Positions 1 to 64,000 of a stretch of DNA of 64,000 bases are shown here, one piece after another (position 1 is the first letter of the stretch; every line of letters begins with the position of its first letter). Under the pieces are notes generated by a model. The model made no database searches, was not told the origin of the DNA, and saw only the letters and a list, made by a program, of their open reading frames with translations. The position numbers and the translations under genes were made by a program. The stretch is from Demequina sp. NBRC 110057 (GTDB lineage Bacteria; Actinomycetota; Actinomycetes; Actinomycetales; Demequinaceae): contig NZ_BBRN01000005.1 of assembly GCF_002090175.1 (NCBI RefSeq), forward strand, positions 1 through 64,000, written 5' to 3'.

Positions 1-396
1 GAACTCTCGCGGCTTGTCAACTCGCCATTCTCGGCATCGTGACCAGCCCCAAGCGGGCTCCCCACTCCACTCAGCGGGCGCGCTAACGTCCACCTAGAAG
101 AAGTTGGGGGTGCTGTCTCGTGGTGCTCAGTGAGGCCGTATCGGCCTTTCGAGCGCTTCCCTCGTCGGCAGCGAGAAGAACATTACGGCCATGTGAACAC
201 CCACGTCAAATCGGCCCTCCAGGGCCGCTCGTAACATCATTACCCCTGGTAAATGACCAGTACGCGGGAGCTAGGCGGCGCGAAACACGGGATCCGGGCC
301 GAAAATAGTCTGAAGTTTTTTCTTGACTCCGCCCCGGATGCCCTCCCGGCCGTTTCCGCGCTCGTCGTGGAGACCAGTTCACGAACCATGGCCGCG
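1..396. other. Unassigned region before ligA
   Basis: No coding region, tRNA or strong hairpin is supported here. Reading frames are short and lack actinobacterial codon bias. A T-rich run at about 317-323 lies just downstream of ligA on the minus strand, but I cannot pair a stem next to it, so I do not call a terminator. The stretch is less GC-rich than the rest of the window. It may hold the promoter of a gene outside the window or a structured RNA. Confidence 0.4.
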
Positions 397-2700
<2,304 letters not shown>

Positions 2701-2705
2701 TCACG

Positions 2706-2725
2706 CGCGCGGGCGCACCCGCGCG
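2706..2725 (+). other. GC stem-loop before the GGCT-like start
   Basis: Eight-base perfect stem CGCGCGGG / CCCGCGCG with a four-base loop, directly upstream of the GAGAGA that would serve as ribosome binding site for the gene at 2731. It could hinder initiation or end minus-strand transcripts; no function is shown. Confidence 0.4.
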
Positions 2726-2730
2726 AGAGA

Positions 2731-3237
2731 ATGGGCGCCGTGACGATCGAGCATCCCGCGCGCCTCGTGGCCGCAGCCCCCGCCGACGCCCCCGCGCATG
2801 ACGCCGGGCTCGACCTTCCCTACATCGTGTATGGCACGCTGCGGCCCGGCGGGCTGAACTCCCACCTCGTCACCACGCATGGTGGCCGCTGGGGCGCGAG
2901 CCTCGCGCTGCCCGGCTATGTGATGCTCGACTCACCCCACGGCTACCCGTACCTGGTGCCGCTCGACCCGGCCCGGGCATCGGCCGTGCCCGTGCGAGCC
3001 GACCTTGTCGAGCCGCCGGCGGACGCGACGGCTCAGGCGGCGCTGCGTGCGGCGCTCGACGAGCTCGAGACCTACCGCGGCCCCGGCGGCGACAACGAGT
3101 ACGAGCGCGTCGCCGTGCGGATCGATGACGCGGGAGTCGAGCGGTGTGCGTGGATCTACGTGGTGTCCGCGGCCGTCCCCACCGAGGGCCTGCCGCTCAT
3201 CGGGCACGGGGACTGGATGGAATGGAGCCGCGCATGA
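2731..3237 (+). CDS. Gamma-glutamylcyclotransferase-like (AIG2 family) protein
   Basis: Small GGCT-fold protein, about 168 residues. The family signature YGTLRPG is at residues 34-40 and a conserved acidic stretch DELETYRG follows near residue 113, as expected for the catalytic Glu of gamma-glutamylamine/gamma-glutamyl cyclotransferases. The exact substrate is unknown. The ATG at 2731 is directly preceded by GAGAGA, so the GTG at 2740, nine bases further, is an equally good start. Its stop overlaps the next start by ATGA, so it is co-translated with the 8-oxoguanine deaminase-like gene. Confidence 0.8.
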   Translation: MGAVTIEHPARLVAAAPADAPAHDAGLDLPYIVYGTLRPGGLNSHLVTTHGGRWGASLALPGYVMLDSPHGYPYLVPLDPARASAVPVRADLVEPPADATAQAALRAALDELETYRGPGGDNEYERVAVRIDDAGVERCAWIYVVSAAVPTEGLPLIGHGDWMEWSRA

Positions 3238-4595
3238 CCCGCCTCCTCATCGACGGCGCGTTCGTCGCGACCGTCGACGCCTCGGACACGGAGCATGCCA
3301 TCGGGCACGTCCTCGTGGAAGGCACGCGCATCGTGGCAGTCGGCGGTGGCCGGGCGTCCGCCGAGGTCCACGCCACCGCCGACGAGGTGATCGACGGCAC
3401 GGGGATGCTCGTGACGCCCGGCCTCGTCAACACGCACCACCACCTGTACCAATGGCTCACGCGCGGCTTCGCTCAGGACGCGATCCTGTTCGACTGGCTC
3501 GTCGCGCTGTACCCGGCGTGGGCGCGTATCGATGCCGACCTGGTGCGCGACGGCGCGCTGGGCGCAATGGCGGTGCTCGCGCGTTCGGGCTGCACCACCG
3601 TCGGCGATCACCACTACGTGTTCCCGCGCGGCGGCGGCGACATCCTGGGCGGCATCATCGACGCGGCCACCACGCTCGGCGTGCGGCTCCACGCAACGCG
3701 CGGCTCCATGGACCTGGGCGAGTCGGACGGCGGGCTGCCTCCTGACTTTGCGGTCGAGACGACGGCCGATGCCCTGGCCGCCTCGTCAGACGCTGTCACC
3801 AGGTATCACGACCCGTCGTTCGAGTCGATGGTGCGGGTGGCGATCGCGCCGTGTTCGCCGTTCTCCGTCACCTCCGACCTGCTGCGCGAGGCCGCCACGC
3901 TGGCGCGCTCGCTCGGGGTGCGCCTGCACACACACGGCGCCGAGACCGTGGAGGAGGAGGCCTTCTGCCGCGAACGGTTTGGGATGTCGCCCACCGACTA
4001 CCTCGAGTCCCTCGGATGGCTGGGCGACGATGTGTGGATGGCGCACTGCGTGCACCTGGGCGACGCGGACATCGCCCGCTTCGCCGCCTCCGGCACCGGC
4101 GTGGCGCACTGCCCGTCGTCGAACGCCCGGCTCGCGGCGGGCATCGCCCCCGTGCGCGACATGCTGCGTGCGGGCGTCCCCGTGGGGCTCGGGGTCGACG
4201 GCGCTGCCTCGAACGAGTCGGGTCAGCTCGGCACCGAGATCCGCAACGCGGTTCTGGCCGCACGACTGCGCGATGACGCCGGCGCGCTCACCGGACGCCA
4301 GGCGCTGCGCGTGGCCACCATCGGAGGCGCGAGGGCCCTCGGCCGCGAGGCCGAGATCGGCTCCCTCGAGGTCGGCAAACTCGCCGACCTCGCCCTGTGG
4401 CGCATCGACGGCGTGGAGCACGCGGGCATCGCCGACCCCATCGCGGCGCTGGGGCTCGGCGCCATGCCTCCCCTCGCGCGCCTCATCGTCAACGGCCGCA
4501 CCGTGGTCGAGGACGGCCACCTCACGGGAGTCGACGAGCGCGACGTGGCGCGGCGGGTGGCCACCGCATCGGCCGCCCTGGCCGCGCGGCTGTAG
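3234..4595 (+). CDS. 8-oxoguanine deaminase-like amidohydrolase (TRZ/ATZ family)
   Basis: Metal-dependent deaminase of the amidohydrolase superfamily, 453 residues. Visible ligands are His68 and His70 in NTHHH, His234 in HTHGAET, His271 in MAHCVH and Asp322 in GVDGAASNES, the pattern of ATZ/TRZ hydrolases and 8-oxoguanine deaminase (EC 3.5.4.32). Start ATG 3234 has GGAG six bases upstream and overlaps the previous stop. Its position beside a nucleobase-type importer and xanthine dehydrogenase favours a purine or oxidised-purine substrate, but hydroxydechloroatrazine-like or other aminoheterocycle deaminases cannot be excluded. It meets the permease gene tail to tail with only 7 bases between. 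Confidence 0.85.
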   Translation: MTRLLIDGAFVATVDASDTEHAIGHVLVEGTRIVAVGGGRASAEVHATADEVIDGTGMLVTPGLVNTHHHLYQWLTRGFAQDAILFDWLVALYPAWARIDADLVRDGALGAMAVLARSGCTTVGDHHYVFPRGGGDILGGIIDAATTLGVRLHATRGSMDLGESDGGLPPDFAVETTADALAASSDAVTRYHDPSFESMVRVAIAPCSPFSVTSDLLREAATLARSLGVRLHTHGAETVEEEAFCRERFGMSPTDYLESLGWLGDDVWMAHCVHLGDADIARFAASGTGVAHCPSSNARLAAGIAPVRDMLRAGVPVGLGVDGAASNESGQLGTEIRNAVLAARLRDDAGALTGRQALRVATIGGARALGREAEIGSLEVGKLADLALWRIDGVEHAGIADPIAALGLGAMPPLARLIVNGRTVVEDGHLTGVDERDVARRVATASAALAARL

Positions 4596-4602
4596 CCGCG
4601 AG

Positions 4603-5466
4603 TCAGAAGCGCTTGGACGGGTGCATGCCCATGCGTGCGAGCACCGTGTTCTCGATGATCGCGACCACGTTGTAGAGCACCAGCGACACGGCGGTCACGA
4701 CCACCACAGACGCCCACATGTCGGTGAACTTCGCCTGGGCGAAGTAGCCGTTGATCACTCCGCCGATGCCGCCACCGGTGGCAAGCCACTCGGCAAGCAG
4801 GGCACCGGTGATGGCGCCGGGGACCGAGATGCGCACCGCCGCGAAGAATGCGGGGAGCGAGCCAGGCATGGCCACCTTGCGCAGTTTCGTGAGGGCGCCG
4901 CCGCCGTAGACCGTCACGACGTCGAGCATCTGCGGGCTCGCGCCCTTGAGGCCGAACGCGATGTTCACGAGCGCGGGGAACAGCACCACGATGCCGCCCA
5001 TGACCGCCGTCGTGAGGAACCCGCGGCCGAAGATCATGATGACCACTGGCGCGAAGGCGATGAGCGGCACGGTGCGCAGCAGGAGCGCCACGGGCATCAG
5101 TGCCGCCTCGAGTCCCTTGGACAGTTGGAACGCGATCGCGATCAGCAGCGCCAGGGTGAGGCCGGCGACGAAGCCGATGAGAGCATCGGCCATCGTCACG
5201 CCAAGGTTGGCGGCGACCTCCGCGCGGTTGGCGGCGGCGTCCGCGTCCGACGTGAAGTACCGCCACACGTCGACCGGGCCCTTCGCGACGTACGGCGACA
5301 GGTCGAACAGCAGGATGGCGCCCTGCCAAATGACGAGGACGGCGACCAGCGCTCCCACGAACGTCCCGAGCGAGGACAGCAGGGCGCGACGGGTGGCGCG
5401 GCGACTCTCGGCGCGCATGCGGGCGGCGAGGTCCGTATCGACGGCCGATGCCGTGGCGACGCTCAT
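4603..5466 (-). CDS. ABC importer permease (second permease)
   Basis: Inner-membrane permease of the SsuC/ThiX/TauC class, 287 residues, with about six hydrophobic segments and a BPD_transp_1-type EAA loop near residues 170-215. Last gene of the minus-strand operon SBP - ATPase - permease - permease; its ATG overlaps the stop of the preceding permease gene (ATGA). The two different permeases suggest a heterodimeric channel. Substrate is inferred from context to be a purine-related base or ureide; no residue seen here proves that. Confidence 0.88.
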   Translation of the reverse strand: MSVATASAVDTDLAARMRAESRRATRRALLSSLGTFVGALVAVLVIWQGAILLFDLSPYVAKGPVDVWRYFTSDADAAANRAEVAANLGVTMADALIGFVAGLTLALLIAIAFQLSKGLEAALMPVALLLRTVPLIAFAPVVIMIFGRGFLTTAVMGGIVVLFPALVNIAFGLKGASPQMLDVVTVYGGGALTKLRKVAMPGSLPAFFAAVRISVPGAITGALLAEWLATGGGIGGVINGYFAQAKFTDMWASVVVVTAVSLVLYNVVAIIENTVLARMGMHPSKRF

Positions 5467-6254
5467 GCCGTCTGCCCCTTCGCCCAGGGTGCGGACAGCC
5501 GCGTCAGCACACCCACCAGCAGGTAGGCCGTGAGCGCGACGATTCCCGACACGAGCGACAGCGCCCACAACCGGGGCGCGTTGAGCGACTGCTGGGCGAT
5601 GATCATGGCCGGCCCCACGCCGACCTCGACCTTGCCCAGGTACTCGCCGAGAATGGCGCCGAGGAAGGCGGCCGGCACGGCCACCTGAAGCGCGGTGAGG
5701 GTCGCGGGAAGCGCGGATACCAGACGCACCTTGCGCAGCTGGGTGAAGCGCGAGCCGCCGTAGACGGCGACCACGTCGAGGCTGGCACGGTCGGCGGACT
5801 TGAGCCCCAGCAGCGTGCCCACCACCGTGGTGAAGAACACGCACAGCGCTCCGAGCGCGGCGGCCGTCGTCGACGGCTCTCCCTGCGCGGGCACGCCGAG
5901 GATGAGCAGCAGCAGCGGGCCGATGGCCACCACAGGGATGCAGTACGAGACCACCGCGAGCTGCATGACCACGCCCTCGAGCCGCGGCACCACCAGCACG
6001 AGGGCCGCGAGGATGAGCGCGAAACCGCAGCCCCACAGGTACCCCTGCGCCGCCTCGCGCACCGTGATGGAGAAGTTGTTCCAGTAGAAGGCCCAGCCGG
6101 ACTCCGAGATGCTCTGCAGCACCTGCGGCGGCGTAGGGATGCCGGCGGCGGAGCCCTTGGAGGCCTGGGCGGAGGCGCCGATGACCCACCACAGGCCCAG
6201 CAGCGTGACGGCCCCCGCGAGCGCGGACGCCCAGGAGGGAAGCGGGCGCACCAT
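5463..6254 (-). CDS. ABC importer permease (first permease)
   Basis: Permease of the same family as its downstream partner, 263 residues and six predicted membrane helices starting close to the N-terminus. The EAA-like cytoplasmic loop includes VYGGSRFTQLRKVRL. The start codon shares one base with the stop of the ATPase gene (TGATG), pointing to translational coupling. Works with the 4603-5466 permease, the ATPase and the lipoprotein as one NMT1/THI5-class importer. Confidence 0.88.
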   Translation of the reverse strand: MVRPLPSWASALAGAVTLLGLWWVIGASAQASKGSAAGIPTPPQVLQSISESGWAFYWNNFSITVREAAQGYLWGCGFALILAALVLVVPRLEGVVMQLAVVSYCIPVVAIGPLLLLILGVPAQGEPSTTAAALGALCVFFTTVVGTLLGLKSADRASLDVVAVYGGSRFTQLRKVRLVSALPATLTALQVAVPAAFLGAILGEYLGKVEVGVGPAMIIAQQSLNAPRLWALSLVSGIVALTAYLLVGVLTRLSAPWAKGQTA

Positions 6255-7075
6255 CAGTCGTCCTCGGCGGCCGCGCCGCCCGCGCCGAACAGGAGGTCGG
6301 AGGCGTGGTCCACGTAGGCGTGGAACTCGGGGGTGCGCTGAATCTCGGGGGTGCGCGGGCGCGGCAGGTCGATGTCGATGATCTCCTTGACGCGGCCCGG
6401 GCGCGGGCTCATGACCGCCACCTGGTCCGCGAGGAAGATCGCCTCCGTGATGCCGTGCGTCACGAGCAGCGTCGTCGCTGGCTTGGCCGCGAGGATCCGC
6501 ATGAGCTCAAGGTTGAGCTTCTGACGCGTCATGTCGTCAAGGGCGCCGAAGGGCTCGTCGAGCAGCAGTACCGAGGGCTTCAGCACCAGCGAGCGGGCGA
6601 TCGACACGCGCTGACGCATGCCTCCCGACAGCTGCGCGGGCTTGGCCTTCTCGAATCCCGTGAGGCCCACGAGCGCGATGAGTTCCGCGATGTAGTCGTC
6701 GTCGACGGCGACGCCGGCCACCTCGAACGGGAGGCGAATGTTCTTGTAGACCGAACGCCACGGCAGCAACGCCGAGTCCTGGAACGCGATGCCCAGCTCG
6801 TTGTAGGCGCGCAGGTCCTCGGGGCTGCGCCCGTCGACGCGGATGGTGCCGCTCGTGGGCTCCTCGAGCCCCGCGAGGATGCGCAGTATGGTCGACTTGC
6901 CGCACCCCGAGGGGCCCAGTAGCGCCAGCAGCGATCCCTGTTCGGTCTGGATGTGCGCGTCCTGCAGGGCGGCAACCGACCCGTTGCGGGTGGTGAACAC
7001 CTTGGTGAGGCCATCGATGTGCAGGCCGGTGCCCAGGGTCTCGCCCTGGGCACCGGCCGCGGTGGTGCTTGTCAT
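6254..7075 (-). CDS. ABC importer ATPase (nitrate/sulfonate/taurine class)
   Basis: ATP-binding subunit, 273 residues. Walker [10 protein letters not shown] is near residue 55, the Q-loop follows, then signature LSGGMRQR, Walker [12 protein letters not shown] and the H-loop His in VTHGITEA. The residues around the Q-loop ([12 protein letters not shown]) are typical of the SsuB/TauB/ThiZ group. It lies 20 bases downstream of the binding-protein gene and overlaps the first permease gene by one base. Confidence 0.93.
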
Positions 7076-7095
7076 CGTGTGAAGAGGTCCCTGGC

Positions 7096-8208
7096 TTAGC
7101 CCGCGTACGCGACCAGGTCGGGGTTCTCGGCGTACACCTCGTCCAGCAGGCTCATGTCGAACAGCTGGTCCTCGGTGATCTCGATGCCGGCTCCCGCGAG
7201 CGACGCGACGGTCTCCGTCTGCAGCTCGTCCGAGATGGTGAACAGGCCGTTCTCGGCGGTCTCGTCGGACACGACGAGCTCCTCCGCCTGCACCGTGGCG
7301 CCCTGCGCGGACACCTCGGGGTCGAGGCCAAGGTCGGCGCCGTACTCCTCCACCGCAAGGCGCGAGCCCTCGGCGGGGTCGTTGACCGCGTCGGTCCAGC
7401 CCTTGATCTCGGCGACAAGGAAGGCCTTCAGCTTCTCGCGGTCGTTGGCGATCGCGTCATCGGTCACCGAGAAGGTCTCGGCGACGAACGGGAGGCCGTT
7501 GTCGGCGAACGGCAGGTTGGTGACCTCGTGGCCCTCGGCCTGCAGGATCAGCGACTCGTTGGTGAGGTAGGCGATGAAGCCGTCGACCTCGCCCGAGACG
7601 AGCGGCGCGGGGTCGTACTGCACAGGCACGATCTCGACATCGTCCTCGGTCAGGCCGTTGGCGGCGAGCAGCGCGAGGAACAGCGCCGTGTTGGAGTCCT
7701 GGACGCCGATCTTCTTCCCCACCATGTCCTCGGGGGTCATGATGTTGCCGCCGTCGGCCAGCGACAGGACGGTGAACGGGTTCTTCTGGTAGGTCGCGCC
7801 GATGATCTTCAGCGGCGCACCCTCGTTGCCGATGCCCGAGCCGATCGACACGGCGTCGGACAGCGCGACGTCGGCCTGGCCCGAGACCAGCTCGGCGACA
7901 CCGGTCGACGGGCCGGGGGTGAGGCTCACGGTCTCGAAGCCCGCGTCCGTGTAGTAGCCCTTCGAGTCGGCGAAGAATTCTCCGGAGAACTCCTCGTTCT
8001 TGATCCACGACAGCTGGACGGCGATGTCGCCGTACGAGGCGGCGGCCGCCTCGGCGGACGTGTCAGGCGCGGCGGAGTCGGACGATGCCGGCTCCTCCTC
8101 CGCAGACCCCGAGGAACAGGCGGCAAGCGTCAGTGCAGCGACGGCGGCCGTGGCGGCGAGCAGCGCGCGCTTGGCGGTGGACCCGGGGGTCAGGACGGTC
8201 GGGGACAT
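7096..8208 (-). CDS. ABC importer substrate-binding lipoprotein (NMT1/THI5 family)
   Basis: Secreted lipoprotein of 370 residues: basic N-terminus, hydrophobic stretch and lipobox LAAC with Cys31, then an acidic Ser/Glu linker and a periplasmic-binding fold starting around residue 60. The fold is of the NMT1/THI5-like type that binds sulfonates, pyrimidines or similar small molecules. The ATG at 8208 is chosen because AAGGAGAAA lies seven bases upstream; longer reading is unlikely because the lipoprotein signal starts here. First gene of its operon and divergent from the xanthine dehydrogenase genes, so it probably brings in a compound catabolised by them. Confidence 0.88.
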
Positions 8209-8233
8209 GCGGTTTCTCCTTCGTGCCAGGGGA

Positions 8234-8310
8234 CGCCCGCGGGGAGGGATCCCCGCGGGCGGTGGCTCCCTCGCCATCGTGTGGGCGGCGCTCCCCCCTC
8301 AGGAGCGCCG
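8234..8310 (-). other. Two strong stem-loops in the leader of the importer operon
   Basis: On the minus strand the untranslated leader holds a 9-10 bp hairpin (8286-8294 with 8302-8310) and then an 11-bp hairpin (8234-8244 with 8251-8261, six-base loop) ending 13 bases before the ribosome binding site of the binding-protein gene. Neither has a U-run. They may be a cis-regulatory RNA or an mRNA-stabilising structure; I recognise no known riboswitch consensus. Confidence 0.45.
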
Positions 8311-8359
8311 CTGGGCGATGACGCTATTCACGGGGCGTTTCATCCGAAGTGCCTCCCGT

Positions 8360-8375
8360 GTTTCCGGTCCGTAAA
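8360..8375. promoter_or_regulatory. GlnR-like box between importer and xdh
   Basis: On the minus strand the sequence reads TTTAC-n6-GAAAC, close to the actinobacterial GlnR nitrogen-regulator box GTnAC-n6-GAAAC. It lies about 110 bases before the xdh FAD-subunit start and 150 bases before the importer start, so it could serve both directions. Match by eye only. Confidence 0.45.
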
Positions 8376-8484
8376 TTTCACGGCATTTGGTCCGGGGCTG
8401 TGAGAACGCCGTGGCAGATTGGCACGACGGGTGGCCGATGCCGCGGTCGCCTGCCAGGCTTCGACGAGTCAGGAGGGAGTCGCC

Positions 8485-9288
8485 ATGGACCTCGCGGCCG
8501 TGCAGACGATGCGGGTGGCGCGCACGCGCGCCGACCTCGCCCTCGCCCCCGGCGAGCAGTTCATGGCGGGCGCCACCTGGCTGTACTCCGAGGCGCAGCC
8601 GGGCCTGACGGGACTGGTGGACCTCTCCGGGCTCGGCTGGGACCGTGTGACGCCCGAGGCCGACGGCTCACTCACCGTGGGTGCGATGGTCACCGTCGCG
8701 GACCTGGCGCGGTGGGGCGACGGTTCCGGCCTCGCGGCCGCTCCCCTGTTTCGCCAGTGCGCCGAGTCGCTGCTGGCGTCGTTCAAGGTCCAGTCGGCGG
8801 CGACGGTGGGCGGCAACGTGGCCCGCTCGTACGCCGCGGGGGCGATGATCGCGCTGGGGGCGACCCTGGACGCCTCCGCCTCGGTGTGGCTTGCGGACGG
8901 CGACTGCGCCGACGTGCCCGTGAGCGCGATCCCCGCCGGCAACGGCGTCTCCACCCTTGCCCCCGGCGACGCGATCCGCTCGCTGTCCTTCCCCGCGCAT
9001 GCGCTCGCCGCGCTGACGGCGCACCGCCGCATCGCGCTGGCCGAGCACGGCCGCTCCGGGGCGCTGCTCGCGGGGCGCCGGGATCAGGACGGGTCCTGCG
9101 TGCTCGTCATCACCGCCGCGACCCTCACCCCGGTGGTGCTGCGCTGGCCCACGGTCCCGACGCCCGATGCGGTGGTCGCCGCGGCGCTCGCCGCGCCCGG
9201 CTACTACTCGGATGCGCTGGGAAGCGCCGACTGGCGGCGGTCGGTCGCGGCGACGCTCCTTGCCGAGGTGGCGGAGGAGCTCGCATGA
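8485..9288 (+). CDS. Xanthine dehydrogenase FAD-binding subunit
   Basis: FAD subunit of a molybdenum hydroxylase (CoxM/XdhB class), 267 residues. The N-terminal part carries the FAD-domain pattern (MAGATW near residue 28; VGGNVARS around residue 109), with the CO-dehydrogenase-flavoprotein C-terminal domain after it. It passes electrons from the FeS clusters to NAD+ or another acceptor. Start ATG 8485 is set by AGGAGGGAG five bases upstream. The stop overlaps the start of the fused FeS-Mo subunit (ATGA), so the two are made in equal amounts. Confidence 0.9.
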   Translation: MDLAAVQTMRVARTRADLALAPGEQFMAGATWLYSEAQPGLTGLVDLSGLGWDRVTPEADGSLTVGAMVTVADLARWGDGSGLAAAPLFRQCAESLLASFKVQSAATVGGNVARSYAAGAMIALGATLDASASVWLADGDCADVPVSAIPAGNGVSTLAPGDAIRSLSFPAHALAALTAHRRIALAEHGRSGALLAGRRDQDGSCVLVITAATLTPVVLRWPTVPTPDAVVAAALAAPGYYSDALGSADWRRSVAATLLAEVAEELA

Positions 9289-12062
9289 CGTATTCCGTGA
9301 ACGGCACTCCCGTGACGGGCGAGCCCGCCCCCGGCCAGTGCCTGCGCACCTTCCTGCGCGCCGCGGGCCACGTCGAGGTGAAGAAGGGCTGCGACTCCGG
9401 CGACTGCGGCGCGTGCTCGGTCCTGATCGACGGTCGCGCGGTGCACTCGTGCATTACCCCCGCCCAGCGGGCCAATGGCCGCGAGGTCACCACCGCGGCG
9501 GGGCTCGGCGACGACGGCGCGCTCGCCCCCGTCCAGGAGGCCCTCGCCGATCACCTGGGATTCCAGTGCGGCTTCTGCACCCCCGGCATGGCCGTCACCG
9601 CATCGACCCTCAACCCGGAGCTCGCCGACGATCCCGACGCGCTAGCGCGGGCGATGCGCGGCAACCTGTGCCGCTGCACGGGCTACCGGCCCATCCGCGA
9701 GGCCATCACGCACTCGCTGTGCGGCTCCGCCGAGGGCTGCGGCGGCTGCTCCCGCACCCTGTCGCGGACGGCCGATGCCGGCGCGGGCCCCGCGTCCGAG
9801 GGCGTGGGCGCCGCGGTCGCGCACCCCGCGGCGGACAGGATCGTGGCGGGGCGCGAGCCGTTCACGTTCGACGAGGCTCCCGCCGACACTGCGTACGTTG
9901 CGGTGCTGGGCTCGCCGCACGCGCACGCCAGGGTGCTCGCGATCGACGCCACCACGGCGCTTGCCATGGACGGCGTCCTCGCCGTCCTCACCCACGAGGA
10001 CGCCCCCGACGTGTGGTTCTCGACAGCGCGCCACGAGCACCGCGAGGACGACCCGGACGACACGCGCGTCATCGACTCCGTCATGCGCTTCGTGGGCCAG
10101 CGGGTCGCGGCGGTCGTGGCCGAGACCCAGCGCGTCGCCGACCTCGCCACCCAGAGCCTTGTCGTCGAGTACGAGGTGCTTCCTCACGTGCTCGACCCCG
10201 AGGAGGCCCGCTCCCCCGGCGCTCCGGTGCTTCACCCGCATCGCACCCCCGCCGACCGTGTCGCCGACGCGAATCGGAACGTCGTCGCCGCCGCCCACGA
10301 CGCGACGGGCGACGTGGAGGCGGCGCTTGCCGCCTCGGCCGCCACCGCATCGGGCACCTGGACCACGTCCCGGGTGACGCACGCCCAGCTCGAGACGCAC
10401 GGCGCTATCGCGTGGGTGGCCGACGACGGCAGGCTCACGGTGCGCACCAGTTCGCAGGTGCCTTTCCTCGTGCGCGACGAGCTGGCGCACGTGCTGGGCC
10501 GCGAGCGCGACAGCGTGCGGGTGTTCGCGGCGCGCGTGGGAGGCGGGTTCGGAGGCAAGCAGGAGATGTTCTGCGAGGACCTCGTCGCGCTTGCCACGCT
10601 GCGCGTGGGACGCCCCGTCGCGTACGAGATGACGCGCGAGGAGGAGTTCGTCCGCACGTCGGTGCGCCACCCCTTCAGGGTCAGCGTGCGCGCGGGCGCC
10701 GACGCCTCGGGTCGCCTCACCGCCCTCCACGTGGACGTCCTCAGCGACACTGGCGCGTACGGCAACCACGCCATCGGCGTCATGTTCCACGGCTGCTCGG
10801 AGTCGATCGCGGTCTACCGGGCGCCGGTCAAGCGGCTCGACGCCGAGGTGGTCTACACGAACAACGTTCCCTCGGGCGCGTTCCGCGGGTACGGCCTGGG
10901 GCAGGTCATCTTTGCGATCGAGTCCGCGCTGGACGAGCTCGCCCTGCAGCTGGGAATCGACCCCTTCGAGATTCGCCGGCTCAACGCCGTACGCCCGGGC
11001 GACGACTTCATCGTCGCCGGGGCTCCCGAGGAGGACCTGGTGTTCGGCTCGTACGGGCTCGACGAGTGCCTCGACCTCGCGCGCGCCTCGCTCGCGGGGC
11101 CCGACGACGTCGCGGCGCCCGACGGCTGGGACGTGGGCGAGGGCGTGGCGGCGTCGATGATCGCGACGGTTCCCCCGCGCGGGCATCTCGCCTCCGCCTC
11201 GATCGCCGTCGACTCCGACGGCGTGTTCCACGCTCGCTCGGGGACCGCCGAGTTCGGCAACGGGACCACCACTGTGCACGGGCAGATCGTCGCCTCCGCC
11301 TTCGGCGTGCCGCGCTCGCGGGTCACGCTCACCCACGCCGACACCGACGCCGTGCGCTACGACACCGGGGCGTTCGGCTCGACGGGCATCGTCGTCGCGG
11401 GTAAGGCGCTCCACGCCGCGTGCGAGGCGCTCGCCTCGGCACTGGTCAACGCCGGGGCGCGGGTACTGGGACTGAGCGCCGACGAGTGCGCCGTGGGGTC
11501 CGACGGGGTGTCGGCAGGGGGCCGCACCGTGGGCTGGGAGGAGCTCGTGGCCGCGGTCGAGCCCGCACACCGGCGCGACGGCCTGGCCTACGCGGAGTCG
11601 CACCTCGACCAGCGCGAGCGCTCCGTGGCGTTCAATGTCCAGGCGTTCAGGGTCGCCGTGCGGCGCGACACAGGCGAGGTGCGCATCCTGCGCTCGGTCC
11701 ACGCCGCCGATGCAGGGGTGGTCCTCAACCCGGCCCAGTGCCTGGGCCAGATCGAGGGAGGGGTGGCCCAGGGCATCGGCTCCGCGCTGTACGAGGAGGT
11801 GATGATCGGCGCCGACGGCGCCGTGGCCAACCCCGCCTTCCGCCAGTACCGGGTCCCGCAGATGGCGGACGTGCCCGTCACTCACGTGCAGTTCGCGTCG
11901 ACCTCGGACGCGCTGGGCCCACACGGTGCCAAGTCGATGTCCGAGTCGCCCTACAACCCCGTGGCGCCCGCGCTCGCCAACGCGATCCGGCGCGCGGTGG
12001 GGGTGCGCCCTTACGGCCTGCCGATGTCCCGCGACCGCGTCTGGCGGATGCTGCGGGACTGA
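9285..12062 (+). CDS. Xanthine dehydrogenase, fused 2Fe-2S and molybdopterin subunit
   Basis: Oxidises hypoxanthine/xanthine to urate. 925 residues. Residues 1-140 form the FeS part: Cys36, 41, 44, 56 (plant ferredoxin cluster) and Cys95, 98, 129, 131 (second cluster). The Mo part starts near 165 with GGGFGGK at 419-425, AFRG at 532-535 and the catalytic Glu at 887 in a KSMSESP loop. Fusion of FeS and Mo parts with the FAD subunit separate is less common than three genes or one long chain. The linker has three extra cysteines (146, 152, 155) in a C-x5-C-x2-C pattern. Substrate call rests on xdhC, uricase and guanine deaminase nearby; aldehyde oxidation is the alternative. Confidence 0.88.
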   Translation: MTYSVNGTPVTGEPAPGQCLRTFLRAAGHVEVKKGCDSGDCGACSVLIDGRAVHSCITPAQRANGREVTTAAGLGDDGALAPVQEALADHLGFQCGFCTPGMAVTASTLNPELADDPDALARAMRGNLCRCTGYRPIREAITHSLCGSAEGCGGCSRTLSRTADAGAGPASEGVGAAVAHPAADRIVAGREPFTFDEAPADTAYVAVLGSPHAHARVLAIDATTALAMDGVLAVLTHEDAPDVWFSTARHEHREDDPDDTRVIDSVMRFVGQRVAAVVAETQRVADLATQSLVVEYEVLPHVLDPEEARSPGAPVLHPHRTPADRVADANRNVVAAAHDATGDVEAALAASAATASGTWTTSRVTHAQLETHGAIAWVADDGRLTVRTSSQVPFLVRDELAHVLGRERDSVRVFAARVGGGFGGKQEMFCEDLVALATLRVGRPVAYEMTREEEFVRTSVRHPFRVSVRAGADASGRLTALHVDVLSDTGAYGNHAIGVMFHGCSESIAVYRAPVKRLDAEVVYTNNVPSGAFRGYGLGQVIFAIESALDELALQLGIDPFEIRRLNAVRPGDDFIVAGAPEEDLVFGSYGLDECLDLARASLAGPDDVAAPDGWDVGEGVAASMIATVPPRGHLASASIAVDSDGVFHARSGTAEFGNGTTTVHGQIVASAFGVPRSRVTLTHADTDAVRYDTGAFGSTGIVVAGKALHAACEALASALVNAGARVLGLSADECAVGSDGVSAGGRTVGWEELVAAVEPAHRRDGLAYAESHLDQRERSVAFNVQAFRVAVRRDTGEVRILRSVHAADAGVVLNPAQCLGQIEGGVAQGIGSALYEEVMIGADGAVANPAFRQYRVPQMADVPVTHVQFASTSDALGPHGAKSMSESPYNPVAPALANAIRRAVGVRPYGLPMSRDRVWRMLRD

Positions 12063-12094
12063 CCGCGGACGGCGGGCTCGCACCCAGCGCCCGA

Positions 12095-12122
12095 TAACTA
12101 TACAATCATGTTTGTATAGTTA
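12095..12122. promoter_or_regulatory. TetR-type operator before the MFS pump
   Basis: Perfect 11-bp inverted repeat TAACTATACAA / TTGTATAGTTA with a six-base centre, strikingly AT-rich for this genome. It lies 18 bases before the MFS start and includes -10-like TATA sequences, so a bound repressor would block transcription. The TetR gene at the end of the same operon is the natural ligand. Confidence 0.75.
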
Positions 12123-12140
12123 AGGCTGGGAGGCATTCGC

Positions 12141-13649
12141 GTGAGTCACATGTCGGCACGGCGGCGGTGGGCGCTGCTCGTCACCGTAGGAGCGGGCCTA
12201 CTCCTCATCACCCTCGACAATTCAGTCCTCTACACGGCGCTGCCCAGCCTGACCGAGGACCTGGGCGCGAGCAGCTCCCAGGCGCTGTGGATCATCAACG
12301 CGTACCCAGTCGTGATGGCGGGCCTGCTGCTCGGAGCCGGCACCCTTGGCGACAGGGTGGGTCACCGGCGCATGTTCGTCATCGGCCTCGTCATCTTCGG
12401 CGCCGCGTCTCTCTTCGCGGCGTTCTCCACGACCCCTGGCATGCTCATCGCGGCCCGCGCCGTCCTGGCCTGCGGAGCCGCGGCGATGATGCCCGCCACC
12501 CTCGCGCTCATCCGCCTCACGTTCCACGACGCCCGCGAGCGCAACCTCGCCATCGCCATCTGGGGAAGCCTGTCCGTGGTGGGCGCCGCGCTGGGGCCCA
12601 TCGTGGGAGGCACCCTGCTCGCCCACTTCTGGTGGGGCTCCGTGTTCCTCATCAACGTGCCGGTCATCCTGGTGACCCTCGTGGCGGTCGGCGTGGTCGC
12701 GCCGCGCAACGACCCGGACCCCACGAAGTCGTGGGACCTCGTGTCCTCCCTGCAGGCGCTCGTGGGCCTCGTCGGCGCGGTGCTCGTCATCAAGGAGCTC
12801 GCGCACGTCCCCCAGCACTGGCCGACCATCGTCGTGGCCGCCCTCGCTTCGGCCGCGGGCTGCACCGCCTTCGTCAGGCGCCAGCGCCGCCTTGCCCAGC
12901 CACTCCTGTCCTTCGCTATCTTCCGCAATCGCGCCTTCTCGGGCGGCGTGCTGGCCGCCGTGTTCTCGATGTTCGCGATCGCCGGCGCGCAGCTGGTGAC
13001 GACGCAGCGCCTCCAACTTGTCGAGGGCTTCTCTCCGCTCAAGGCCGGCCTGGTGGTCGCCGTGATCGCGCTGGGTTCGCTTCCGTCGACCATCCTTGGC
13101 GGCGCCTTCCTCCACGTGATCGGCCTGCGCACCCTCATCGCCGGGGGACTGGGGCTCGCGGCCGCGGGAGTGGCCGTCGCTACGGCTGGCGTCGCCTGGG
13201 GCGGCGGCCTGGCCGTGCTCGTGGCCGGCTTCGCCCTGGTCGGGATCGGCCTGGGAGCCGCGTTCTCCGTCGCCTCCGCGGCGATCATGGGCAACGCTCC
13301 CCCGCGCGAGGCGGGGATGGCGGCCTCCGTCGAGGAGGTGTCGTACGAGTTCGGCTCGCTGTCGGCGGTGGCCCTCCTCGGGAGCCTCGTCACCTTCCTC
13401 TACTCGGTCACCGTCGCACTGCCGGCCGATGCGCCGGAGGCCGCGCGCGACAGCCTCGCCGGCGCCATCGGCGTCGCCGACGGCCAGCCTGCGCTCCTGG
13501 AGGCCGCCTTCGCCGCCTACGACGGCGCGTACGTGGCGACGATGGTGACGCTCGCCGTCGCGCTCGGCGCGGGAGCGCTCCTCACCGCTCGCGTGTTGCG
13601 CGACTATGGTCCACGGACGGAGGCCATGACGTATGCCGACAATCACTAG
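12141..13649 (+). CDS. MFS drug exporter, DHA2 (14-TM) family
   Basis: Proton-driven multidrug exporter of the QacA/SmvA/EmrB type, 502 residues with about 14 hydrophobic segments. Family marks are LDNSVLYTALPSL in helix 1, GDRVGHRRMF in loop 2-3 and an Arg-containing segment after helix 4. Start GTG 12141 has GGGAGG seven bases upstream. Followed by a TetR gene 21 bases later, with a palindromic operator ahead of both, a standard self-repressed efflux unit. The drug is unknown. Confidence 0.9.
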   Translation: MSHMSARRRWALLVTVGAGLLLITLDNSVLYTALPSLTEDLGASSSQALWIINAYPVVMAGLLLGAGTLGDRVGHRRMFVIGLVIFGAASLFAAFSTTPGMLIAARAVLACGAAAMMPATLALIRLTFHDARERNLAIAIWGSLSVVGAALGPIVGGTLLAHFWWGSVFLINVPVILVTLVAVGVVAPRNDPDPTKSWDLVSSLQALVGLVGAVLVIKELAHVPQHWPTIVVAALASAAGCTAFVRRQRRLAQPLLSFAIFRNRAFSGGVLAAVFSMFAIAGAQLVTTQRLQLVEGFSPLKAGLVVAVIALGSLPSTILGGAFLHVIGLRTLIAGGLGLAAAGVAVATAGVAWGGGLAVLVAGFALVGIGLGAAFSVASAAIMGNAPPREAGMAASVEEVSYEFGSLSAVALLGSLVTFLYSVTVALPADAPEAARDSLAGAIGVADGQPALLEAAFAAYDGAYVATMVTLAVALGAGALLTARVLRDYGPRTEAMTYADNH

Positions 13650-13670
13650 CCCGCACCCCTGGAGCGACAG

Positions 13671-14219
13671 ATGAGGCCCAGCAACAAGACCACGATCCTC
13701 GAGGCCGCCGCCACCGTGGTCGAGGAACACGGCGTCACCTCCGTCACCTTCGAGTCCGTCGCGTCCGCGGCGGGGATCACGCGGGGCGGCATCACGTATC
13801 ACTTCCCGTCGCGCGACGCGCTCGTGCGTGCGCTCCACGAGCACATGGCACACCGGTGGGAGCAACAACTCGAACTTGTCTGCGGCAAGCCCGCGCACGA
13901 GGCCTCCGAGTCCGAGCGCCTGGCGGCGTACGTCCGTGCATGCGCCACCGCGGCCTCGCGCGGTGAGCTCCAGATGCTGCTCGACAGCCCTCACACCGAG
14001 TACGAGGAGGTGTGGACGGCCACCATGGAGCGGTGGGTGCCGGCCTCCGCCGAGGCGACCGGCACCGGCCCCGTCACGCTCACGATGATCGCGCTGCTCG
14101 CAGGAGACGGACTGTGGGTCAACGAGGCGATCACCAGGAGCGAGCTCTCCCACGAGCGTCGACTCGAGGTGGCCGATGCGATCATCCGCCTGGTCGAGGG
14201 ATCTACCCCGTCGGCGTGA
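13671..14219 (+). CDS. TetR-family repressor of the MFS pump
   Basis: DNA-binding repressor of 182 residues with the TetR helix-turn-helix at about residues 22-50 (FESVASAAGITRGGITYHFPSRD) and a variable ligand-binding C-terminal part. Sits directly after the MFS gene and probably binds the palindrome at 12095-12122, so it controls its own synthesis and the pump. The effector is likely a pump substrate. Confidence 0.88.
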   Translation: MRPSNKTTILEAAATVVEEHGVTSVTFESVASAAGITRGGITYHFPSRDALVRALHEHMAHRWEQQLELVCGKPAHEASESERLAAYVRACATAASRGELQMLLDSPHTEYEEVWTATMERWVPASAEATGTGPVTLTMIALLAGDGLWVNEAITRSELSHERRLEVADAIIRLVEGSTPSA

Positions 14220-14231
14220 CGCCGCCGCTTG

Positions 14232-15203
14232 TCAGGCGCGGGCGTGGATGGTCGCGGAGGCGCGCTCGCTGAGGTGACCGCCCTCGCGCCCGTGCGCGTC
14301 CGCCACCATCTGCGCCACGATCGAGACAGCCGTCTGCGCGGGGGACGCGCCCCCGAGGTCGAGCCCGATGGGGCTGCGCAGCCGGGCCAACGCCGACTCC
14401 GGAACGCCCGCCTCTCGCAGCAGCTCGCGGCGCCTGGCGTCCGTGCGGCGCGACCCCATCGCGCCCACGAATCCGGCCCCGCTCCCGAGCGCCGCCACGA
14501 GCGCGGGGATGTCGAAGCGCTCCTCATGAGTGAGGACGCAGATCGCGTCGCGAGGGCCGATGCCGGCGGCCGCCACGTACTCCCCCGGCCAGGCACGAAT
14601 CACCTCGTGGGCGTCCGGGTGCCGGCGCGCGGTGGCGAAGGCCGGACGCGCGTCAACCACCGTGATGCGGTACCCGAGCGGCAGCGCGGCCGTCGCGAGC
14701 GCCGAGGCGAAGTCGACGGCGCCGACGATGACGAGCCGCGGCGCCGCCTCGCGCGCCAGGCGCAGCGTGCCCGCGGTGGCGGCCGGGGCATCGGCCACCC
14801 GCACGTGACCCGAGGCGAGGTCGACGTCGAGCGCCGCCGCCTCGCCGCGCGAGGCGAGGCGCAACTGAGAGCGCACCGCGGCATCGGCCGGGTCAAGGAC
14901 TGAGGCAACGACGCCGAGGTGGCCACCGCACGATAGGCCGGCGGCGAGCGCGTCGTCGTCTGACAGCCCCAGGTCGGTGGAGGCGACGCCGAGCGTGCCC
15001 GCCAGCGCGGCGAGGGCAAGTTCGTAGGCCTCGGACTCCACGCAGCCACCAGAGATGGCGCCGATCACCTCACCGGCATCGTCGACCGCCATGGCGGACC
15101 CGACGGTGCGGGGCGCCGAGCCGTGGACCGCCGCGACAGTCACGACGCCCACGCGCCGCCCCAGGCTGAGCGAGCGCTCGATCTCGTGGGCGATGTCCAA
15201 CAT
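14232..15203 (-). CDS. xdhC: XdhC-type molybdenum cofactor insertion protein
   Basis: XdhC/CoxI family chaperone, 323 residues, that binds Moco, promotes its sulfuration and inserts it into xanthine dehydrogenase. The N-terminal XdhC_CoxI domain has GSAPRTVGS and SGGCVE motifs; a CGG motif follows near residue 92; the C-terminal Rossmann-type domain spans about 150-300 and ends with a GLDLGGASPAQTAVSI signature. A TAGAGT -10 box lies six bases before the ATG, so the transcript is probably leaderless. It is divergent from allantoinase and separated from the xdh structural genes by the MFS/TetR unit. Confidence 0.92.
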   Translation of the reverse strand: MLDIAHEIERSLSLGRRVGVVTVAAVHGSAPRTVGSAMAVDDAGEVIGAISGGCVESEAYELALAALAGTLGVASTDLGLSDDDALAAGLSCGGHLGVVASVLDPADAAVRSQLRLASRGEAAALDVDLASGHVRVADAPAATAGTLRLAREAAPRLVIVGAVDFASALATAALPLGYRITVVDARPAFATARRHPDAHEVIRAWPGEYVAAAGIGPRDAICVLTHEERFDIPALVAALGSGAGFVGAMGSRRTDARRRELLREAGVPESALARLRSPIGLDLGGASPAQTAVSIVAQMVADAHGREGGHLSERASATIHARA

Positions 15204-15225
15204 GAAGCGACTCTACGACTCGACT

Positions 15226-15241
15226 GTTTCCGCGGCGTTGC
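15226..15241. promoter_or_regulatory. GlnR-like box between xdhC and allantoinase
   Basis: On the minus strand the sequence reads GCAAC-n6-GAAAC, one base off the GTnAC-n6-GAAAC consensus of GlnR. It overlaps the expected -35 position of the leaderless xdhC promoter (-10 TAGAGT at 15210-15215) and lies 57-72 bases before the leaderless allantoinase start (-10 TAGTGT at 15286-15291), a usual distance for activation. By eye only. Confidence 0.45.
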
Positions 15242-15297
15242 CGTGGCCGACCCACGCTCGACACGCGCCCGCAACACGGTGTCCCTAGTGTCGAGCC

Positions 15298-16635
15298 ATG
15301 ACGGACATCGACCTGGTAGTGCGGGCGCGGCGCACGCTGATCGGCGACGAATGGCAGCCGGCGGCCGTCGCCGTGCGGGCCGGCGTGATCGTCACCGTGG
15401 CCGGGATCGACGCCGAGCTCGACGCCGCCGAGGACGTGACGCTCGCCGACGACGAGGTGCTCCTGCCCGGGGTGGTCGACACCCACGTGCACGTCAACGA
15501 GCCCGGCCGCACCGAGTGGGAGGGCTTCACCTCGGCGACGCTCGCCGCCGCCGCCGGCGGCACCACCACGCTGCTGGACATGCCGCTGAACTCCATTCCA
15601 CCCACCACCACCGTGGAGGCGCTGCTCCTCAAGCGCACCGCCGCCGCGCCGCAGGTGAGCATGGACGTGGGCTTCTGGGGTGGCGCGATCCCCTCCTCGC
15701 TGGGCCATCTACGCGAACTTCACGACGCGGGAGTATTCGGCTTCAAGTGCTTCCTGTCACCCTCGGGCGTGGACGAGTTCCCGCACCTGACGCGCGACCA
15801 GCTGCGCGAGGCGGCGACCGAGATCGCGGCCTTCGACGGACTGCTGATCGTCCACGCCGAGGACCCCGACGCGCTGCTTCCCCACGCGGGCGGCTCCGAC
15901 TACGACGACTTCGTGGCGTCGCGGCCCGACGCCGCCGAGACGGACGCGATCGACGCGGTCATCGCGGCGGCGCGGGACACGGGCTGCCGGGTCCACATCC
16001 TTCACCTGTCCTCCGCCGCAGCGCTTCCCGCGATTCGCGCCGCCAAGGCCGACGGCGTGCGCCTCACGGTCGAGACCTGCCCGCACTACCTGACGTTCGA
16101 CGCCGCGACGATCCCCGACGGCGCGACCCAGTACAAGTGCTGCCCTCCCGTGCGCGACGCCGCCAACAGGGAGGCGCTGTGGGAGGCGCTCATCGACGGC
16201 ACGATCGACCTCGTGGCCTCCGACCACTCCCCCGCGACCGCCGAGCTCAAGGTGGGGGCCGACGGCGACTGGGCGCGCGCGTGGGGCGGGATCTCCGGGG
16301 TGCAGGTCATGCTCGCCGCCGTCGCCTCGGGCGCCGCCGCGCGCGACGTGCCGCTGGCCGATGCCGCGGCGTGGGTGACGCGTCGCCCTGCCGCCTTCGC
16401 GGGGCTGACGGACAAGGGGTCGATCGAGGTGGGCAACCGCGGCGACCTCGTGGCCTTCGCGCCCGCCGAGCGCTGGACCGTCCACGCCGCCGACCTCGCG
16501 CATCGCAATCCCGTCAGCGCCTTCGACGGCCACGAGCTCACCGGGCGCACCCGCCGCACCTGGCTCGCCGGCACACAGATCTTCCCGGCGCGTGCCGACG
16601 CACGCCGGACGGGCCGGCTGATCGAGCGGCACTAA
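15298..16635 (+). CDS. allB: Allantoinase
   Basis: Opens the allantoin ring to allantoate. 445 residues, cyclic amidohydrolase fold. Metal centre residues visible: His63 and His65 in DTHVHVNEPG, Lys150 (the carboxylated lysine) in FGFKCFL, His186 in VHAED, His236 in HLSSA and Asp309 in SDHSP; ETCPHYLT at 259-266 is the family signature. The -10 box TAGTGT ends six bases before the ATG, pointing to a leaderless mRNA. Uricase follows 59 bases later on the same strand. Confidence 0.95.
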   Translation: MTDIDLVVRARRTLIGDEWQPAAVAVRAGVIVTVAGIDAELDAAEDVTLADDEVLLPGVVDTHVHVNEPGRTEWEGFTSATLAAAAGGTTTLLDMPLNSIPPTTTVEALLLKRTAAAPQVSMDVGFWGGAIPSSLGHLRELHDAGVFGFKCFLSPSGVDEFPHLTRDQLREAATEIAAFDGLLIVHAEDPDALLPHAGGSDYDDFVASRPDAAETDAIDAVIAAARDTGCRVHILHLSSAAALPAIRAAKADGVRLTVETCPHYLTFDAATIPDGATQYKCCPPVRDAANREALWEALIDGTIDLVASDHSPATAELKVGADGDWARAWGGISGVQVMLAAVASGAAARDVPLADAAAWVTRRPAAFAGLTDKGSIEVGNRGDLVAFAPAERWTVHAADLAHRNPVSAFDGHELTGRTRRTWLAGTQIFPARADARRTGRLIERH

Positions 16636-16694
16636 GCCGCCGCATCGGCCACATGGACGCGGGGCGACCCGCACGGACACGCAAGGAGGGCCGC

Positions 16695-17603
16695 ATGGCC
16701 ATCACCCTGGGACCGCACCAGTACGGCAAGGCGGAGAACCGGATCGTGCGCATCGTGCGCGACACCGCCCGCCACGAGATCACGGACGTCAACGTCTCCA
16801 CCTGCCTGCGCGGCGGGTTCGACGACGCCCACCTCACCGGCGACCAGGCAACCGTGCTACCCACCGACACCCAGAAGCAGACCGCCTACGCGTACGCGAA
16901 GACCGTGGGGCTGAACCCCATCGAGGACTACGCGCTCGCGCTCGCGCGCCACTTCGTGGACGATGTGAAGCCCGTGACCGGCGCGCGCATCGAGGTCGAG
17001 GAATTCGCCTGGGAGCGCGTCATTGTCGACGGGGCCGGCCATGACCACACGTGGGCGCGCACCGGCCGGGAGGTGCGGACCGCGGCGATCACCGTGGACG
17101 GCAGCGGGGACGCGCGCGTCGAACATGTCATTCAGGGCCTCAAGGACCTCACGCTGCTGAAGTCCACCGGGTCCGAATTCCACGGGTTCCTGGAGGACGA
17201 GTTCACGGTGCTCGCGCCCACGGACGACCGCGTGATGGCAACGTCGCTCGTCGCGTCCTGGAGGCTGGCGCCCGGCGCGAGCGCCGACTGGAACGGGCTG
17301 TACTCGTCCGTTGCCGGAATCCTCGCCGCCGTGTTCGCCACCCACCAGTCGCTGGCGCTGCAGCAGACCCTGTTCGAGATGGGCCGCGCCGTGCTCGAGG
17401 CTCACGAGTCAGTCGTGGAGATTCGCCTGTCCGCCCCCAACAAGCACCACTTCGACTACGACCTGGGGCGCTTCGGGATCGAGAACCACGGCGAGGTGTT
17501 CCACGCCGACGACCGGCCGTACGGGCTGATTCAGGCCTCGGTGGTGCGGGACGAGTTCCCGCCCGCGCCGCTCGCGTGGGAGAAGTACACCGGACTGGTG
17601 TAG
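16695..17603 (+). CDS. Urate oxidase (uricase)
   Basis: Cofactor-free oxidation of urate to 5-hydroxyisourate. 302 residues, the usual length, as two tandem T-fold halves. Active-site residues are Lys11 (YGKAENR) and Thr57 in PTDTQKQT; SEFHGF in the middle and NKHHFDYDL near the end are family marks. Start ATG 16695 has AAGGAGGG four bases upstream. The sequence reads PucL-type but without the OHCU decarboxylase fusion found in Bacillus; that enzyme is encoded separately at 37281. Confidence 0.95.
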   Translation: MAITLGPHQYGKAENRIVRIVRDTARHEITDVNVSTCLRGGFDDAHLTGDQATVLPTDTQKQTAYAYAKTVGLNPIEDYALALARHFVDDVKPVTGARIEVEEFAWERVIVDGAGHDHTWARTGREVRTAAITVDGSGDARVEHVIQGLKDLTLLKSTGSEFHGFLEDEFTVLAPTDDRVMATSLVASWRLAPGASADWNGLYSSVAGILAAVFATHQSLALQQTLFEMGRAVLEAHESVVEIRLSAPNKHHFDYDLGRFGIENHGEVFHADDRPYGLIQASVVRDEFPPAPLAWEKYTGLV

Positions 17604-17690
17604 CGGCGCTCTCCCGCCGTCCGCCCTGGCGGTAGATACCGTGGCGTCCATGTCGACGCCTCAAATCCCGGGCGACGTCCCCAGAAGCGA

Positions 17691-17725
17691 CGAGGGCCCC
17701 GCACCGTGATGGTGCGGGGCCCTCG
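17691..17725. terminator. Bidirectional terminator, uricase / nrdF
   Basis: Perfect 15-bp stem CGAGGGCCCCGCACC / GGTGCGGGGCCCTCG with a five-base loop, between the convergent uricase and nrdF genes. There is no long T-run, as is usual in actinobacteria. Confidence 0.85.
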
Positions 17726-17741
17726 CGCATGACGGGTGGGG

Positions 17742-20882
<3,141 letters not shown>

Positions 20883-20886
<4 letters not shown>

Positions 20887-21284
20887 TGTTGCTTCCACAG
20901 TTCTTCCAATCCGTCGCGGACCGCAGTGACGTCGTCCTGCGTTCCAAAGAGCTCGAACTTGTATAGGTGGGGCACGTGGCACTTGGCGGCGATGATGTCG
21001 CCCGCCTTGCAGTAACCAGTGCCGAAGTTGGTGTTCCCGGCGCTGATCACGCCCCGAATGTACGAGCGGTTGTGCTCGTCATTCAGGAACTTGATGACCT
21101 GCTTGGGGACGGCTCCCTTACCGTTGCCGCCTCCGTACGTGGGGACGATGAGCACATACGGCTCGTCGACCTTGAGGGGCTCCTCGGTGGGGAGCAGTGG
21201 GATCCGCTCGGCCGGCACGCCCAACTTCTCGACGAATCGGCGGGTGTTCTCCGATGTCGAACTGAAGTAGACCAGCGAGGCCAT
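20883..21284 (-). CDS. nrdI: NrdI flavodoxin
   Basis: FMN-binding flavodoxin-like protein, 133 residues, that supplies oxidant for assembly of the manganese-tyrosyl cofactor in NrdF. The N-terminal [15 protein letters not shown] is the phosphate-binding loop, and PTYGGG and GNTNFG are typical NrdI loops. Located between nrdH (11 bases) and nrdE (4-base overlap). Confidence 0.95.
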
Positions 21285-21295
21285 ACGGGACTCCG

Positions 21296-21532
21296 TCAGG
21301 AAGCGGCGCGCTCGGCCAGCTTCGCGATGCGGTCGGGCTGAAAGCCCGACCAGTGCTCGTCACCGGCGATGACCACGGGAGCCTGAAGGTAGCCCAGCTT
21401 CATCACGGTGTCGTAGGCGTCCTGGTCCTCGGTGACGTCGAAGATCTCGAACTCGAGATCGGCACGCTCGAGCGCCTTCTTGGTCGCCGTGCACTGCACG
21501 CAAGCGGGCTTCGAGTAGACCGAGATCGTCAT
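21296..21532 (-). CDS. nrdH: Glutaredoxin-like NrdH
   Basis: Small thiol-disulfide protein of 78 residues that hands electrons from thioredoxin reductase to NrdE. Redox pair Cys11-Val-Gln-Cys14, and the C-terminal WSGFQPDRI motif that marks NrdH instead of classical glutaredoxin. First gene of the operon; AAAGGAAG precedes the ATG. Two NrdR boxes lie just upstream. Confidence 0.96.
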
Positions 21533-21570
21533 GAGGACTTCCTTTCGGGGACGGATTCGAGGACAACGAA

Positions 21571-21618
21571 CATCACTATATCTGGGGGCGACGCCCGGAA
21601 GCCACCACTAGATGGTGT
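21571..21618 (-). promoter_or_regulatory. Pair of NrdR boxes upstream of nrdH
   Basis: Two 16-bp near-palindromes, 21571-21586 and 21603-21618, read on the minus strand as CCCAGATATAGTGATG and ACACCATCTAGTGGTG. They match the NrdR box pattern, and their starts are 32 bases apart, i.e. three helical turns, the usual NrdR arrangement. The proximal box contains a TATAGT -10-like sequence. Expected effect: repression of nrdHIEF by NrdR with dATP. Confidence 0.75.
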
Positions 21619-21636
21619 GTTTCTTCCACAATTTTG

Positions 21637-21664
21637 TGCACAGGCCCTGTGAGCAGCCTGTGCA
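21637..21664. repeat. Inverted repeat between nrdH and guanine deaminase
   Basis: Nine-base perfect arms TGCACAGGC (21637-21645) and GCCTGTGCA (21656-21664) with a ten-base spacer, just outside the distal NrdR box. It may be an operator or a weak hairpin; no regulator is identified. Confidence 0.45.
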
Positions 21665-21684
21665 TAGCAGTGGACAGAGTGAGC

Positions 21685-21726
21685 GACACGCCCGAGTGTC
21701 ACGCTGACACGCCGAGGCGACACGCC
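21685..21726. promoter_or_regulatory. Operator-like repeats upstream of guanine deaminase
   Basis: Three direct copies of GACACGCC at 21685, 21706 and 21719, with an overlapping inverted repeat GTGTCA-CGC-TGACAC at 21696-21710. A possible -10 box TAGCGT follows at about 21784. The arrangement suggests a binding site for a purine-responsive regulator not encoded here. Confidence 0.4.
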
Positions 21727-21864
21727 GTAGCCGGCTTCCGATACCCCACCCACGTAAGAAATGTGGGCGAAATCCTGTCCGACTAGCGTGGCGTCGAGAG
21801 CAGTCAGCGGGCGCCAGTGTCCCGCCCCTCGGGCCGCGCCCGAGTCCTTGAGGAAGGCCACCTC

Positions 21865-23271
21865 GTGTCCCCCACCGTCTACCGCGCGCACATTTTCCAC
21901 ATCGCCGGGCAGCCCGACCAGGCCGACGTCACCTCGCACCTGGTGTCGCTGCCGGACGGCGCCCTCGTCGTGGACGAGGCGGGCACCGTCGCGTGGTGCG
22001 GCCCCTTCGCCGCGCTTCCCGCGCAGTGGGCCGATGCGCCCGTCACCCGCGCCGACTACCTGATCCCCGGCTTCGTCGACAGCCACGTGCACTTCCCCCA
22101 GGCCTACGCGACCGCGGCGCACGGTGGAGGGCAGCTGCTCGAGTGGCTCGACCACTGCATCTTCCCCACCGAGGCCCGCTACGCCGACCCGGCCTTCGCC
22201 GATCAGGCCGCCCGCTACTTCACGCGCCGCCGCATCGCGGCCGGCACCACCGCCGCGATGGTGTTCGGCTCGGCCTTCCCCGTCGCCCAGGACGCCCTGT
22301 ACCGCGCCACGCTGGACGCCGGCCTGCGCATCGTCTCGGGACGAGGCGTGCAAACGGTGGGTCCCGAGACGGCATCGGCCCTCATGACGAGCGAGGCCGC
22401 CGCGATCGAGATGGTCGCCGACGAGATCTCGCGCTGGCACGCCATCGACACGGGCGACGCGCGCACCGCCAAGGTGCAGGTGGGAATCGTCCCGCGCTTC
22501 TCCCTTTCCGTAACGCCCGCGACGCTGGCCGCGATGGGAGAGCTGTACGACGAGGTCCGCGGGCGCGGCGTGTACTTCCACTCGCACCTGAACGAGAACA
22601 ACCGCAAGGGCGACGGCGAGATCGCGGCGGTGCTGGGCACCTACGGCGTCAACTCCTACCTCGACACCTACGACGGGCACTTCCTGCCCGGCTCGAAGCA
22701 GGGCGGCTCGACGCTGCTGGGCCGGCGCTCCACCCTCGCGCACGCGGTGCACTCCCAGGCGGGCGAACTGGCGCGCATGGCCGAGACGGGTACGTCGATC
22801 GCTCACTGCCCCACCTCCCAGCTGTTCCTCGGCTCCGGAACGATGCCGTGGCGTGCCACTGTGGCCGCTGGTGTCAACGTATCTCTGGGGTCTGACATCG
22901 GCGCCGGGGACGAGTGGCTCATCTCGCGCGTGGCAGGCGACTGCTACAAGGTGCACATCTCCGAGGACGGCGACGCCGGGACCGCCCTCCACCCCGCCGA
23001 GCTCCTGTTCGCCGCCACGCTCGCGGGCGCACGGGCGCTCGACATGGAGCACGCCTTCGGCAACTTCGATGAGGGCAAGGACGCGGACTTCCTCCTCATC
23101 GACAAGAAGCTGTGGGAGCCGCTCGACGGCATGCTGTCGATGGGGATCCGCTCCGACGACGAGGACGAGGCCACGCTCGAGGAGCTGTTCACGCTGCTCA
23201 TGGGCCTGCGCCAGCCCGCCATCGCGGGCGTCTTCGTGCAGGGCACGAGGGCGGTCGCCCCGCCGCTGTAG
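21865..23271 (+). CDS. guaD: Guanine deaminase
   Basis: Deaminates guanine to xanthine, feeding xanthine dehydrogenase. 468 residues, amidohydrolase fold: PGFVDSHVHFPQ with His74/His76, HSHLNEN around residue 233, LAHAVH near 290 and GSDIGAGD with the metal-binding Asp near 340. The GTG at 21865 is preferred since GAGGAAGG lies seven bases before it, although the frame is open further upstream. Monocistronic or followed by the small gene at 23398, and divergent from nrdH. Confidence 0.93.
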   Translation: MSPTVYRAHIFHIAGQPDQADVTSHLVSLPDGALVVDEAGTVAWCGPFAALPAQWADAPVTRADYLIPGFVDSHVHFPQAYATAAHGGGQLLEWLDHCIFPTEARYADPAFADQAARYFTRRRIAAGTTAAMVFGSAFPVAQDALYRATLDAGLRIVSGRGVQTVGPETASALMTSEAAAIEMVADEISRWHAIDTGDARTAKVQVGIVPRFSLSVTPATLAAMGELYDEVRGRGVYFHSHLNENNRKGDGEIAAVLGTYGVNSYLDTYDGHFLPGSKQGGSTLLGRRSTLAHAVHSQAGELARMAETGTSIAHCPTSQLFLGSGTMPWRATVAAGVNVSLGSDIGAGDEWLISRVAGDCYKVHISEDGDAGTALHPAELLFAATLAGARALDMEHAFGNFDEGKDADFLLIDKKLWEPLDGMLSMGIRSDDEDEATLEELFTLLMGLRQPAIAGVFVQGTRAVAPPL

Positions 23272-23397
23272 CGCGGAGGCGACGCGGCGGATGCCCGGCA
23301 CGCACCCAGAGCGGCATCGTCGCCTTCCCGGGGCCTCCCTGAGCCCGGAGTCTGGATGCGCACGGGGCACCCGCCGCGCCATGAAAGGATTCCCGCC

Positions 23398-23676
23398 ATG
23401 GCAGTGGTGAGCGACAGGGTCCGCGAGCGAGCGGTGGAGGACTTCGGCGTCGACTCGGCGGCCATCCTGAGCGCCTTGGAGCGGATCTCGCTGCCCGGGT
23501 CGGTCGACCCCGAGCGCGTCCACGCCGCGATCCTCATGGTGTCGCGCGCTCACCGGGGCCTGTTCGCCGATGCCGTGGAGCACGCCGAGTCCGACTGGCG
23601 CGACCTCCTCGACCGGGCCGGCCTGGCCGATGCCGGGTGGGCCGAGGAGATCACCGAGCGTTTCGGCCCCGCCTAG
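23398..23676 (+). CDS. Small protein of unknown function
   Basis: 92 residues, acidic and helical in appearance, with no signal peptide or membrane segment and no motif I recognise. Codon use is good and an AAAGGA lies eight bases before the ATG, so it is probably real. It follows guanine deaminase by 126 bases on the same strand and ends just before a strong terminator, so it may be the last gene of that transcript. Function cannot be assigned. Confidence 0.6.
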   Translation: MAVVSDRVRERAVEDFGVDSAAILSALERISLPGSVDPERVHAAILMVSRAHRGLFADAVEHAESDWRDLLDRAGLADAGWAEEITERFGPA

Positions 23677-23680
23677 CTTC

Positions 23681-23708
23681 GCGGCCCCGCCTCACTTCGC
23701 GGGGCCGC
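23681..23708. terminator. Bidirectional terminator
   Basis: Ten-base perfect stem GCGGCCCCGC / GCGGGGCCGC with an eight-base loop between the convergent small gene (+) and the ABC-2 permease gene (-). Confidence 0.75.
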
Positions 23709-23721
23709 CCTCACGCCCCGT

Positions 23722-24507
23722 CTACGCGTCGCGCTTGCCCATGGCGACCGAGGCCGTGATGCAGGCGCCGACCGCCCACGCAAGGGTGACGATCGAGCCC
23801 AATGCCGGGCCAATGTCCTCCGGGCTGATCCCGAACGAGCCCGAGCCGATCACGGCATCGCCCGCCCCGCTGGGGAGGTAGGCGGTGATGTTGCCGAGCC
23901 AGTCGAGCCCGAAGAGGCTCGCGAACGGGAGCACGATCAGCAGGCCGATGACCGTGGTCACGGCGATGCCGCTCGACTTCACGAGCGCGCCGATGCCGAC
24001 GGCCATGATCGATGTGGCGATGCACACCGCGGGAACGCCGAACAGGATCTGCCAGGTGTGGCCCACCGTCCAATCGACCACGGCGCCGTCGTCCCCGTAC
24101 TGCACGAGGATGATGACGAGCGAGACGGCGAGCACGAGGATCGACACGATTCCCGTGTAGATCGCGGCCGCGGTCGCCTTTGCGGCGAGCCAGAGGTTCC
24201 TGCGCGGCACCACGGAGAACGACACGCGGTACATGCCGGAGCTCCACTCGCCGGTGGCGAGCAGCGCAGAGTAGACGGACAGGATCACCCAGGGCATCAG
24301 CACGCCCTTGGCCGCGGTGACGACGGTCCACTCGGCTTCGATGCCGGCCTCCGGGGGCGCGTAACCGCCGGTGGCGACGATGAGGACCGCGAGGCCGATG
24401 GCCGCGATGGCGATCCACCACATGCCGCGCATGGTCGTGATCTTGAGCAGTTCGGCGCGCACGGCGCCGCCAAAGGTGAGACGGTTCTGCGCAACGACGG
24501 TGGTCAC
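23722..24507 (-). CDS. ABC-2 type exporter permease
   Basis: Six-helix membrane protein, 261 residues, of the ABC-2/BcrB class: N-terminal cytoplasmic RAELLKITTMRGMWW, then hydrophobic segments at about 30-50, 65-90, 110-135, 150-175, 180-205 and 230-255. Pairs with the ATPase directly upstream (4-base overlap). Last gene of the CPBP/LAETG cluster. Such pairs export or defend against peptides and lipophilic drugs. Confidence 0.85.
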   Translation of the reverse strand: MTTVVAQNRLTFGGAVRAELLKITTMRGMWWIAIAAIGLAVLIVATGGYAPPEAGIEAEWTVVTAAKGVLMPWVILSVYSALLATGEWSSGMYRVSFSVVPRRNLWLAAKATAAAIYTGIVSILVLAVSLVIILVQYGDDGAVVDWTVGHTWQILFGVPAVCIATSIMAVGIGALVKSSGIAVTTVIGLLIVLPFASLFGLDWLGNITAYLPSGAGDAVIGSGSFGISPEDIGPALGSIVTLAWAVGACITASVAMGKRDA

Positions 24508-25424
24508 TTGACCGCTCCTTCCGGGGTTCCGGCCTGGTATTCGACGGCATCGGCCGTGAGACGGAGGTACGCCTCCTCGAGGGTGGCGTTGCTCTTGACG
24601 AGTTCGTTCAGCGCCAATCCGGAACCGACGGCGAGCTCCGCGATGCGGGGCGGCTCGAGCCCGTTGACCACGACGGCATCGGTGGTGCGAGTGACCTCGG
24701 CACCCTCGGCTGCGACGATCGCCGCGAGCCTGTCATCGTCCGAGGTCTTGACCGTCACGGCGCCGGTGGCGGCCTGAGCGGTGAAGTCGGCGACGGAGCC
24801 CTGGGCGAGGATCTTGCCGCGGCCGATGACCACCACACGATCCGCGGTCAGCTGCACCTCGCTCATGAGGTGGCTGGACAGCAGCACCGTGCGCCCCTCG
24901 GCGGCGAACTGCCTCGCCAGGTTGCGTACCCAAAGGACGCCGTCGGGGTCGAGGCCGTTGACGGGCTCGTCCATGATCAGCGTCGCGGGATCTCCCAGCA
25001 GCGCCGTGGCGATGCCGAGGCGCTGCCCCATGCCGAGCGAGAAGCCCTTGACGCGCTTCTTGGCCACCTGGTCGAGGCCGGTCATCTGGATGACCTCGTC
25101 GACCCGCTTACGGCCGATGCCGTGGGTGGCGGCGAGCACTCGCAGGTGGTTGCGGGCGGTGCGGCCAGGGGTGACGGACTTGGCCTCGAGAAGCGCGCCC
25201 ACCACGTGCATCGGGGCGGCGTGGGAAGCGAGAGGCTTGCCATCGACGGTCGCCGTTCCGGCATCGGGCCTATCCAGGCCCATGATCATGCGCATGGTCG
25301 TGGACTTTCCCGCGCCATTGGGACCCAGGAAGCCCGTCACCGACCCCGCCGGCGCCGTGAACGAGATGTCGTCCACCGCCCGCTTGGGCCCGTAGGTCTT
25401 GGTGAGATTGGCGACCTCGATCAC
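24504..25424 (-). CDS. ABC-2 exporter ATPase (BcrA/CcmA class)
   Basis: 306 residues. Walker A GPNGAGKST near residue 37, signature FSLGMGQRLGIA, Walker B TLIMDEPVNGLDP, switch His in SSHLMSEV, then a C-terminal DUF4162-like extension of about 80 residues common in drug and peptide exporters. The GTG start overlaps the stop of the CPBP gene (GTGA) and the gene overlaps the permease by 4 bases, so the three are translationally coupled. Confidence 0.92.
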   Translation of the reverse strand: MIEVANLTKTYGPKRAVDDISFTAPAGSVTGFLGPNGAGKSTTMRMIMGLDRPDAGTATVDGKPLASHAAPMHVVGALLEAKSVTPGRTARNHLRVLAATHGIGRKRVDEVIQMTGLDQVAKKRVKGFSLGMGQRLGIATALLGDPATLIMDEPVNGLDPDGVLWVRNLARQFAAEGRTVLLSSHLMSEVQLTADRVVVIGRGKILAQGSVADFTAQAATGAVTVKTSDDDRLAAIVAAEGAEVTRTTDAVVVNGLEPPRIAELAVGSGLALNELVKSNATLEEAYLRLTADAVEYQAGTPEGAVK

Positions 25425-26263
25425 GACGGTTCTCCCTCGTAGATGTTGGTGGGCAAACTAGCAGGACGGGCCTGTGACCGGTAGGGGTCCGCCGTCAGCT
25501 TCCAGGCCGCGATGAGCGACACGAGGCCCACGATCACGATGAGGTCCGAGTGGGCCCCGAAGGCCGGGGCCTTGCCCTGCACGAAGGTCATGAAGTCCCA
25601 GGCACCGTGCAACAGCATCGGCAGTACGAGAGTGCCGCTGAGGCGGCGAGCCACGTAGAAGATTGACCCCGATAGCCCCGCCGTGATCACCTGCACCGCG
25701 CCGATGGCCGGAGCTCCGAGCGCCAGATTGACGATGTGGAAGGCCCCGAACATCAGGCTGGTGAGCAGCCAGACCGAGCGCTCGCCGAGGCGAGCACGAA
25801 GCCCGGTGAGGAGCACTCCCCTGGCCATCATCTCCTCCGCGAATCCCACCAGGACTCCGAGGATGATGGCGGTGAGCAGGAACTCGGGAGCGATGGCGGA
25901 GTAGTCGGTGGCGATGAGCCCGAGGGCCGTCAGCGCGATCATGGCGATCGGCACGATCCAGGCCCACGCGAGCCGTGCCCGCGAGCGGTCGAAGAGCACC
26001 GGCTTCCACCAGCCGAGCAGCCCCGTCAGGAGCGCCATGAGGACGCCGCCGGCGACGAGGGAAACGTCGGCCGCTCGCCAGAGGTTTGCGGCGGTGTTGC
26101 CCCATTCGGGGTACGGGATTGCGGCGTGCTTTTGGACGACGAAGACGAGGCCCGAGTAGAGGAGCCAGGCGGTGACACCGATCCAGGCCTGCGGCGCGAC
26201 GCGCAGGATGGAACGGGCGGTGGCCCCGCTCGCGAGGCGAGCGGGGCCGGTGGTCGTGGTCAT
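25421..26263 (-). CDS. CPBP-family intramembrane metalloprotease (second copy)
   Basis: 280 residues with about eight hydrophobic segments. Conserved CPBP (CAAX protease/Abi) motifs are all present: EEMMARG (EExxxR) around residue 148, FGAFH near 180 and HGAWDF near 225. Glu and His residues of these motifs form the metal site in characterised members. ATG 26263 overlaps the stop of the LAETG protein gene (ATGA), so the protease and the surface protein are coupled; AAGG nine bases upstream lies inside that gene. Members act in prenyl-protein processing, bacteriocin maturation or immunity; the target here is unknown. Confidence 0.87.
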   Translation of the reverse strand: MTTTTGPARLASGATARSILRVAPQAWIGVTAWLLYSGLVFVVQKHAAIPYPEWGNTAANLWRAADVSLVAGGVLMALLTGLLGWWKPVLFDRSRARLAWAWIVPIAMIALTALGLIATDYSAIAPEFLLTAIILGVLVGFAEEMMARGVLLTGLRARLGERSVWLLTSLMFGAFHIVNLALGAPAIGAVQVITAGLSGSIFYVARRLSGTLVLPMLLHGAWDFMTFVQGKAPAFGAHSDLIVIVGLVSLIAAWKLTADPYRSQARPASLPTNIYEGEPS

Positions 26264-27360
26264 GACCGGACCTTCGGGCGGGTGAGGCCGATCGCGAGCG
26301 ATCCGAGGCCGATGCCGGCGGCACCGATCGCGGCGAGCTCCCACGTCCAGCTGGCGACGCCGGTCTCGGCGAGGCCCGATGCGTCGGTCGCCTTCGCGGT
26401 GACCGGGGCCGCGGCGGGGGCGGTCTTGGTGGCCTCGGCGACGGCAGCGGGCAGCGTCACCTTGGTGACGTGCGCGGTGGTCGTGGCGGGGGTAGCCGCG
26501 GGCCCGGTGGCGTCGGGGTCAGTGTCGGGAAGCACGATGTCGGGCACCTTGTCGCCGTCGTTGTTCGCCTCAACGGTGAGCGGCACGGGAGTGCCCTGGG
26601 GCAGCAGGGGAGGCGCGGTGAGCGCTGCGACGATGTCCTCGTCCGCAGGGATCTGCAGCTCCGAGAGGAACGTCGGGCTCAACTGCGGCGCATCCACCGG
26701 AGTGCCCTGCGGACGCGCGGCCGGAACCGCATCGGTCGCCACCAGCTGAGGATCCGCGGGAACCGTCACCTCGGAACCAATCTCGGGCTTCAGTTGCGGC
26801 GCATCCACCGGAGTGGCCTGGGGACGCGCGGTCGGGACCGCATCGGTCGTCACCAATTGCGGGTCCGCAGGAGTGGCCTGGGGGCGCGGCGTGGGCCGGT
26901 CCTGAGGCAGCACCGGGTACGTGTCCTCCGAGCCCACCTCACGGTTCACCAGCGGGGTGCCCCCCGGAGTGGCCTGGGGCCGCGCGGTCGGCACGGCATC
27001 GGTCGCTACCAACTGCGGGTCCGCGGGCACGGTCACCTCGGACAGGAAAGTCGGGCTCACCAGGTCTGTGCCGGTCGGAACGGCCTGCGGGCGGGGGCTC
27101 GGGACCGTGACGTCCTGGGTGCGCGATGCGAGATCCTTCAGCGCGAGGAACTCGGGCCGAATCTGGCGGATCGCCTCCGGCGAGGGCGAGGGCGAGGCCG
27201 AGGGCTCGGCGCTCGGCGCGGCCGTAGCGTCAGAAGTCTGGTCGCAGTCGCGGCCAAGCGGTCCGGAGGCGAACGCAGCCTGGGGGGCGAGGACGAGTCC
27301 GACGGCGATTCCGGCGGCGGCGAGGCCGCCAGCGACGCGGCGGGGGTGAATGGCGGACAT
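26260..27360 (-). CDS. LAETG-anchored proline-rich repeat surface protein
   Basis: 366 residues. Signal peptide 1-31 with AFA/S cleavage, a Ser/Pro/Ala linker to about 62, then a repeat region at 83-260 in which a roughly 37-residue unit recurs (clear copies at 109-145 and 198-234, a longer variant at 146-197, partial ones at both ends). Each unit carries DPQLV-T-DAVP, then RPQ-TP, and ends in SE. A sortase signal follows: LAETG at 330-334, a hydrophobic stretch and the basic tail RPKVRS. LAxTG is the form used by class E sortases of high-GC actinobacteria. ATG 27360 has GAAGGAG eight bases upstream. I know no family for the repeats. It sits between two CPBP protease genes. Confidence 0.88.
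   Translation of the reverse strand: MSAIHPRRVAGGLAAAGIAVGLVLAPQAAFASGPLGRDCDQTSDATAAPSAEPSASPSPSPEAIRQIRPEFLALKDLASRTQDVTVPSPRPQAVPTGTDLVSPTFLSEVTVPADPQLVATDAVPTARPQATPGGTPLVNREVGSEDTYPVLPQDRPTPRPQATPADPQLVTTDAVPTARPQATPVDAPQLKPEIGSEVTVPADPQLVATDAVPAARPQGTPVDAPQLSPTFLSELQIPADEDIVAALTAPPLLPQGTPVPLTVEANNDGDKVPDIVLPDTDPDATGPAATPATTTAHVTKVTLPAAVAEATKTAPAAAPVTAKATDASGLAETGVASWTWELAAIGAAGIGLGSLAIGLTRPKVRS
26583..27114 (-). repeat. In-gene tandem repeats of the LAETG protein
   Basis: DNA encoding the imperfect 26-52 residue units described for the surface protein. The related units are similar at the nucleotide level, e.g. the stretch encoding ADPQLVATDAVP is nearly the same in the copies near 27027 and 26760. 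Such repeats can change copy number by slippage or recombination. Confidence 0.75.
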
Positions 27361-27463
27361 GGTGTTCTCCTTCAGAGGGGTACTGCGTGGGGTGGGGGTT
27401 CGCCCCTCGTGCGAGGGACGAGGTCGTGAGGGCCGCCCCGCCATTGCGACGGACCTCACGGGC

Positions 27464-28234
27464 TTAGAGGGCTGCGGGAAGGACCATCGCGACCGAGAAC
27501 ATTGCCCAGTCGTTGACGATGTGTGCTCCGGTCGAGACCCAGATGTTGCGGGTGACCACGTAGGCGAGGGTGAGGAACACCCTGGCGAGGCCGATGTAGA
27601 GCAGGCACTGCAGGACGTTCCAGCCGTAGGTCGGCAGGTGCAGCAGCCCGAACATCACGGCGGTGGCGCCCCAGGCGAGAGCGAGGGCCGCGGTGCGGTT
27701 CCAGCGGAACCGGCGCACCAGGACCGACAGCAGCGCGAGCAGCGGCAGGATGGTGATGAGTTCCTCGCCCAGCAACTGCGGAATCGTTGCGGCGAAGAAG
27801 TTGAGACGCTCACCGAGGCTGGCGTCCGCGAGCAGGTCACCGGAGGGGTTGGCGTTGCCCCCGATCACACCGTTGAGCGCCGACGCGACTGTGAAGGTCA
27901 CGGTGAGGTTCAGGACGCCGAACCCGACCATCTGCAGCACCTGGCGCAGGCGCACGCTGCGGAAGATCTGGGTCCATCCGCTCGGCGCCGCCCAGGCGAG
28001 GGCGAGGAGCGGAATCAGCGGGAACAGGATCGCGTGGGTCCACTGCTGGACCGCGGCGCCACCCGGGATGGGAAGCAGGACCAGCTGGGCGAAGGACACG
28101 GCGCAGGCCGCGACCACGACGAGCCAGCGGGCTCCGGAGATCGCTCCGGGACCGTCGTACAGCGGCAGGTCGGGCTTGGTGGGACGGTTCTCCGCGCTGG
28201 CGGGGAAGGGCTTGGCCACGGGGTTGGCGCTCAT
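27464..28234 (-). CDS. CPBP-family membrane protein (first copy)
   Basis: 256 residues, about seven to eight hydrophobic segments. CPBP motifs are present but not all canonical: GEELITI keeps the two glutamates while the Arg of EExxxR is replaced by Ile; FGLLHLPTYGWN and the C-terminal HIVNDW are conserved. The changed motif could mean altered specificity or a non-proteolytic role. It precedes the LAETG gene by 103 bases and follows the response regulator by 107 bases, a gap that holds a 16-bp perfect palindrome. A good AGGAG lies before the ATG. Confidence 0.83.
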   Translation of the reverse strand: MSANPVAKPFPASAENRPTKPDLPLYDGPGAISGARWLVVVAACAVSFAQLVLLPIPGGAAVQQWTHAILFPLIPLLALAWAAPSGWTQIFRSVRLRQVLQMVGFGVLNLTVTFTVASALNGVIGGNANPSGDLLADASLGERLNFFAATIPQLLGEELITILPLLALLSVLVRRFRWNRTAALALAWGATAVMFGLLHLPTYGWNVLQCLLYIGLARVFLTLAYVVTRNIWVSTGAHIVNDWAMFSVAMVLPAAL

Positions 28235-28314
28235 GTCATCTCCTCAATTGGTGATGACTCAAGTCTTGTGAAACGGCCCCCGCCGCACATCGTCCAGCCG
28301 CAGACACTTGCGCG

Positions 28315-28330
28315 TACTGCGATCGCAGTA
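28315..28330. promoter_or_regulatory. 16-bp perfect palindrome upstream of the CPBP/LAETG operon
   Basis: TACTGCGATCGCAGTA, perfectly self-complementary, 81-96 bases before the first CPBP start and 12 bases past the response-regulator stop. Size and symmetry suit a dimeric LuxR/NarL-type regulator such as the one next door. It could also form a weak hairpin. Confidence 0.5.
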
Positions 28331-28341
28331 GGCGCGCTCCC

Positions 28342-29007
28342 CTACCCCTCGTTCCCGGCGAGTCCTGCCTGGTAGGCGGCCACCACGAGCTGGGCTCGGT
28401 CCCGCGCGCCGACCTTCATCATGGCGCGGTTCACGTGCGTCTTTGCGGTCAGCGGGCTCACGAACAGGCGCGCGGCGATGTCCTCGTTGCTGAGGCCCTG
28501 CGCCACCAACAGCACCACCTCGCGCTCGCGCTCCGTCAGGTGGCGGAACACGTCCGATGCCACCGAGGGCTGCGCACGTTCCCGCGACACGTGGGAGATC
28601 ACGGCCTTGGTCGCAGCGGGAGACAGCAGCTCCTCCCCCGCCGCCACGGTCCGCACCGCGTCCAACAGGGCTCCCGGCCTCACGCTCTTGCCCAGGAATC
28701 CACTCGCCCCACCGCGCAGGGCCCGCAGCACGTACTCGTCCTCCTCGAACGTGGTGAGCACAATCACGCGGACATCGGACAGATCGGGATCGGCGGCGAT
28801 CTGCTCCGTCGCGTCCAGCCCATCCATGCCGGGCATGCGGATGTCCATGAGCACCACGTCGGGCCGGCTGGCGCGCACGAGGTCGAGCGCGGCGGCGCCG
28901 TCGGCCGCCTCTCCCACCACCTCGATGTCGTCCGCGGTGCCCAGAATCGCGACGAAGCCGCCGCGGATGAGGTCCTGGTCGTCGACGACCGCGACACGAA
29001 GCGTCAT
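28342..29007 (-). CDS. NarL/LuxR-type response regulator
   Basis: 221 residues. Receiver domain with acidic pair Asp9-Asp10, phosphoacceptor Asp55 in LMDIRMPG, Thr in VLTTF and Lys in FLGKSV near 105; LuxR-type helix-turn-helix at about 152-212 (LTEREREVVLLVAQGLSNEDIA). Its start overlaps the sensor kinase stop (ATGA). It most likely controls the CPBP/LAETG/ABC genes directly downstream, perhaps through the palindrome at 28315-28330. Confidence 0.93.
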   Translation of the reverse strand: MTLRVAVVDDQDLIRGGFVAILGTADDIEVVGEAADGAAALDLVRASRPDVVLMDIRMPGMDGLDATEQIAADPDLSDVRVIVLTTFEEDEYVLRALRGGASGFLGKSVRPGALLDAVRTVAAGEELLSPAATKAVISHVSRERAQPSVASDVFRHLTEREREVVLLVAQGLSNEDIAARLFVSPLTAKTHVNRAMMKVGARDRAQLVVAAYQAGLAGNEG

Positions 29008-30158
29008 CTACTTCCCCCTTCTCGCAGCGGCAACGAGGCTCGCACCACGAACTCGTCTCCCTCGCGCGCGGCGCTCACGGTACCGCCCGCGGCGGAGGCC
29101 CGCTCGCTCATGCCCAGCAGCCCGAACCCCGACGGGGCGGCATCACCGGCATGGCCGATGCGGTTGCGTACCTCGAGCTCCAGGCTCGCCGCGGCGGCCC
29201 CCACGGTCACGGTTGCGGTGCCGTCGCCGTGCTTGCGTGCGTTCGTCAGCGCCTCCTGGACGATGCGGTAGGCGCCGTGGTCGGCTGCCGCGGGGAGGTC
29301 CGTGGGGACGGCGTCCGCGCTCACCTCGACGGCGAGGCCGGCCGCCCGCGCCTCTTCGACAAGGGCGTCGAGTTCGCCGATCCCCTGCGTGGGCCGCACG
29401 TCGTCCTCGTCCTGACGCAGGACACGAAGCATCACCGGCAACTCCTCGAGCACGCGGGCGCCGGAGTCCTGCACGAGTGCCAGGGCATCGGCAGCGCGCC
29501 TCGGGTCACTCTCCAGCAGTGCCTCCGCCACCCCCGCCTGCACGTTCATGACGGCGACGTGATGCCCCACCGCGTCATGAAGTTCGCGGGCGATGCGCAG
29601 CCGCTCCTCTGCCACGCGGGAGCGCGCCATTGCGTCGCGCGTCTCCTCGGCCTGACGCGTGCGCTCGCGTTCCTGCGCCACGGACCGTCGGTACAGGCTG
29701 ACAGCGATGCCCACGGCGGTGACGAGCGCCATCCAGATCTCGGCGGACACCACGACGGAGTCCGTCGGGCCGCGCGAGCCATCGGCCACCAGCGTTCCAC
29801 CGGCGACCACGACTGCGAGGGCTCCGATCGCGAGCGCCACTGACACGTGGGCGACCCGCGACACTGCCGTGTACAGGGCGACGACGGCGGGGATGAGCGC
29901 CGCCGAGATCTCGCCGGACGCCAGGGTGGCGACCACGAAGATCGCTGCGGTGACCAGGAGCACCGGCACCGGCCAGGTCCGCCGCCACACCAGGGCCGCA
30001 CACGCAATAAAGGTCACGGCCACGTCGACCCAGCCCTGGGCATCGGGCGCACCGTCGACCACCGCGATCACCAGGATCGCCGCGGCCAACAAGGCGGCAC
30101 CCACCGCGTCCCTGCCGCGCTCGGAGGCCGGCAATGGCAGGCGGCGCGAGGAGGTCAT
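29004..30158 (-). CDS. Sensor histidine kinase, NarL partner type
   Basis: 384 residues. Four to five N-terminal membrane segments (about 18-36, 45-60, 64-80, 85-125, 138-156), a short coiled linker, HisKA_3 domain with phosphoacceptor His194 in ARELHDAVGHH and a HATPase_c domain ending in GFGLLGMSERA. There is no sizeable extracellular domain, so the signal is probably sensed in the membrane, as in many cell-envelope-stress kinases. ATG 30158 is supported by a TAGGTT -10 box seven bases upstream (leaderless); a TTG nine bases earlier is less likely. Confidence 0.92.
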   Translation of the reverse strand: MTSSRRLPLPASERGRDAVGAALLAAAILVIAVVDGAPDAQGWVDVAVTFIACAALVWRRTWPVPVLLVTAAIFVVATLASGEISAALIPAVVALYTAVSRVAHVSVALAIGALAVVVAGGTLVADGSRGPTDSVVVSAEIWMALVTAVGIAVSLYRRSVAQERERTRQAEETRDAMARSRVAEERLRIARELHDAVGHHVAVMNVQAGVAEALLESDPRRAADALALVQDSGARVLEELPVMLRVLRQDEDDVRPTQGIGELDALVEEARAAGLAVEVSADAVPTDLPAAADHGAYRIVQEALTNARKHGDGTATVTVGAAAASLELEVRNRIGHAGDAAPSGFGLLGMSERASAAGGTVSAAREGDEFVVRASLPLREGGSR

Positions 30159-30262
30159 ACGCGCCAACCTAGCGCTGAAGAATGTCGACGCAGGCGAGCA
30201 ATCGCATCGGCCTTCCGAAAGTCCCAGAGACGCGCCGCCCCGACGCGACTAGCCTGGGAGCC

Positions 30263-31942
30263 GTGAACGCACCCATCGATGCCACGACCACGTCCGCCTG
30301 GGCAGAGCTCACCTCTCACAAGGATGGCTTCGCCCCCGACCTGCGCGGCTGGTTCGCCGCCGATGCGGACCGCGTGTCCCGCTTCTCGTTCCCCCTGGCC
30401 GACCTCCACGTCGACCTGTCGAAGAACCTCGTCACCGACGAGATCCTGAGCAGCCTCGTCAAGCTCGCCGAGCAGACCGGCGTCGCCGAGCGCTACGCCG
30501 CCATGCTCGCGGGCGAGCACATCAACACCACCGAGGACCGCGCCGTGCTCCACACAGCGCTGCGCCGTCCGGCCGATGCCGAGCCCGCCCTTGTCGTCGA
30601 CGGCCAGAACGTGGACGAGGACGTCCAGGAGGTCCTGGGCCGCGTCGCCGAGTTCGCCGAGCGCGTCCGCTCGGGTGAGTGGACCGGCGTCACCGGCAAG
30701 AAGGTGGAGACGGTCGTCAACATCGGCATCGGCGGCTCCGACCTGGGCCCCGTCATGGTCTACGAGGCGCTCGAACCCTACGCCAACGCCGGCATCTCCG
30801 CGCGGTTCGTGTCCAACATCGACCCCACGGACATCGGCCAGAAGACCAAGGGCCTCGACCCCGAGACCACCCTCTTCATCGTCGCCTCCAAGACGTTCAC
30901 GACCCTCGAGACCCTCACCAACGCGCGCCTGGCGCGCACCTGGCTGTGGGAGGCGCTCGCCGCCGCCGGCGTCGACGTCTCTGATGACGACAAGAAGGCC
31001 GATGCGGTGGCTCACCACTTCGTCGCCGTTTCCACCGCGCTGGACAAGGTCGCCGACTTCGGCATCGACCCCACCAACGCGTTCGGCTTCTGGGACTGGG
31101 TGGGCGGACGCTACTCGGTGGACTCGGCCATCGGCCTGTCCCTCGCGATCGCGCTCGGCCCCGACGTCTTCGGCGAGCTGCTCGAGGGCTTCCACGCGGT
31201 GGACCGCCACGTCGCCGAGACGCCGCTGGAGCAGAACGTGCCGGTCCTCATGGGCCTGCTCAACGTCTGGTACGTCAACTTCCTTGGCTCGCAGTCGCAC
31301 GCCGTCCTGCCCTACGCGCAGCAGCTGCACCGCTTCGCCGCCTACCTGCAGCAGCTCACGATGGAGTCCAACGGCAAGTCCGTGCGCTGGGACGGCTCGC
31401 CCGTCACCACCGAGACCGGCGAGATCTTCTGGGGCGAGCCCGGCACCAACGGCCAGCACGCCTTCTACCAGCTCATTCACCAGGGCACCAAGCTCATCCC
31501 CGCGGACTTCATCGCTGTGGTGAACCCCGCCTACCCGCTCGAGGACGGCGGCCAGGACGTCCACAGCCTCTTCCTCGCGAACTTCCTCGCGCAGACCAAG
31601 GCGCTCGCGTTCGGCAAGACCGCGGAGGAGGTGGAGGCCGAGGGCACGACCGGCGCGCTGGTGGCCGCTCGGACGTTCGCCGGTAACAAGCCGACCACGT
31701 CGATCTTCGCGCCGTCGCTGACGCCCGCGGTGCTCGGTCAGCTGATCGGCCTGTACGAGCACATCACCTTCACTCAGGGCGTGATCTGGGGCATCAACAG
31801 CTTCGACCAGTGGGGCGTGGAGCTGGGCAAGAAGCTCGCGCTCGAGATCGCTCCCGCGATCGAGGGCGACGACGCGGCGCTGGAGGCGCAGGACGCCTCG
31901 ACGCAGGCGCTCATCGCCTACTACCGGGCCAACCGGAAGTAA
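30263..31942 (+). CDS. pgi: Glucose-6-phosphate isomerase
   Basis: Interconverts glucose-6-phosphate and fructose-6-phosphate. 559 residues, the long bacterial type. Family signatures are [11 protein letters not shown] near 157, [18 protein letters not shown] near 277-290 with the conserved Arg, and [13 protein letters not shown] with the catalytic His near 395; Lys near the C-terminus lies in [16 protein letters not shown] 30263 has a TAGCCT -10 box seven bases upstream and no spaced Shine-Dalgarno, so it is probably leaderless. Ends in a strong terminator. Confidence 0.97.
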
Positions 31943-31955
31943 CGCTGCTGCAGCA

Positions 31956-31991
31956 CGATGCCCCGGTCACCTTGCGGTGGCCGGGGCATCG
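31956..31991 (+). terminator. pgi terminator
   Basis: Sixteen-base arms CGATGCCCCGGTCACC and GGTGGCCGGGGCATCG, paired throughout with one G-T wobble, four-base loop, 13 bases after the pgi stop. Confidence 0.85.
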
Positions 31992-32082
31992 TTGCGTGAG
32001 GGGGCGTCTTGGGGGCCCACTGGGGCACACCGGGGTGCGCAATCGCGCCGTCAGCGCCCACTGCGGGGCTGGTACGCGTGAG

Positions 32083-32790
32083 TTAGCGCGTGAGGGCGCC
32101 CAGCGCCACGGAGACCATGGCCTTGAAGGTGGTCTCGCGCTGCTCCGAGTCGAGCTCCTCGCCGCGCACTACGTGGTCGGACACGGTCGCGATCATGAGC
32201 GCCTCGACACCCTCGGCTGCGGCGACGGCGTACAGGCCCGCCGCCTCCATCTCGACGGCCAGCGTGCCGTAGGCGGCCAGCCGGGGCACCAGGGTGGGGT
32301 CGGGGTGATAGAAGGCGTCCGAGGTGAGGACGGGACCCACGCGGAGCGGCGCGCCGGCCTCGTCGGCGTGGTCGGCCGCGGCGCGCAGCAGCGCGAACGA
32401 CGGCGCGTGCGAGTAGTGCACGCCCGGCAGCCGGTGTGCCGTCATCGACGAGTCGGTGTGCGCGGCCGATGCCGCGATGACGTCGCCGAGCTGCAGGTCG
32501 GGGTGGATGCCGCCAGCCGTGCCGACGCGCACCAGGCGCTTCACGCCGTAGTGACGGATCAGCTCGGTGGCGTAGATGGTCGCCGAGGGCATCCCCATGC
32601 CCGTGGCCATCACGGACATCGGGCGGCCCTCGTAGGTGCCGGTGTAGCCGAGGATGCCGCGCACGTCCGTGACGAGTTCGGGTCCGTCGAGGAAGGTCTC
32701 GGCGATGCGCGTGGCGCGGCGGGGATCGCCGGGAAGCAGGATGTCGGGGGCGAAGGCGCCGTCGGGCGCGGAGATGTGCGGAGTCGGCAT
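32083..32790 (-). CDS. deoD: Purine nucleoside phosphorylase, DeoD type
   Basis: Phosphorolysis of purine (deoxy)nucleosides to free bases, the entry to the purine breakdown genes in this window. 235 residues, hexameric DeoD class: GDPRRA near 22 (phosphate Arg), GMGMPS near 64, VEMEAAGLY near 178 and SD in TVSDH near 204. A TACGCT -10 box six bases before the ATG implies a leaderless mRNA. Separated from the upstream aldo-keto reductase by a terminator. Confidence 0.95.
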   Translation of the reverse strand: MPTPHISAPDGAFAPDILLPGDPRRATRIAETFLDGPELVTDVRGILGYTGTYEGRPMSVMATGMGMPSATIYATELIRHYGVKRLVRVGTAGGIHPDLQLGDVIAASAAHTDSSMTAHRLPGVHYSHAPSFALLRAAADHADEAGAPLRVGPVLTSDAFYHPDPTLVPRLAAYGTLAVEMEAAGLYAVAAAEGVEALMIATVSDHVVRGEELDSEQRETTFKAMVSVALGALTR

Positions 32791-32823
32791 GGATCGAGCG
32801 TAATGCGCCGGAACACGCGAGCG

Positions 32824-32847
32824 CCCCGACCCTGGTCCGGGTCGGGG
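32824..32847 (-). terminator. Terminator after the aldo-keto reductase gene
   Basis: Nine-base perfect stem CCCCGACCC / GGGTCGGGG with a six-base loop, 22 bases past the stop of the minus-strand aldo-keto reductase gene and ahead of deoD. Confidence 0.7.
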
Positions 32848-32868
32848 GCACTCGTCGACGCGGGGGCC

Positions 32869-33708
32869 TTAGCCCACGTAGTCGAACGTGTCGGGGTCGG
32901 GACCCACGCGACCGCCAGCACCCTGGTCGAGGGCGTCGATGCGGCTGACCTGCTCGTCGGTCAGGGTGAAGTCGAAGATCGCGAAGTTCTCCTCCATGCG
33001 CTCACGACGCATGGACTTGGGGAAGATGATGTCCCCGCGCTGGAGGTGCCAGCGCAGGATCACCTGCGAGGCGGCGCGGCCGGTCTCGCCCGCGATCTCT
33101 CCGATGACCTCGTCCTTCAGCACCGCTCCCTGGCCCAGCGGACCCCATGCCTCGACGGCGATCGCGTGCGCGTGCGAGGCCAGCCGTGCGCCGTCGTTGC
33201 GGAAGTAGGGGTGCGCCTCGATCTGGTTCACCGCGGGGGCGACGCCGGTGGCGTCGATGATCTGCTGCAGGTGGTCGGGCTGGAAGTTGGAGACGCCCAC
33301 CGAGGTGAGGCGGCCGTCCTCCTTGAGCTCCAGCATGGCCTTCCAGGTCGACACGAAGTCGCCGTCGTAGCGCGTGGGAAGCGGCCAGTGGATGAGGAAC
33401 AGGTCGAGGCGGTCCACCTTCAGCTTTTCGAGAGTCTCGTCGAAGGACCGCAGGACGTCGTCCCGGCCGTGGTTCGAGTTGTTGAGCTTCGAGGTGAGGT
33501 AGATGTCGTCGCGGGCGATACCGGAGGCCGCGACGGCCTCGCCGACCTGCGCCTCGTTCCCGTACATCTGGGCGGTGTCGATGTGGCGGTAGCCCACCTC
33601 GAGCGCCGCACCCACGGTGGCGGCGGTCTCCTCGGGCGGGACCAGGTAGGTACCGAAGCCGAGCTGGGGGATGGACGTCGAATCATTGAGCTTGACGGAA
33701 TCAACCAT
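32869..33708 (-). CDS. Aldo/keto reductase (2,5-diketogluconate reductase type)
   Basis: NADPH-dependent carbonyl reductase with TIM-barrel fold, 279 residues. Catalytic tetrad in place: Asp and Tyr in HIDTAQMYGNE, Lys in LTSKLN, His in LIHWP; C-terminal KSMRRERMEEN is the cofactor-phosphate loop. Natural substrate unknown. Start ATG 33708 gives the usual family N-terminus; another in-frame ATG lies 15 bases upstream, and neither has a strong ribosome binding site. It follows the TetR gene on the same strand after 51 bases. Confidence 0.9.
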   Translation of the reverse strand: MVDSVKLNDSTSIPQLGFGTYLVPPEETAATVGAALEVGYRHIDTAQMYGNEAQVGEAVAASGIARDDIYLTSKLNNSNHGRDDVLRSFDETLEKLKVDRLDLFLIHWPLPTRYDGDFVSTWKAMLELKEDGRLTSVGVSNFQPDHLQQIIDATGVAPAVNQIEAHPYFRNDGARLASHAHAIAVEAWGPLGQGAVLKDEVIGEIAGETGRAASQVILRWHLQRGDIIFPKSMRRERMEENFAIFDFTLTDEQVSRIDALDQGAGGRVGPDPDTFDYVG

Positions 33709-33759
33709 GGTGAGGCCAACCATCGCGGCGCCCGACAGATTCCCGGCCGATGCGTCGGC

Positions 33760-34356
33760 TTAGCCGCGGTGAAGGTACCCGTCGAGGACGGGGCCGAGCT
33801 CGTCGAGCAAAGCGTCGCGCGGCATGGTGGCGATCAGCTCGATCCGCAGGACATACCGGGTGATGGCGACCCCGAGAACGTGCGAGCCCGCGAGCGCGAG
33901 ACCCCGCGTCCGGACGTCCCCCGCATCGGCCTGATCCACCATGTCGCCGCCGAGGACGCGTCTCAGGATCTCCAGGGCCCGCGGCGTCGCCACTCCCGAG
34001 CGCAGAAGCGCACGAAGGATGGGGCCCGAATGCTCGTCCTCCCAGAGCCCCAGGTACGCGTCGGCGAAGCGGCGCCCCTTCCCCGGACCGGTGTCCTCCA
34101 GCGCGGAGCGGAGTCGGTCCACGGTCGGCGTCCTGTCGATCACCGTGGCGATGAAGAGCCCATCCTTGTCGCCGAACCAGTGGCGGATCATGCCCGGGTC
34201 CACGCCCGCGGCAGCAGCGATGGACCGCATCGTGGCGCGGTCGAAGCCCTCCTCGGCGAAGGCGACGAGCGCGGCGTCGAGGATGGCGTCGCGAGTCGTG
34301 TCGTCGCCGCGACGGCGTCCGCGCCTGGGCTCGCGCTCACTGTCCGCTGTCGCCAT
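33760..34356 (-). CDS. TetR-family regulator divergent from ABC exporter
   Basis: 198 residues with a basic N-terminal tail, a TetR helix-turn-helix at about 40-65 (MRSIAAAAGVDPGMIRHWFGDKDGLF) and a TetR_C-type ligand domain. Divergently placed to the drug-type ABC exporter, with a near-perfect 20-bp operator between them, so it probably represses the exporter and itself. Confidence 0.88.
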   Translation of the reverse strand: MATADSEREPRRGRRRGDDTTRDAILDAALVAFAEEGFDRATMRSIAAAAGVDPGMIRHWFGDKDGLFIATVIDRTPTVDRLRSALEDTGPGKGRRFADAYLGLWEDEHSGPILRALLRSGVATPRALEILRRVLGGDMVDQADAGDVRTRGLALAGSHVLGVAITRYVLRIELIATMPRDALLDELGPVLDGYLHRG

Positions 34357-34384
34357 ATGCGCAGGTTAGCCGTTCCGGTTGCAC

Positions 34385-34404
34385 AATTCCACACTTGTGG
34401 AGTT
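34385..34404. promoter_or_regulatory. TetR-type operator between regulator and exporter
   Basis: Near-palindrome AATTCCACA-CT-TGTGGAGTT, nine-base arms with one mismatch, in the 91-bp divergent region. It lies 44 bases before the exporter ATPase start and 29 bases before the TetR start. Confidence 0.65.
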
Positions 34405-34447
34405 CACTAGTGACACGACGTTTCGCGCGACGAGAAGAGGCATCCGC

Positions 34448-35344
34448 ATGTCCGAGTCCACCCCCGTCATCGAGGTCTCCGGCCTCATCAAGAACTTCGG
34501 CAAGTTCACCGCGCTTCGCGGCCTCGACCTCACCGTCGCCAAGGGCGAGGTGCACGGCTTCCTCGGACCCAACGGGGCAGGAAAGTCCACGACAATTCGC
34601 GTGCTGCTCGGCCTGCTCAAGGCCGACGCGGGCGAGGTCCGCCTCTTGGGCGGCGACCCGTGGAAGGACGTGGTCGAGCTCCACCGACGCCTCGCCTACG
34701 TCCCCGGCGACGTCTCCCTGTGGCCTGGCATGACCGGCGGCGAGGCCATCGACCTCCTGGGCCACCTGCGCGGCAGCCTCGACGAGGACCGCCGCAGGGA
34801 CCTCGTGGACCGCTTCGAGCTCGATACCACCAAGCGCGGCCGCCAGTACTCGAAGGGCAATCGCCAGAAGGTGGCGCTGGTGGCAGCGCTCGCCTCCGAC
34901 GCGGAGCTGCTGATCCTCGACGAGCCGACCTCGGGCCTCGACCCCCTCATGGAGGAGGTCTTCCAGGAGACCATCAAGGAGGCCAAGGACCGCGGGGTCT
35001 CCGTCCTGTTGAGCAGCCACATCATGTCCGAGGTGGAAAACCTCACCGACCGCCTCAGCATCATCCGCGAGGGGCGGATCGTGCAGACCGGAACGCTGGA
35101 CGACCTGCGCACCGACACGCGCAGCACCATCACCGTCACCCTCGCGAGCACGCCCGACGCCTCACTCCTCGGGCCCCTCGAGGATGTCACCATCAACGGC
35201 CACGACCTCGTCGCGACGGTCGATCCCGACAACGTGGGCGAGGCCATGGCCCTGCTGTCGGAGTACGGCATCTCCAACCTCACGGTGCAGCCTCCCAGCC
35301 TCGAGAGCCTGTTCCTCAAGCTGTACGACGAGGCGACTCGATGA
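34448..35344 (+). CDS. Drug-type ABC exporter ATPase
   Basis: 298 residues of the DrrA/TnrB-partner class. Walker A GPNGAGKST near 43, signature YSKGNRQKVALV, Walker B LLILDEPTSGLDP, His in SSHIMSEVE. The signature loop with KGNRQKV is typical of the antibiotic exporters of actinobacteria. ATG 34448 follows GAAGAGG by seven bases. Overlaps the permease start by ATGA. Confidence 0.93.
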   Translation: MSESTPVIEVSGLIKNFGKFTALRGLDLTVAKGEVHGFLGPNGAGKSTTIRVLLGLLKADAGEVRLLGGDPWKDVVELHRRLAYVPGDVSLWPGMTGGEAIDLLGHLRGSLDEDRRRDLVDRFELDTTKRGRQYSKGNRQKVALVAALASDAELLILDEPTSGLDPLMEEVFQETIKEAKDRGVSVLLSSHIMSEVENLTDRLSIIREGRIVQTGTLDDLRTDTRSTITVTLASTPDASLLGPLEDVTINGHDLVATVDPDNVGEAMALLSEYGISNLTVQPPSLESLFLKLYDEATR

Positions 35345-36936
35345 CAACCTCCACCGTCGGCACCCCGACCCTGCTGCGCACGTCCCTCAAGCACGACGGG
35401 CGCAGCTTCGCCCCGTGGCTCGCGATCGTCACCCTGCTCTCGGTCTCATCCGTGCTCATTTACGACTGGATCTTCCCCGACCAGGCCGACCGCGAGTCCC
35501 TCCAGCAGGCGATCGACTCGAACCCCGCCATCGGCCTGATCTTTGGACCCGCGAACGACCTGCTGACCACCGACGGATTCAACGCGTGGCGCTCGCTCGC
35601 CCTCGGAGGCTTCCTCACCGCCATGGGCGCGATCTTCATGGTCGTCCGCGCCACCCGCGGCCAGGAGGACTCGGGTCAGGCGGAACTCCTGGCATCGGGC
35701 GTCCTGGGACGCTCCACGCGCCTGCTCACTGGCGTGGGCATGGCGTTGATCGGCTCGCTCGCGGTCGGGATCGTCGCCGGCGGCCTCACCGTCCTGTGCG
35801 GAGGCGGCGCGGAGAACTCGTGGCTGCTCGCGTGCACGTGGACCGTCACCGGCTGGATGTTCACCGGCGTCGCGGCGGTGTCCGCGCAGATCGGGGCCGA
35901 CTCACGCACCTCGACCGCCATCTCGGTGGGCACGCTCGGCACGCTGTTCATCCTGCGCGGCTTCGCCTACTCGGTCGAGGCGCCCGAGTGGACCATCTGG
36001 GCCAACCCGCTGGGCTGGATGCAGGAGACCTCCCCCGCGGGTGAGAACCTGTGGTGGCCCCTCCTGCTCGGCATCGCCCTCACGGCAGTGCTGCTCGTCG
36101 TCGCCTTCGCCCTCGAGGGCGGCCGCGACTTCGGCCAGGGCCTCATCAAGCCGGGTCCCGGCCCCGACCGCGGGAAGGCGCGCGGCCCCTGGGGACTCGC
36201 GTGGCGACTGTCCAAGGGCTCGGCCATCACGTGGACCATCGCGTTCGTGCTGCTGGGCTTCGTGTTCGGCTTCTTCGCCACATCCATCACCGACCTCATC
36301 TCGGAGGACAGCCCGGTCGCGGCGGCACTCGCGGCTGGTGCCGTGAGCCCGGACGACCTCGTCGGTGAGTTCATGGTCACCGTGCTGTCGCTCGTGGCGA
36401 TCTTCGCGGCCATCCCGAGCGTCCAGGTCATGCTGCGTGTGCGTTCCGAGGAGATGGAGGACAGGGTCGAGCCCATCATGGCGACCGCGACCGCGCGCTC
36501 GCGCTACTACGCGGCCAACGTGGCCCTCGCTCTCCTGCTCCCGATCGTGTACATGGCCGTGGCGGGGCTCGTCATCGCCGTGCTCGCCTCGGGCGCAGAC
36601 CTGGGCGTGAACGTCGGCGAGGTGTGGTTCCAGGCGTTCGTCATAGTGCCTGCCATCTGGACCATCATCGGCGTCTCGATCCTCGTCGTCGGCGCGCGCC
36701 CCAAGGTCGCGGTGGCGGCGTGGGGTGGTGTGGCCGCGACCTTCGTCATCACGCTGCTGGGTCCGTCGTTCAAGTTCCCTGACTGGGCGCTCGGCATCAG
36801 CCCCCTGTGGCACGTGCCCCACACGCTCGTCGCCGACACCGACTGGACCGGTCTGGGCTGGGTCTCGCTCTTCACCCTCGGCTTCGCACTGGTCGGCTTC
36901 GCCGGTTTCCGACGGCGAGACCTCGCCGTCGAGTAG
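35341..36936 (+). CDS. Drug-type ABC exporter permease (tetronasin/TnrB-like)
   Basis: 531 residues with about twelve membrane segments in two six-helix halves separated by a hydrophilic linker near 265-295, as in the actinobacterial polyketide-antibiotic (tetronasin-type) exporters where one polypeptide makes the whole channel. Conserved EEMEDRVEPIMATATAR precedes the second half. Together with the ATPase and TetR it forms a self-defence efflux unit; the drug is unknown. Confidence 0.88.
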   Translation: MTTSTVGTPTLLRTSLKHDGRSFAPWLAIVTLLSVSSVLIYDWIFPDQADRESLQQAIDSNPAIGLIFGPANDLLTTDGFNAWRSLALGGFLTAMGAIFMVVRATRGQEDSGQAELLASGVLGRSTRLLTGVGMALIGSLAVGIVAGGLTVLCGGGAENSWLLACTWTVTGWMFTGVAAVSAQIGADSRTSTAISVGTLGTLFILRGFAYSVEAPEWTIWANPLGWMQETSPAGENLWWPLLLGIALTAVLLVVAFALEGGRDFGQGLIKPGPGPDRGKARGPWGLAWRLSKGSAITWTIAFVLLGFVFGFFATSITDLISEDSPVAAALAAGAVSPDDLVGEFMVTVLSLVAIFAAIPSVQVMLRVRSEEMEDRVEPIMATATARSRYYAANVALALLLPIVYMAVAGLVIAVLASGADLGVNVGEVWFQAFVIVPAIWTIIGVSILVVGARPKVAVAAWGGVAATFVITLLGPSFKFPDWALGISPLWHVPHTLVADTDWTGLGWVSLFTLGFALVGFAGFRRRDLAVE

Positions 36937-36951
36937 GGCCGATGCTGCGGC

Positions 36952-37284
36952 TCAGCTCCCTCGGTACGTCGAGTACGCGAAGGGGCTGAGCAGCAGCGGC
37001 ACGTGATAGTGAGCGCCGTCGCCCACGCTAAACGTGATGACCACCTCGGGGTAGAACGACTCGACGCCGCGGCGCTGGAAGTACATGCCGGTGTCGAAAC
37101 GCACCTGGTAGTCACCCCTGGAGAGGCGTTCGGGGCCGATCTCGCCGATGCGCCCGTCCCCATCGGTCACGCCGGAGGCGAGCGGCTCCCAGCCGCCGTC
37201 CTCGCGGCCGGACAGGGTGACGGCGACCCCCTCGGCGGGGGTGCCCGTCATGGCGTCGAGGACGTGGGTGGTGAGGTGACTCAT
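36952..37284 (-). CDS. 5-hydroxyisourate hydrolase
   Basis: Transthyretin-like enzyme, 110 residues, that hydrolyses 5-hydroxyisourate to OHCU after uricase. The N-terminal THVLDAMTG with catalytic His, the conserved Arg in VRFD and the diagnostic C-terminal YRGS tetrapeptide are all present. Start ATG overlaps the OHCU decarboxylase stop (ATGA). Confidence 0.95.
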   Translation of the reverse strand: MSHLTTHVLDAMTGTPAEGVAVTLSGREDGGWEPLASGVTDGDGRIGEIGPERLSRGDYQVRFDTGMYFQRRGVESFYPEVVITFSVGDGAHYHVPLLLSPFAYSTYRGS

Positions 37285-37748
37285 CGGTTCTCCCAGGTGG
37301 CGCGGATGCGGCCCGCGGCGATCTGCCGCAGTTGCTCGGACGTCTCGTTCAGCTCGGTCAGGGGATCGTTGGTGAGGCGGCGCTCGAGCTCGGCCAGGAT
37401 CTCCTCGCGGGAGCGACCGGCGGCGCGGATCAGGAACACGCGGCCGAACCGCTCTTCGTAGGCCGCGTTGCCGGCGGCAAGGCGGTCCGCGAGCCCCGCA
37501 TCGGGGCTCTGGCTCGCCGCCTGCTCCGAGGCGGAGAAGCGCGCCTCCCTGCCTTCGCCGGCGGCGCGCTCGCCGATGCGCGGGTGAGCCGCGAGCGCCT
37601 CGTCGACCTCCGCCTCGGTCAGGTGCGCGGCGGAGGCTTCGGAGGCCTCGAGCAGCGCCTCGAGGGTGTCGAGCTTCTGCCCCACGAGTTCGTCGGCCCA
37701 GCGGCGAATCCGCAGGCAGTCGAGCAGCTGGTCCCTGTCGAGCGTCAT
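37281..37748 (-). CDS. 2-oxo-4-hydroxy-4-carboxy-5-ureidoimidazoline (OHCU) decarboxylase
   Basis: 155 residues, last step from urate to S-allantoin. Catalytic His55 lies in AAHPRIGER, and YEERFGRVFLIRAAGRS is the second family motif. Its promoter is a TAGGAT -10 box six bases before the ATG (leaderless), which overlaps on the opposite strand with the -10 box of the MobA-like gene. In Bacillus this domain is fused to uricase. Confidence 0.94.
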   Translation of the reverse strand: MTLDRDQLLDCLRIRRWADELVGQKLDTLEALLEASEASAAHLTEAEVDEALAAHPRIGERAAGEGREARFSASEQAASQSPDAGLADRLAAGNAAYEERFGRVFLIRAAGRSREEILAELERRLTNDPLTELNETSEQLRQIAAGRIRATWENR

Positions 37749-37754
37749 GGCGCC

Positions 37755-37764
37755 ATCCTAGGAT
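37755..37764. promoter_or_regulatory. Symmetrical bidirectional -10 element
   Basis: Palindrome ATCCTAGGAT. Read rightward it gives TAGGAT (37759-37764) seven bases before the ATG at 37772; read leftward it gives TAGGAT (37760-37755) six bases before the ATG at 37748. The two -10 hexamers share two bases, so only one polymerase can open the site at a time. Confidence 0.65.
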
Positions 37765-37771
37765 GAGGCGC

Positions 37772-38329
37772 ATGAGCGTCACCGGAATCGTGTTGGCCGC
37801 CGGGGCGGGCTCCCGCGCGGGAGGCCCCAAGGTCTTGCGCACCAGCGAGGACGGCACCCCTTGGCTTCACCTTGCGTGCGCGGCGCTGCGCGACGGAGGC
37901 TGCCGCGAGGTCATCGTGGTCCTGGGGGCCCAGGCCGATGCCGCGGCAGCTCTCGTGCCCCGCGGCGCGCTGCCGGTCGTCGCGAGCGACTGGGCCGAGG
38001 GCCAATCGGCCTCGCTCAAGGTGGGGCTCGCCGCCGCGGCGACCTCCGGGGCCGATGCCGCCGTGCTCTCCCTCGTCGACATGCCCAACATGACCGCCGC
38101 GGCGGTGGCCCGCGTGATCGCCGCGGCCGCAGACGACCCGCGAGACGCGCTCGCCCGCGCGCGCTACGGCGACTCCCCCGGACACCCCGTGTACCTTGGC
38201 CGCGACCACTGGGGCGCCATCGGCGAGGAGGTCACGGGAGACTCGGGAGCCCGCGAGTACCTGGAGAGCCATCTCACCCTCGCCGTCGACTGCACGGACC
38301 TGGGCGGCGGCGAGGACGTCGACGCGTGA
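37772..38329 (+). CDS. MobA-like nucleotidyltransferase (MocA-type Moco cytidylyltransferase)
   Basis: 185 residues of the NTP_transf_3 family. The N-terminal LAAGAGSRAGGPK is the nucleotide-binding loop and LVDMPNMT carries the Mg-binding Asp. By family and by location beside urate-pathway genes it probably attaches CMP to Moco to make the dinucleotide form or otherwise serves xanthine dehydrogenase. ATG 37772 fits the -10 box at 37759; an in-frame ATG at 37763 would lie inside that promoter. Its stop overlaps the GrpB gene start (GTGA). Confidence 0.85.
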   Translation: MSVTGIVLAAGAGSRAGGPKVLRTSEDGTPWLHLACAALRDGGCREVIVVLGAQADAAAALVPRGALPVVASDWAEGQSASLKVGLAAAATSGADAAVLSLVDMPNMTAAAVARVIAAAADDPRDALARARYGDSPGHPVYLGRDHWGAIGEEVTGDSGAREYLESHLTLAVDCTDLGGGEDVDA

Positions 38330-38964
38330 CCCGAGACGCGGTCTTCGCCTTCGACGTCGATGCCCCGCCGGGCGCGAACCCCTGGGTGATCCCTCCTCGC
38401 GCCGCACCGATCGCCGTGGTCGCCCCGGATCCGCGATGGGGCCGGCAGGGCGCTCAGCTCTCCGAGCGGATCGGGACGCTCGTGGGCGAAGCCGCCGTGG
38501 CGGTGGAACACGTCGGCTCGACCTCGGTCGACGGGCTGCCTGCCAAGCCCATCCTCGATATCGACGTCATCGTCGCCGACGTGGACGACGAGGCCTCCTG
38601 GCTCCCACCGCTGGAGTCCGCCGGCTACGTGCTGACGGTGCGTGAACCGTGGTGGCACGGCCACCGCATGCTCAGGGGCGGCACGCGCGGCGACGATGTC
38701 GTCGCCCCCACCGACGGCGGGCCCGCGACAAATATTCACGTCTTCGGCACCGGCTGCCCCGAGCACACTCGCCATGTGGTGCTCCGCGATTGGCTGCGCG
38801 CGCATCCCGAGGACCGCGATCGTTATGCGCGTGCCAAGCGAGAGGCCGCCACCGCCGCGACAGCGGCGGGCGGGACCGTGATGGACTACAACGCCATGAA
38901 GCAGGAACTCGTGCGCGAGATCACCGTGCGCGCGCTCATCGCCGCGGGCTATTCACCGTCCTGA
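38326..38964 (+). CDS. GrpB/UPF0157 nucleotidyltransferase-fold protein
   Basis: 212 residues. The family pattern is clear: VEHVGSTSVDGLPAKPILDID near 62-82, a minimal nucleotidyltransferase motif, then a conserved HVFGTGCPEH and a C-terminal YNAMKQELV helix. Function of the family is poorly known. The GTG overlaps the stop of the MobA-like gene, so both are made together, though a functional link is unproven. Confidence 0.88.
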   Translation: MTRDAVFAFDVDAPPGANPWVIPPRAAPIAVVAPDPRWGRQGAQLSERIGTLVGEAAVAVEHVGSTSVDGLPAKPILDIDVIVADVDDEASWLPPLESAGYVLTVREPWWHGHRMLRGGTRGDDVVAPTDGGPATNIHVFGTGCPEHTRHVVLRDWLRAHPEDRDRYARAKREAATAATAAGGTVMDYNAMKQELVREITVRALIAAGYSPS

Positions 38965-38987
38965 CAAGGAGGCGTAGCGTCGACCCC

Positions 38988-39431
38988 ATGGCCATCTCGC
39001 TGAACAACGTCGGCATCGCCGTCGAGGACCTCGACGCGACCGTCGCCTTCTTCACTGACCTGGGGCTGGAGCTCGTCGGCACCGACACCATCAGCGGCGA
39101 GTGGGCGGACACCGCCGTGGGGCTCGATGGCAATCACGCCAGGATCGCCCTCCTGCGCACCCCCGACGGACACGGCCAGGTGGAACTCTTCGAGTACCTC
39201 CACCCCGACGCGATCCCGACGCAGCCGACACTCCCGAACGAGATCGGCATGCACCGCATCGCGTTCCAGGTGGACGACATCGACGCCTCCCTCGCGATCG
39301 CCGCGCGACACGGCTGTGCTCCCCTGCGCGGCGTCGCGCAGTACGAGGACATCTACAAGCTCACCTACCTGCGGGGCCCGAGCGGCATCCTCGTGATGCT
39401 CGCGCAGGACCTGCGCGCGGCTCAGGACTGA
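38988..39431 (+). CDS. VOC-fold (glyoxalase/bleomycin-resistance-like) protein
   Basis: 147 residues in two beta-alpha-beta-beta-beta halves: NNVGIAVEDLDATVAFFTDLG at the start and GMHRIAFQVDDID near 83. Putative metal-binding His/Glu residues (His in MHRIAF, Glu in VELFEY) are present. The substrate cannot be told from sequence. A TAGCGT box lies seven bases before the ATG (leaderless), though an AAGGAGG is also present further up. Its 3' end overlaps the opposing MmcQ gene by 10 bases. Confidence 0.82.
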   Translation: MAISLNNVGIAVEDLDATVAFFTDLGLELVGTDTISGEWADTAVGLDGNHARIALLRTPDGHGQVELFEYLHPDAIPTQPTLPNEIGMHRIAFQVDDIDASLAIAARHGCAPLRGVAQYEDIYKLTYLRGPSGILVMLAQDLRAAQD

Positions 39432-39802
39432 CCGAAGGTCTCCGGGTTCACCGGCCGGTCGCGCTTCGGAAGGCCCGCCACCACCAGAAGGTACGACTCG
39501 GTGACGAGGTCGTCGACGAACTCGCCATCCAGCCGCCCGCCCGGGTACAGCGAGATCCAGTGCTTCTTGTTCATGTGATACCCGGGGCGGATGTCGTCGT
39601 ATGCCTCGCGCAGGGCGTGCGAGTCCTCGGGACGTGCCTTGAGGGTGACGTGTGCCTCACCGGACTCGGCCGACTGCAGCATGAACACCTTGCCGTGGAC
39701 CTTGTACACGTCCCATTCCTCGCCGAAGGGATGCGTGAGGACCGATCCGGGCAGCTCAAGCGCCCTGTCCGCCGCGCGCCGCTGAAGCTCTGCACCGTTC
39801 AT
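39422..39802 (-). CDS. MmcQ/YjbR-family protein
   Basis: 126 residues of the MmcQ/YjbR (CyaY-like fold) family: HPFGEEWDVYKVHGKVF near 24-40 and the C-terminal MNKKHWISLYPGG/ESYLLVVAGLP pattern are diagnostic. These are small DNA-binding-like proteins of unsettled role. It follows the diacylglycerol-kinase gene by 4 bases, so it is co-transcribed with it, and converges on the VOC gene with overlapping stops. Confidence 0.85.
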   Translation of the reverse strand: MNGAELQRRAADRALELPGSVLTHPFGEEWDVYKVHGKVFMLQSAESGEAHVTLKARPEDSHALREAYDDIRPGYHMNKKHWISLYPGGRLDGEFVDDLVTESYLLVVAGLPKRDRPVNPETFGQS

Positions 39803-39806
39803 CCCG

Positions 39807-40748
39807 CTACCGCCTGACTCGCAGCGCGCCGGGCTGGATCGTGAAGACGACGTGGGAGGTCTCGCCCACCTCGTCGCCGTCGAGTTCGAGGACGCGCGCC
39901 TTGCCGAGGTCAACAGTGACCGATCGGACGCGTCGATGCGTGACGGAGTCGGAGCTGGCTGCTGTCTCCTCGCCCCGCACGAGGCGGCGCAGCCCGTTGT
40001 CCCACACCATCGACCGCATGGTGTCGAGCCAGCCGGCCACGCCATCGGCGCTCAGCAAGAGCATGTCGAGTTCGCCGTCTGCCGGGTCGGCGTCGGGAAG
40101 CAGCGTGATGCCGCCGGTGAGGATGCCGCAGTTGCCGACGATGAGGGTGTGCGCCTGCTGCTCCGCGCGGGCCGAGCCGTCGATCGCGAGACCCATGGGG
40201 ATGACGTCGCTGGCGTTGACGGCGCGCCCGAGCGACTCGACGTAGGCAAGCCAGCCGATGCGACCCTTCAGGTCCTCGTCGGTCTCGGTGATCATGTGGG
40301 CGTCGACGCCGACCCCTGCCATGACCGTGAACGCGTGACGACAGGGGGCGCCGCCGATCTCCGCATCGGCCCACGCAAGGTCGATGGTGCGTGCCTCGCC
40401 GGTGATCGCGCGCGCGACGGCCTTGGGGATGCTGCCCAGCGGAATCTCGAGGTTGCGGGCCAGCAGGTTGCCGGTGCCGAGGGGCACGATGCCCAGATCG
40501 GCCTCGGTGTCGGCGTCCGCGAGCGCCTCGGCGACACCGCGCACCGTGCCGTCGCCTCCCGCGGCGATCACGAGCGTCGCGCCGTCGGCGAGGGCCTGCT
40601 CGGCCTGGCCGCGGCCGGGGTCGTCCTCGGTGGTCTCGATCCAGGACACCTCGGCGCCCTCCGGGGCGGCGTCGGCGACGGCGGCCTCGAGGTCGTCCTT
40701 GCTGGTCTTGGCGGGGTTCCAGACGATGGCGATGCTGTCGGCGCTCAC
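39807..40748 (-). CDS. Diacylglycerol kinase/LCB5-family lipid kinase
   Basis: 313 residues. ATP-binding motif AAGGDGTVRGVAEAL near 62-76 and PLGTGNLLARNL near 90 define the DAGK catalytic family; the C-terminal beta-sandwich follows. Likely phosphorylates diacylglycerol or a related lipid at the inner membrane face in phospholipid recycling. The GTG at 40748 has GAGGAG six bases upstream. Confidence 0.9.
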   Translation of the reverse strand: MSADSIAIVWNPAKTSKDDLEAAVADAAPEGAEVSWIETTEDDPGRGQAEQALADGATLVIAAGGDGTVRGVAEALADADTEADLGIVPLGTGNLLARNLEIPLGSIPKAVARAITGEARTIDLAWADAEIGGAPCRHAFTVMAGVGVDAHMITETDEDLKGRIGWLAYVESLGRAVNASDVIPMGLAIDGSARAEQQAHTLIVGNCGILTGGITLLPDADPADGELDMLLLSADGVAGWLDTMRSMVWDNGLRRLVRGEETAASSDSVTHRRVRSVTVDLGKARVLELDGDEVGETSHVVFTIQPGALRVRR

Positions 40749-40819
40749 GGGTTCTCCTCGGTCACGGATGAGACAGCGTCATCGTCGCCGCAGGCATTCC
40801 CCCGGGTCAAGGCGGGCGA

Positions 40820-41671
40820 TCAGGCCTCGATGCTTCCCCTCACCGCGACGTGGGTGAGCCCGCCCACCCAGATCTCACCGGCATCGGCCGAGATCGAGAC
40901 GCGGCCGTCGCGGCCCATGGCCGTGCCCTGACGCGCCACGTACGGCGCCTCGATGCGGCCCGACTCGGTGAGCCACTGAGCGAGCGAGGCGTTGAGGGAG
41001 CCCGTGACGGGGTCCTCCCACACTGGCGCGTCGGCGTCGTAGACGAACGCGCGCACCTCGAGGGAGACACCCTCGGGCCCGCCGGCGCTGTGCGGCCCCG
41101 CGATGCCGTAGAAGCCGCGTTCGGGCCGCGGGGCGGCATCGGGAGTGCAGGACAGGACGCGGTCGGCGTCGGCCAGGAGCAGGCCAAGCCATCCGGGGCC
41201 GTTGTCGACCCAGGCTGCGGCGACCACCTCGTCGCTGCCGATGCGCAGGCGCTCGCACGCGGCGGCGAGCTCGGCCTCGGTGGGGGCGCCCTCGCGGACG
41301 CGCGGAGGGGCCGCGAACGCGAGCGTCTCCCCGTCCACGCGGACCGGGACCAGGCCCGCGCCGCACTGCTGGGTGACCAGTCCGGCCACACGCGGCTCGT
41401 TTCCCGCCTCGAGCCACGCGCGGGCGGTTCCGAGCGTCGGGTGACCGGCGAACGGCAGCTCCTCCGTGACGGTGAAGATCCGCGCGTGATAGTCCGCGCC
41501 CGGCGCATTGGGCGGCAGCACGAAGGTGGTCTCGGACAGGTTGGTCCACGTGGCGATGCGCTGCATCTCGGCGTCCGGCAGCCCCTCGGCGTCGAGGATG
41601 ACGGCGACGGGGTTGCCCCGGTAGGGGCCGGAGCCGAAGACGTCCACCTGCAGGAAGGGTCGGGTGCGCAT
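40820..41671 (-). CDS. PhzF-family isomerase/epimerase
   Basis: 283 residues with two related diaminopimelate-epimerase-like halves. QVDVF-G-PYRGNPVAV at the N-terminus, LSETTFVLPP with the conserved catalytic Glu, ELPFAGHPTLGTA and the second-half DPVTGSLNASLAQWL are classic PhzF motifs. No phenazine genes are nearby, so the role is general metabolism. A TACGCT -10 box seven bases before the ATG points to leaderless transcription. Confidence 0.92.
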   Translation of the reverse strand: MRTRPFLQVDVFGSGPYRGNPVAVILDAEGLPDAEMQRIATWTNLSETTFVLPPNAPGADYHARIFTVTEELPFAGHPTLGTARAWLEAGNEPRVAGLVTQQCGAGLVPVRVDGETLAFAAPPRVREGAPTEAELAAACERLRIGSDEVVAAAWVDNGPGWLGLLLADADRVLSCTPDAAPRPERGFYGIAGPHSAGGPEGVSLEVRAFVYDADAPVWEDPVTGSLNASLAQWLTESGRIEAPYVARQGTAMGRDGRVSISADAGEIWVGGLTHVAVRGSIEA

Positions 41672-41733
41672 GGCCGTCAGCGTAGGCCGGCTCGGCGGTG
41701 CCACGCGGGGTGGAACTGGTGCCGAAAACGCCG

Positions 41734-41767
41734 CGGGGGCGCGCCGGCGAGTGCCGGCGCGCCCCCG
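41734..41767 (-). terminator. Terminator after the FKBP gene
   Basis: Perfect 15-bp stem CGGGGGCGCGCCGGC / GCCGGCGCGCCCCCG with a four-base loop, 11 bases past the FKBP stop on the minus strand. Confidence 0.85.
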
Positions 41768-41778
41768 TGGGGATCGAC

Positions 41779-42171
41779 TTAGTTGGCCGCGAGGACGTCG
41801 ACCGTGAACACCAGGGTCGAGCCGCCGGGGATGGGGCCCATGGTCTGGAAGCCGTAGCCCGACTCCGGCGGCACCACGAGCAGCAGCTTGGAGCCCACGG
41901 GCTGGCCGACGATGCCGTCGACCCAGCCGTCGATGAGCGCGCCGTACGCGATAGGGAACGAGATGGCCTCGCCGCGGTCCCACGACGAGTCGAACTTGGC
42001 ACCGTCCCACAGCCAGCCGCTGTAGTGCACCGAGATGTGCTGGCCCTCCTTGACGGGCTCGCCTGCGCCCTTCTCGTGAACCTCGACCACGAGCTCGTCG
42101 GGCTTGACGGCGTCGGTGAAGTCGATGCTGGGCGCGCCGGCGGCGTCGCGGGTGATGACGGGCAGGGTCAT
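41779..42171 (-). CDS. FKBP-type peptidyl-prolyl isomerase
   Basis: 130-residue cytosolic FKBP. Conserved active-site residues: HYSGWLWDGAKFDSSWDRG (Tyr, Asp), IDGWVDGIVGQPVGSK and PPESGYGFQTMG. No signal peptide. Assists protein folding by cis-trans proline isomerisation. Strong AAGGAGC six bases before the ATG and TAGGCT -10 box further up; monocistronic with a terminator. Confidence 0.94.
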   Translation of the reverse strand: MTLPVITRDAAGAPSIDFTDAVKPDELVVEVHEKGAGEPVKEGQHISVHYSGWLWDGAKFDSSWDRGEAISFPIAYGALIDGWVDGIVGQPVGSKLLLVVPPESGYGFQTMGPIPGGSTLVFTVDVLAAN

Positions 42172-42220
42172 GGTCGCTCCTTGGGGTGGGTGGATTGCCG
42201 CCCAGCCTAGTGCGCGCCGG

Positions 42221-43519
42221 TCAGGCCATACCCTTCGCGAGCTCGAGCACCGCGGCCTCGAAGGCGTCGAGAGCGAGCGCGACGTCGTCCGCCCTCACGT
42301 CCTCGTCCCGGTGATGCGAGATGCCGTCCTTGCAGCGGATGAACAACATGGCGTAGTCGCACAGGTCGGCGATCGCCATCGCGTCGTGGCCCGCCTTCGA
42401 CAGCAGCGTCATCGGCTGGCTGTCGCCGGTGGCGGCGATGCCCGCCTCGATCGCTGCCGCCAGGCGGGCGCCCACGACGGTGGCCTTGGCCTGGTGCTTC
42501 TCGTCGATGAGGAAGTCGAGGCGTCGTTCGGCGGCCGACTTCAGCGCCTTCTCCTCGATGTCGAGCCACACGCGGTCGCGCAGCGCATCGGTCTCGGCGC
42601 GCAGGTCGAGGGTGAACTCGGCGCGGCCGGGGATGACGTTCTGGGCGCCGGGGTAGGCCTGCATGCGGCCCACGGTGCCGACGGCGCCCGCGTCGCGAGC
42701 GAGCGATTCCACCGCCACGGCGACCTCGGCCGCCCCCAGCAGCGCGTCGCGCCTGCGCCCGTACGGCACTCCCCCGGCGTGACCGGCCTCGCCCACCATG
42801 GTGAGCTCGAAGCGCCGCGCGCCCATGATGCCGCTCACGACGCCGAGCGCCTTGTCGGCGTCCTGAAGCAGCGGCCCCTGTTCGATGTGTGCCTCGAGGT
42901 AGCCGATGACGTCGCGTGGATCCAGCGCCGCCTCGCCCACGCGCGCGGGGTCGAGCCCGAAGGCCACGAAGGCGTCGCGCAGCGTCACCCCCTGCGGGTC
43001 CCGCAGGTCCCACCACGACTCGTCCCAGGTGCCGGCGACGGCACACGAACCCAAAAGGGTGCGGCCGAACCGCGTCCCTTCCTCGTCCGCGAACCCCAGG
43101 ACGTCGATCGCGAACGGGAGGCGCTCGCCTCGCTCGGCGAGGCGGCCCACGACGGCGATGGCCATGAGCGTGCCGAGGATGCCGTCGTAGCGTCCCGCCC
43201 CTGGCACGGTGTCGAGGTGCGAGCCGAGAAGCAGGACGGGAGCATCGGCCGTGAGCCCCGCGTAGCTTCCGCGCTGATTACCGGCGGCGTCCTGCCACGG
43301 GATGAGGCCCGCCTGCGCCATCCACTCGCCCACCGTCCAGTTGGTGCGCGCGTGTTCGGGGGTCAGGTAGGAGCGTTCGATGCCGTCGTTGGCCGCCGTG
43401 TGCGTCGCGAGCACGTCGCAGCGCGCCAGTACCTCCGCGGCGGAGTTCGCGGCGGGCTCGGCCGGCTCAGCCACCTTGGCGGTCGGCGCCGAGGACCGGC
43501 TCATCCACACCCGCTTCAC
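42221..43519 (-). CDS. Allantoate amidohydrolase (M20 / AllC type)
   Basis: Hydrolyses allantoate to ureidoglycine, CO2 and ammonia. 432 residues, M20 metallopeptidase fold with two-metal site: His101 and Asp112 in GSHLDTVPGAGRYDG, the Glu pair in FADEEGTRFG, His in IEQGP region and His in KAGHDAMAIA. Close relatives include N-carbamoyl-L-amino-acid hydrolases; the partner aminotransferase favours allantoate. GTG 43519 overlaps the aminotransferase stop (GTGA) with GAGGCGG upstream; an ATG at 43504 is the alternative. Confidence 0.9.
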   Translation of the reverse strand: MKRVWMSRSSAPTAKVAEPAEPAANSAAEVLARCDVLATHTAANDGIERSYLTPEHARTNWTVGEWMAQAGLIPWQDAAGNQRGSYAGLTADAPVLLLGSHLDTVPGAGRYDGILGTLMAIAVVGRLAERGERLPFAIDVLGFADEEGTRFGRTLLGSCAVAGTWDESWWDLRDPQGVTLRDAFVAFGLDPARVGEAALDPRDVIGYLEAHIEQGPLLQDADKALGVVSGIMGARRFELTMVGEAGHAGGVPYGRRRDALLGAAEVAVAVESLARDAGAVGTVGRMQAYPGAQNVIPGRAEFTLDLRAETDALRDRVWLDIEEKALKSAAERRLDFLIDEKHQAKATVVGARLAAAIEAGIAATGDSQPMTLLSKAGHDAMAIADLCDYAMLFIRCKDGISHHRDEDVRADDVALALDAFEAAVLELAKGMA

Positions 43520-44742
43520 AGCGCCGCCTCGTAGACCTCGTACGCCACGTCGACGCCGCCGCCGGCGGGCGCGCGGTGTCCCGCCCTGCGCAGCACCGCC
43601 TCGAGCGCCGCAAGGGTGGTGAGCACGGCATCGGCCCTCGCGTTGTGGCCCATCGTGCCGATGCGCCAAATCTTCCCGTGCAGCGGGCCAAAGCTGGTGC
43701 CGATCTCGATGCCGAAATCCTCAAGCATCGCGCCGCGCACGGCGTCGCCGTTCACGCCCTCGGGGATCGTCACGCCCACCACGTTCGCCATCTTGTACGC
43801 GAGGTGGCCGAACGGGGCCAGGCCCAGGGCCTGTGCGCCGGCGAGCATGGCCCGCCCGTGCAGCTCGTGACGCCTCCACGACGCGTCGAGTCCCTCCTCC
43901 AGGAGAATCCGGGCGCACTCGCGCGCGCCGTAGAGCATGGTCGTCGCCTCGGTGTGGTGGTTCAGCCGACGCTCGGACCAGTACTCGAAGATCTGGCCCA
44001 TATCCAGGTAGTTGGAGCGGATGGGGGCGTCCAGCACGGGGTCGTCGGCGTCGCGGATTCCCTCCTCGACCGAGGTGCGGCCGCGGATCACCTCGGCGGC
44101 GCGCGCGGAGAACGTCACGGGCGCGGAGCCGGATGGTCCCCCGAGGCACTTCTGCAGTCCGGCGGTGGCGGCGTCGATTCCCCACTCGTCGACCCTGAAC
44201 TCGTTGCCGCCGAGCGTCGCGGTCGCATCCACGTACAGCAGCGCCCCGTGGCGCTCGCACAGCTCCCCGAGCCCCTCGAGCGGCTGCGCGACGGTCGTGG
44301 ACGTGTCGCCGTGCACCACCGCGAGGACCTTGGGCTGCACCTCGATCAGCGCAGCCTCGATCGCGTCCTCGGTGAACACCTCGCCCCACTCGGTCTCGAT
44401 CGTGTGGACCTCGGCCCCCACGCGCCGCGAGATCTCGGCAAGCAGATGCCCGAAGCGGCCGAAGATGGGCACGAGCACCCTGTCGCCGGGCTCGAGGAGC
44501 GACACGAGGGCCGCCTCGATGCCGGCGCGCGAGGTGCCGTCGACGAGCATCGTCTGCCGGTTCTCTGTGATGAATACCTGGCGGTACAGGTCCATGACCT
44601 CGTTCATCGCGTGCGTCATCGCGGGGTCGTACTGGCCGACGAGCTGCGCGCTCATGGCGCGCAAGACGCGCGGATCCGCGTTGATGGGGCCGGGCCCCAT
44701 CAGGAGGCGGGGCGGCATGTTCACGGGACCGGGGAAGCTCAC
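43516..44742 (-). CDS. pucG: (S)-Ureidoglycine-glyoxylate aminotransferase (PucG type)
   Basis: Class V PLP aminotransferase, 408 residues, converting ureidoglycine plus glyoxylate to oxalurate (N-carbamoyl-2-oxoglycine) and glycine. PLP lysine is Lys198 in GLQKCLGGPSG; GPGPINADPRVL and SRAGIEAAL are family marks shared with PucG. The GTG at 44742 is chosen: a CACAAT box ends six bases upstream and relatives have about eight residues before the PPRLLMGPGP motif; ATG 44718 is the alternative. Co-transcribed with allantoate amidohydrolase. Serine/alanine-glyoxylate aminotransferase is the other possible specificity. Confidence 0.88.
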   Translation of the reverse strand: MSFPGPVNMPPRLLMGPGPINADPRVLRAMSAQLVGQYDPAMTHAMNEVMDLYRQVFITENRQTMLVDGTSRAGIEAALVSLLEPGDRVLVPIFGRFGHLLAEISRRVGAEVHTIETEWGEVFTEDAIEAALIEVQPKVLAVVHGDTSTTVAQPLEGLGELCERHGALLYVDATATLGGNEFRVDEWGIDAATAGLQKCLGGPSGSAPVTFSARAAEVIRGRTSVEEGIRDADDPVLDAPIRSNYLDMGQIFEYWSERRLNHHTEATTMLYGARECARILLEEGLDASWRRHELHGRAMLAGAQALGLAPFGHLAYKMANVVGVTIPEGVNGDAVRGAMLEDFGIEIGTSFGPLHGKIWRIGTMGHNARADAVLTTLAALEAVLRRAGHRAPAGGGVDVAYEVYEAAL

Positions 44743-44846
44743 GCGGTCATTGTGGCGCGAACCTGTTACGCGAGCATGTCGAATGCGTGGCGGAGTGTCG
44801 TCGCCTCGGCCGCGTACCAGCCTGGACGCGGCCGACGCGGTGTGGC

Positions 44847-44852
44847 TACGAT
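44847..44852 (+). promoter_or_regulatory. -10 box ahead of the TPP riboswitch
   Basis: TACGAT about ten bases before the riboswitch start, with a weak TGGACG-like -35 18 bases upstream. Proposed promoter for the thiamine-precursor operon. Confidence 0.45.
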
Positions 44853-44861
44853 GCAAGGGCC

Positions 44862-44957
44862 AACGCGGGGAGCTCGGGACAGCCGAGCTGAGAGGACGGC
44901 CGTACCCGCGCCGTCGACCCGAGAACTTGACCTGGGTAATGCCAGCGTAAGGACGTG
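44862..44957 (+). ncRNA. TPP riboswitch (thi box)
   Basis: Contains the conserved thi-box core: CGGGGAGC, then GCTGAGAGG, ACCC-GAGAACTTGACCTGGGTAATGCCAGCGTAAGGA pieces in correct order and spacing. The last element (CTGGGTAATGCCAGCGTAAGG) is the most diagnostic. It lies about 130 bases before the thiamine-binding-protein gene, and thiamine pyrophosphate should switch the operon off. I did not resolve the expression platform; given the strong downstream ribosome binding site, translational control is likely. Confidence 0.93.
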
Positions 44958-45084
44958 CCAGACGGCGCGGGCGTGGGCACGGCGGGGTCCCTGAGGTGAC
45001 CGCGTCCGTCCGCACACCCCGTGTCCCCTGGCGACGGCGTGCTGCGTCGCGTGTTCCTCGGGTCACGACACCTAGGAGACACCC

Positions 45085-45378
45085 GTGATCGCCGAGATCC
45101 AGGTCCTGCCCCGTCCCATCGGCACCGCCGAGGACCGTTACGCCCACGTCGACGCCGCCATCGCCGTCATCTCCACTTCCGGCCTTGCCTACGAGGTGGG
45201 AGCGATGGGCACCACCATCGAGGGCGCTCCCGACCGCATCTGGCCGCTGCTGCGCGAGATCCACGAGGCGACCCTCGCCGCGGGCGCCGAGGGCTGCATG
45301 TCCATGATCAAGGTCTCCGGCGCCGCTGGCGACGACGGCCCGTCGGTGCAGGACCTCGTGGGCAAGCACCGCCAGTGA
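45085..45378 (+). CDS. Thiamine-binding protein (MTH1187/YkoF-like family)
   Basis: 97 residues of the small thiamine-binding fold (PF01910-type): AEIQVLPRPIG, GLAYEVGAMGTTIEG and a C-terminal conserved glycine region. Members bind thiamine or a precursor in the cytoplasm and often sit with thiamine transporters. The TPP riboswitch upstream supports this. GTG 45085 follows TAGGAGACACCC. Its stop overlaps the permease start (GTGA). Confidence 0.88.
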   Translation: MIAEIQVLPRPIGTAEDRYAHVDAAIAVISTSGLAYEVGAMGTTIEGAPDRIWPLLREIHEATLAAGAEGCMSMIKVSGAAGDDGPSVQDLVGKHRQ

Positions 45379-46175
45379 CGGCCGATGCCACGGTCGCCGT
45401 CCGTGCGCGCGGCACCTCGCGCGGGCGGGCGGCGGCCATCGGCGCTGCCACCGTCGTGGTGCTTCTCGCGTTGTGGGAGGCGGCGGTGAGGCTCGGCGGG
45501 CTGCCGCCGTTCATCCTCCCCGCACCGTCCGCGGTGGCCGCGGCGGCCGTCGAGCAGGCTCCCCAGCTGGGCGAGCACGTCGCCACCACGCTGACGGAGG
45601 CGGCGCTCGGCCTCGCCGTGGGGTCGCTCGTCGGGTGGCTCCTCGCCGTCCTGACCGCGACGGTGCCGACCGCCGGCCACGTGACCCAGCCGGTGGTGCT
45701 GCTCAGCCAGACCGTACCGACCGTGGTGCTCGCTCCCCTGCTGATCCTGTGGGCGGGGTTCGGGCTCACCTCCAAGGTCATCGTCGTCGCCCTCACGGTC
45801 TTCTTCCCCGTCCTCATCGCGGCCGCGAGCGCCATCCGCGACGTGGACGCCGAGCACGCCGACATGGTCGCCGGGCTCGGCGGCGGGCGTCGCCACCAGC
45901 TGTGGCTGGTGCGACTTCCCGCGTCAGTGCCGGGCGCGCTGTCCGGCCTGCGCATCGCGGCCACCTACGCCGTAGGCGCCGCCGTAGTGTCCGAATACCT
46001 CGCCGGTCAGTCCGGCATCGGCGTCTTCATCCAACGCTCCCGCAAGGCCTACGCGGTGGACCAGATCTTCGTCGGCATCGCGCTCATCGCGCTGCTGTCG
46101 GGGTTGTTTGTCCTCGGGATCGTCGCCCTGCGCCGCGCCCTCACCCCCTGGCAGCCCCCGGCTGCCCGTCTATGA
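45375..46175 (+). CDS. Thiamine-precursor ABC permease (ThiX-like)
   Basis: 266 residues, six membrane helices, BPD_transp_1 family with EAA-type loop around 165-185 (AGLGGGRRHQLWLVRLP). GTG start overlaps the stop of the thiamine-binding protein gene. Part of the TPP-riboswitch-controlled operon with binding protein and ATPase, as in ThiXYZ systems that import pyrimidine precursors of thiamine. Confidence 0.88.
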   Translation: MTADATVAVRARGTSRGRAAAIGAATVVVLLALWEAAVRLGGLPPFILPAPSAVAAAAVEQAPQLGEHVATTLTEAALGLAVGSLVGWLLAVLTATVPTAGHVTQPVVLLSQTVPTVVLAPLLILWAGFGLTSKVIVVALTVFFPVLIAAASAIRDVDAEHADMVAGLGGGRRHQLWLVRLPASVPGALSGLRIAATYAVGAAVVSEYLAGQSGIGVFIQRSRKAYAVDQIFVGIALIALLSGLFVLGIVALRRALTPWQPPAARL

Positions 46176-46188
46176 CAAGGAAACCCCT

Positions 46189-47214
46189 ATGACTCCCCTC
46201 CACCGCATCGTCCCCCTCGCCGCCGCGGCAACCCTGCTCGCCGGCTGCTCGGGGGCATCGGCCGACGACACCTCCTCCGCGGCCCAGGCCGCCGCCGTCG
46301 AGCCCACCGAGGTCACGGTGGTGCTCGACTGGACTCCCAACACCAACCACTCCGGGCTCTACCTGGCGCTCGCCAATGGCTGGTACGAGGACGCCGGCCT
46401 CGACGTCACCGTCCTAGAGCCGGGCGAGACCTCCGGCTCGCAGCTCGTCGCGAGCGGCCAGGCCGACTTCACCTACACGGTCGCCGAGGGCCTCCTTCCC
46501 GCTCGCGCCGCGGGGGCGGACCTCGTCTCGGTCGCGACCGTCATCGAGCACAACACCTCGTCGCTGCTGTCGCTCTCCGAGGACGGCATCGAGCGCCCCC
46601 GCGACCTCGAGGGCAAGCGCTACGGCTCCTACGAGTCCGACCTCGAGAAGGCGATCATCTCGAGCCTCGTCGCGTGCGACGGAGGCGACCCCAGCAAGGT
46701 CGAGTTCACGCCGCTCGTGAGCGACGACTTCCGCATCGGCCTCACCGAGGATCAGTTCGACGCCGCCTGGGTGTTCGACGCCTGGGACACCGTCCGCCTG
46801 GGAGAGGTCGACGGGCTCGACGTGAACACGCTCGCCTTCCGCGACTACTTCGAGTGCATCCCCGACTGGTACACGCCGCTCATCGCGACCAGCGCCGCCA
46901 CCATCGAGTCCGACCCGGCGACCGTGCGCGCCTTCGTCGAGACCACGGCACGCGGCTACGAGGCCGCGATGGAGGACCCGCAGGCCGCGGCCGACGCCCT
47001 CATGGACGCCGCTCCCGAGCTCGACCGCGAGCTCGTGGAGGCGAGCGCTGCGTGGCTCGCCGACCAGTACGCGTCCTCGCCGTCGACGTGGGGCGTGCAG
47101 TCCGGCGACACCTGGAGCGAGTTCTCGACCTGGCTCGCGGACGGCGGCATGCTCGACGGCGACCCGGGCGTGGACGAGGCCTGGACCAACGAGTTCCTGC
47201 CCGGTGACGCGTGA
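46189..47214 (+). CDS. Thiamine-precursor ABC binding lipoprotein (ThiY/NMT1 family)
   Basis: 341 residues: lipoprotein signal with lipobox LAGC (Cys20), then an NMT1/THI5-like domain beginning VVLDWTPNTNHSGLYLA, the signature of ThiY-type proteins that bind hydroxymethyl- or formylaminopyrimidines. AAGGAAA lies seven bases before the ATG. Stop overlaps the ATPase start (GTGA). Compare with the paralogous binding protein at 7096, which lacks the riboswitch. Confidence 0.9.
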   Translation: MTPLHRIVPLAAAATLLAGCSGASADDTSSAAQAAAVEPTEVTVVLDWTPNTNHSGLYLALANGWYEDAGLDVTVLEPGETSGSQLVASGQADFTYTVAEGLLPARAAGADLVSVATVIEHNTSSLLSLSEDGIERPRDLEGKRYGSYESDLEKAIISSLVACDGGDPSKVEFTPLVSDDFRIGLTEDQFDAAWVFDAWDTVRLGEVDGLDVNTLAFRDYFECIPDWYTPLIATSAATIESDPATVRAFVETTARGYEAAMEDPQAAADALMDAAPELDRELVEASAAWLADQYASSPSTWGVQSGDTWSEFSTWLADGGMLDGDPGVDEAWTNEFLPGDA

Positions 47215-48053
47215 GCCTCGTCTTTCGTGAGGCCGATGCCGCGGCCGGGCGGGGCGGCGACGCCTCCCCGGCCGCAGGGCCGGCGCCGGTCCTCTCGGTC
47301 AGCGAGCTGTCCGTCGTCTTCCCTCCCCGTCGCCGGGGTGACGCTGCCGTGGCGGTGCTCGACGGCGTGAGTCTTGCGGTGGTCGAGGGCGAGTTCGTCG
47401 CCGTCCTGGGCCCCTCGGGCTGCGGCAAGTCGACAATGCTGCGCGTGGCGGGCGGCCTGCTCGCGGCCGATGCCGTGGTCACCGGCACCGTGACGGTGCC
47501 GCGCGACGCGGCCGGTCGGCGAGCCACGGCGTGGATGCCGCAGCGCGACGGGCTGCTGCCGTGGCGACGCGCGCTGGCGAACGCGATGGTGGGGGCGATC
47601 GCCGCGGGGGTGCCGCGGGAGCGGGCCGAGCCGCGGGCGCTGGAACTGTTCGAGGAGTTCGGGCTCGCGGGGTTCGAGCGCGCCTGGCCCCACGAGCTGT
47701 CCGGCGGGATGCGCCAGCGCCTCGCGCTGCTGCGCACGTGCCTCGCCGAGAAGCCGGTGCTGTTGCTCGACGAGCCGTTCGGCGCTCTCGACCCCGTCAC
47801 GAGGCGGCGGATGAACGCGTGGCTCGCGGGTGTGGGGCTCGCCCAGCGGGCCGGCTCCGCGGTGGTGCTCGTGACCCACGACATCGACGAGGCGATCACG
47901 CTCGCCGACCGCGTGGTGGTGCTCTCCGAGCGGCCAGGGCGCGTGGTCCTCGAGGCCCGCGCGGCGGACGGCTACGACAGGGAGGCGATCCTCGCGGCGC
48001 TGGATGCAGGCGGCCCGCCCATGTCACCGGCGGGCCGTAGCCTGACGGCATGA
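47211..48053 (+). CDS. Thiamine-precursor ABC ATPase (ThiZ-like)
   Basis: 280 residues. Walker [10 protein letters not shown] near 76, signature [12 protein letters not shown], Walker [13 protein letters not shown], His in VTHDIDEA. A 25-residue Ala/Gly-rich N-terminal extension precedes the ATPase domain. The 3' end overlaps the next gene by 4 bases and contains that gene's -10 box. Confidence 0.9.
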   Translation: MSLVFREADAAAGRGGDASPAAGPAPVLSVSELSVVFPPRRRGDAAVAVLDGVSLAVVEGEFVAVLGPSGCGKSTMLRVAGGLLAADAVVTGTVTVPRDAAGRRATAWMPQRDGLLPWRRALANAMVGAIAAGVPRERAEPRALELFEEFGLAGFERAWPHELSGGMRQRLALLRTCLAEKPVLLLDEPFGALDPVTRRRMNAWLAGVGLAQRAGSAVVLVTHDIDEAITLADRVVVLSERPGRVVLEARAADGYDREAILAALDAGGPPMSPAGRSLTA

Positions 48054-48706
48054 CAGCACCCGCGGCGCCCCGAACCGTCGACGTGGCGCTCGGGGTCCTC
48101 CAGCGCGCCGACGAGTACGACCTCGACGAGGGGCCGCGCTGGGAGGACCTCGACCTCTCGCGGTTGTCGTTTGAGGGCAGGGACCTCACCGCGTCCGCAT
48201 TCAGCGGCTGCGACCTGACGGGCGTGGACCTCGACGGCGTCCCGGCCCGGCGGCTCGACGTCACCGAGTGCGTCATCGAGGCGGTCTCCCCCGCCATGCT
48301 CGACGCGCCGGATTCACGGTGGGTGCGCAGCGCCGTGACGAGGTCGCGGATCGGCGCCGCGACGCTGCACGGGAGTACCTGGGATCAGGTCACCGTGATC
48401 GGCTGCAAGGTGGGCTTTCTCAACCTGCGCGGCGCACGGCTCACCGATGTGCGGTTCGTCGACTGCGTGCTCGACGACCTGGACCTCATGGGCGCCGCGC
48501 TCGAGCGCGTGGCCTTCGAGGGCTGCACCACCCGTATGCTCACCGCGCACAACTCGCGCCTCACCGACGTCGACCTGCGGGGCCTGGAATTCCACGGGAT
48601 CGACGCGGCAGCGGGGCTCGCGGGGGCGACGATCACCGAGCAGCAACTCACCGACCTCGCTCCGCTGCTCGCAGCGGAGGCAGGCGTCGAGGTCGCCTCG
48701 GACTAG
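48050..48706 (+). CDS. Pentapeptide-repeat protein
   Basis: 218 residues built largely of A(D/N)Lxx-type units forming a right-handed beta-helix: DLSRLSFEGRDLTASAFSG near 34-52 and again LRGARLTDVRF, LDLMGAALERV further on. Fold is certain; function is not. Some relatives protect DNA gyrase by DNA mimicry, but this one lacks the clear Qnr pattern. A TAGCCT -10 box lies six bases before the ATG, so it has its own leaderless promoter inside the ATPase gene. Converges on the DHDPS-like gene with a 4-base overlap. Confidence 0.85.
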   Translation: MTAPAAPRTVDVALGVLQRADEYDLDEGPRWEDLDLSRLSFEGRDLTASAFSGCDLTGVDLDGVPARRLDVTECVIEAVSPAMLDAPDSRWVRSAVTRSRIGAATLHGSTWDQVTVIGCKVGFLNLRGARLTDVRFVDCVLDDLDLMGAALERVAFEGCTTRMLTAHNSRLTDVDLRGLEFHGIDAAAGLAGATITEQQLTDLAPLLAAEAGVEVASD

Positions 48707-49596
48707 TCCCGGGGCCCGTCGAGCGCGTCGACGAGCCGGGCGATCTCGCGGCGGTCGCCGTCGTCGAGACCGTGGAGCGGGCGCGGCAGGCAGTCGGGGG
48801 CGGCGAGCCCCAGGTGCTCGGCGATCGCGGCCGAGGTGCGCATCCCCGTATGCGTGCCGTTGAGCCTCCACAGCGGGGCGAGTGCTGCCGACGCCTCCGT
48901 CGCCTCCTCTGCGTCGCCGTGATGTGCCGTGGCCGCGAGGCCGAGCGCGACGCGCGGGAGGATTCCCGCAAGGACGGAGTGCCACACGTCGTAACCCGCG
49001 AGCATGGCGGCCGCCGCGGAGGCGTCTCCCGAGAACCCGACGGCGACACTCGCGGGGACGAGCTCCCTGAGCTCGGCGAGCCGCCGCGCCGCCACCGCCG
49101 GGTCGTCGGCGACCCCCGGGCTCTTGATGCCGGCCACACCAGGAAGCGCCGCGACCGAGGCGAGCAACTCGTCCTCGAAGCCGAACCCGGTGGTGCGGGG
49201 GTTGTCGTACACGATGAGCGGCAGGCCACTCGCGCCGGTCACGTCCTCGTAGAGGCCTCGGACCTCGTCCCGGGTGAGCGGCTGATAGGACACCGGCGCC
49301 AGCAGCCCGGCCGCGGCGCCGGCCTTGTCGGCGTCGGCCGCGAGCGCCGCGACATCGCGCGTGGCCGGCGACCCGAGCCCCACGTACACGGGCACGTCCC
49401 CGGCGGCGTCGAGGGCGATCCGCAGCAGGCGCATGCGCTCGGGCAGCCCCAGATAGGCATAGCCGCCCGTCGAGCCGAGCACCGTGATGCCGTCGACGCC
49501 GGACGCGGCGGCGCGCTCGACCAGCGCGACGAACGCCGCCTCGTCGACGGCGCCCGCGCGGAACGGGGTCAGGGGGTACGCGATGACGGCGGTCAC
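48703..49596 (-). CDS. Dihydrodipicolinate-synthase-family aldolase/lyase
   Basis: 297 residues, TIM barrel of the DapA superfamily. Visible active-site residues: GSTGGYAYL near 41 (Thr loop), the Tyr in IVYDNPRTT near 130 and Schiff-base Lys in GIKSPG near 158. It is unlikely to be the lysine-pathway DapA because it is operonic with amidase genes and lacks DapA-typical regions; a 2-keto acid aldolase role is more plausible. The GTG start lies four bases after the amidase stop. Confidence 0.8.
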   Translation of the reverse strand: MTAVIAYPLTPFRAGAVDEAAFVALVERAAASGVDGITVLGSTGGYAYLGLPERMRLLRIALDAAGDVPVYVGLGSPATRDVAALAADADKAGAAAGLLAPVSYQPLTRDEVRGLYEDVTGASGLPLIVYDNPRTTGFGFEDELLASVAALPGVAGIKSPGVADDPAVAARRLAELRELVPASVAVGFSGDASAAAAMLAGYDVWHSVLAGILPRVALGLAATAHHGDAEEATEASAALAPLWRLNGTHTGMRTSAAIAEHLGLAAPDCLPRPLHGLDDGDRREIARLVDALDGPRD

Positions 49597-49599
49597 GAG

Positions 49600-51186
49600 C
49601 TAGCCCTTGAGCGCCGCAAGCCAGGCGATCGCGGTCTCGATGAGCGCGAGGTCGGAGCCGCGCGGGCCCACCAGGCACAGGCCCACTGGACCCTCGTCAA
49701 GCTCCACGAGCGGCACCGACAGCGCCGGGCGGCCCGTGATGCCCGCGATGGCCGTCATGCCGAGCGTCGCCTCGCGCACCGCCTGCAGGCGCTCGGGGCT
49801 CGCGTCGAGCGCGGGCGCCACCGACGATGCGGAGGGAAGCAGCAGGATGTCGTCGCCCAGCGCACGGTCGAGCGCCTCGCGCGCCTCGGCCTTCGCCTCG
49901 AGCGCGCCGGCCTCCTCCTCGGCCGTCACGCCGGCCGCCCACGCGAAACGGTCGGCGACATCGACCGCGAGCGCGCCGGGATGCGCGTCGATCCACGCCT
50001 GCCACGAGCGGGCAGCCTCGGCCGACTGGGTGTAGCGGAAGATCCTGAACAGGTCCTCGGGCGCGGGAGTGTTGACCGGCTCGAGGGAACTGAAGACGTC
50101 CGCGGCGCTCAGCGCGTCGATGGCGTCGCCGAGCGCAAGCGCCACCTCGTCGTCGGCCGCGAGGAACACCGGCCCCGACACCACCGCGGCGTCTCGCGCG
50201 ACGTCGCGCTGGGTGGCCGGGTCGAGCGACGCGCGCGCCGCCTCCAGCAGCGTCTCGCCGTCGCGGGCCAGCCAGCCGGCGGTGTCATACGAGGGAGCGA
50301 GCGGCAGGGCTCCGCGCAGCGAGACGAGCCCGTGGGTGGGACGCAGCCCCCACAGCCCCTGGTAGGACGCCGGCACGCGAATGGAGCCGGCGGTGTCGGT
50401 GCCGAGGCCGATGCTCGCCTGGCCCTGCGCCACCGCGCTGGCCGGCCCGGAGGAGGAACCACCTGGCACGGCGCCAGGCGCCGCCACGTTCGGCGGGGTG
50501 CCGTAGGCGGCGTTGATGCCGGCGATCGAATACGCGAACTGATCGGTCTGGGCGATGCCCGTGACCGAAGCGCCCGCGCGCGTGAGGGCGGCCACCGCAT
50601 CGGCCGACTCCTCCTCCACGTCGGACTCGGCGAGGTACGCGGGCACGCCGCCACCCACGGCCTGGCCCACGACGGCGAAGACATCCTTCACCGCGACGGT
50701 GTGGCCAGCGAGCGGTCCTGACCGGGCGCCCGGCGCGAGCGGGTTGCCCAGCGTGCGCCACACGCGCGTGTCGAAGGCGGCGGCGGGCGCCGCGACCTGG
50801 GCGGCGTGGATGACCCAGCCGCCGGGGGTTGCCCCCTCGCCCTCGGTCGGCCCCGTGCGGCGCCACAGCTGCGTCACGATGCCGCGTCCGCCGCGATCGG
50901 GAGCGTTGACGGTGGTGACCCAGGCATCGGCCTCGGTGATCATGCGCACGTGCGCGTCGGTGACCTCGCGCCGCCCGGCGCCGCCGCGGCGTCCGCGGAA
51001 GCGATCGATCTGCTCGCGTCCCACCAGGAGTCCGCCGGCGTCGCCTCGCAGCGCGTCGGGGCCGTCCACAAAGAATCGCCCCAGCACGTCGAGGTCGTCC
51101 TGCGCGAGGGCCGCCTCGTACAGGCTGAGCGCGCTCATCAGGTCCTCGGGAGCCTCCTGGCCGGCCGGCACGTGAACGCGCGTCAT
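49600..51186 (-). CDS. AtzH-like domain fused to an amidase
   Basis: 528 residues. Residues about 10-135 form a SnoaL/NTF2-like domain of the AtzH (DUF3225) type; 145-528 are an amidase-signature hydrolase with catalytic Lys167 (VAVKDVF), GGSSSG at 242-247 and nucleophile Ser268 in DTAGSIR. AtzH and the amidase AtzE act in sequence in cyanuric acid breakdown on carboxylated biuret/urea intermediates, so the fusion suggests a ureido or carbamoyl compound as substrate here. Start overlaps the formamidase stop (ATGA). Confidence 0.85.
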   Translation of the reverse strand: MTRVHVPAGQEAPEDLMSALSLYEAALAQDDLDVLGRFFVDGPDALRGDAGGLLVGREQIDRFRGRRGGAGRREVTDAHVRMITEADAWVTTVNAPDRGGRGIVTQLWRRTGPTEGEGATPGGWVIHAAQVAAPAAAFDTRVWRTLGNPLAPGARSGPLAGHTVAVKDVFAVVGQAVGGGVPAYLAESDVEEESADAVAALTRAGASVTGIAQTDQFAYSIAGINAAYGTPPNVAAPGAVPGGSSSGPASAVAQGQASIGLGTDTAGSIRVPASYQGLWGLRPTHGLVSLRGALPLAPSYDTAGWLARDGETLLEAARASLDPATQRDVARDAAVVSGPVFLAADDEVALALGDAIDALSAADVFSSLEPVNTPAPEDLFRIFRYTQSAEAARSWQAWIDAHPGALAVDVADRFAWAAGVTAEEEAGALEAKAEAREALDRALGDDILLLPSASSVAPALDASPERLQAVREATLGMTAIAGITGRPALSVPLVELDEGPVGLCLVGPRGSDLALIETAIAWLAALKG

Positions 51187-52277
51187 GCCTGGTGAGCCTG
51201 GAAGTCGGACTTGCGGATCATGGCGTGCACTCCTTGGACGAGGTCGACCACCTGCGAGATGCGGAAGTCGGTAGCGGCGGACAGATAAGCGTAGGCCAGG
51301 TGCGGCTCCATCCCGTGCCTGGCCCCCAGGATGGCGATCGCCTGGCGCACGCACGCGCGCATGGCCTCGTCGAGGTCGGCGTCCATTCCCGTCGGAATGA
51401 GGAACTCGGCGGTCTCCCCCAGCGGGCCCGCGAGCTCGCCGAAGGCGCGCAGGGCCTGGCGCTCCCCGACGAGCTCGAGCGTGACGGTGGCGCGCAGCGA
51501 GGCCTCGAGCGCCGTCAGCGCCACCTCGCCGTCGCCCTGGGCGAAGTGCGGATCTCCCGCGTAGAAGAGCGCCCCCGCGACCTGCACCGGGAGGTAGACG
51601 GTGGACCCGACCGTCAGCTCCTTGACGTCGATGTTGCCGCCGTGGGGCCCCGGCGGGACGGAGTGGGCGCGCTCGCTCGTCGCCGTCGCGACACCCATGA
51701 TGCCCAAGAAGGGGGCGAGCGGGAAGCCGGCCACCGCGCGGCCGCCGTCGCGGCCGGGAAGCCAGCCGCGCCAGGTGCCGTGAGCATCGGCCGCAATGGG
51801 GGTGAACACCGAGACGTTGGCGGCGCCCGACGGCATCTCGCCCGGCAGCGCGCCGCGCCCGTGGCGGTTGGAGATCACGCCGTACGGGACCCGCGGCGTG
51901 AGGTCCTCGATGGTGACGGCGAGCAGGTCGCCCGGGCGCGCGCCGTTGACGGCGATGGGGCCGGTGACGACGTGCGGCCCGTCGTGGTCGGGATCGCGGG
52001 TGGCCGATGCGGCGATCTCGCGCGCCTCGTCCAACACCTCGTGCGCGGGGACGCCGTGGGAGGCGAAGAACGCCTCCGGGTCCGAGCCCTGGTCGGGCAG
52101 CAGCCCCTCGTGGGACAGGGTGTCGATCGTCACAGTCGCGCCAGGCTCGACGGTGAGGACGGGGGCATCGGCCGCGCACGGAAGGCGACCCCACGTGACG
52201 GTGCCTGCCGTGACCGGGACGTAGGGAGCATCGGCCCCCTGCTCGCCCCTGCGCAGGACGCCTGCGTAGTCGCCCAC
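51183..52277 (-). CDS. Acetamidase/formamidase family protein
   Basis: 364 residues of the FmdA_AmdA family, releasing ammonia from formamide or short amides. Characteristic GPIAVNGARPGDLLAV near 106, a GGNIDVKEL loop near 215 and the C-terminal DFRISQVVDLVQGVHAMI. Zn ligands are not marked individually. GTG 52277 is preceded by AAGGGGA. First gene of the operon with the AtzH-amidase and DHDPS-like genes; the set suggests stepwise deamidation of a nitrogen-rich compound. Confidence 0.88.
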   Translation of the reverse strand: MGDYAGVLRRGEQGADAPYVPVTAGTVTWGRLPCAADAPVLTVEPGATVTIDTLSHEGLLPDQGSDPEAFFASHGVPAHEVLDEAREIAASATRDPDHDGPHVVTGPIAVNGARPGDLLAVTIEDLTPRVPYGVISNRHGRGALPGEMPSGAANVSVFTPIAADAHGTWRGWLPGRDGGRAVAGFPLAPFLGIMGVATATSERAHSVPPGPHGGNIDVKELTVGSTVYLPVQVAGALFYAGDPHFAQGDGEVALTALEASLRATVTLELVGERQALRAFGELAGPLGETAEFLIPTGMDADLDEAMRACVRQAIAILGARHGMEPHLAYAYLSAATDFRISQVVDLVQGVHAMIRKSDFQAHQA

Positions 52278-52312
52278 GTGTCCCCTTCCCCTGACACCCC
52301 AGGTGGGTGCCC

Positions 52313-52330
52313 TAGTCTGGTCCGAGACTA
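52313..52330. promoter_or_regulatory. Short palindrome between formamidase and YoaK-like genes
   Basis: TAGTCT-n6-AGACTA, six-base perfect arms, in the 107-bp divergent region. The left arm also fits a TANNNT -10 box for the plus strand. Regulator unknown. Confidence 0.35.
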
Positions 52331-52384
52331 CCGGCGGTCCTCGGCTGGCTGGCCGGGAGCACGCGGCCGCAACCTGGAGGAATC

Positions 52385-53071
52385 ATGAGCGAGCGATTGC
52401 GCCGCGACCCCGCCAAGACCCACCTGGGGCTGATGCTCGCCCTCACGTTCTCGACGGGCATCATCGACGCCGTCGGCTACCTGGGGCTCGACCGCGTCTT
52501 CACCGGCAACATGACCGGCAACGTCGTCATCCTCGGCATGGGCCTCACCGGCGTGGACGACCTGCCCGTGGTGGGCCCGATCATCGCCCTCGTGGCGTTC
52601 ATGTGCGGCGCCGCCGTGGGTGGTCGCACCCTGCGCACCTTCGACGCTGGCTGGTCGCACAAGACCACCGTGCTGTTCTCCGTGGTGGCTGCCGTCCTCA
52701 TCGCCGCGGCAGTGGTGGTGCTCGTGGACTCCCACCCCGCCGAGCCGCTCGCGCTGGCCGTGACCGCCGCGCTCGGCCTCGCGATGGGCCTGCAGGCATC
52801 GGTCGCGCGCCACATCGCCGTCAAGGACGTGACGACCGTCGTGGTGACCTCGACGATCACGGGGCTCGCGGCCGACTCCGCGGCCGGCGGCGAGGGACTG
52901 AACTTCTGGAAGCGCCGCATGGGCGCGGTCCTGCTCATCGGCGCGGGGGCGTGCACCGGCGCTCTGCTGCTGCAGTGGCACATCGGTGCCGGCATGCTGC
53001 TGAGCGCGGCGATCACCGTCGTGGTCGTGCTGCTCGGCCACCGGTCGCGTCCGGTCGTCGCCGACGCCTGA
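52385..53071 (+). CDS. YoaK/DUF1275 membrane protein
   Basis: 228 residues, six membrane segments. DUF1275 marks: STGIIDAVGYLGLDRVFTGNMTGN near 20-43 and GLQASVARHIAVKDVTTVVVT near 138. Family function is unknown. Strong GGAGG seven bases before the ATG. Followed by a terminator. Confidence 0.9.
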   Translation: MSERLRRDPAKTHLGLMLALTFSTGIIDAVGYLGLDRVFTGNMTGNVVILGMGLTGVDDLPVVGPIIALVAFMCGAAVGGRTLRTFDAGWSHKTTVLFSVVAAVLIAAAVVVLVDSHPAEPLALAVTAALGLAMGLQASVARHIAVKDVTTVVVTSTITGLAADSAAGGEGLNFWKRRMGAVLLIGAGACTGALLLQWHIGAGMLLSAAITVVVVLLGHRSRPVVADA

Positions 53072-53097
53072 GCCGGCACACTCCTGTAACGACGAAG

Positions 53098-53139
53098 CGG
53101 GGCCTTCGCAGTCGACGTCAATCGACCGCGAAGGCCCCG
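53098..53139. terminator. Terminator after YoaK-like gene
   Basis: Twelve-base perfect outer stem CGGGGCCTTCGC / GCGAAGGCCCCG followed by a TTT, with a small inner stem GTCGA/TCGAC in the loop. Lies between convergent YoaK-like and SDR genes. Confidence 0.85.
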
Positions 53140-53214
53140 TTTCCGTGTGGCGACCGCCGTGTCTCTACCGCCACGATGCGCGGGCGGCGGGGTCGGGGCG
53201 CGGGATGCCGTGCG

Positions 53215-54333
53215 TTAGACCGCCGACCAGCCTCCGTCGGAGGGCAGGATCACGCCGTTGAGGTTGTGGCCGTCGTCCGAGAGCAGGAACGAGATCGACG
53301 CCGCGAGCGACTCCGGGCCCACGGGCGTGGGGAGCACGGCCATCGCCGTCTGGATCCGCTTGGCCGCCATGGGCGAGTCGAAGGACGCGCCGATGCCCGT
53401 GATGACCGGGCCGGGGGCCACGGCATTCACGCGGATGCCCTGGGGTCCGTACATGAACGCGCTGGACTTGGTGATGCCCACCACCGCGTGCTTCGAGGCG
53501 GTGTACGCCAGGCCAGCCGCCGAGCCACGCAGGCCGGCCTCCGAGGTGATGTTGACGATCGAGCCGGCGTGGCGCTCGAGCATGAAGGGGATGACGGCGC
53601 GCGAGAGCTTGAACAGGCCGGTCGTGTTGACCGCGATGACCTTGTCCCACATCTCGTCGGTGACCTCGTGCAGCGGGGTCATGTTGTCCATGATTCCCGC
53701 GATGTTGGCCAGGCCGTCGATGACGTCACCCGCGGCGGCGACGACAGCGTCGACGTCCTCCTGCTTGGTGATGTTCGCGACCACCTTCACGATGTCGAGG
53801 CCGGGGTGCTCGGCGATGAACTCGTCGAGGCCCGCCTCGTTGAGGTCGACGGCGATGACGCGGCCGCCCTCGCGGGCCACGCGTGACGCCGTCGCACGGC
53901 CGATGCCCGAGCCGGCTCCCGTGATGATCAGGGTCTTGCCGACGAAGCGACCATCCGTCACCTTCTCCTCGAACTCGGGAAGGTCGAATGCCTCGTCCTC
54001 GGGCTGCTCCTCCGCGGCGGGGGCCGCTGCTGCGGGCTCCTCGCCCGCGGTGGCGGGGTCGTAGGCCTCGGCCATCGCCACCAGCTCGGCGATCTTCTCC
54101 TCCGAGAACTGGCCCTTGCTCATGGGGATGAGCCGCTTCATCGCGAAGCCCTGCACGGGCTTCAGCTGCGAGGCGTCCTGGCCGGCCTCCGCGAGCATCT
54201 TGCGGAGGATAGGGCCGCCCTGGGGGTGGGCAAGCCAGTCCTTGATCTTGGTGTCGCCGCTGAGGCCGGTCGAGCCCGCGCCAGCGGTGGTGGCGGCCGA
54301 TGCCTCGGGCGCCTTGTCCTTCTTGCCAAACAT
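53215..54333 (-). CDS. Short-chain dehydrogenase with N-terminal extension
   Basis: 372 residues, about 120 longer than a plain SDR. The Rossmann part starts near 130 with TGAGSGIG at 138-145; catalytic Ser264, Tyr277 and Lys281 are present (YTASK). Residues 28-90 (KDWLAHP..., FAMKRLIPMSKGQFSEEKI) form a small helical domain like the linker found at the C-terminus of some beta-glucosidases, followed by an Ala/Glu-rich tether. AAGGAGA precedes the ATG. In operon with the flavoprotein upstream, both probably controlled by the TetR at 56083; a steroid or cyclic ketone substrate is an inference. Confidence 0.87.
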   Translation of the reverse strand: MFGKKDKAPEASAATTAGAGSTGLSGDTKIKDWLAHPQGGPILRKMLAEAGQDASQLKPVQGFAMKRLIPMSKGQFSEEKIAELVAMAEAYDPATAGEEPAAAAPAAEEQPEDEAFDLPEFEEKVTDGRFVGKTLIITGAGSGIGRATASRVAREGGRVIAVDLNEAGLDEFIAEHPGLDIVKVVANITKQEDVDAVVAAAGDVIDGLANIAGIMDNMTPLHEVTDEMWDKVIAVNTTGLFKLSRAVIPFMLERHAGSIVNITSEAGLRGSAAGLAYTASKHAVVGITKSSAFMYGPQGIRVNAVAPGPVITGIGASFDSPMAAKRIQTAMAVLPTPVGPESLAASISFLLSDDGHNLNGVILPSDGGWSAV

Positions 54334-54350
54334 GTCTGTCTCCTTGGGGG

Positions 54351-56021
54351 TTACTTGGCGGCTGCCCGCGACGCGGCATGCTTGCCGGCGCGGTAGCCGA
54401 AGACGAGGGCGGGGCCCAGCGTGGCGCCGGCCCCCGGGTAGGTGCGGCCGGCGACCGCCGCGGAGCAGTTGCCCGCGGCATACAGGCCCTCGATGACCGA
54501 GCCGTCGGTGTGGAGCACGCGCGAGTGCTCGTCCGTGAGCAGCCCGCCCTTGGTGCCGAGGTCGCCGAGCACGATCTTGATCGCCGTGAACGGGCCGTGC
54601 GCGATCTCGCCGAGGTTGGGGTTGGGCTTGTGACCGGGGTCGCCGTAGTAGTTGTCGTAGGCGTCGTGACCGCGGTTGAAGTCCTCGTCCTTGCCGGCGC
54701 GCGCGAAGCCGTTGAAGCGCTGGATGGTCGCCTTGAAGGTCTCCTTGTCGACGCCCATCTTCTCGGCGAGCTCCTCGAGGGTGTCGGCCCTGACCGCGAC
54801 GCCCTCCTCGAAGAGCGTCTTCTTGCCAGCGAGGAACGCGTTGTTGAGGTACTTGCGGCCGAACCGCACGTCGGTGACCATCCACGAGTGGTTGGTGCGC
54901 TCCAGCCCGTGCTCGAGCATCGCGTGACCGAAGTCCACGTAGGAGGTGGACTCGTCCACATAGCGGTTGCCCTCCTGGTCCACCACCATGGTGTGCGGCA
55001 TGGAGCGCTCGGAAACCATGAAGATGGCGCCGGTCTTCGACGTGGGAGCGACCGAGGGGCCCCACCACGCGTCGTCCATGAGCGCGACGTCGGCGCCGTG
55101 GCGCTGCCCGATCTCGATGGCGCTGCCGGTGTTGTACGGGTTGCCGGACGAGTACTCGGCGTCGATGCCCTGGTAGGTCGAGCGCCACTCGAGGTTGTGG
55201 TCGAAGCCGCCGGCGCCCAGGTGGACGCCGCGGCGGGTGCGGATGCGGCGTTCTTCCTCCGGTCCCGTCACGACGGCCCCCACGCAGACGCCGTCCTCGA
55301 TGACGAGGTCGGTGACGGGTGTGTTCAGGCGCACCTCGGTGCCCTGCTCGAACTTGGCGATCCACATGAGGCGCGAGGACAGGGACGCGCCCAGGCCGGT
55401 GAGGCGGCGGCCGGTGACGGCGCCGCCGAGCGCGCGGAACACCATGCGCGCGCCGCCCACGAAGCCCGAGGGAGTGGACCAGGCGCGGGCCAGCAGATAC
55501 GTGTCACCCGCGAACAGCGGCAGGCCGGGCGGCATCGCGAAGCGCGCGTGCTGCCACCAGTCGCCGAACTTCTTGGCATCGAACGGGGCGGGCTCGACGG
55601 TGCGGCCGCCCTCCTTGCCGCCCGGCAGCGTCGGGTAGTAGTCGGGGTACGTCTTGGCGGTCTTCCACACCATGCCGTGGCGCTCGAGCCACGAGTGGAC
55701 CACGGGAGCGGTGCGCACGAAGGCCTGGCGGCGCTCGAGCGAGGAGGCCGGCCCCACCTCCTCGGGGGTGCCCACGCACGCGTCGAGGTAGGTCAGCACA
55801 TCCTGCTCGGAGTCGTCGACCCCGATCTCCTTCATGCCGGGGTGGGTGGGCAGCCAGCAGCCGCCGCCGCTCATGCCCGTGGAGCCGCCCCACTTGTCGG
55901 ATCCCTCGACGACGAGGACCTCGAGGCCCTCATCCCTTGCTGCGATCGCGGCGCTCATCGCTGCCGCGCCGGTACCGGCGACGAGAAGGTCGACTTCCTC
56001 GTCCCACTTCTGCTGTGCCAT
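54351..56021 (-). CDS. FAD-dependent 3-ketosteroid-dehydrogenase-like oxidoreductase
   Basis: 556 residues of the fumarate reductase/KstD flavoprotein family. FAD-binding VAGTGAAAMSAAIAA near 14-28 with Glu40 for the ribose, GGSTGMSGG near 46, and C-terminal FAD loop YAAGNCSAAVAG...YPGAGATLGPALVFGYRAG. Closest in layout to ketosteroid delta1- and delta4-dehydrogenases. ATG 56021 is preferred over one 21 bases upstream because GAGAGG sits before it. Upstream lies a palindromic operator and a divergent TetR gene. Confidence 0.83.
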   Translation of the reverse strand: MAQQKWDEEVDLLVAGTGAAAMSAAIAARDEGLEVLVVEGSDKWGGSTGMSGGGCWLPTHPGMKEIGVDDSEQDVLTYLDACVGTPEEVGPASSLERRQAFVRTAPVVHSWLERHGMVWKTAKTYPDYYPTLPGGKEGGRTVEPAPFDAKKFGDWWQHARFAMPPGLPLFAGDTYLLARAWSTPSGFVGGARMVFRALGGAVTGRRLTGLGASLSSRLMWIAKFEQGTEVRLNTPVTDLVIEDGVCVGAVVTGPEEERRIRTRRGVHLGAGGFDHNLEWRSTYQGIDAEYSSGNPYNTGSAIEIGQRHGADVALMDDAWWGPSVAPTSKTGAIFMVSERSMPHTMVVDQEGNRYVDESTSYVDFGHAMLEHGLERTNHSWMVTDVRFGRKYLNNAFLAGKKTLFEEGVAVRADTLEELAEKMGVDKETFKATIQRFNGFARAGKDEDFNRGHDAYDNYYGDPGHKPNPNLGEIAHGPFTAIKIVLGDLGTKGGLLTDEHSRVLHTDGSVIEGLYAAGNCSAAVAGRTYPGAGATLGPALVFGYRAGKHAASRAAAK

Positions 56022-56047
56022 GCCTGTGCCTCTCTGTTGCACGTCCT

Positions 56048-56067
56048 ACCGGACAACTCTGTCCGGT
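56048..56067. promoter_or_regulatory. TetR-type operator ACCGGACA-n4-TGTCCGGT
   Basis: Perfect eight-base arms with a four-base centre in the 61-bp divergent region between flavoprotein and TetR genes. It is immediately upstream of the TetR -10 box TAGTCT (56071-56076), so binding would shut both promoters. Confidence 0.75.
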
Positions 56068-56082
56068 GTCTAGTCTAGGCAC

Positions 56083-56664
56083 ATGACCAACGTCCCGGGA
56101 CCACGCGGCGGCGTGGCGGCGGGGCGCGTCAACCGCGCCGCGCTGATCGCCGCGGCGCGCATCGAATTCGAGGAACGCGGCATCGACGCGCCGCTGTCCG
56201 CGATCGCCAAGCGCGCTGGCGTGGGGCAGGGAAGCCTGTACCGCCACTTCCCCGACAGGGTCGCGCTCGCCGTCGCCGCCTTCGAGGAGAACATCGAGGA
56301 GATCGAGGCCCTGGGCGCCTCGGGCGCGCCGTCGCTGCGGGCGGTCACCGACCTCGTCACCCACCAGGTCGAGGGCGCCACCGCCCTCATCCAACTCATC
56401 GCCACGGAGAGGGCCGATGCGCGGGTGGAGCACATTGCGGACCGCCTGCGGGCGGTGGTCGCCGCCGCGTGGGAGGCCTCCGACGCTGAGGCTCCCGACG
56501 GCGTGACGGCCGACGATGTGATGCTCGCCATCAGCATGGTGGCGACCGCCGTCAGCCTCTCCCCCTCCGCGGACCGGCACCGCATCGCCGAGCGTGCCTG
56601 GAGCCTGCTCGGCCCCGGCATCGGCCAGGCGGCCCCCGTCGCGGCGCGCGGCGGCGAGGCTTAG
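56083..56664 (+). CDS. TetR-family regulator of the SDR/flavoprotein operon
   Basis: 193 residues; TetR helix-turn-helix at about 38-65 (LSAIAKRAGVGQGSLYRHFPDR) preceded by a Gly/Arg-rich tail. A TAGTCT -10 box ends six bases before the ATG, so it is leaderless. Divergent from the oxidoreductase genes with a palindromic operator between. Its stop codon overlaps the opposing LacI gene stop by four bases. Confidence 0.88.
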   Translation: MTNVPGPRGGVAAGRVNRAALIAAARIEFEERGIDAPLSAIAKRAGVGQGSLYRHFPDRVALAVAAFEENIEEIEALGASGAPSLRAVTDLVTHQVEGATALIQLIATERADARVEHIADRLRAVVAAAWEASDAEAPDGVTADDVMLAISMVATAVSLSPSADRHRIAERAWSLLGPGIGQAAPVAARGGEA

Positions 56665-57761
56665 GCGGACTCGCGCTCCACGAGGCGCGTGGGAAGCACC
56701 GTGGTGCGCTGGCGGTCGGTGTTCCCGGCCAGCACCTCCAGCAGGATGTCGGCCATCTCACGCCCCATCTCGACGGAGGGCTGGCGCACCGTCGTGAGCG
56801 GCACCTCGCACGACTGCGCGGCGGGGCTGTCGTCGTACCCCACGATTGCGATGTCACCCGGGATCGAGAAGCCACGGTCGATGAGCACGGGCATGGCGCC
56901 GCTCGTCATGAGGTCCGAGGCGATGAAGACGCCGTCCACCTCGGGGTAGATCTCGACGAGCTCGCGTGCGGCACGCGCGCCGCCGATCACGGAGTAGTCG
57001 CCGTCGATGACCGGTCCGGGGGTGAGCCCGGCCGTCTCGAGCGTCGACCGCCACCCCTCGACGCGGTCGAGGGCGCTCTGCATCGACAGCGGGCCGGAGA
57101 TGGTGGCGATGTTGCGGCAGCCGCGGTCCACGAGGCGCTGGGTGGCTGTCACCGCGCCGTCGACGTTGTCGACGTCGACGACCCAGCAGTCGACTCCCGA
57201 GAGCCCGGAGCGACCGCCGAAGACCATCGGCAGCATCTGGCCGATCTGAGTCAGGGACGTGTCCGACGTGTGATGAGAGACCACCACCACTCCGTCGACG
57301 GCGCCGCCGGCGAGGTAGCGCAGCATCTTTCCCTGCGGGGCATGGTCGGCGATCATGAGCGTCAGGACGTAGTCCGACTGCTCCAGTCGGTCATTGATGC
57401 CCGCGACGATGGAGGCGAAGTACACGTCGCCGAAGAAGCGCGTGGTGTCCTCGGGAACCACCAGCGCGATGGCATGGCTCTGCTGGCTCGCGAGCGAGCG
57501 CGCGGCGCGGTTGGGCACGTAGCCGAGCTCCGCGATCGCCTTGCGCACTGCCGCGGCCGAGTCGGGGTGCACCTTGGGCGAGCCGTTCACCACGCGGGAG
57601 ACGGTGGCGCGGGAGACCCCCGCCAGCGCCGCGACCGCCTCGAGGGTGGGCGCGACGTGGCGCGTGTAGGTTCGCTCGGGGGCTCCCGGCGAGCGGGGGG
57701 CGGCTGAGGTGCCGCCCCCTCGCTCGCCGTTGAGCGCGCGGACGCCGGGTGCCTGTGTCAT
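56661..57761 (-). CDS. LacI-family regulator of the sugar importer
   Basis: 366 residues: about 36 extra N-terminal residues, LacI helix-turn-helix at 38-62 (LEAVAALAGVSRATVSRVVNG) with hinge helix near 80-90, then a periplasmic-binding-like sensor domain. Last gene of the ABC operon, three bases after the second permease. The GAGAGCGCTC operators upstream of the binding-protein gene are like those of CebR-type cellobiose/beta-glucoside repressors, so a glucan oligosaccharide inducer is plausible. A GTG near residue 36 is a possible shorter start. Confidence 0.9.
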   Translation of the reverse strand: MTQAPGVRALNGERGGGTSAAPRSPGAPERTYTRHVAPTLEAVAALAGVSRATVSRVVNGSPKVHPDSAAAVRKAIAELGYVPNRAARSLASQQSHAIALVVPEDTTRFFGDVYFASIVAGINDRLEQSDYVLTLMIADHAPQGKMLRYLAGGAVDGVVVVSHHTSDTSLTQIGQMLPMVFGGRSGLSGVDCWVVDVDNVDGAVTATQRLVDRGCRNIATISGPLSMQSALDRVEGWRSTLETAGLTPGPVIDGDYSVIGGARAARELVEIYPEVDGVFIASDLMTSGAMPVLIDRGFSIPGDIAIVGYDDSPAAQSCEVPLTTVRQPSVEMGREMADILLEVLAGNTDRQRTTVLPTRLVERESA

Positions 57762-57764
57762 GGG

Positions 57765-58616
57765 TTAACCCTTGACGGCTCCCGCCATGATGCCCGAGAC
57801 CAGCTGGCGACCCGTGAAGACGAACAGGATCAGCAGCGGCACGGTGGCGAGCAGCACGCCCGCCAGCACCAGCGAGTAGTCGACGAAGTAGCTGGCCTGC
57901 AGCACGGACAGCGCCACCGGCAGCGTGGGGTTGGACTGGTCCAGCACGATGAACGGCCAGAAGAAGTTGTTCCACGACTGCACGAACGTGAACAGGAACA
58001 GCATCGCGGCGGCCGGGCGCACGGCCGGGACGGCCACGTGCCAGAACGTGCGGATCATGTTGCAGCCGTCCACGCGGGCGGCCTCGATGAGCTCGGTGGG
58101 AAGCGACTGCTCCATGTACTGGGTCATCCAGAACACTCCGAACGCCGTCACCAGCGCGGGGATGATGACCGCCCACAGCGATCCCGTCCAGCCGTAGCGC
58201 GACATGATGATGTACAGCGGCACCACGCCCAGCTGGACAGGCACGGCCATCGTCGCGATGACGGCGATGAACAGGCCGCCGCTGCCCTTGAAGCGCAGCT
58301 TGGCGAACGCGTAGCCCGCGAGCGTGGAAAGCACCACGGTCGTGACAGACACCGTGGTGGAGACGATCAGGGAGTTGCCCAGCGCCTTCCAGAAGTTGAC
58401 CGCGTCGGCGTTGATGACCGTCGAGGCGTTCTCGAAGAAGTTGCCCAGCGGGATCCACGACATGTTGGGGTCGCGAACCGTGGTCGAGTCGCCCGAACCG
58501 ATGAGGAACGACCAGTAGAAGGGGAACAGCGAGGCGATCAGCACCGCGGCGAGGGCGCCGTAGACGAAGATCCCGGGTCGATTGAGGTTGACCATTCCCT
58601 TGCGCTTGATCGCCAT
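57765..58616 (-). CDS. Sugar ABC permease, MalG type
   Basis: 283 residues, six helices, EAA loop with EAARVDGCNMIRTFWHVAVP near 180-200 as in carbohydrate uptake transporter family 1. Start ATG shares one base with the stop of the first permease gene (TGATG); GGGAG lies upstream. C-terminal GIMAGAVKG is typical of MalG/GanQ-like subunits. No ATPase gene is present in the operon, so a shared MsiK-like ATPase elsewhere is needed. Confidence 0.92.
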   Translation of the reverse strand: MAIKRKGMVNLNRPGIFVYGALAAVLIASLFPFYWSFLIGSGDSTTVRDPNMSWIPLGNFFENASTVINADAVNFWKALGNSLIVSTTVSVTTVVLSTLAGYAFAKLRFKGSGGLFIAVIATMAVPVQLGVVPLYIIMSRYGWTGSLWAVIIPALVTAFGVFWMTQYMEQSLPTELIEAARVDGCNMIRTFWHVAVPAVRPAAAMLFLFTFVQSWNNFFWPFIVLDQSNPTLPVALSVLQASYFVDYSLVLAGVLLATVPLLILFVFTGRQLVSGIMAGAVKG

Positions 58617-59569
58617 CACTTGCTCCCGGACGTGTCGGAGGAGATGAGTCGTCGCGTGAGCCAGAAGTTCAGCAGGCCGAACGCGAGGATGATCAGGAAC
58701 AGCAGCCACGCGATTGCCGCGGCTCGGCCGAAGTTCAACTGACCCCATCCCGTGTTGTACATGTACATCGTGATCGTGAGCCACTGCTTGTCGGGGCCAC
58801 CGGTACCGGTGGTGTCGAACATGCGCGGCTCATCGAAGATCTGAAGTCCACCGATGGTCGACGTGATGATCACGAAGATGGCGGTGGGGCGAATCTGCGG
58901 CAGCGTCACCGAGAAGAACCGGCGCGCCTTGCCAGCGCCGTCGATCGCGGCGGCCTCGTACAGCTCGCGCGGGATCGCCTGCATGGCGGCCAGCAGGATC
59001 AGGGCGTTGTATCCGATCCAGCGGAAGTTCACCATCGAGGCGATCGCGATGTGGCTGGGAATCACGTCAATGTGCCAGGCGATGGGCCCGATGCCGATGT
59101 AGCCGAGCCAGTGGTTGATCAGGCCATACGTGTCGCCAAAGAGCTGGGAGAAGATCAGCGCGACGGCGACCGGCATCATGACGTAGGGGACGAGGACGCC
59201 CATACGCCAGAAGGTGCGCGCGCGGAGGTTGTGGTCGAGCATCGCCGCGATGAACGTCGCGATGATGACCTGCGGGACCGACGACAGCAGGAAGATCGAG
59301 AAGGTGTTGCGCAGCGCGATCCAGAACTGGCGGTCATTCAGGACGTACTGGAAGTTGTCCCAGCCGAGGAACTCTCCGGTGTTGCGGATCGAGTCCCAGT
59401 CCATGAAGGAGATCACGGCGGTGTAGATGATCGGGAACAGGCCGGTGAGGCCGAACACGATGAAGAACGGTGCGATGTAGAGGTACGGGGACGCCTTCAC
59501 ATCCCAGCGCCCGAGCCTGTCGCGCCACGTGTACTGCGCGGGGCGAGGCTCAACTTCTGTCGTTGCCAT
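58616..59569 (-). CDS. Sugar ABC permease, MalF type
   Basis: 317 residues with six helices and EAA loop EAAAIDGAGKARRFFSVTLP near 215-235. N-terminal cytoplasmic segment of about 30 residues. AAAGGAA precedes the ATG. Partners with the 57765-58616 permease; both follow the binding-protein gene, from which they are separated by a strong hairpin. Confidence 0.92.
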   Translation of the reverse strand: MATTEVEPRPAQYTWRDRLGRWDVKASPYLYIAPFFIVFGLTGLFPIIYTAVISFMDWDSIRNTGEFLGWDNFQYVLNDRQFWIALRNTFSIFLLSSVPQVIIATFIAAMLDHNLRARTFWRMGVLVPYVMMPVAVALIFSQLFGDTYGLINHWLGYIGIGPIAWHIDVIPSHIAIASMVNFRWIGYNALILLAAMQAIPRELYEAAAIDGAGKARRFFSVTLPQIRPTAIFVIITSTIGGLQIFDEPRMFDTTGTGGPDKQWLTITMYMYNTGWGQLNFGRAAAIAWLLFLIILAFGLLNFWLTRRLISSDTSGSK

Positions 59570-59612
59570 GAGGTTCCTTTGGACGGTCGCGGCGAGTGGC
59601 TGAGGGGAGCGG

Positions 59613-59647
59613 GTCCGGGGCGCCCCTCCGTGAGGGACGCCCCGGAC
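59613..59647 (-). other. Strong intra-operon hairpin
   Basis: Sixteen-base arms with a single mismatch (GTCCGGGGCG... / ...CGCCCCGGAC), three-base loop, between the binding-protein stop and the first permease. Likely a partial terminator or 3' mRNA stabiliser that makes binding protein more abundant than the permeases. Confidence 0.7.
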
Positions 59648-59665
59648 TGTCAAGCATCAGCTGGT

Positions 59666-61012
59666 TTAGCCGAGGCCCTGAATCTCGCTCGCGGCCTTGT
59701 CCCACGAGGTGGCGGCGTCATCCGTGCCACCCTCCACGCGGTTCAGAGCGTCCGTGATCGAGGTGTTGATCTGGAAGTAGTACTCACCCTTGAAGGCGGA
59801 CGGCGCGACGGCCGCAGCGCGGTCGGCGAACAGCGTGCCGATCGGGGCGTCGTTGAAGAACTCGTTGGTGGCGTCGGCCACGGCGGGGTCCTCGTAGGCG
59901 GCCGGCTGGCTGGGGTAGGTGCCCGCGTTGGCGAACGCCTTGGCCTGCTGCTCGGGGGCAGTCAGCCACAGGGCCAGCTTCTTGGCCTCCTCGACGTTGG
60001 CGCCGCTCGAGGGAACGGTCAGCCACGAGCCACCCCAGTTGCCGCCACCGTTGGGGAACACGTTGGCGATGTTCCAGTCGGTGGTGTCGGGGGCGTTACC
60101 CGAGATGACGCCGAGCATCCACGGCGGGCACAGCATCGTCGCGTAGTCGCCGTTCGACATACCGGCGTACCAGTCGTCCGACCACTGGGTGTAGTGAGCG
60201 GACTGGTCGGGCGTGGCAGCGGTGAGCTGGTCGTAGGCGGCCTTCACGTCGGCGTTGTCGAGCGCGATGATGTCGCCCGAGTCGGCGTCCTCGTAGGCGG
60301 GGTCAAGCTGGTTGACCATGCCCTGCCAGATGCCGGCGGCCGAGTCGAAGAAGCCCTTACCGGTGGCGTCGGAGTACTCCTGGCCCACCTCGAAGAAGTT
60401 GGCCCAGTCGCCGTCGAGCAGCTCGGCGACACCCTCGGGGTCGCTCGGCAGCCCGGCCTCCTCGAACAGCGAGGAGCGGTAGCAGACGGCCTCGGGGCCG
60501 ACGTCGGTGCCGGCGCCGATGAGGCGACCGTCAGCGTCGGTCGCGTCGGCGGTCTTGGACTCGAGCCAGCGGTCGGCCGTCTCATCCGAGGTGAGGTCCT
60601 CGAGGAGGTCCGAGTACTGCATGACCTCGGGCATCCAGTCGACCTCGATCATCTCGACGTCGGCGAGGCCACCGGGGCCCAGCTTGGTGAAGAAGTTCTC
60701 GCGAGCGTCGCCCGACTCGGCCTTGCGGTCGTAGGTGATGGTGACGTTCGGGTTGAGGTCCATGTACTCCTGAATCAGGTCGTACTGGTAGTCGCCCTCG
60801 TCGGGGGTCTCGCTGTCCTGGTAGCCAGGGGTGTTGAAGGTCGCGAGGGTGAGGGTGACAGGCTCGCCCGAGCCGCCGTCCTCCGAGGTCTCTGCGGTCG
60901 AGGAGCTGGTGGTCTCCTCGTCGTCGCCGCTGGAGCAGCCGGCGATGGTCAGGGCGAAGATCGCGGCACCTGCGGTGAGGGCCAGCGTCTTCTTGCGGCG
61001 TGTGAAGCTCAC
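59666..61012 (-). CDS. Sugar ABC extracellular binding lipoprotein
   Basis: 448 residues of solute-binding family 1. Lipobox IAGC with Cys26, an acidic Ser/Thr/Glu linker and the sugar-binding domain from about 50. The GTG at 61012 is chosen since AAAGGAG ends five bases before it; the GTG at 61018 would overlap that Shine-Dalgarno. Acidic, Trp/Tyr-rich binding face fits an oligosaccharide. First gene of the LacI-controlled operon. Confidence 0.92.
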   Translation of the reverse strand: MSFTRRKKTLALTAGAAIFALTIAGCSSGDDEETTSSSTAETSEDGGSGEPVTLTLATFNTPGYQDSETPDEGDYQYDLIQEYMDLNPNVTITYDRKAESGDARENFFTKLGPGGLADVEMIEVDWMPEVMQYSDLLEDLTSDETADRWLESKTADATDADGRLIGAGTDVGPEAVCYRSSLFEEAGLPSDPEGVAELLDGDWANFFEVGQEYSDATGKGFFDSAAGIWQGMVNQLDPAYEDADSGDIIALDNADVKAAYDQLTAATPDQSAHYTQWSDDWYAGMSNGDYATMLCPPWMLGVISGNAPDTTDWNIANVFPNGGGNWGGSWLTVPSSGANVEEAKKLALWLTAPEQQAKAFANAGTYPSQPAAYEDPAVADATNEFFNDAPIGTLFADRAAAVAPSAFKGEYYFQINTSITDALNRVEGGTDDAATSWDKAASEIQGLG

Positions 61013-61056
61013 GTTCACTCCTTTGTGAGTCCTGTTGATGTGACCAAGATTCGCTG

Positions 61057-61091
61057 GAGAGAGCGCTCTCTCGTGCGTGAGAGCGCTCCCA
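61057..61091. promoter_or_regulatory. Two CebR-like LacI operators
   Basis: A 16-bp perfect palindrome GAGAGAGCGCTCTCTC (61057-61072) and TGAGAGCGCTCCCA (61078-61091), the second one base from the CebR consensus TGGGAGCGCTCCCA. Their centres are 20 bases apart, i.e. on the same helix face, 45-80 bases before the binding-protein start. Confidence 0.75.
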
Positions 61092-61147
61092 CGAATCGAG
61101 ATGACCGTACCCCCGGGCGGGGGTGGTGTCCATCCAGATGTCCCGTT

Positions 61148-61198
61148 TCAAAACGTTTCGATACCGTTTCGTGACCTTGGGTTATCGAAACGTTGCGA
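61148..61198. promoter_or_regulatory. Second LacI-type operator pair / long inverted repeat
   Basis: Two near-palindromes of the form TCGAAACGTTTCGA, at 61148-61161 and 61185-61198, each with one mismatched pair. They also make a 12-base perfect inverted repeat AACGTTTCGATA (61152-61163) / TATCGAAACGTT (61183-61194). Different from the CebR-like sites next to it, so probably a second regulator. Confidence 0.55.
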
Positions 61199-61328
61199 CC
61201 GCTCCTTCGCGAGCCCCGACATCACCTCCTCCCTGGGACCGGTCACAGCCTGGGGCGGGCGCCCCCGAGGCCTCGCCACCGCATCGGCCGGGAGGAATGT
61301 CCGCGCCACGGGGACCGTTGCCCGTGGC

Positions 61329-62255
61329 GTGAAAGCCATCGCGTACTCCGCCTTCGGCGGCCCCGAGGTCCTGTCCGTCACCGATCTCCCCGATCCCCAC
61401 CCGGGCCCCGACAGCGTCGTGGTGGAGGTGCATGCCGCGGCGATCAACCCCGTCGACAACTACCTGCGCGGCGGTCACCTGGACGGCGTCCTCGACACCC
61501 ACTTTCCCGCCGTCCCGGGCTGGGACGTCGCCGGCGTGGTGGTCCAGACGGGCCTCGACACCCCGGAGTTCTCGGTGGGCGACAAGGTCTTCGCGTACGC
61601 GCGCAAGGACGTCGTGGGCGGCGGCACGCTCGCCGAGCGCGTCGCACTTCCCGTGCGCACCGCAGCCCTCGCGCCGCGGTCGCTGAGCCTCGTCGAGGCC
61701 GCGGCGGTCCCCCTCACCGGCCTGACCGCGCTGCAGACGCTGCGCCGCGCGGGCGTGACCGAAGGAGACAGGGTGCTGATTCACGGCGCCGCCGGCGGCG
61801 TGGGCACGTTTGGCGTCCAGATCGCCAGGCACCTGGGCGCGCACGTGGTGGGCACGGCATCGGCCGCGAACCACGACTACGTGTGTGACCTCGGCGCCGA
61901 GCCCGTCGAGTACGGCGAGCACCTCGTCGAGCACGCCTCCGAACACGCCCCCGAAGGCTTCGACAAGATCATCGACTTCGCGGGCGGCGCCTCGCTCGAC
62001 TCGGCCGCCGCACTCCTGGCGCCCACCGGCACCGTCGCCTCCATCGCCGATGCGCGCGCGGCCACGGAACTGGGCGGCCACTACGTGTGGGTCCGACCCT
62101 CGTCGGAGGACCTCGCCACGCTTGCGGGCCTCATCGACGACGGCCATGTGCGGGTCGAGGTGGCGCGCACGTATCCGCTCGAGCAGGCCGCCGAGGCCTA
62201 CCGTGACCTCGCCGGCGGACACACGCGCGGCAAGATCGTCGTCACCGTCCGCTAG
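61329..62255 (+). CDS. Zinc-independent alcohol dehydrogenase / quinone oxidoreductase (MDR family)
   Basis: 308 residues of the quinone oxidoreductase-like medium-chain family. AINPVDNYLRGG near 37, no structural-zinc cysteine cluster, and NADPH-binding GAAGGVGTFGVQIAR near 148-162. Substrate unknown. GTG 61329 gives a normal N-terminus (KAIAYSAFGGPEVL) but its ribosome binding site is weak. Transcription may be under the TCGAAACGTTTCGA repeats upstream. Confidence 0.88.
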   Translation: MKAIAYSAFGGPEVLSVTDLPDPHPGPDSVVVEVHAAAINPVDNYLRGGHLDGVLDTHFPAVPGWDVAGVVVQTGLDTPEFSVGDKVFAYARKDVVGGGTLAERVALPVRTAALAPRSLSLVEAAAVPLTGLTALQTLRRAGVTEGDRVLIHGAAGGVGTFGVQIARHLGAHVVGTASAANHDYVCDLGAEPVEYGEHLVEHASEHAPEGFDKIIDFAGGASLDSAAALLAPTGTVASIADARAATELGGHYVWVRPSSEDLATLAGLIDDGHVRVEVARTYPLEQAAEAYRDLAGGHTRGKIVVTVR

Positions 62256-62273
62256 GACGGCGCGACCGAGCGG

Positions 62274-63359
62274 TCAGGCGTCGCGGCTCGCCAGGGTGGC
62301 CTGACCGAGCACCCGCGTGCCCTGGTAGATCACCAACGACTGGCCTGCCGCCACGCCGCGCATCGGCTCGTCGAGGCGGACCGTCAGGCGGTCGCCCTCC
62401 CTGACCACCGTGCCGCGGGTGGGCGCGCCGTGGGCGCGCACCTGAGCCTCGCAGGCGACCGGGGCATCGGCCGTCACGTCCGGGGCGAGCCACACGGTGT
62501 CCTCGCCCACGAGCGTCGAGACCGACAGCAGCGTCTCGGGGCCCACCGTGACGACGTTGCGCCCGGTGTCGACGCCGGTGACGTAGCGGGGAGCGCCATC
62601 GGCGGCGGGGCGGCCGAGCCCGAGGCCCTTGCGCTGGCCCACGGTGTACGCGTACGCACCCTGGTGGGCACCCACCACGGCGCCGTCCTGGTCCACGATC
62701 TCGCCGGGCCTCTCCCCCAGCTCGCGCTGCAGGAAGCCCTTGGTGTCGCCGTCGGCGACGAAGCAGATGTCGTACGAGTCGGGCTTGTTGCTCACGCCGA
62801 GGCCACGCGCGGCGGCCTCGGCGCGCACCTCCGCCTTGGACGCCATGTCGCCCAGGGGGAACATCGAGCGCGCCAGCTTCTCGGGGCCCATCACGGCAAG
62901 GACGTACGACTGATCCTTCGCGGCGTCGCGCGCGCGGTGCAGCTCCCTGACGCCGTCCTCGCGGATGACGGCGCGGGCGTAGTGCCCGGTGGCGACGGCG
63001 TCGAAGCCGAGCACCTCCGCTCGCTCCAGGAGCGTGTCGAACTTGATGTGCTCGTTGCAGCGCACGCAGGGGTTGGGGGTGCGGCCGGCCGCGTACTCGT
63101 CGAGGAAGTCACGCACCACGAGGTCGTGGAACTCGTCCGAGAGGTCCCACACGTAGTACGGGATGCCCAGCTTGTCGGCCGCGCGGCGCGCGTCGTGGCT
63201 GTCCTCGAGGGAGCAGCAGCCGCGCGATCCCGAGCGGAACTCGTCGCGGTTGCGGCTGAGGGCCATATGGACGCCCACCACGTCGTGGCCGGCGTCGACC
63301 GCTCGCGCGGCCGCGACGGCGGAGTCGACTCCACCGGACAGGGCGGCGAGCACGCGCAT
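62274..63359 (-). CDS. mnmA: tRNA-specific 2-thiouridylase MnmA
   Basis: 361 residues. Thiolates U34 of Lys, Glu and Gln tRNAs. PP-loop motif [12 protein letters not shown] at 6-17; catalytic cysteines Cys98 (PNPCVRCN) and Cys199 (SYDICF) are present; C-terminal beta-barrel domain complete. ATG 63359 has a perfect AAGGAGG. Converges on the oxidoreductase gene and lies divergent from the tRNA-Leu. Confidence 0.96.
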
Positions 63360-63443
63360 GGGGACCTCCTTGGATTGCGGCCCGTCCATGGTACGCGGGG
63401 CGCGCACCGGCGGGCACGCGCGGACCCGTATCCTGGTGGCCGC

Positions 63444-63525
<82 letters not shown>

Positions 63526-63534
63526 CCCTCACAG

Positions 63535-63578
63535 CACGTCGGCCCCGGTCACCCTCGCGGGTGGCCGGGGCCGACGTG
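63535..63578. terminator. Bidirectional terminator, tRNA-Leu / trxA
   Basis: Twenty-base arms 63535-63554 and 63559-63578, paired throughout with one G-T wobble, four-base loop TCGC. Serves both the tRNA (+) and the thioredoxin gene (-). Confidence 0.88.
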
Positions 63579-63587
63579 TGAAGAGAG

Positions 63588-63950
63588 TTAGGCCTGCTGC
63601 TCGGCGAGCTTGGCGCGGACCTCGTCCATGTCGAGGCCGGCGACGGCGTCGACGACCTGCTGGAGCTGCGGCGCGGGAAGCGCGCCGGCCTGCTGGAACA
63701 CCATGATGCCGTCGCGGAATGCCATCAGCGTCGGGATCGCGGTGACGCCGAACTGGGCGCCCAGCTGCTGCTCGGCCTCGGTGTCCACCTTGGCGTGCAC
63801 CACCTCGGTGTTCGTCTCCGAGGACGCGTCGTAGATGGGCGAGAAGCGCTTGCACGGACCGCACCATTCGGCCCAGAAGTCGACCAGCACGATGCCGTCC
63901 TTGGTGACGGTCTCCTCGAAGGTCTCGGTGGTCAGATCAACGGTTGCCAT
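63588..63950 (-). CDS. trxA: Thioredoxin
   Basis: 120 residues, cytosolic thioredoxin fold: active site Cys30-Gly-Pro-Cys33 in AEWCGPCKRF, conserved cis-proline in TAIPTLM, and a C-terminal 12-residue helical extension beyond the usual 105-108. Reduces protein disulfides using thioredoxin reductase. AAGGAAGG lies upstream of the ATG. Possible electron donor for stress reductases; NrdH serves the ribonucleotide reductase here. Confidence 0.95.
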   Translation of the reverse strand: MATVDLTTETFEETVTKDGIVLVDFWAEWCGPCKRFSPIYDASSETNTEVVHAKVDTEAEQQLGAQFGVTAIPTLMAFRDGIMVFQQAGALPAPQLQQVVDAVAGLDMDEVRAKLAEQQA

Positions 63951-64000
63951 AGGGGGTGTCCTTCCTTGTATTGCTCCCCTGGATCGCCTGAGGAAACACA

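Follow-up and report, generated by a model that had tools for sequence, protein, structure and literature searches.

The locus studied here lies in a window of 64,000 nucleotides, the whole stretch of Demequina sp. NBRC 110057 DNA that was analysed, and holds seven genes and a predicted operator (Table 1). An initial annotation had described the seven genes as running in one direction, with a 4-base overlap at each junction from the LAETG gene onward. Gene order, coordinates and overlaps are all as it claimed, every gene being on the minus strand. The kinase and regulator genes overlap by 4 bases as well, and intergenic gaps of 107 bp and 103 bp separate the regulator from CPBP1 and CPBP1 from the LAETG gene, which starts with an ATG at 27360 preceded by GGAG. 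In a profile search, the families nearest to the ABC ATPase are the lantibiotic-protection, GldA and DrrA types. No bacteriocin-like precursor gene was seen among the open reading frames of at least 80 amino acids. A scan for sigma-70 promoters and terminators gave no match, as may be expected in an actinobacterium of 70% GC.

Table 1. Genes and predicted regulatory features of the cluster, in order of transcription (positions within the window).
Feature	Positions	Strand	Basis or remarks
Sensor histidine kinase (DUF7134 membrane part, HisKA_3, HATPase)	29004-30158	-	No large outer domain
NarL/LuxR-type response regulator (Response_reg + GerE)	28342-29007	-	Family profile matches
Predicted operator, 16-bp palindrome TACTGCGATCGCAGTA	28315-28330	No strand	Pattern search
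Operator and conserved promoter region	28257-28333	-	Model R1 match, E 1.8e-20
CPBP1, PF02517 protein, distinct subfamily	27464-28234	-	GEExxTxLP, HLPTYxWN, HxxxDW
Secreted proline-rich repeat protein, LAETG + membrane helix + basic tail	26260-27360	-	Inspection, repeats
CPBP2, canonical CPBP protease motifs EExxxR/FxxxH/HxxxD	25421-26263	-	Pfam profile, motifs
ABC exporter ATPase (lantibiotic-protection/DrrA-like, ABC_tran)	24504-25424	-	Family profiles
ABC-2 type permease	23722-24507	-	Weak, sub-threshold PF12730 (ABC2_membrane_4) match

Both CPBP proteins exceed the curated PF02517 cut-off of 22.4 bits in Pfam (CPBP1: 40.6 bits, E 3e-10; CPBP2: 59.7 bits, E 3e-16). Motif 2 (FxxxH) and motif 4 (HxxxN/D, with D as the last position) are present in both. 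Motif 1 is intact in CPBP2 (EExxxR); in CPBP1 it reads EExxxI instead, with a hydrophobic residue at the arginine position in all 14 aligned members. EExxxI and FxxxH/HxxxD are invariant in 12 CPBP1 orthologues, and every aligned member keeps both glutamates and both histidines. This subfamily, with its signatures GEExxTxLP, F-x-x-x-HLPTY-x-WN and HxxxDW, also occurs in other Actinomycetota, Proteobacteria and Enterococcus. A good AlphaFold model of CPBP1 (pLDDT 84.5) gave no significant match of any kind to the PDB with Foldseek, and sequence searches of the PDB were empty for both proteins. Against the NCBIfam Mrt models, CPBP2 reached 15-20 bits where the cut-offs are 75-130, and CPBP1 had no match.

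The gap between regulator and CPBP1 contains TACTGCGATCGCAGTA, a perfect palindrome without a second exact match in the 2.73-Mb genome. The corresponding pattern, TACYGCGNNCGYRGTA, has one location in the same genome, the reversed control pattern none. Across the genus, the palindrome precedes CPBP1 at the same position in 12 of 12 loci, in somewhat degenerate form in three of them; two CPBP1 loci with no adjoining kinase-regulator pair still carry it. We infer from this conservation that it is the binding site of the response regulator. Further matches in the genus stand before repeat-protein genes (G015, G010 and G025) and before a gene for a small secreted protein (G008, G019 and G024), and exact palindromes lie upstream of homologues of the ABC ATPase in G006 and G008 (57-58% identity). 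Those in G003, G006:C16 and G019:C12 look like chance.

The surroundings of the palindrome were captured in a 78-bp model, R1, built solely from the 12 promoters that precede CPBP1 in the genus and searched against 44 genomes; its strong matches run down to an E-value of about 1e-5. In the genome of origin, the sole strong match is the CPBP1 promoter. Elsewhere, R1 sites precede QxTP-repeat genes in G015 (1e-18), G010 (2e-15), G043 (2e-11) and G029 (4e-11), with a weak match (1e-5) before the repeat-protein gene of G025; in these five genomes the repeat-protein sites are located far from CPBP1. G043, which is without CPBP1, has an R1 site downstream of its regulator as well, and G015 retains its sites in the absence of the regulator. 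Eight genomes (G006, G042, G024, G019, G008, G014, G010 and G015) have R1 sites before the small secreted protein. The extended model gave no match at the sites before the ABC genes in G006 and G008; since these sites fit the palindrome pattern and not R1, the link of the exporter to the operator is weaker. Related promoters are alike beyond the palindrome, so that shared promoter ancestry may contribute to the R1 matches. At CPBP1-family loci outside Demequina the site was not found.

The LAETG protein has no family match in Pfam or NCBIfam. Inspection of its sequence reveals a signal peptide and an LxxTG motif followed by a helix and a basic tail, and its gene carries five copies of a 47-nt unit and three of a 126-nt unit. 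The motif Q[AG][TV]P occurs six times in the protein, against 0.14 in shuffles. It is enriched (shuffles, p<0.01) in eight of nine regulon surface proteins tested; for the ninth, from G029, significance is reached only when the motif is slightly broadened. Tails of the family members adjoining CPBP1 read LAETG in the genome of origin, LAHTG in G030, LSHTG in G019 and G024, and LSFTG in G008; among other operator-linked proteins we find LASTG in G043 and LAYTG in G029, and the G025 repeat protein is without a membrane tail. No cysteine stands before the C-terminal helix, its place being taken by LAETG, LAHTG, LSHTG, LSFTG or LAYTG. An anchor-domain profile was not found for the LAETG protein, and its G043 homologue scores 23.6 bits against a cut-off of 27 (NF058582). 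The genome of origin encodes one class E sortase (237.6 bits, cut-off 160) and two of class F type, one above and one below the cut-off.

CPBP1 orthologues are present in 12 of the 44 Demequina genomes, the genome of origin included, and are 54-78% identical outside it. Regulator orthologues of at least 75% identity occur in 13, namely all 12 with CPBP1 and G043; the remaining 31 have none (Fisher p 6e-10, uncorrected for kinship). The loci sit in several differing chromosomal surroundings; carriage on plasmids was considered and dropped, only distant CPBP matches having been obtained. The kinase-regulator pair lies immediately 5' of CPBP1 in 10 of the 12 genomes, the kinase orthologues of these loci (own included) being 49-74% identical and directly before the regulator. 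In G042 and G006 the regulator is found on the same contig, about 14 kb and 9 kb from CPBP1, respectively. Immediately 3' of CPBP1 there is an LxxTG QxTP-repeat gene in five of 12 genomes (G000, G030, G019, G024 and G008) and a short secreted membrane protein without repeats in G042 and G006. No repeat protein under the operator was found in G014 or G038, which both have CPBP1. Altogether, among the 13 regulator genomes CPBP1 is present in 12, repeat wall proteins in nine and ABC linkage in four. G043 possesses kinase, regulator and operator-linked wall proteins in the absence of CPBP1, which is therefore not indispensable.

By adjacency alone, only the grouping of kinase, regulator and CPBP1 is supported, because CPBP2 and the exporter follow only here, with ABC genes also in G010. 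There, an ABC ATPase (61% identity) and a permease come directly after CPBP1, and 3-6 kb further on there is another ABC pair and also a CPBP2-like gene. The operator is more informative than the neighbourhood, as the pieces are often scattered in relatives yet keep the site. By the refuting condition that the initial annotation set, the LAETG-CPBP2-ABC adjacency does not hold up, the arrangement being unique to its own genome; unlinked targets in relatives nevertheless share the operator site.

Two other candidate associations did not withstand inspection. CPBP2 was examined as an ancestral partner, and the genus relatives inspected (34-41% identity) have no ABC or TCS neighbours. An LxxTG neighbour was considered as a general partner of the CPBP1 subfamily, with two cases outside Demequina: in G245 an LAITG protein is encoded between kinase-regulator and CPBP1, and in Enterococcus innesii a gene similar to CPBP1 has an LPKTG repeat protein nearby. 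Neither protein has the QxTP motif, and the seven further CPBP1 loci from the family to which G245 belongs have no LxxTG neighbour; we therefore regard the two cases as chance or as a separate story.

From the shared operator at unlinked targets, and from the co-occurrence of regulator and CPBP1, we conclude that the kinase, the regulator, CPBP1, the wall protein and, less firmly, the ABC exporter appear to form one regulon, which is gathered here in one cluster. The finding is real and extends beyond the coordinates of this cluster. The single functional set first proposed is right for the two-component system, CPBP1 and the LAETG protein and probable for the exporter. CPBP2, counted as a member in the same proposal, is not carried over: its membership is unproven, the evidence being the 4-base overlaps in this cluster and, in G010, a homologue of 34% identity at a distance of about 3 kb. 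Cleavage of the anchor by the proteases, repeat-peptide release, and immunity or bacteriocin export stay conjectural.

We now propose, with a probability of roughly 60%, a self-contained cell-envelope regulon in which CPBP1 serves as the feedback partner of the kinase. The kinase, having no large outer domain, would sense something in or near the membrane, presumably envelope stress, and phosphorylate the NarL-type regulator. The latter would bind TACTGCGATCGCAGTA and activate, rather than repress, CPBP1 and the proline-rich wall protein; the same cluster here additionally holds CPBP2 and the ABC-2 exporter. The wall protein may then be anchored through LAETG by the class E sortase. CPBP1, itself induced by the regulator, would act in the membrane as a partner of the kinase and feed back on it. 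The shared site suggests a dedicated envelope response.

Feedback on the kinase, by analogy with SpdC and Abx1, is the most likely role of CPBP1. We favour it because no other partner accompanies the two-component system as constantly as CPBP1, whose gene also stands behind the predicted operator of this system, a circuit like that of spdC under WalKR (PMC5854430). Abx1 acts on CovS without the Abx1 protease residues (PMC3578759); on this precedent, a kinase modulator would need no protease activity. The catalytic-type residues kept in CPBP1 would be expected of an enzyme and are not required of a pure modulator, a point that counts against feedback.

The main rival to feedback is that CPBP1 processes the wall protein, cutting its C-terminal anchor, or the stump that remains after sortase has acted, and thereby sorting or shedding the repeat protein, much as a myxosortase is paired with its own target. 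CPBP proteases with a single adjoining target bearing a C-terminal signal are known (MrtJ/JDVT-CTERM and MrtX, PMC11980579), and a QxTP-repeat LxxTG gene adjoins CPBP1 in five of 12 genomes, a short secreted membrane protein in two. The retained catalytic-type E/E/H/H/D residues also speak for it. However, regulon wall proteins occur without CPBP1 in G043 and G015, and G014 and G038 possess CPBP1 with no detectable wall target. Its motif-1 arginine is missing, and no MYXO-CTERM-like cysteine lies ahead of the membrane helix of the targets. These carry LxxTG signals and the genome has a class E sortase, so that a further sorting enzyme is not needed. We consider processing unlikely on balance.

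Also doubtful is a module for sensing and resisting antimicrobial peptides, of the LnrJKLMN/BceRS-like kind, in which the two-component system would induce the ABC-2 exporter, with accessory roles in envelope defence for the CPBP and wall proteins. The families nearest to the ATPase and the absence of a large outer domain in the kinase are consistent with it, as is the position of ABC genes, which in G010 belong to the CPBP1 operon and in G006 and G008 follow the palindrome. Against it, ABC linkage is seen in four of 13 regulator genomes, as opposed to nine for repeat wall proteins and 12 for CPBP1.

A further reading, which we hold to be rather improbable, is a surveillance loop: CPBP1 would recognise or cut LxxTG repeat proteins left unsorted in the membrane and signal their state to the kinase. 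If true, the cell would match the synthesis of wall proteins, their anchoring and export, and the HLPTY-type CPBP subfamily would stand as a new class of intramembrane proteins coupled to signalling. Finally, three unrelated transcripts (the two-component system, CPBP1 and LAETG-CPBP2-ABC) lying side by side by chance would agree with the 107- and 103-bp gaps and with a gene order found only here, but are very improbable, since chance neighbours would not be expected to have an operator that recurs at unlinked loci of repeat proteins and ABC genes, nor a regulator that occurs together with CPBP1.

All parts of this regulon are of known kinds, and we found no description of the combination in the literature searched. 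The statement of the initial annotation that it knew of no described system of this composition nevertheless needs a qualification, as links between CPBP/Abi proteins and histidine kinases are known for SpdC and Abx1 (PMC5854430, PMC3578759). No partner is known for the majority of CPBP proteins in bacteria, nor for the majority of two-component systems in actinobacteria. In 13 species of one genus, one predicted operator connects the kinase-regulator pair with a CPBP subfamily and with a family of LxxTG repeat proteins, and in some of these species also with an exporter. The regulon thus offers defined, testable targets.

Kinases without a large outer domain, NarL-type regulators and linked BcrA-type exporters make up the two-component-ABC modules of the LnrJKLMN, LiaFSR and EsrISR type. 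In the regulon, by contrast, the constant targets are the CPBP protein and LAxTG proline-rich proteins, with the ABC exporter occasional. As in class E sortase substrates of Actinomycetota, the C-terminal signal is of LAxTG type and the genome encodes a class E sortase; unlike these, the wall proteins have no domain matches, and what defines them is the QxTP repeat together with the shared operator. In the MrtX and MrtJ-JDVT-CTERM systems, too, a CPBP protein is the neighbour of a secreted protein that ends in a helix and a basic tail (PMC11980579). They differ in the cysteine before the helix of MYXO-CTERM and in the EExxxR of MrtX, where we see LxxTG and a CPBP1 lacking the motif-1 arginine.

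Abx1 of Streptococcus agalactiae is, like the proposed CPBP1, an Abi-domain modulator of a histidine kinase (PMC3578759), although its kinase, CovS, is a different one, and the accessible part of the report mentions no linked sortase substrate or ABC exporter. The closest parallel is SpdC/LyrA with WalKR in S. aureus, which also has SpdA and SpdB: a CPBP/Abi-fold membrane protein induced by a two-component system and affecting the levels of a sortase-anchored surface protein (PMC5854430). WalKR induces SpdC, which in turn inhibits WalK and has an effect on protein A (PMC5854430); SpdA-C are tied to the display of sortase-anchored proteins (PMC5854430, PMC3578759). SpdC interacts with its kinase (PMC5854430), whereas the tie between CPBP1 and its kinase consists of genetic linkage and a predicted operator. 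SpdC also acts on many kinases and lacks key catalytic residues (PMC7387801), and no operon shared between it and its targets is described. CPBP1, unlike SpdC, keeps E/E/H/H/D, belongs with one NarL-type two-component system and has its operator in common with a repeat wall protein. The regulon would carry the SpdC/Abx1 theme of a CPBP fold, kinases and surface display from Firmicutes to Actinomycetota, in a much simpler form.

The predicted operator, the palindrome that the NarL-type regulator probably binds, also precedes genes other than those of CPBP1 and the repeat wall proteins. In eight Demequina genomes it lies before the gene of a secreted protein of about 165 residues with the C-terminal end ICTExHGGxxLxF, which matched nothing in Pfam and NCBIfam searches; the window genome, in contrast, has no such protein behind the operator. 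A weak match (E 1.3e-4) stands before the gene of an 89-residue signal-peptide/membrane protein in Demequina G021, a genome where the regulator is absent, and the short proteins that G042 and G006 encode downstream of CPBP1 are similar to it. In G014, a putative HtrA-like serine protease with a PDZ domain, judged by eye from its sequence, replaces the wall protein downstream of CPBP1.

G043 carries two operator copies in one locus. The protein behind the first is similar to the N-terminal half of a 735-residue LASTG protein encoded there, which looks as if a cytoplasmic protein had been fused to a wall protein. In G245, from another family of the order, the gene of a LAITG protein with TPTPRPVLTPTPTATPTP repeats is placed between the kinase-regulator pair and CPBP1, in divergent orientation.

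Outside this order, the neighbour of the CPBP1-family gene repeatedly encodes a small secreted protein marked by the motif TCPGxxEVHADxGGPxYI (nine loci in alpha-, beta- and gammaproteobacteria), which may be a second conserved partner. In Enterococcus innesii, the gene of an LPKTG protein in which PALPEAPVEPxxxPTL recurs about ten times shares its direction with those of a CPBP1-family member, of an Rgg-like regulator and of two more CPBP proteins.

Positions of the genes and sites in the extracted loci
Feature	Locus	Positions
ICTExHGGxxLxF protein	L192	6460-7038
ICTExHGGxxLxF protein	L193	6552-7043
ICTExHGGxxLxF protein	L195	6750-7244
ICTExHGGxxLxF protein	L229, L230, L234, L235, L236	
Weak operator match, G021	L237	C17:204294
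Putative HtrA-like protease downstream of CPBP1, G014	L025	
Operator copies and LASTG protein, G043	L231	6704-11100
LAITG locus, G245	L135	8386-12164
TCPGxxEVHADxGGPxYI protein	L047, L049, L069, L083, L084, L088, L089, L090, L093	
E. innesii cluster	L094	4964-9940
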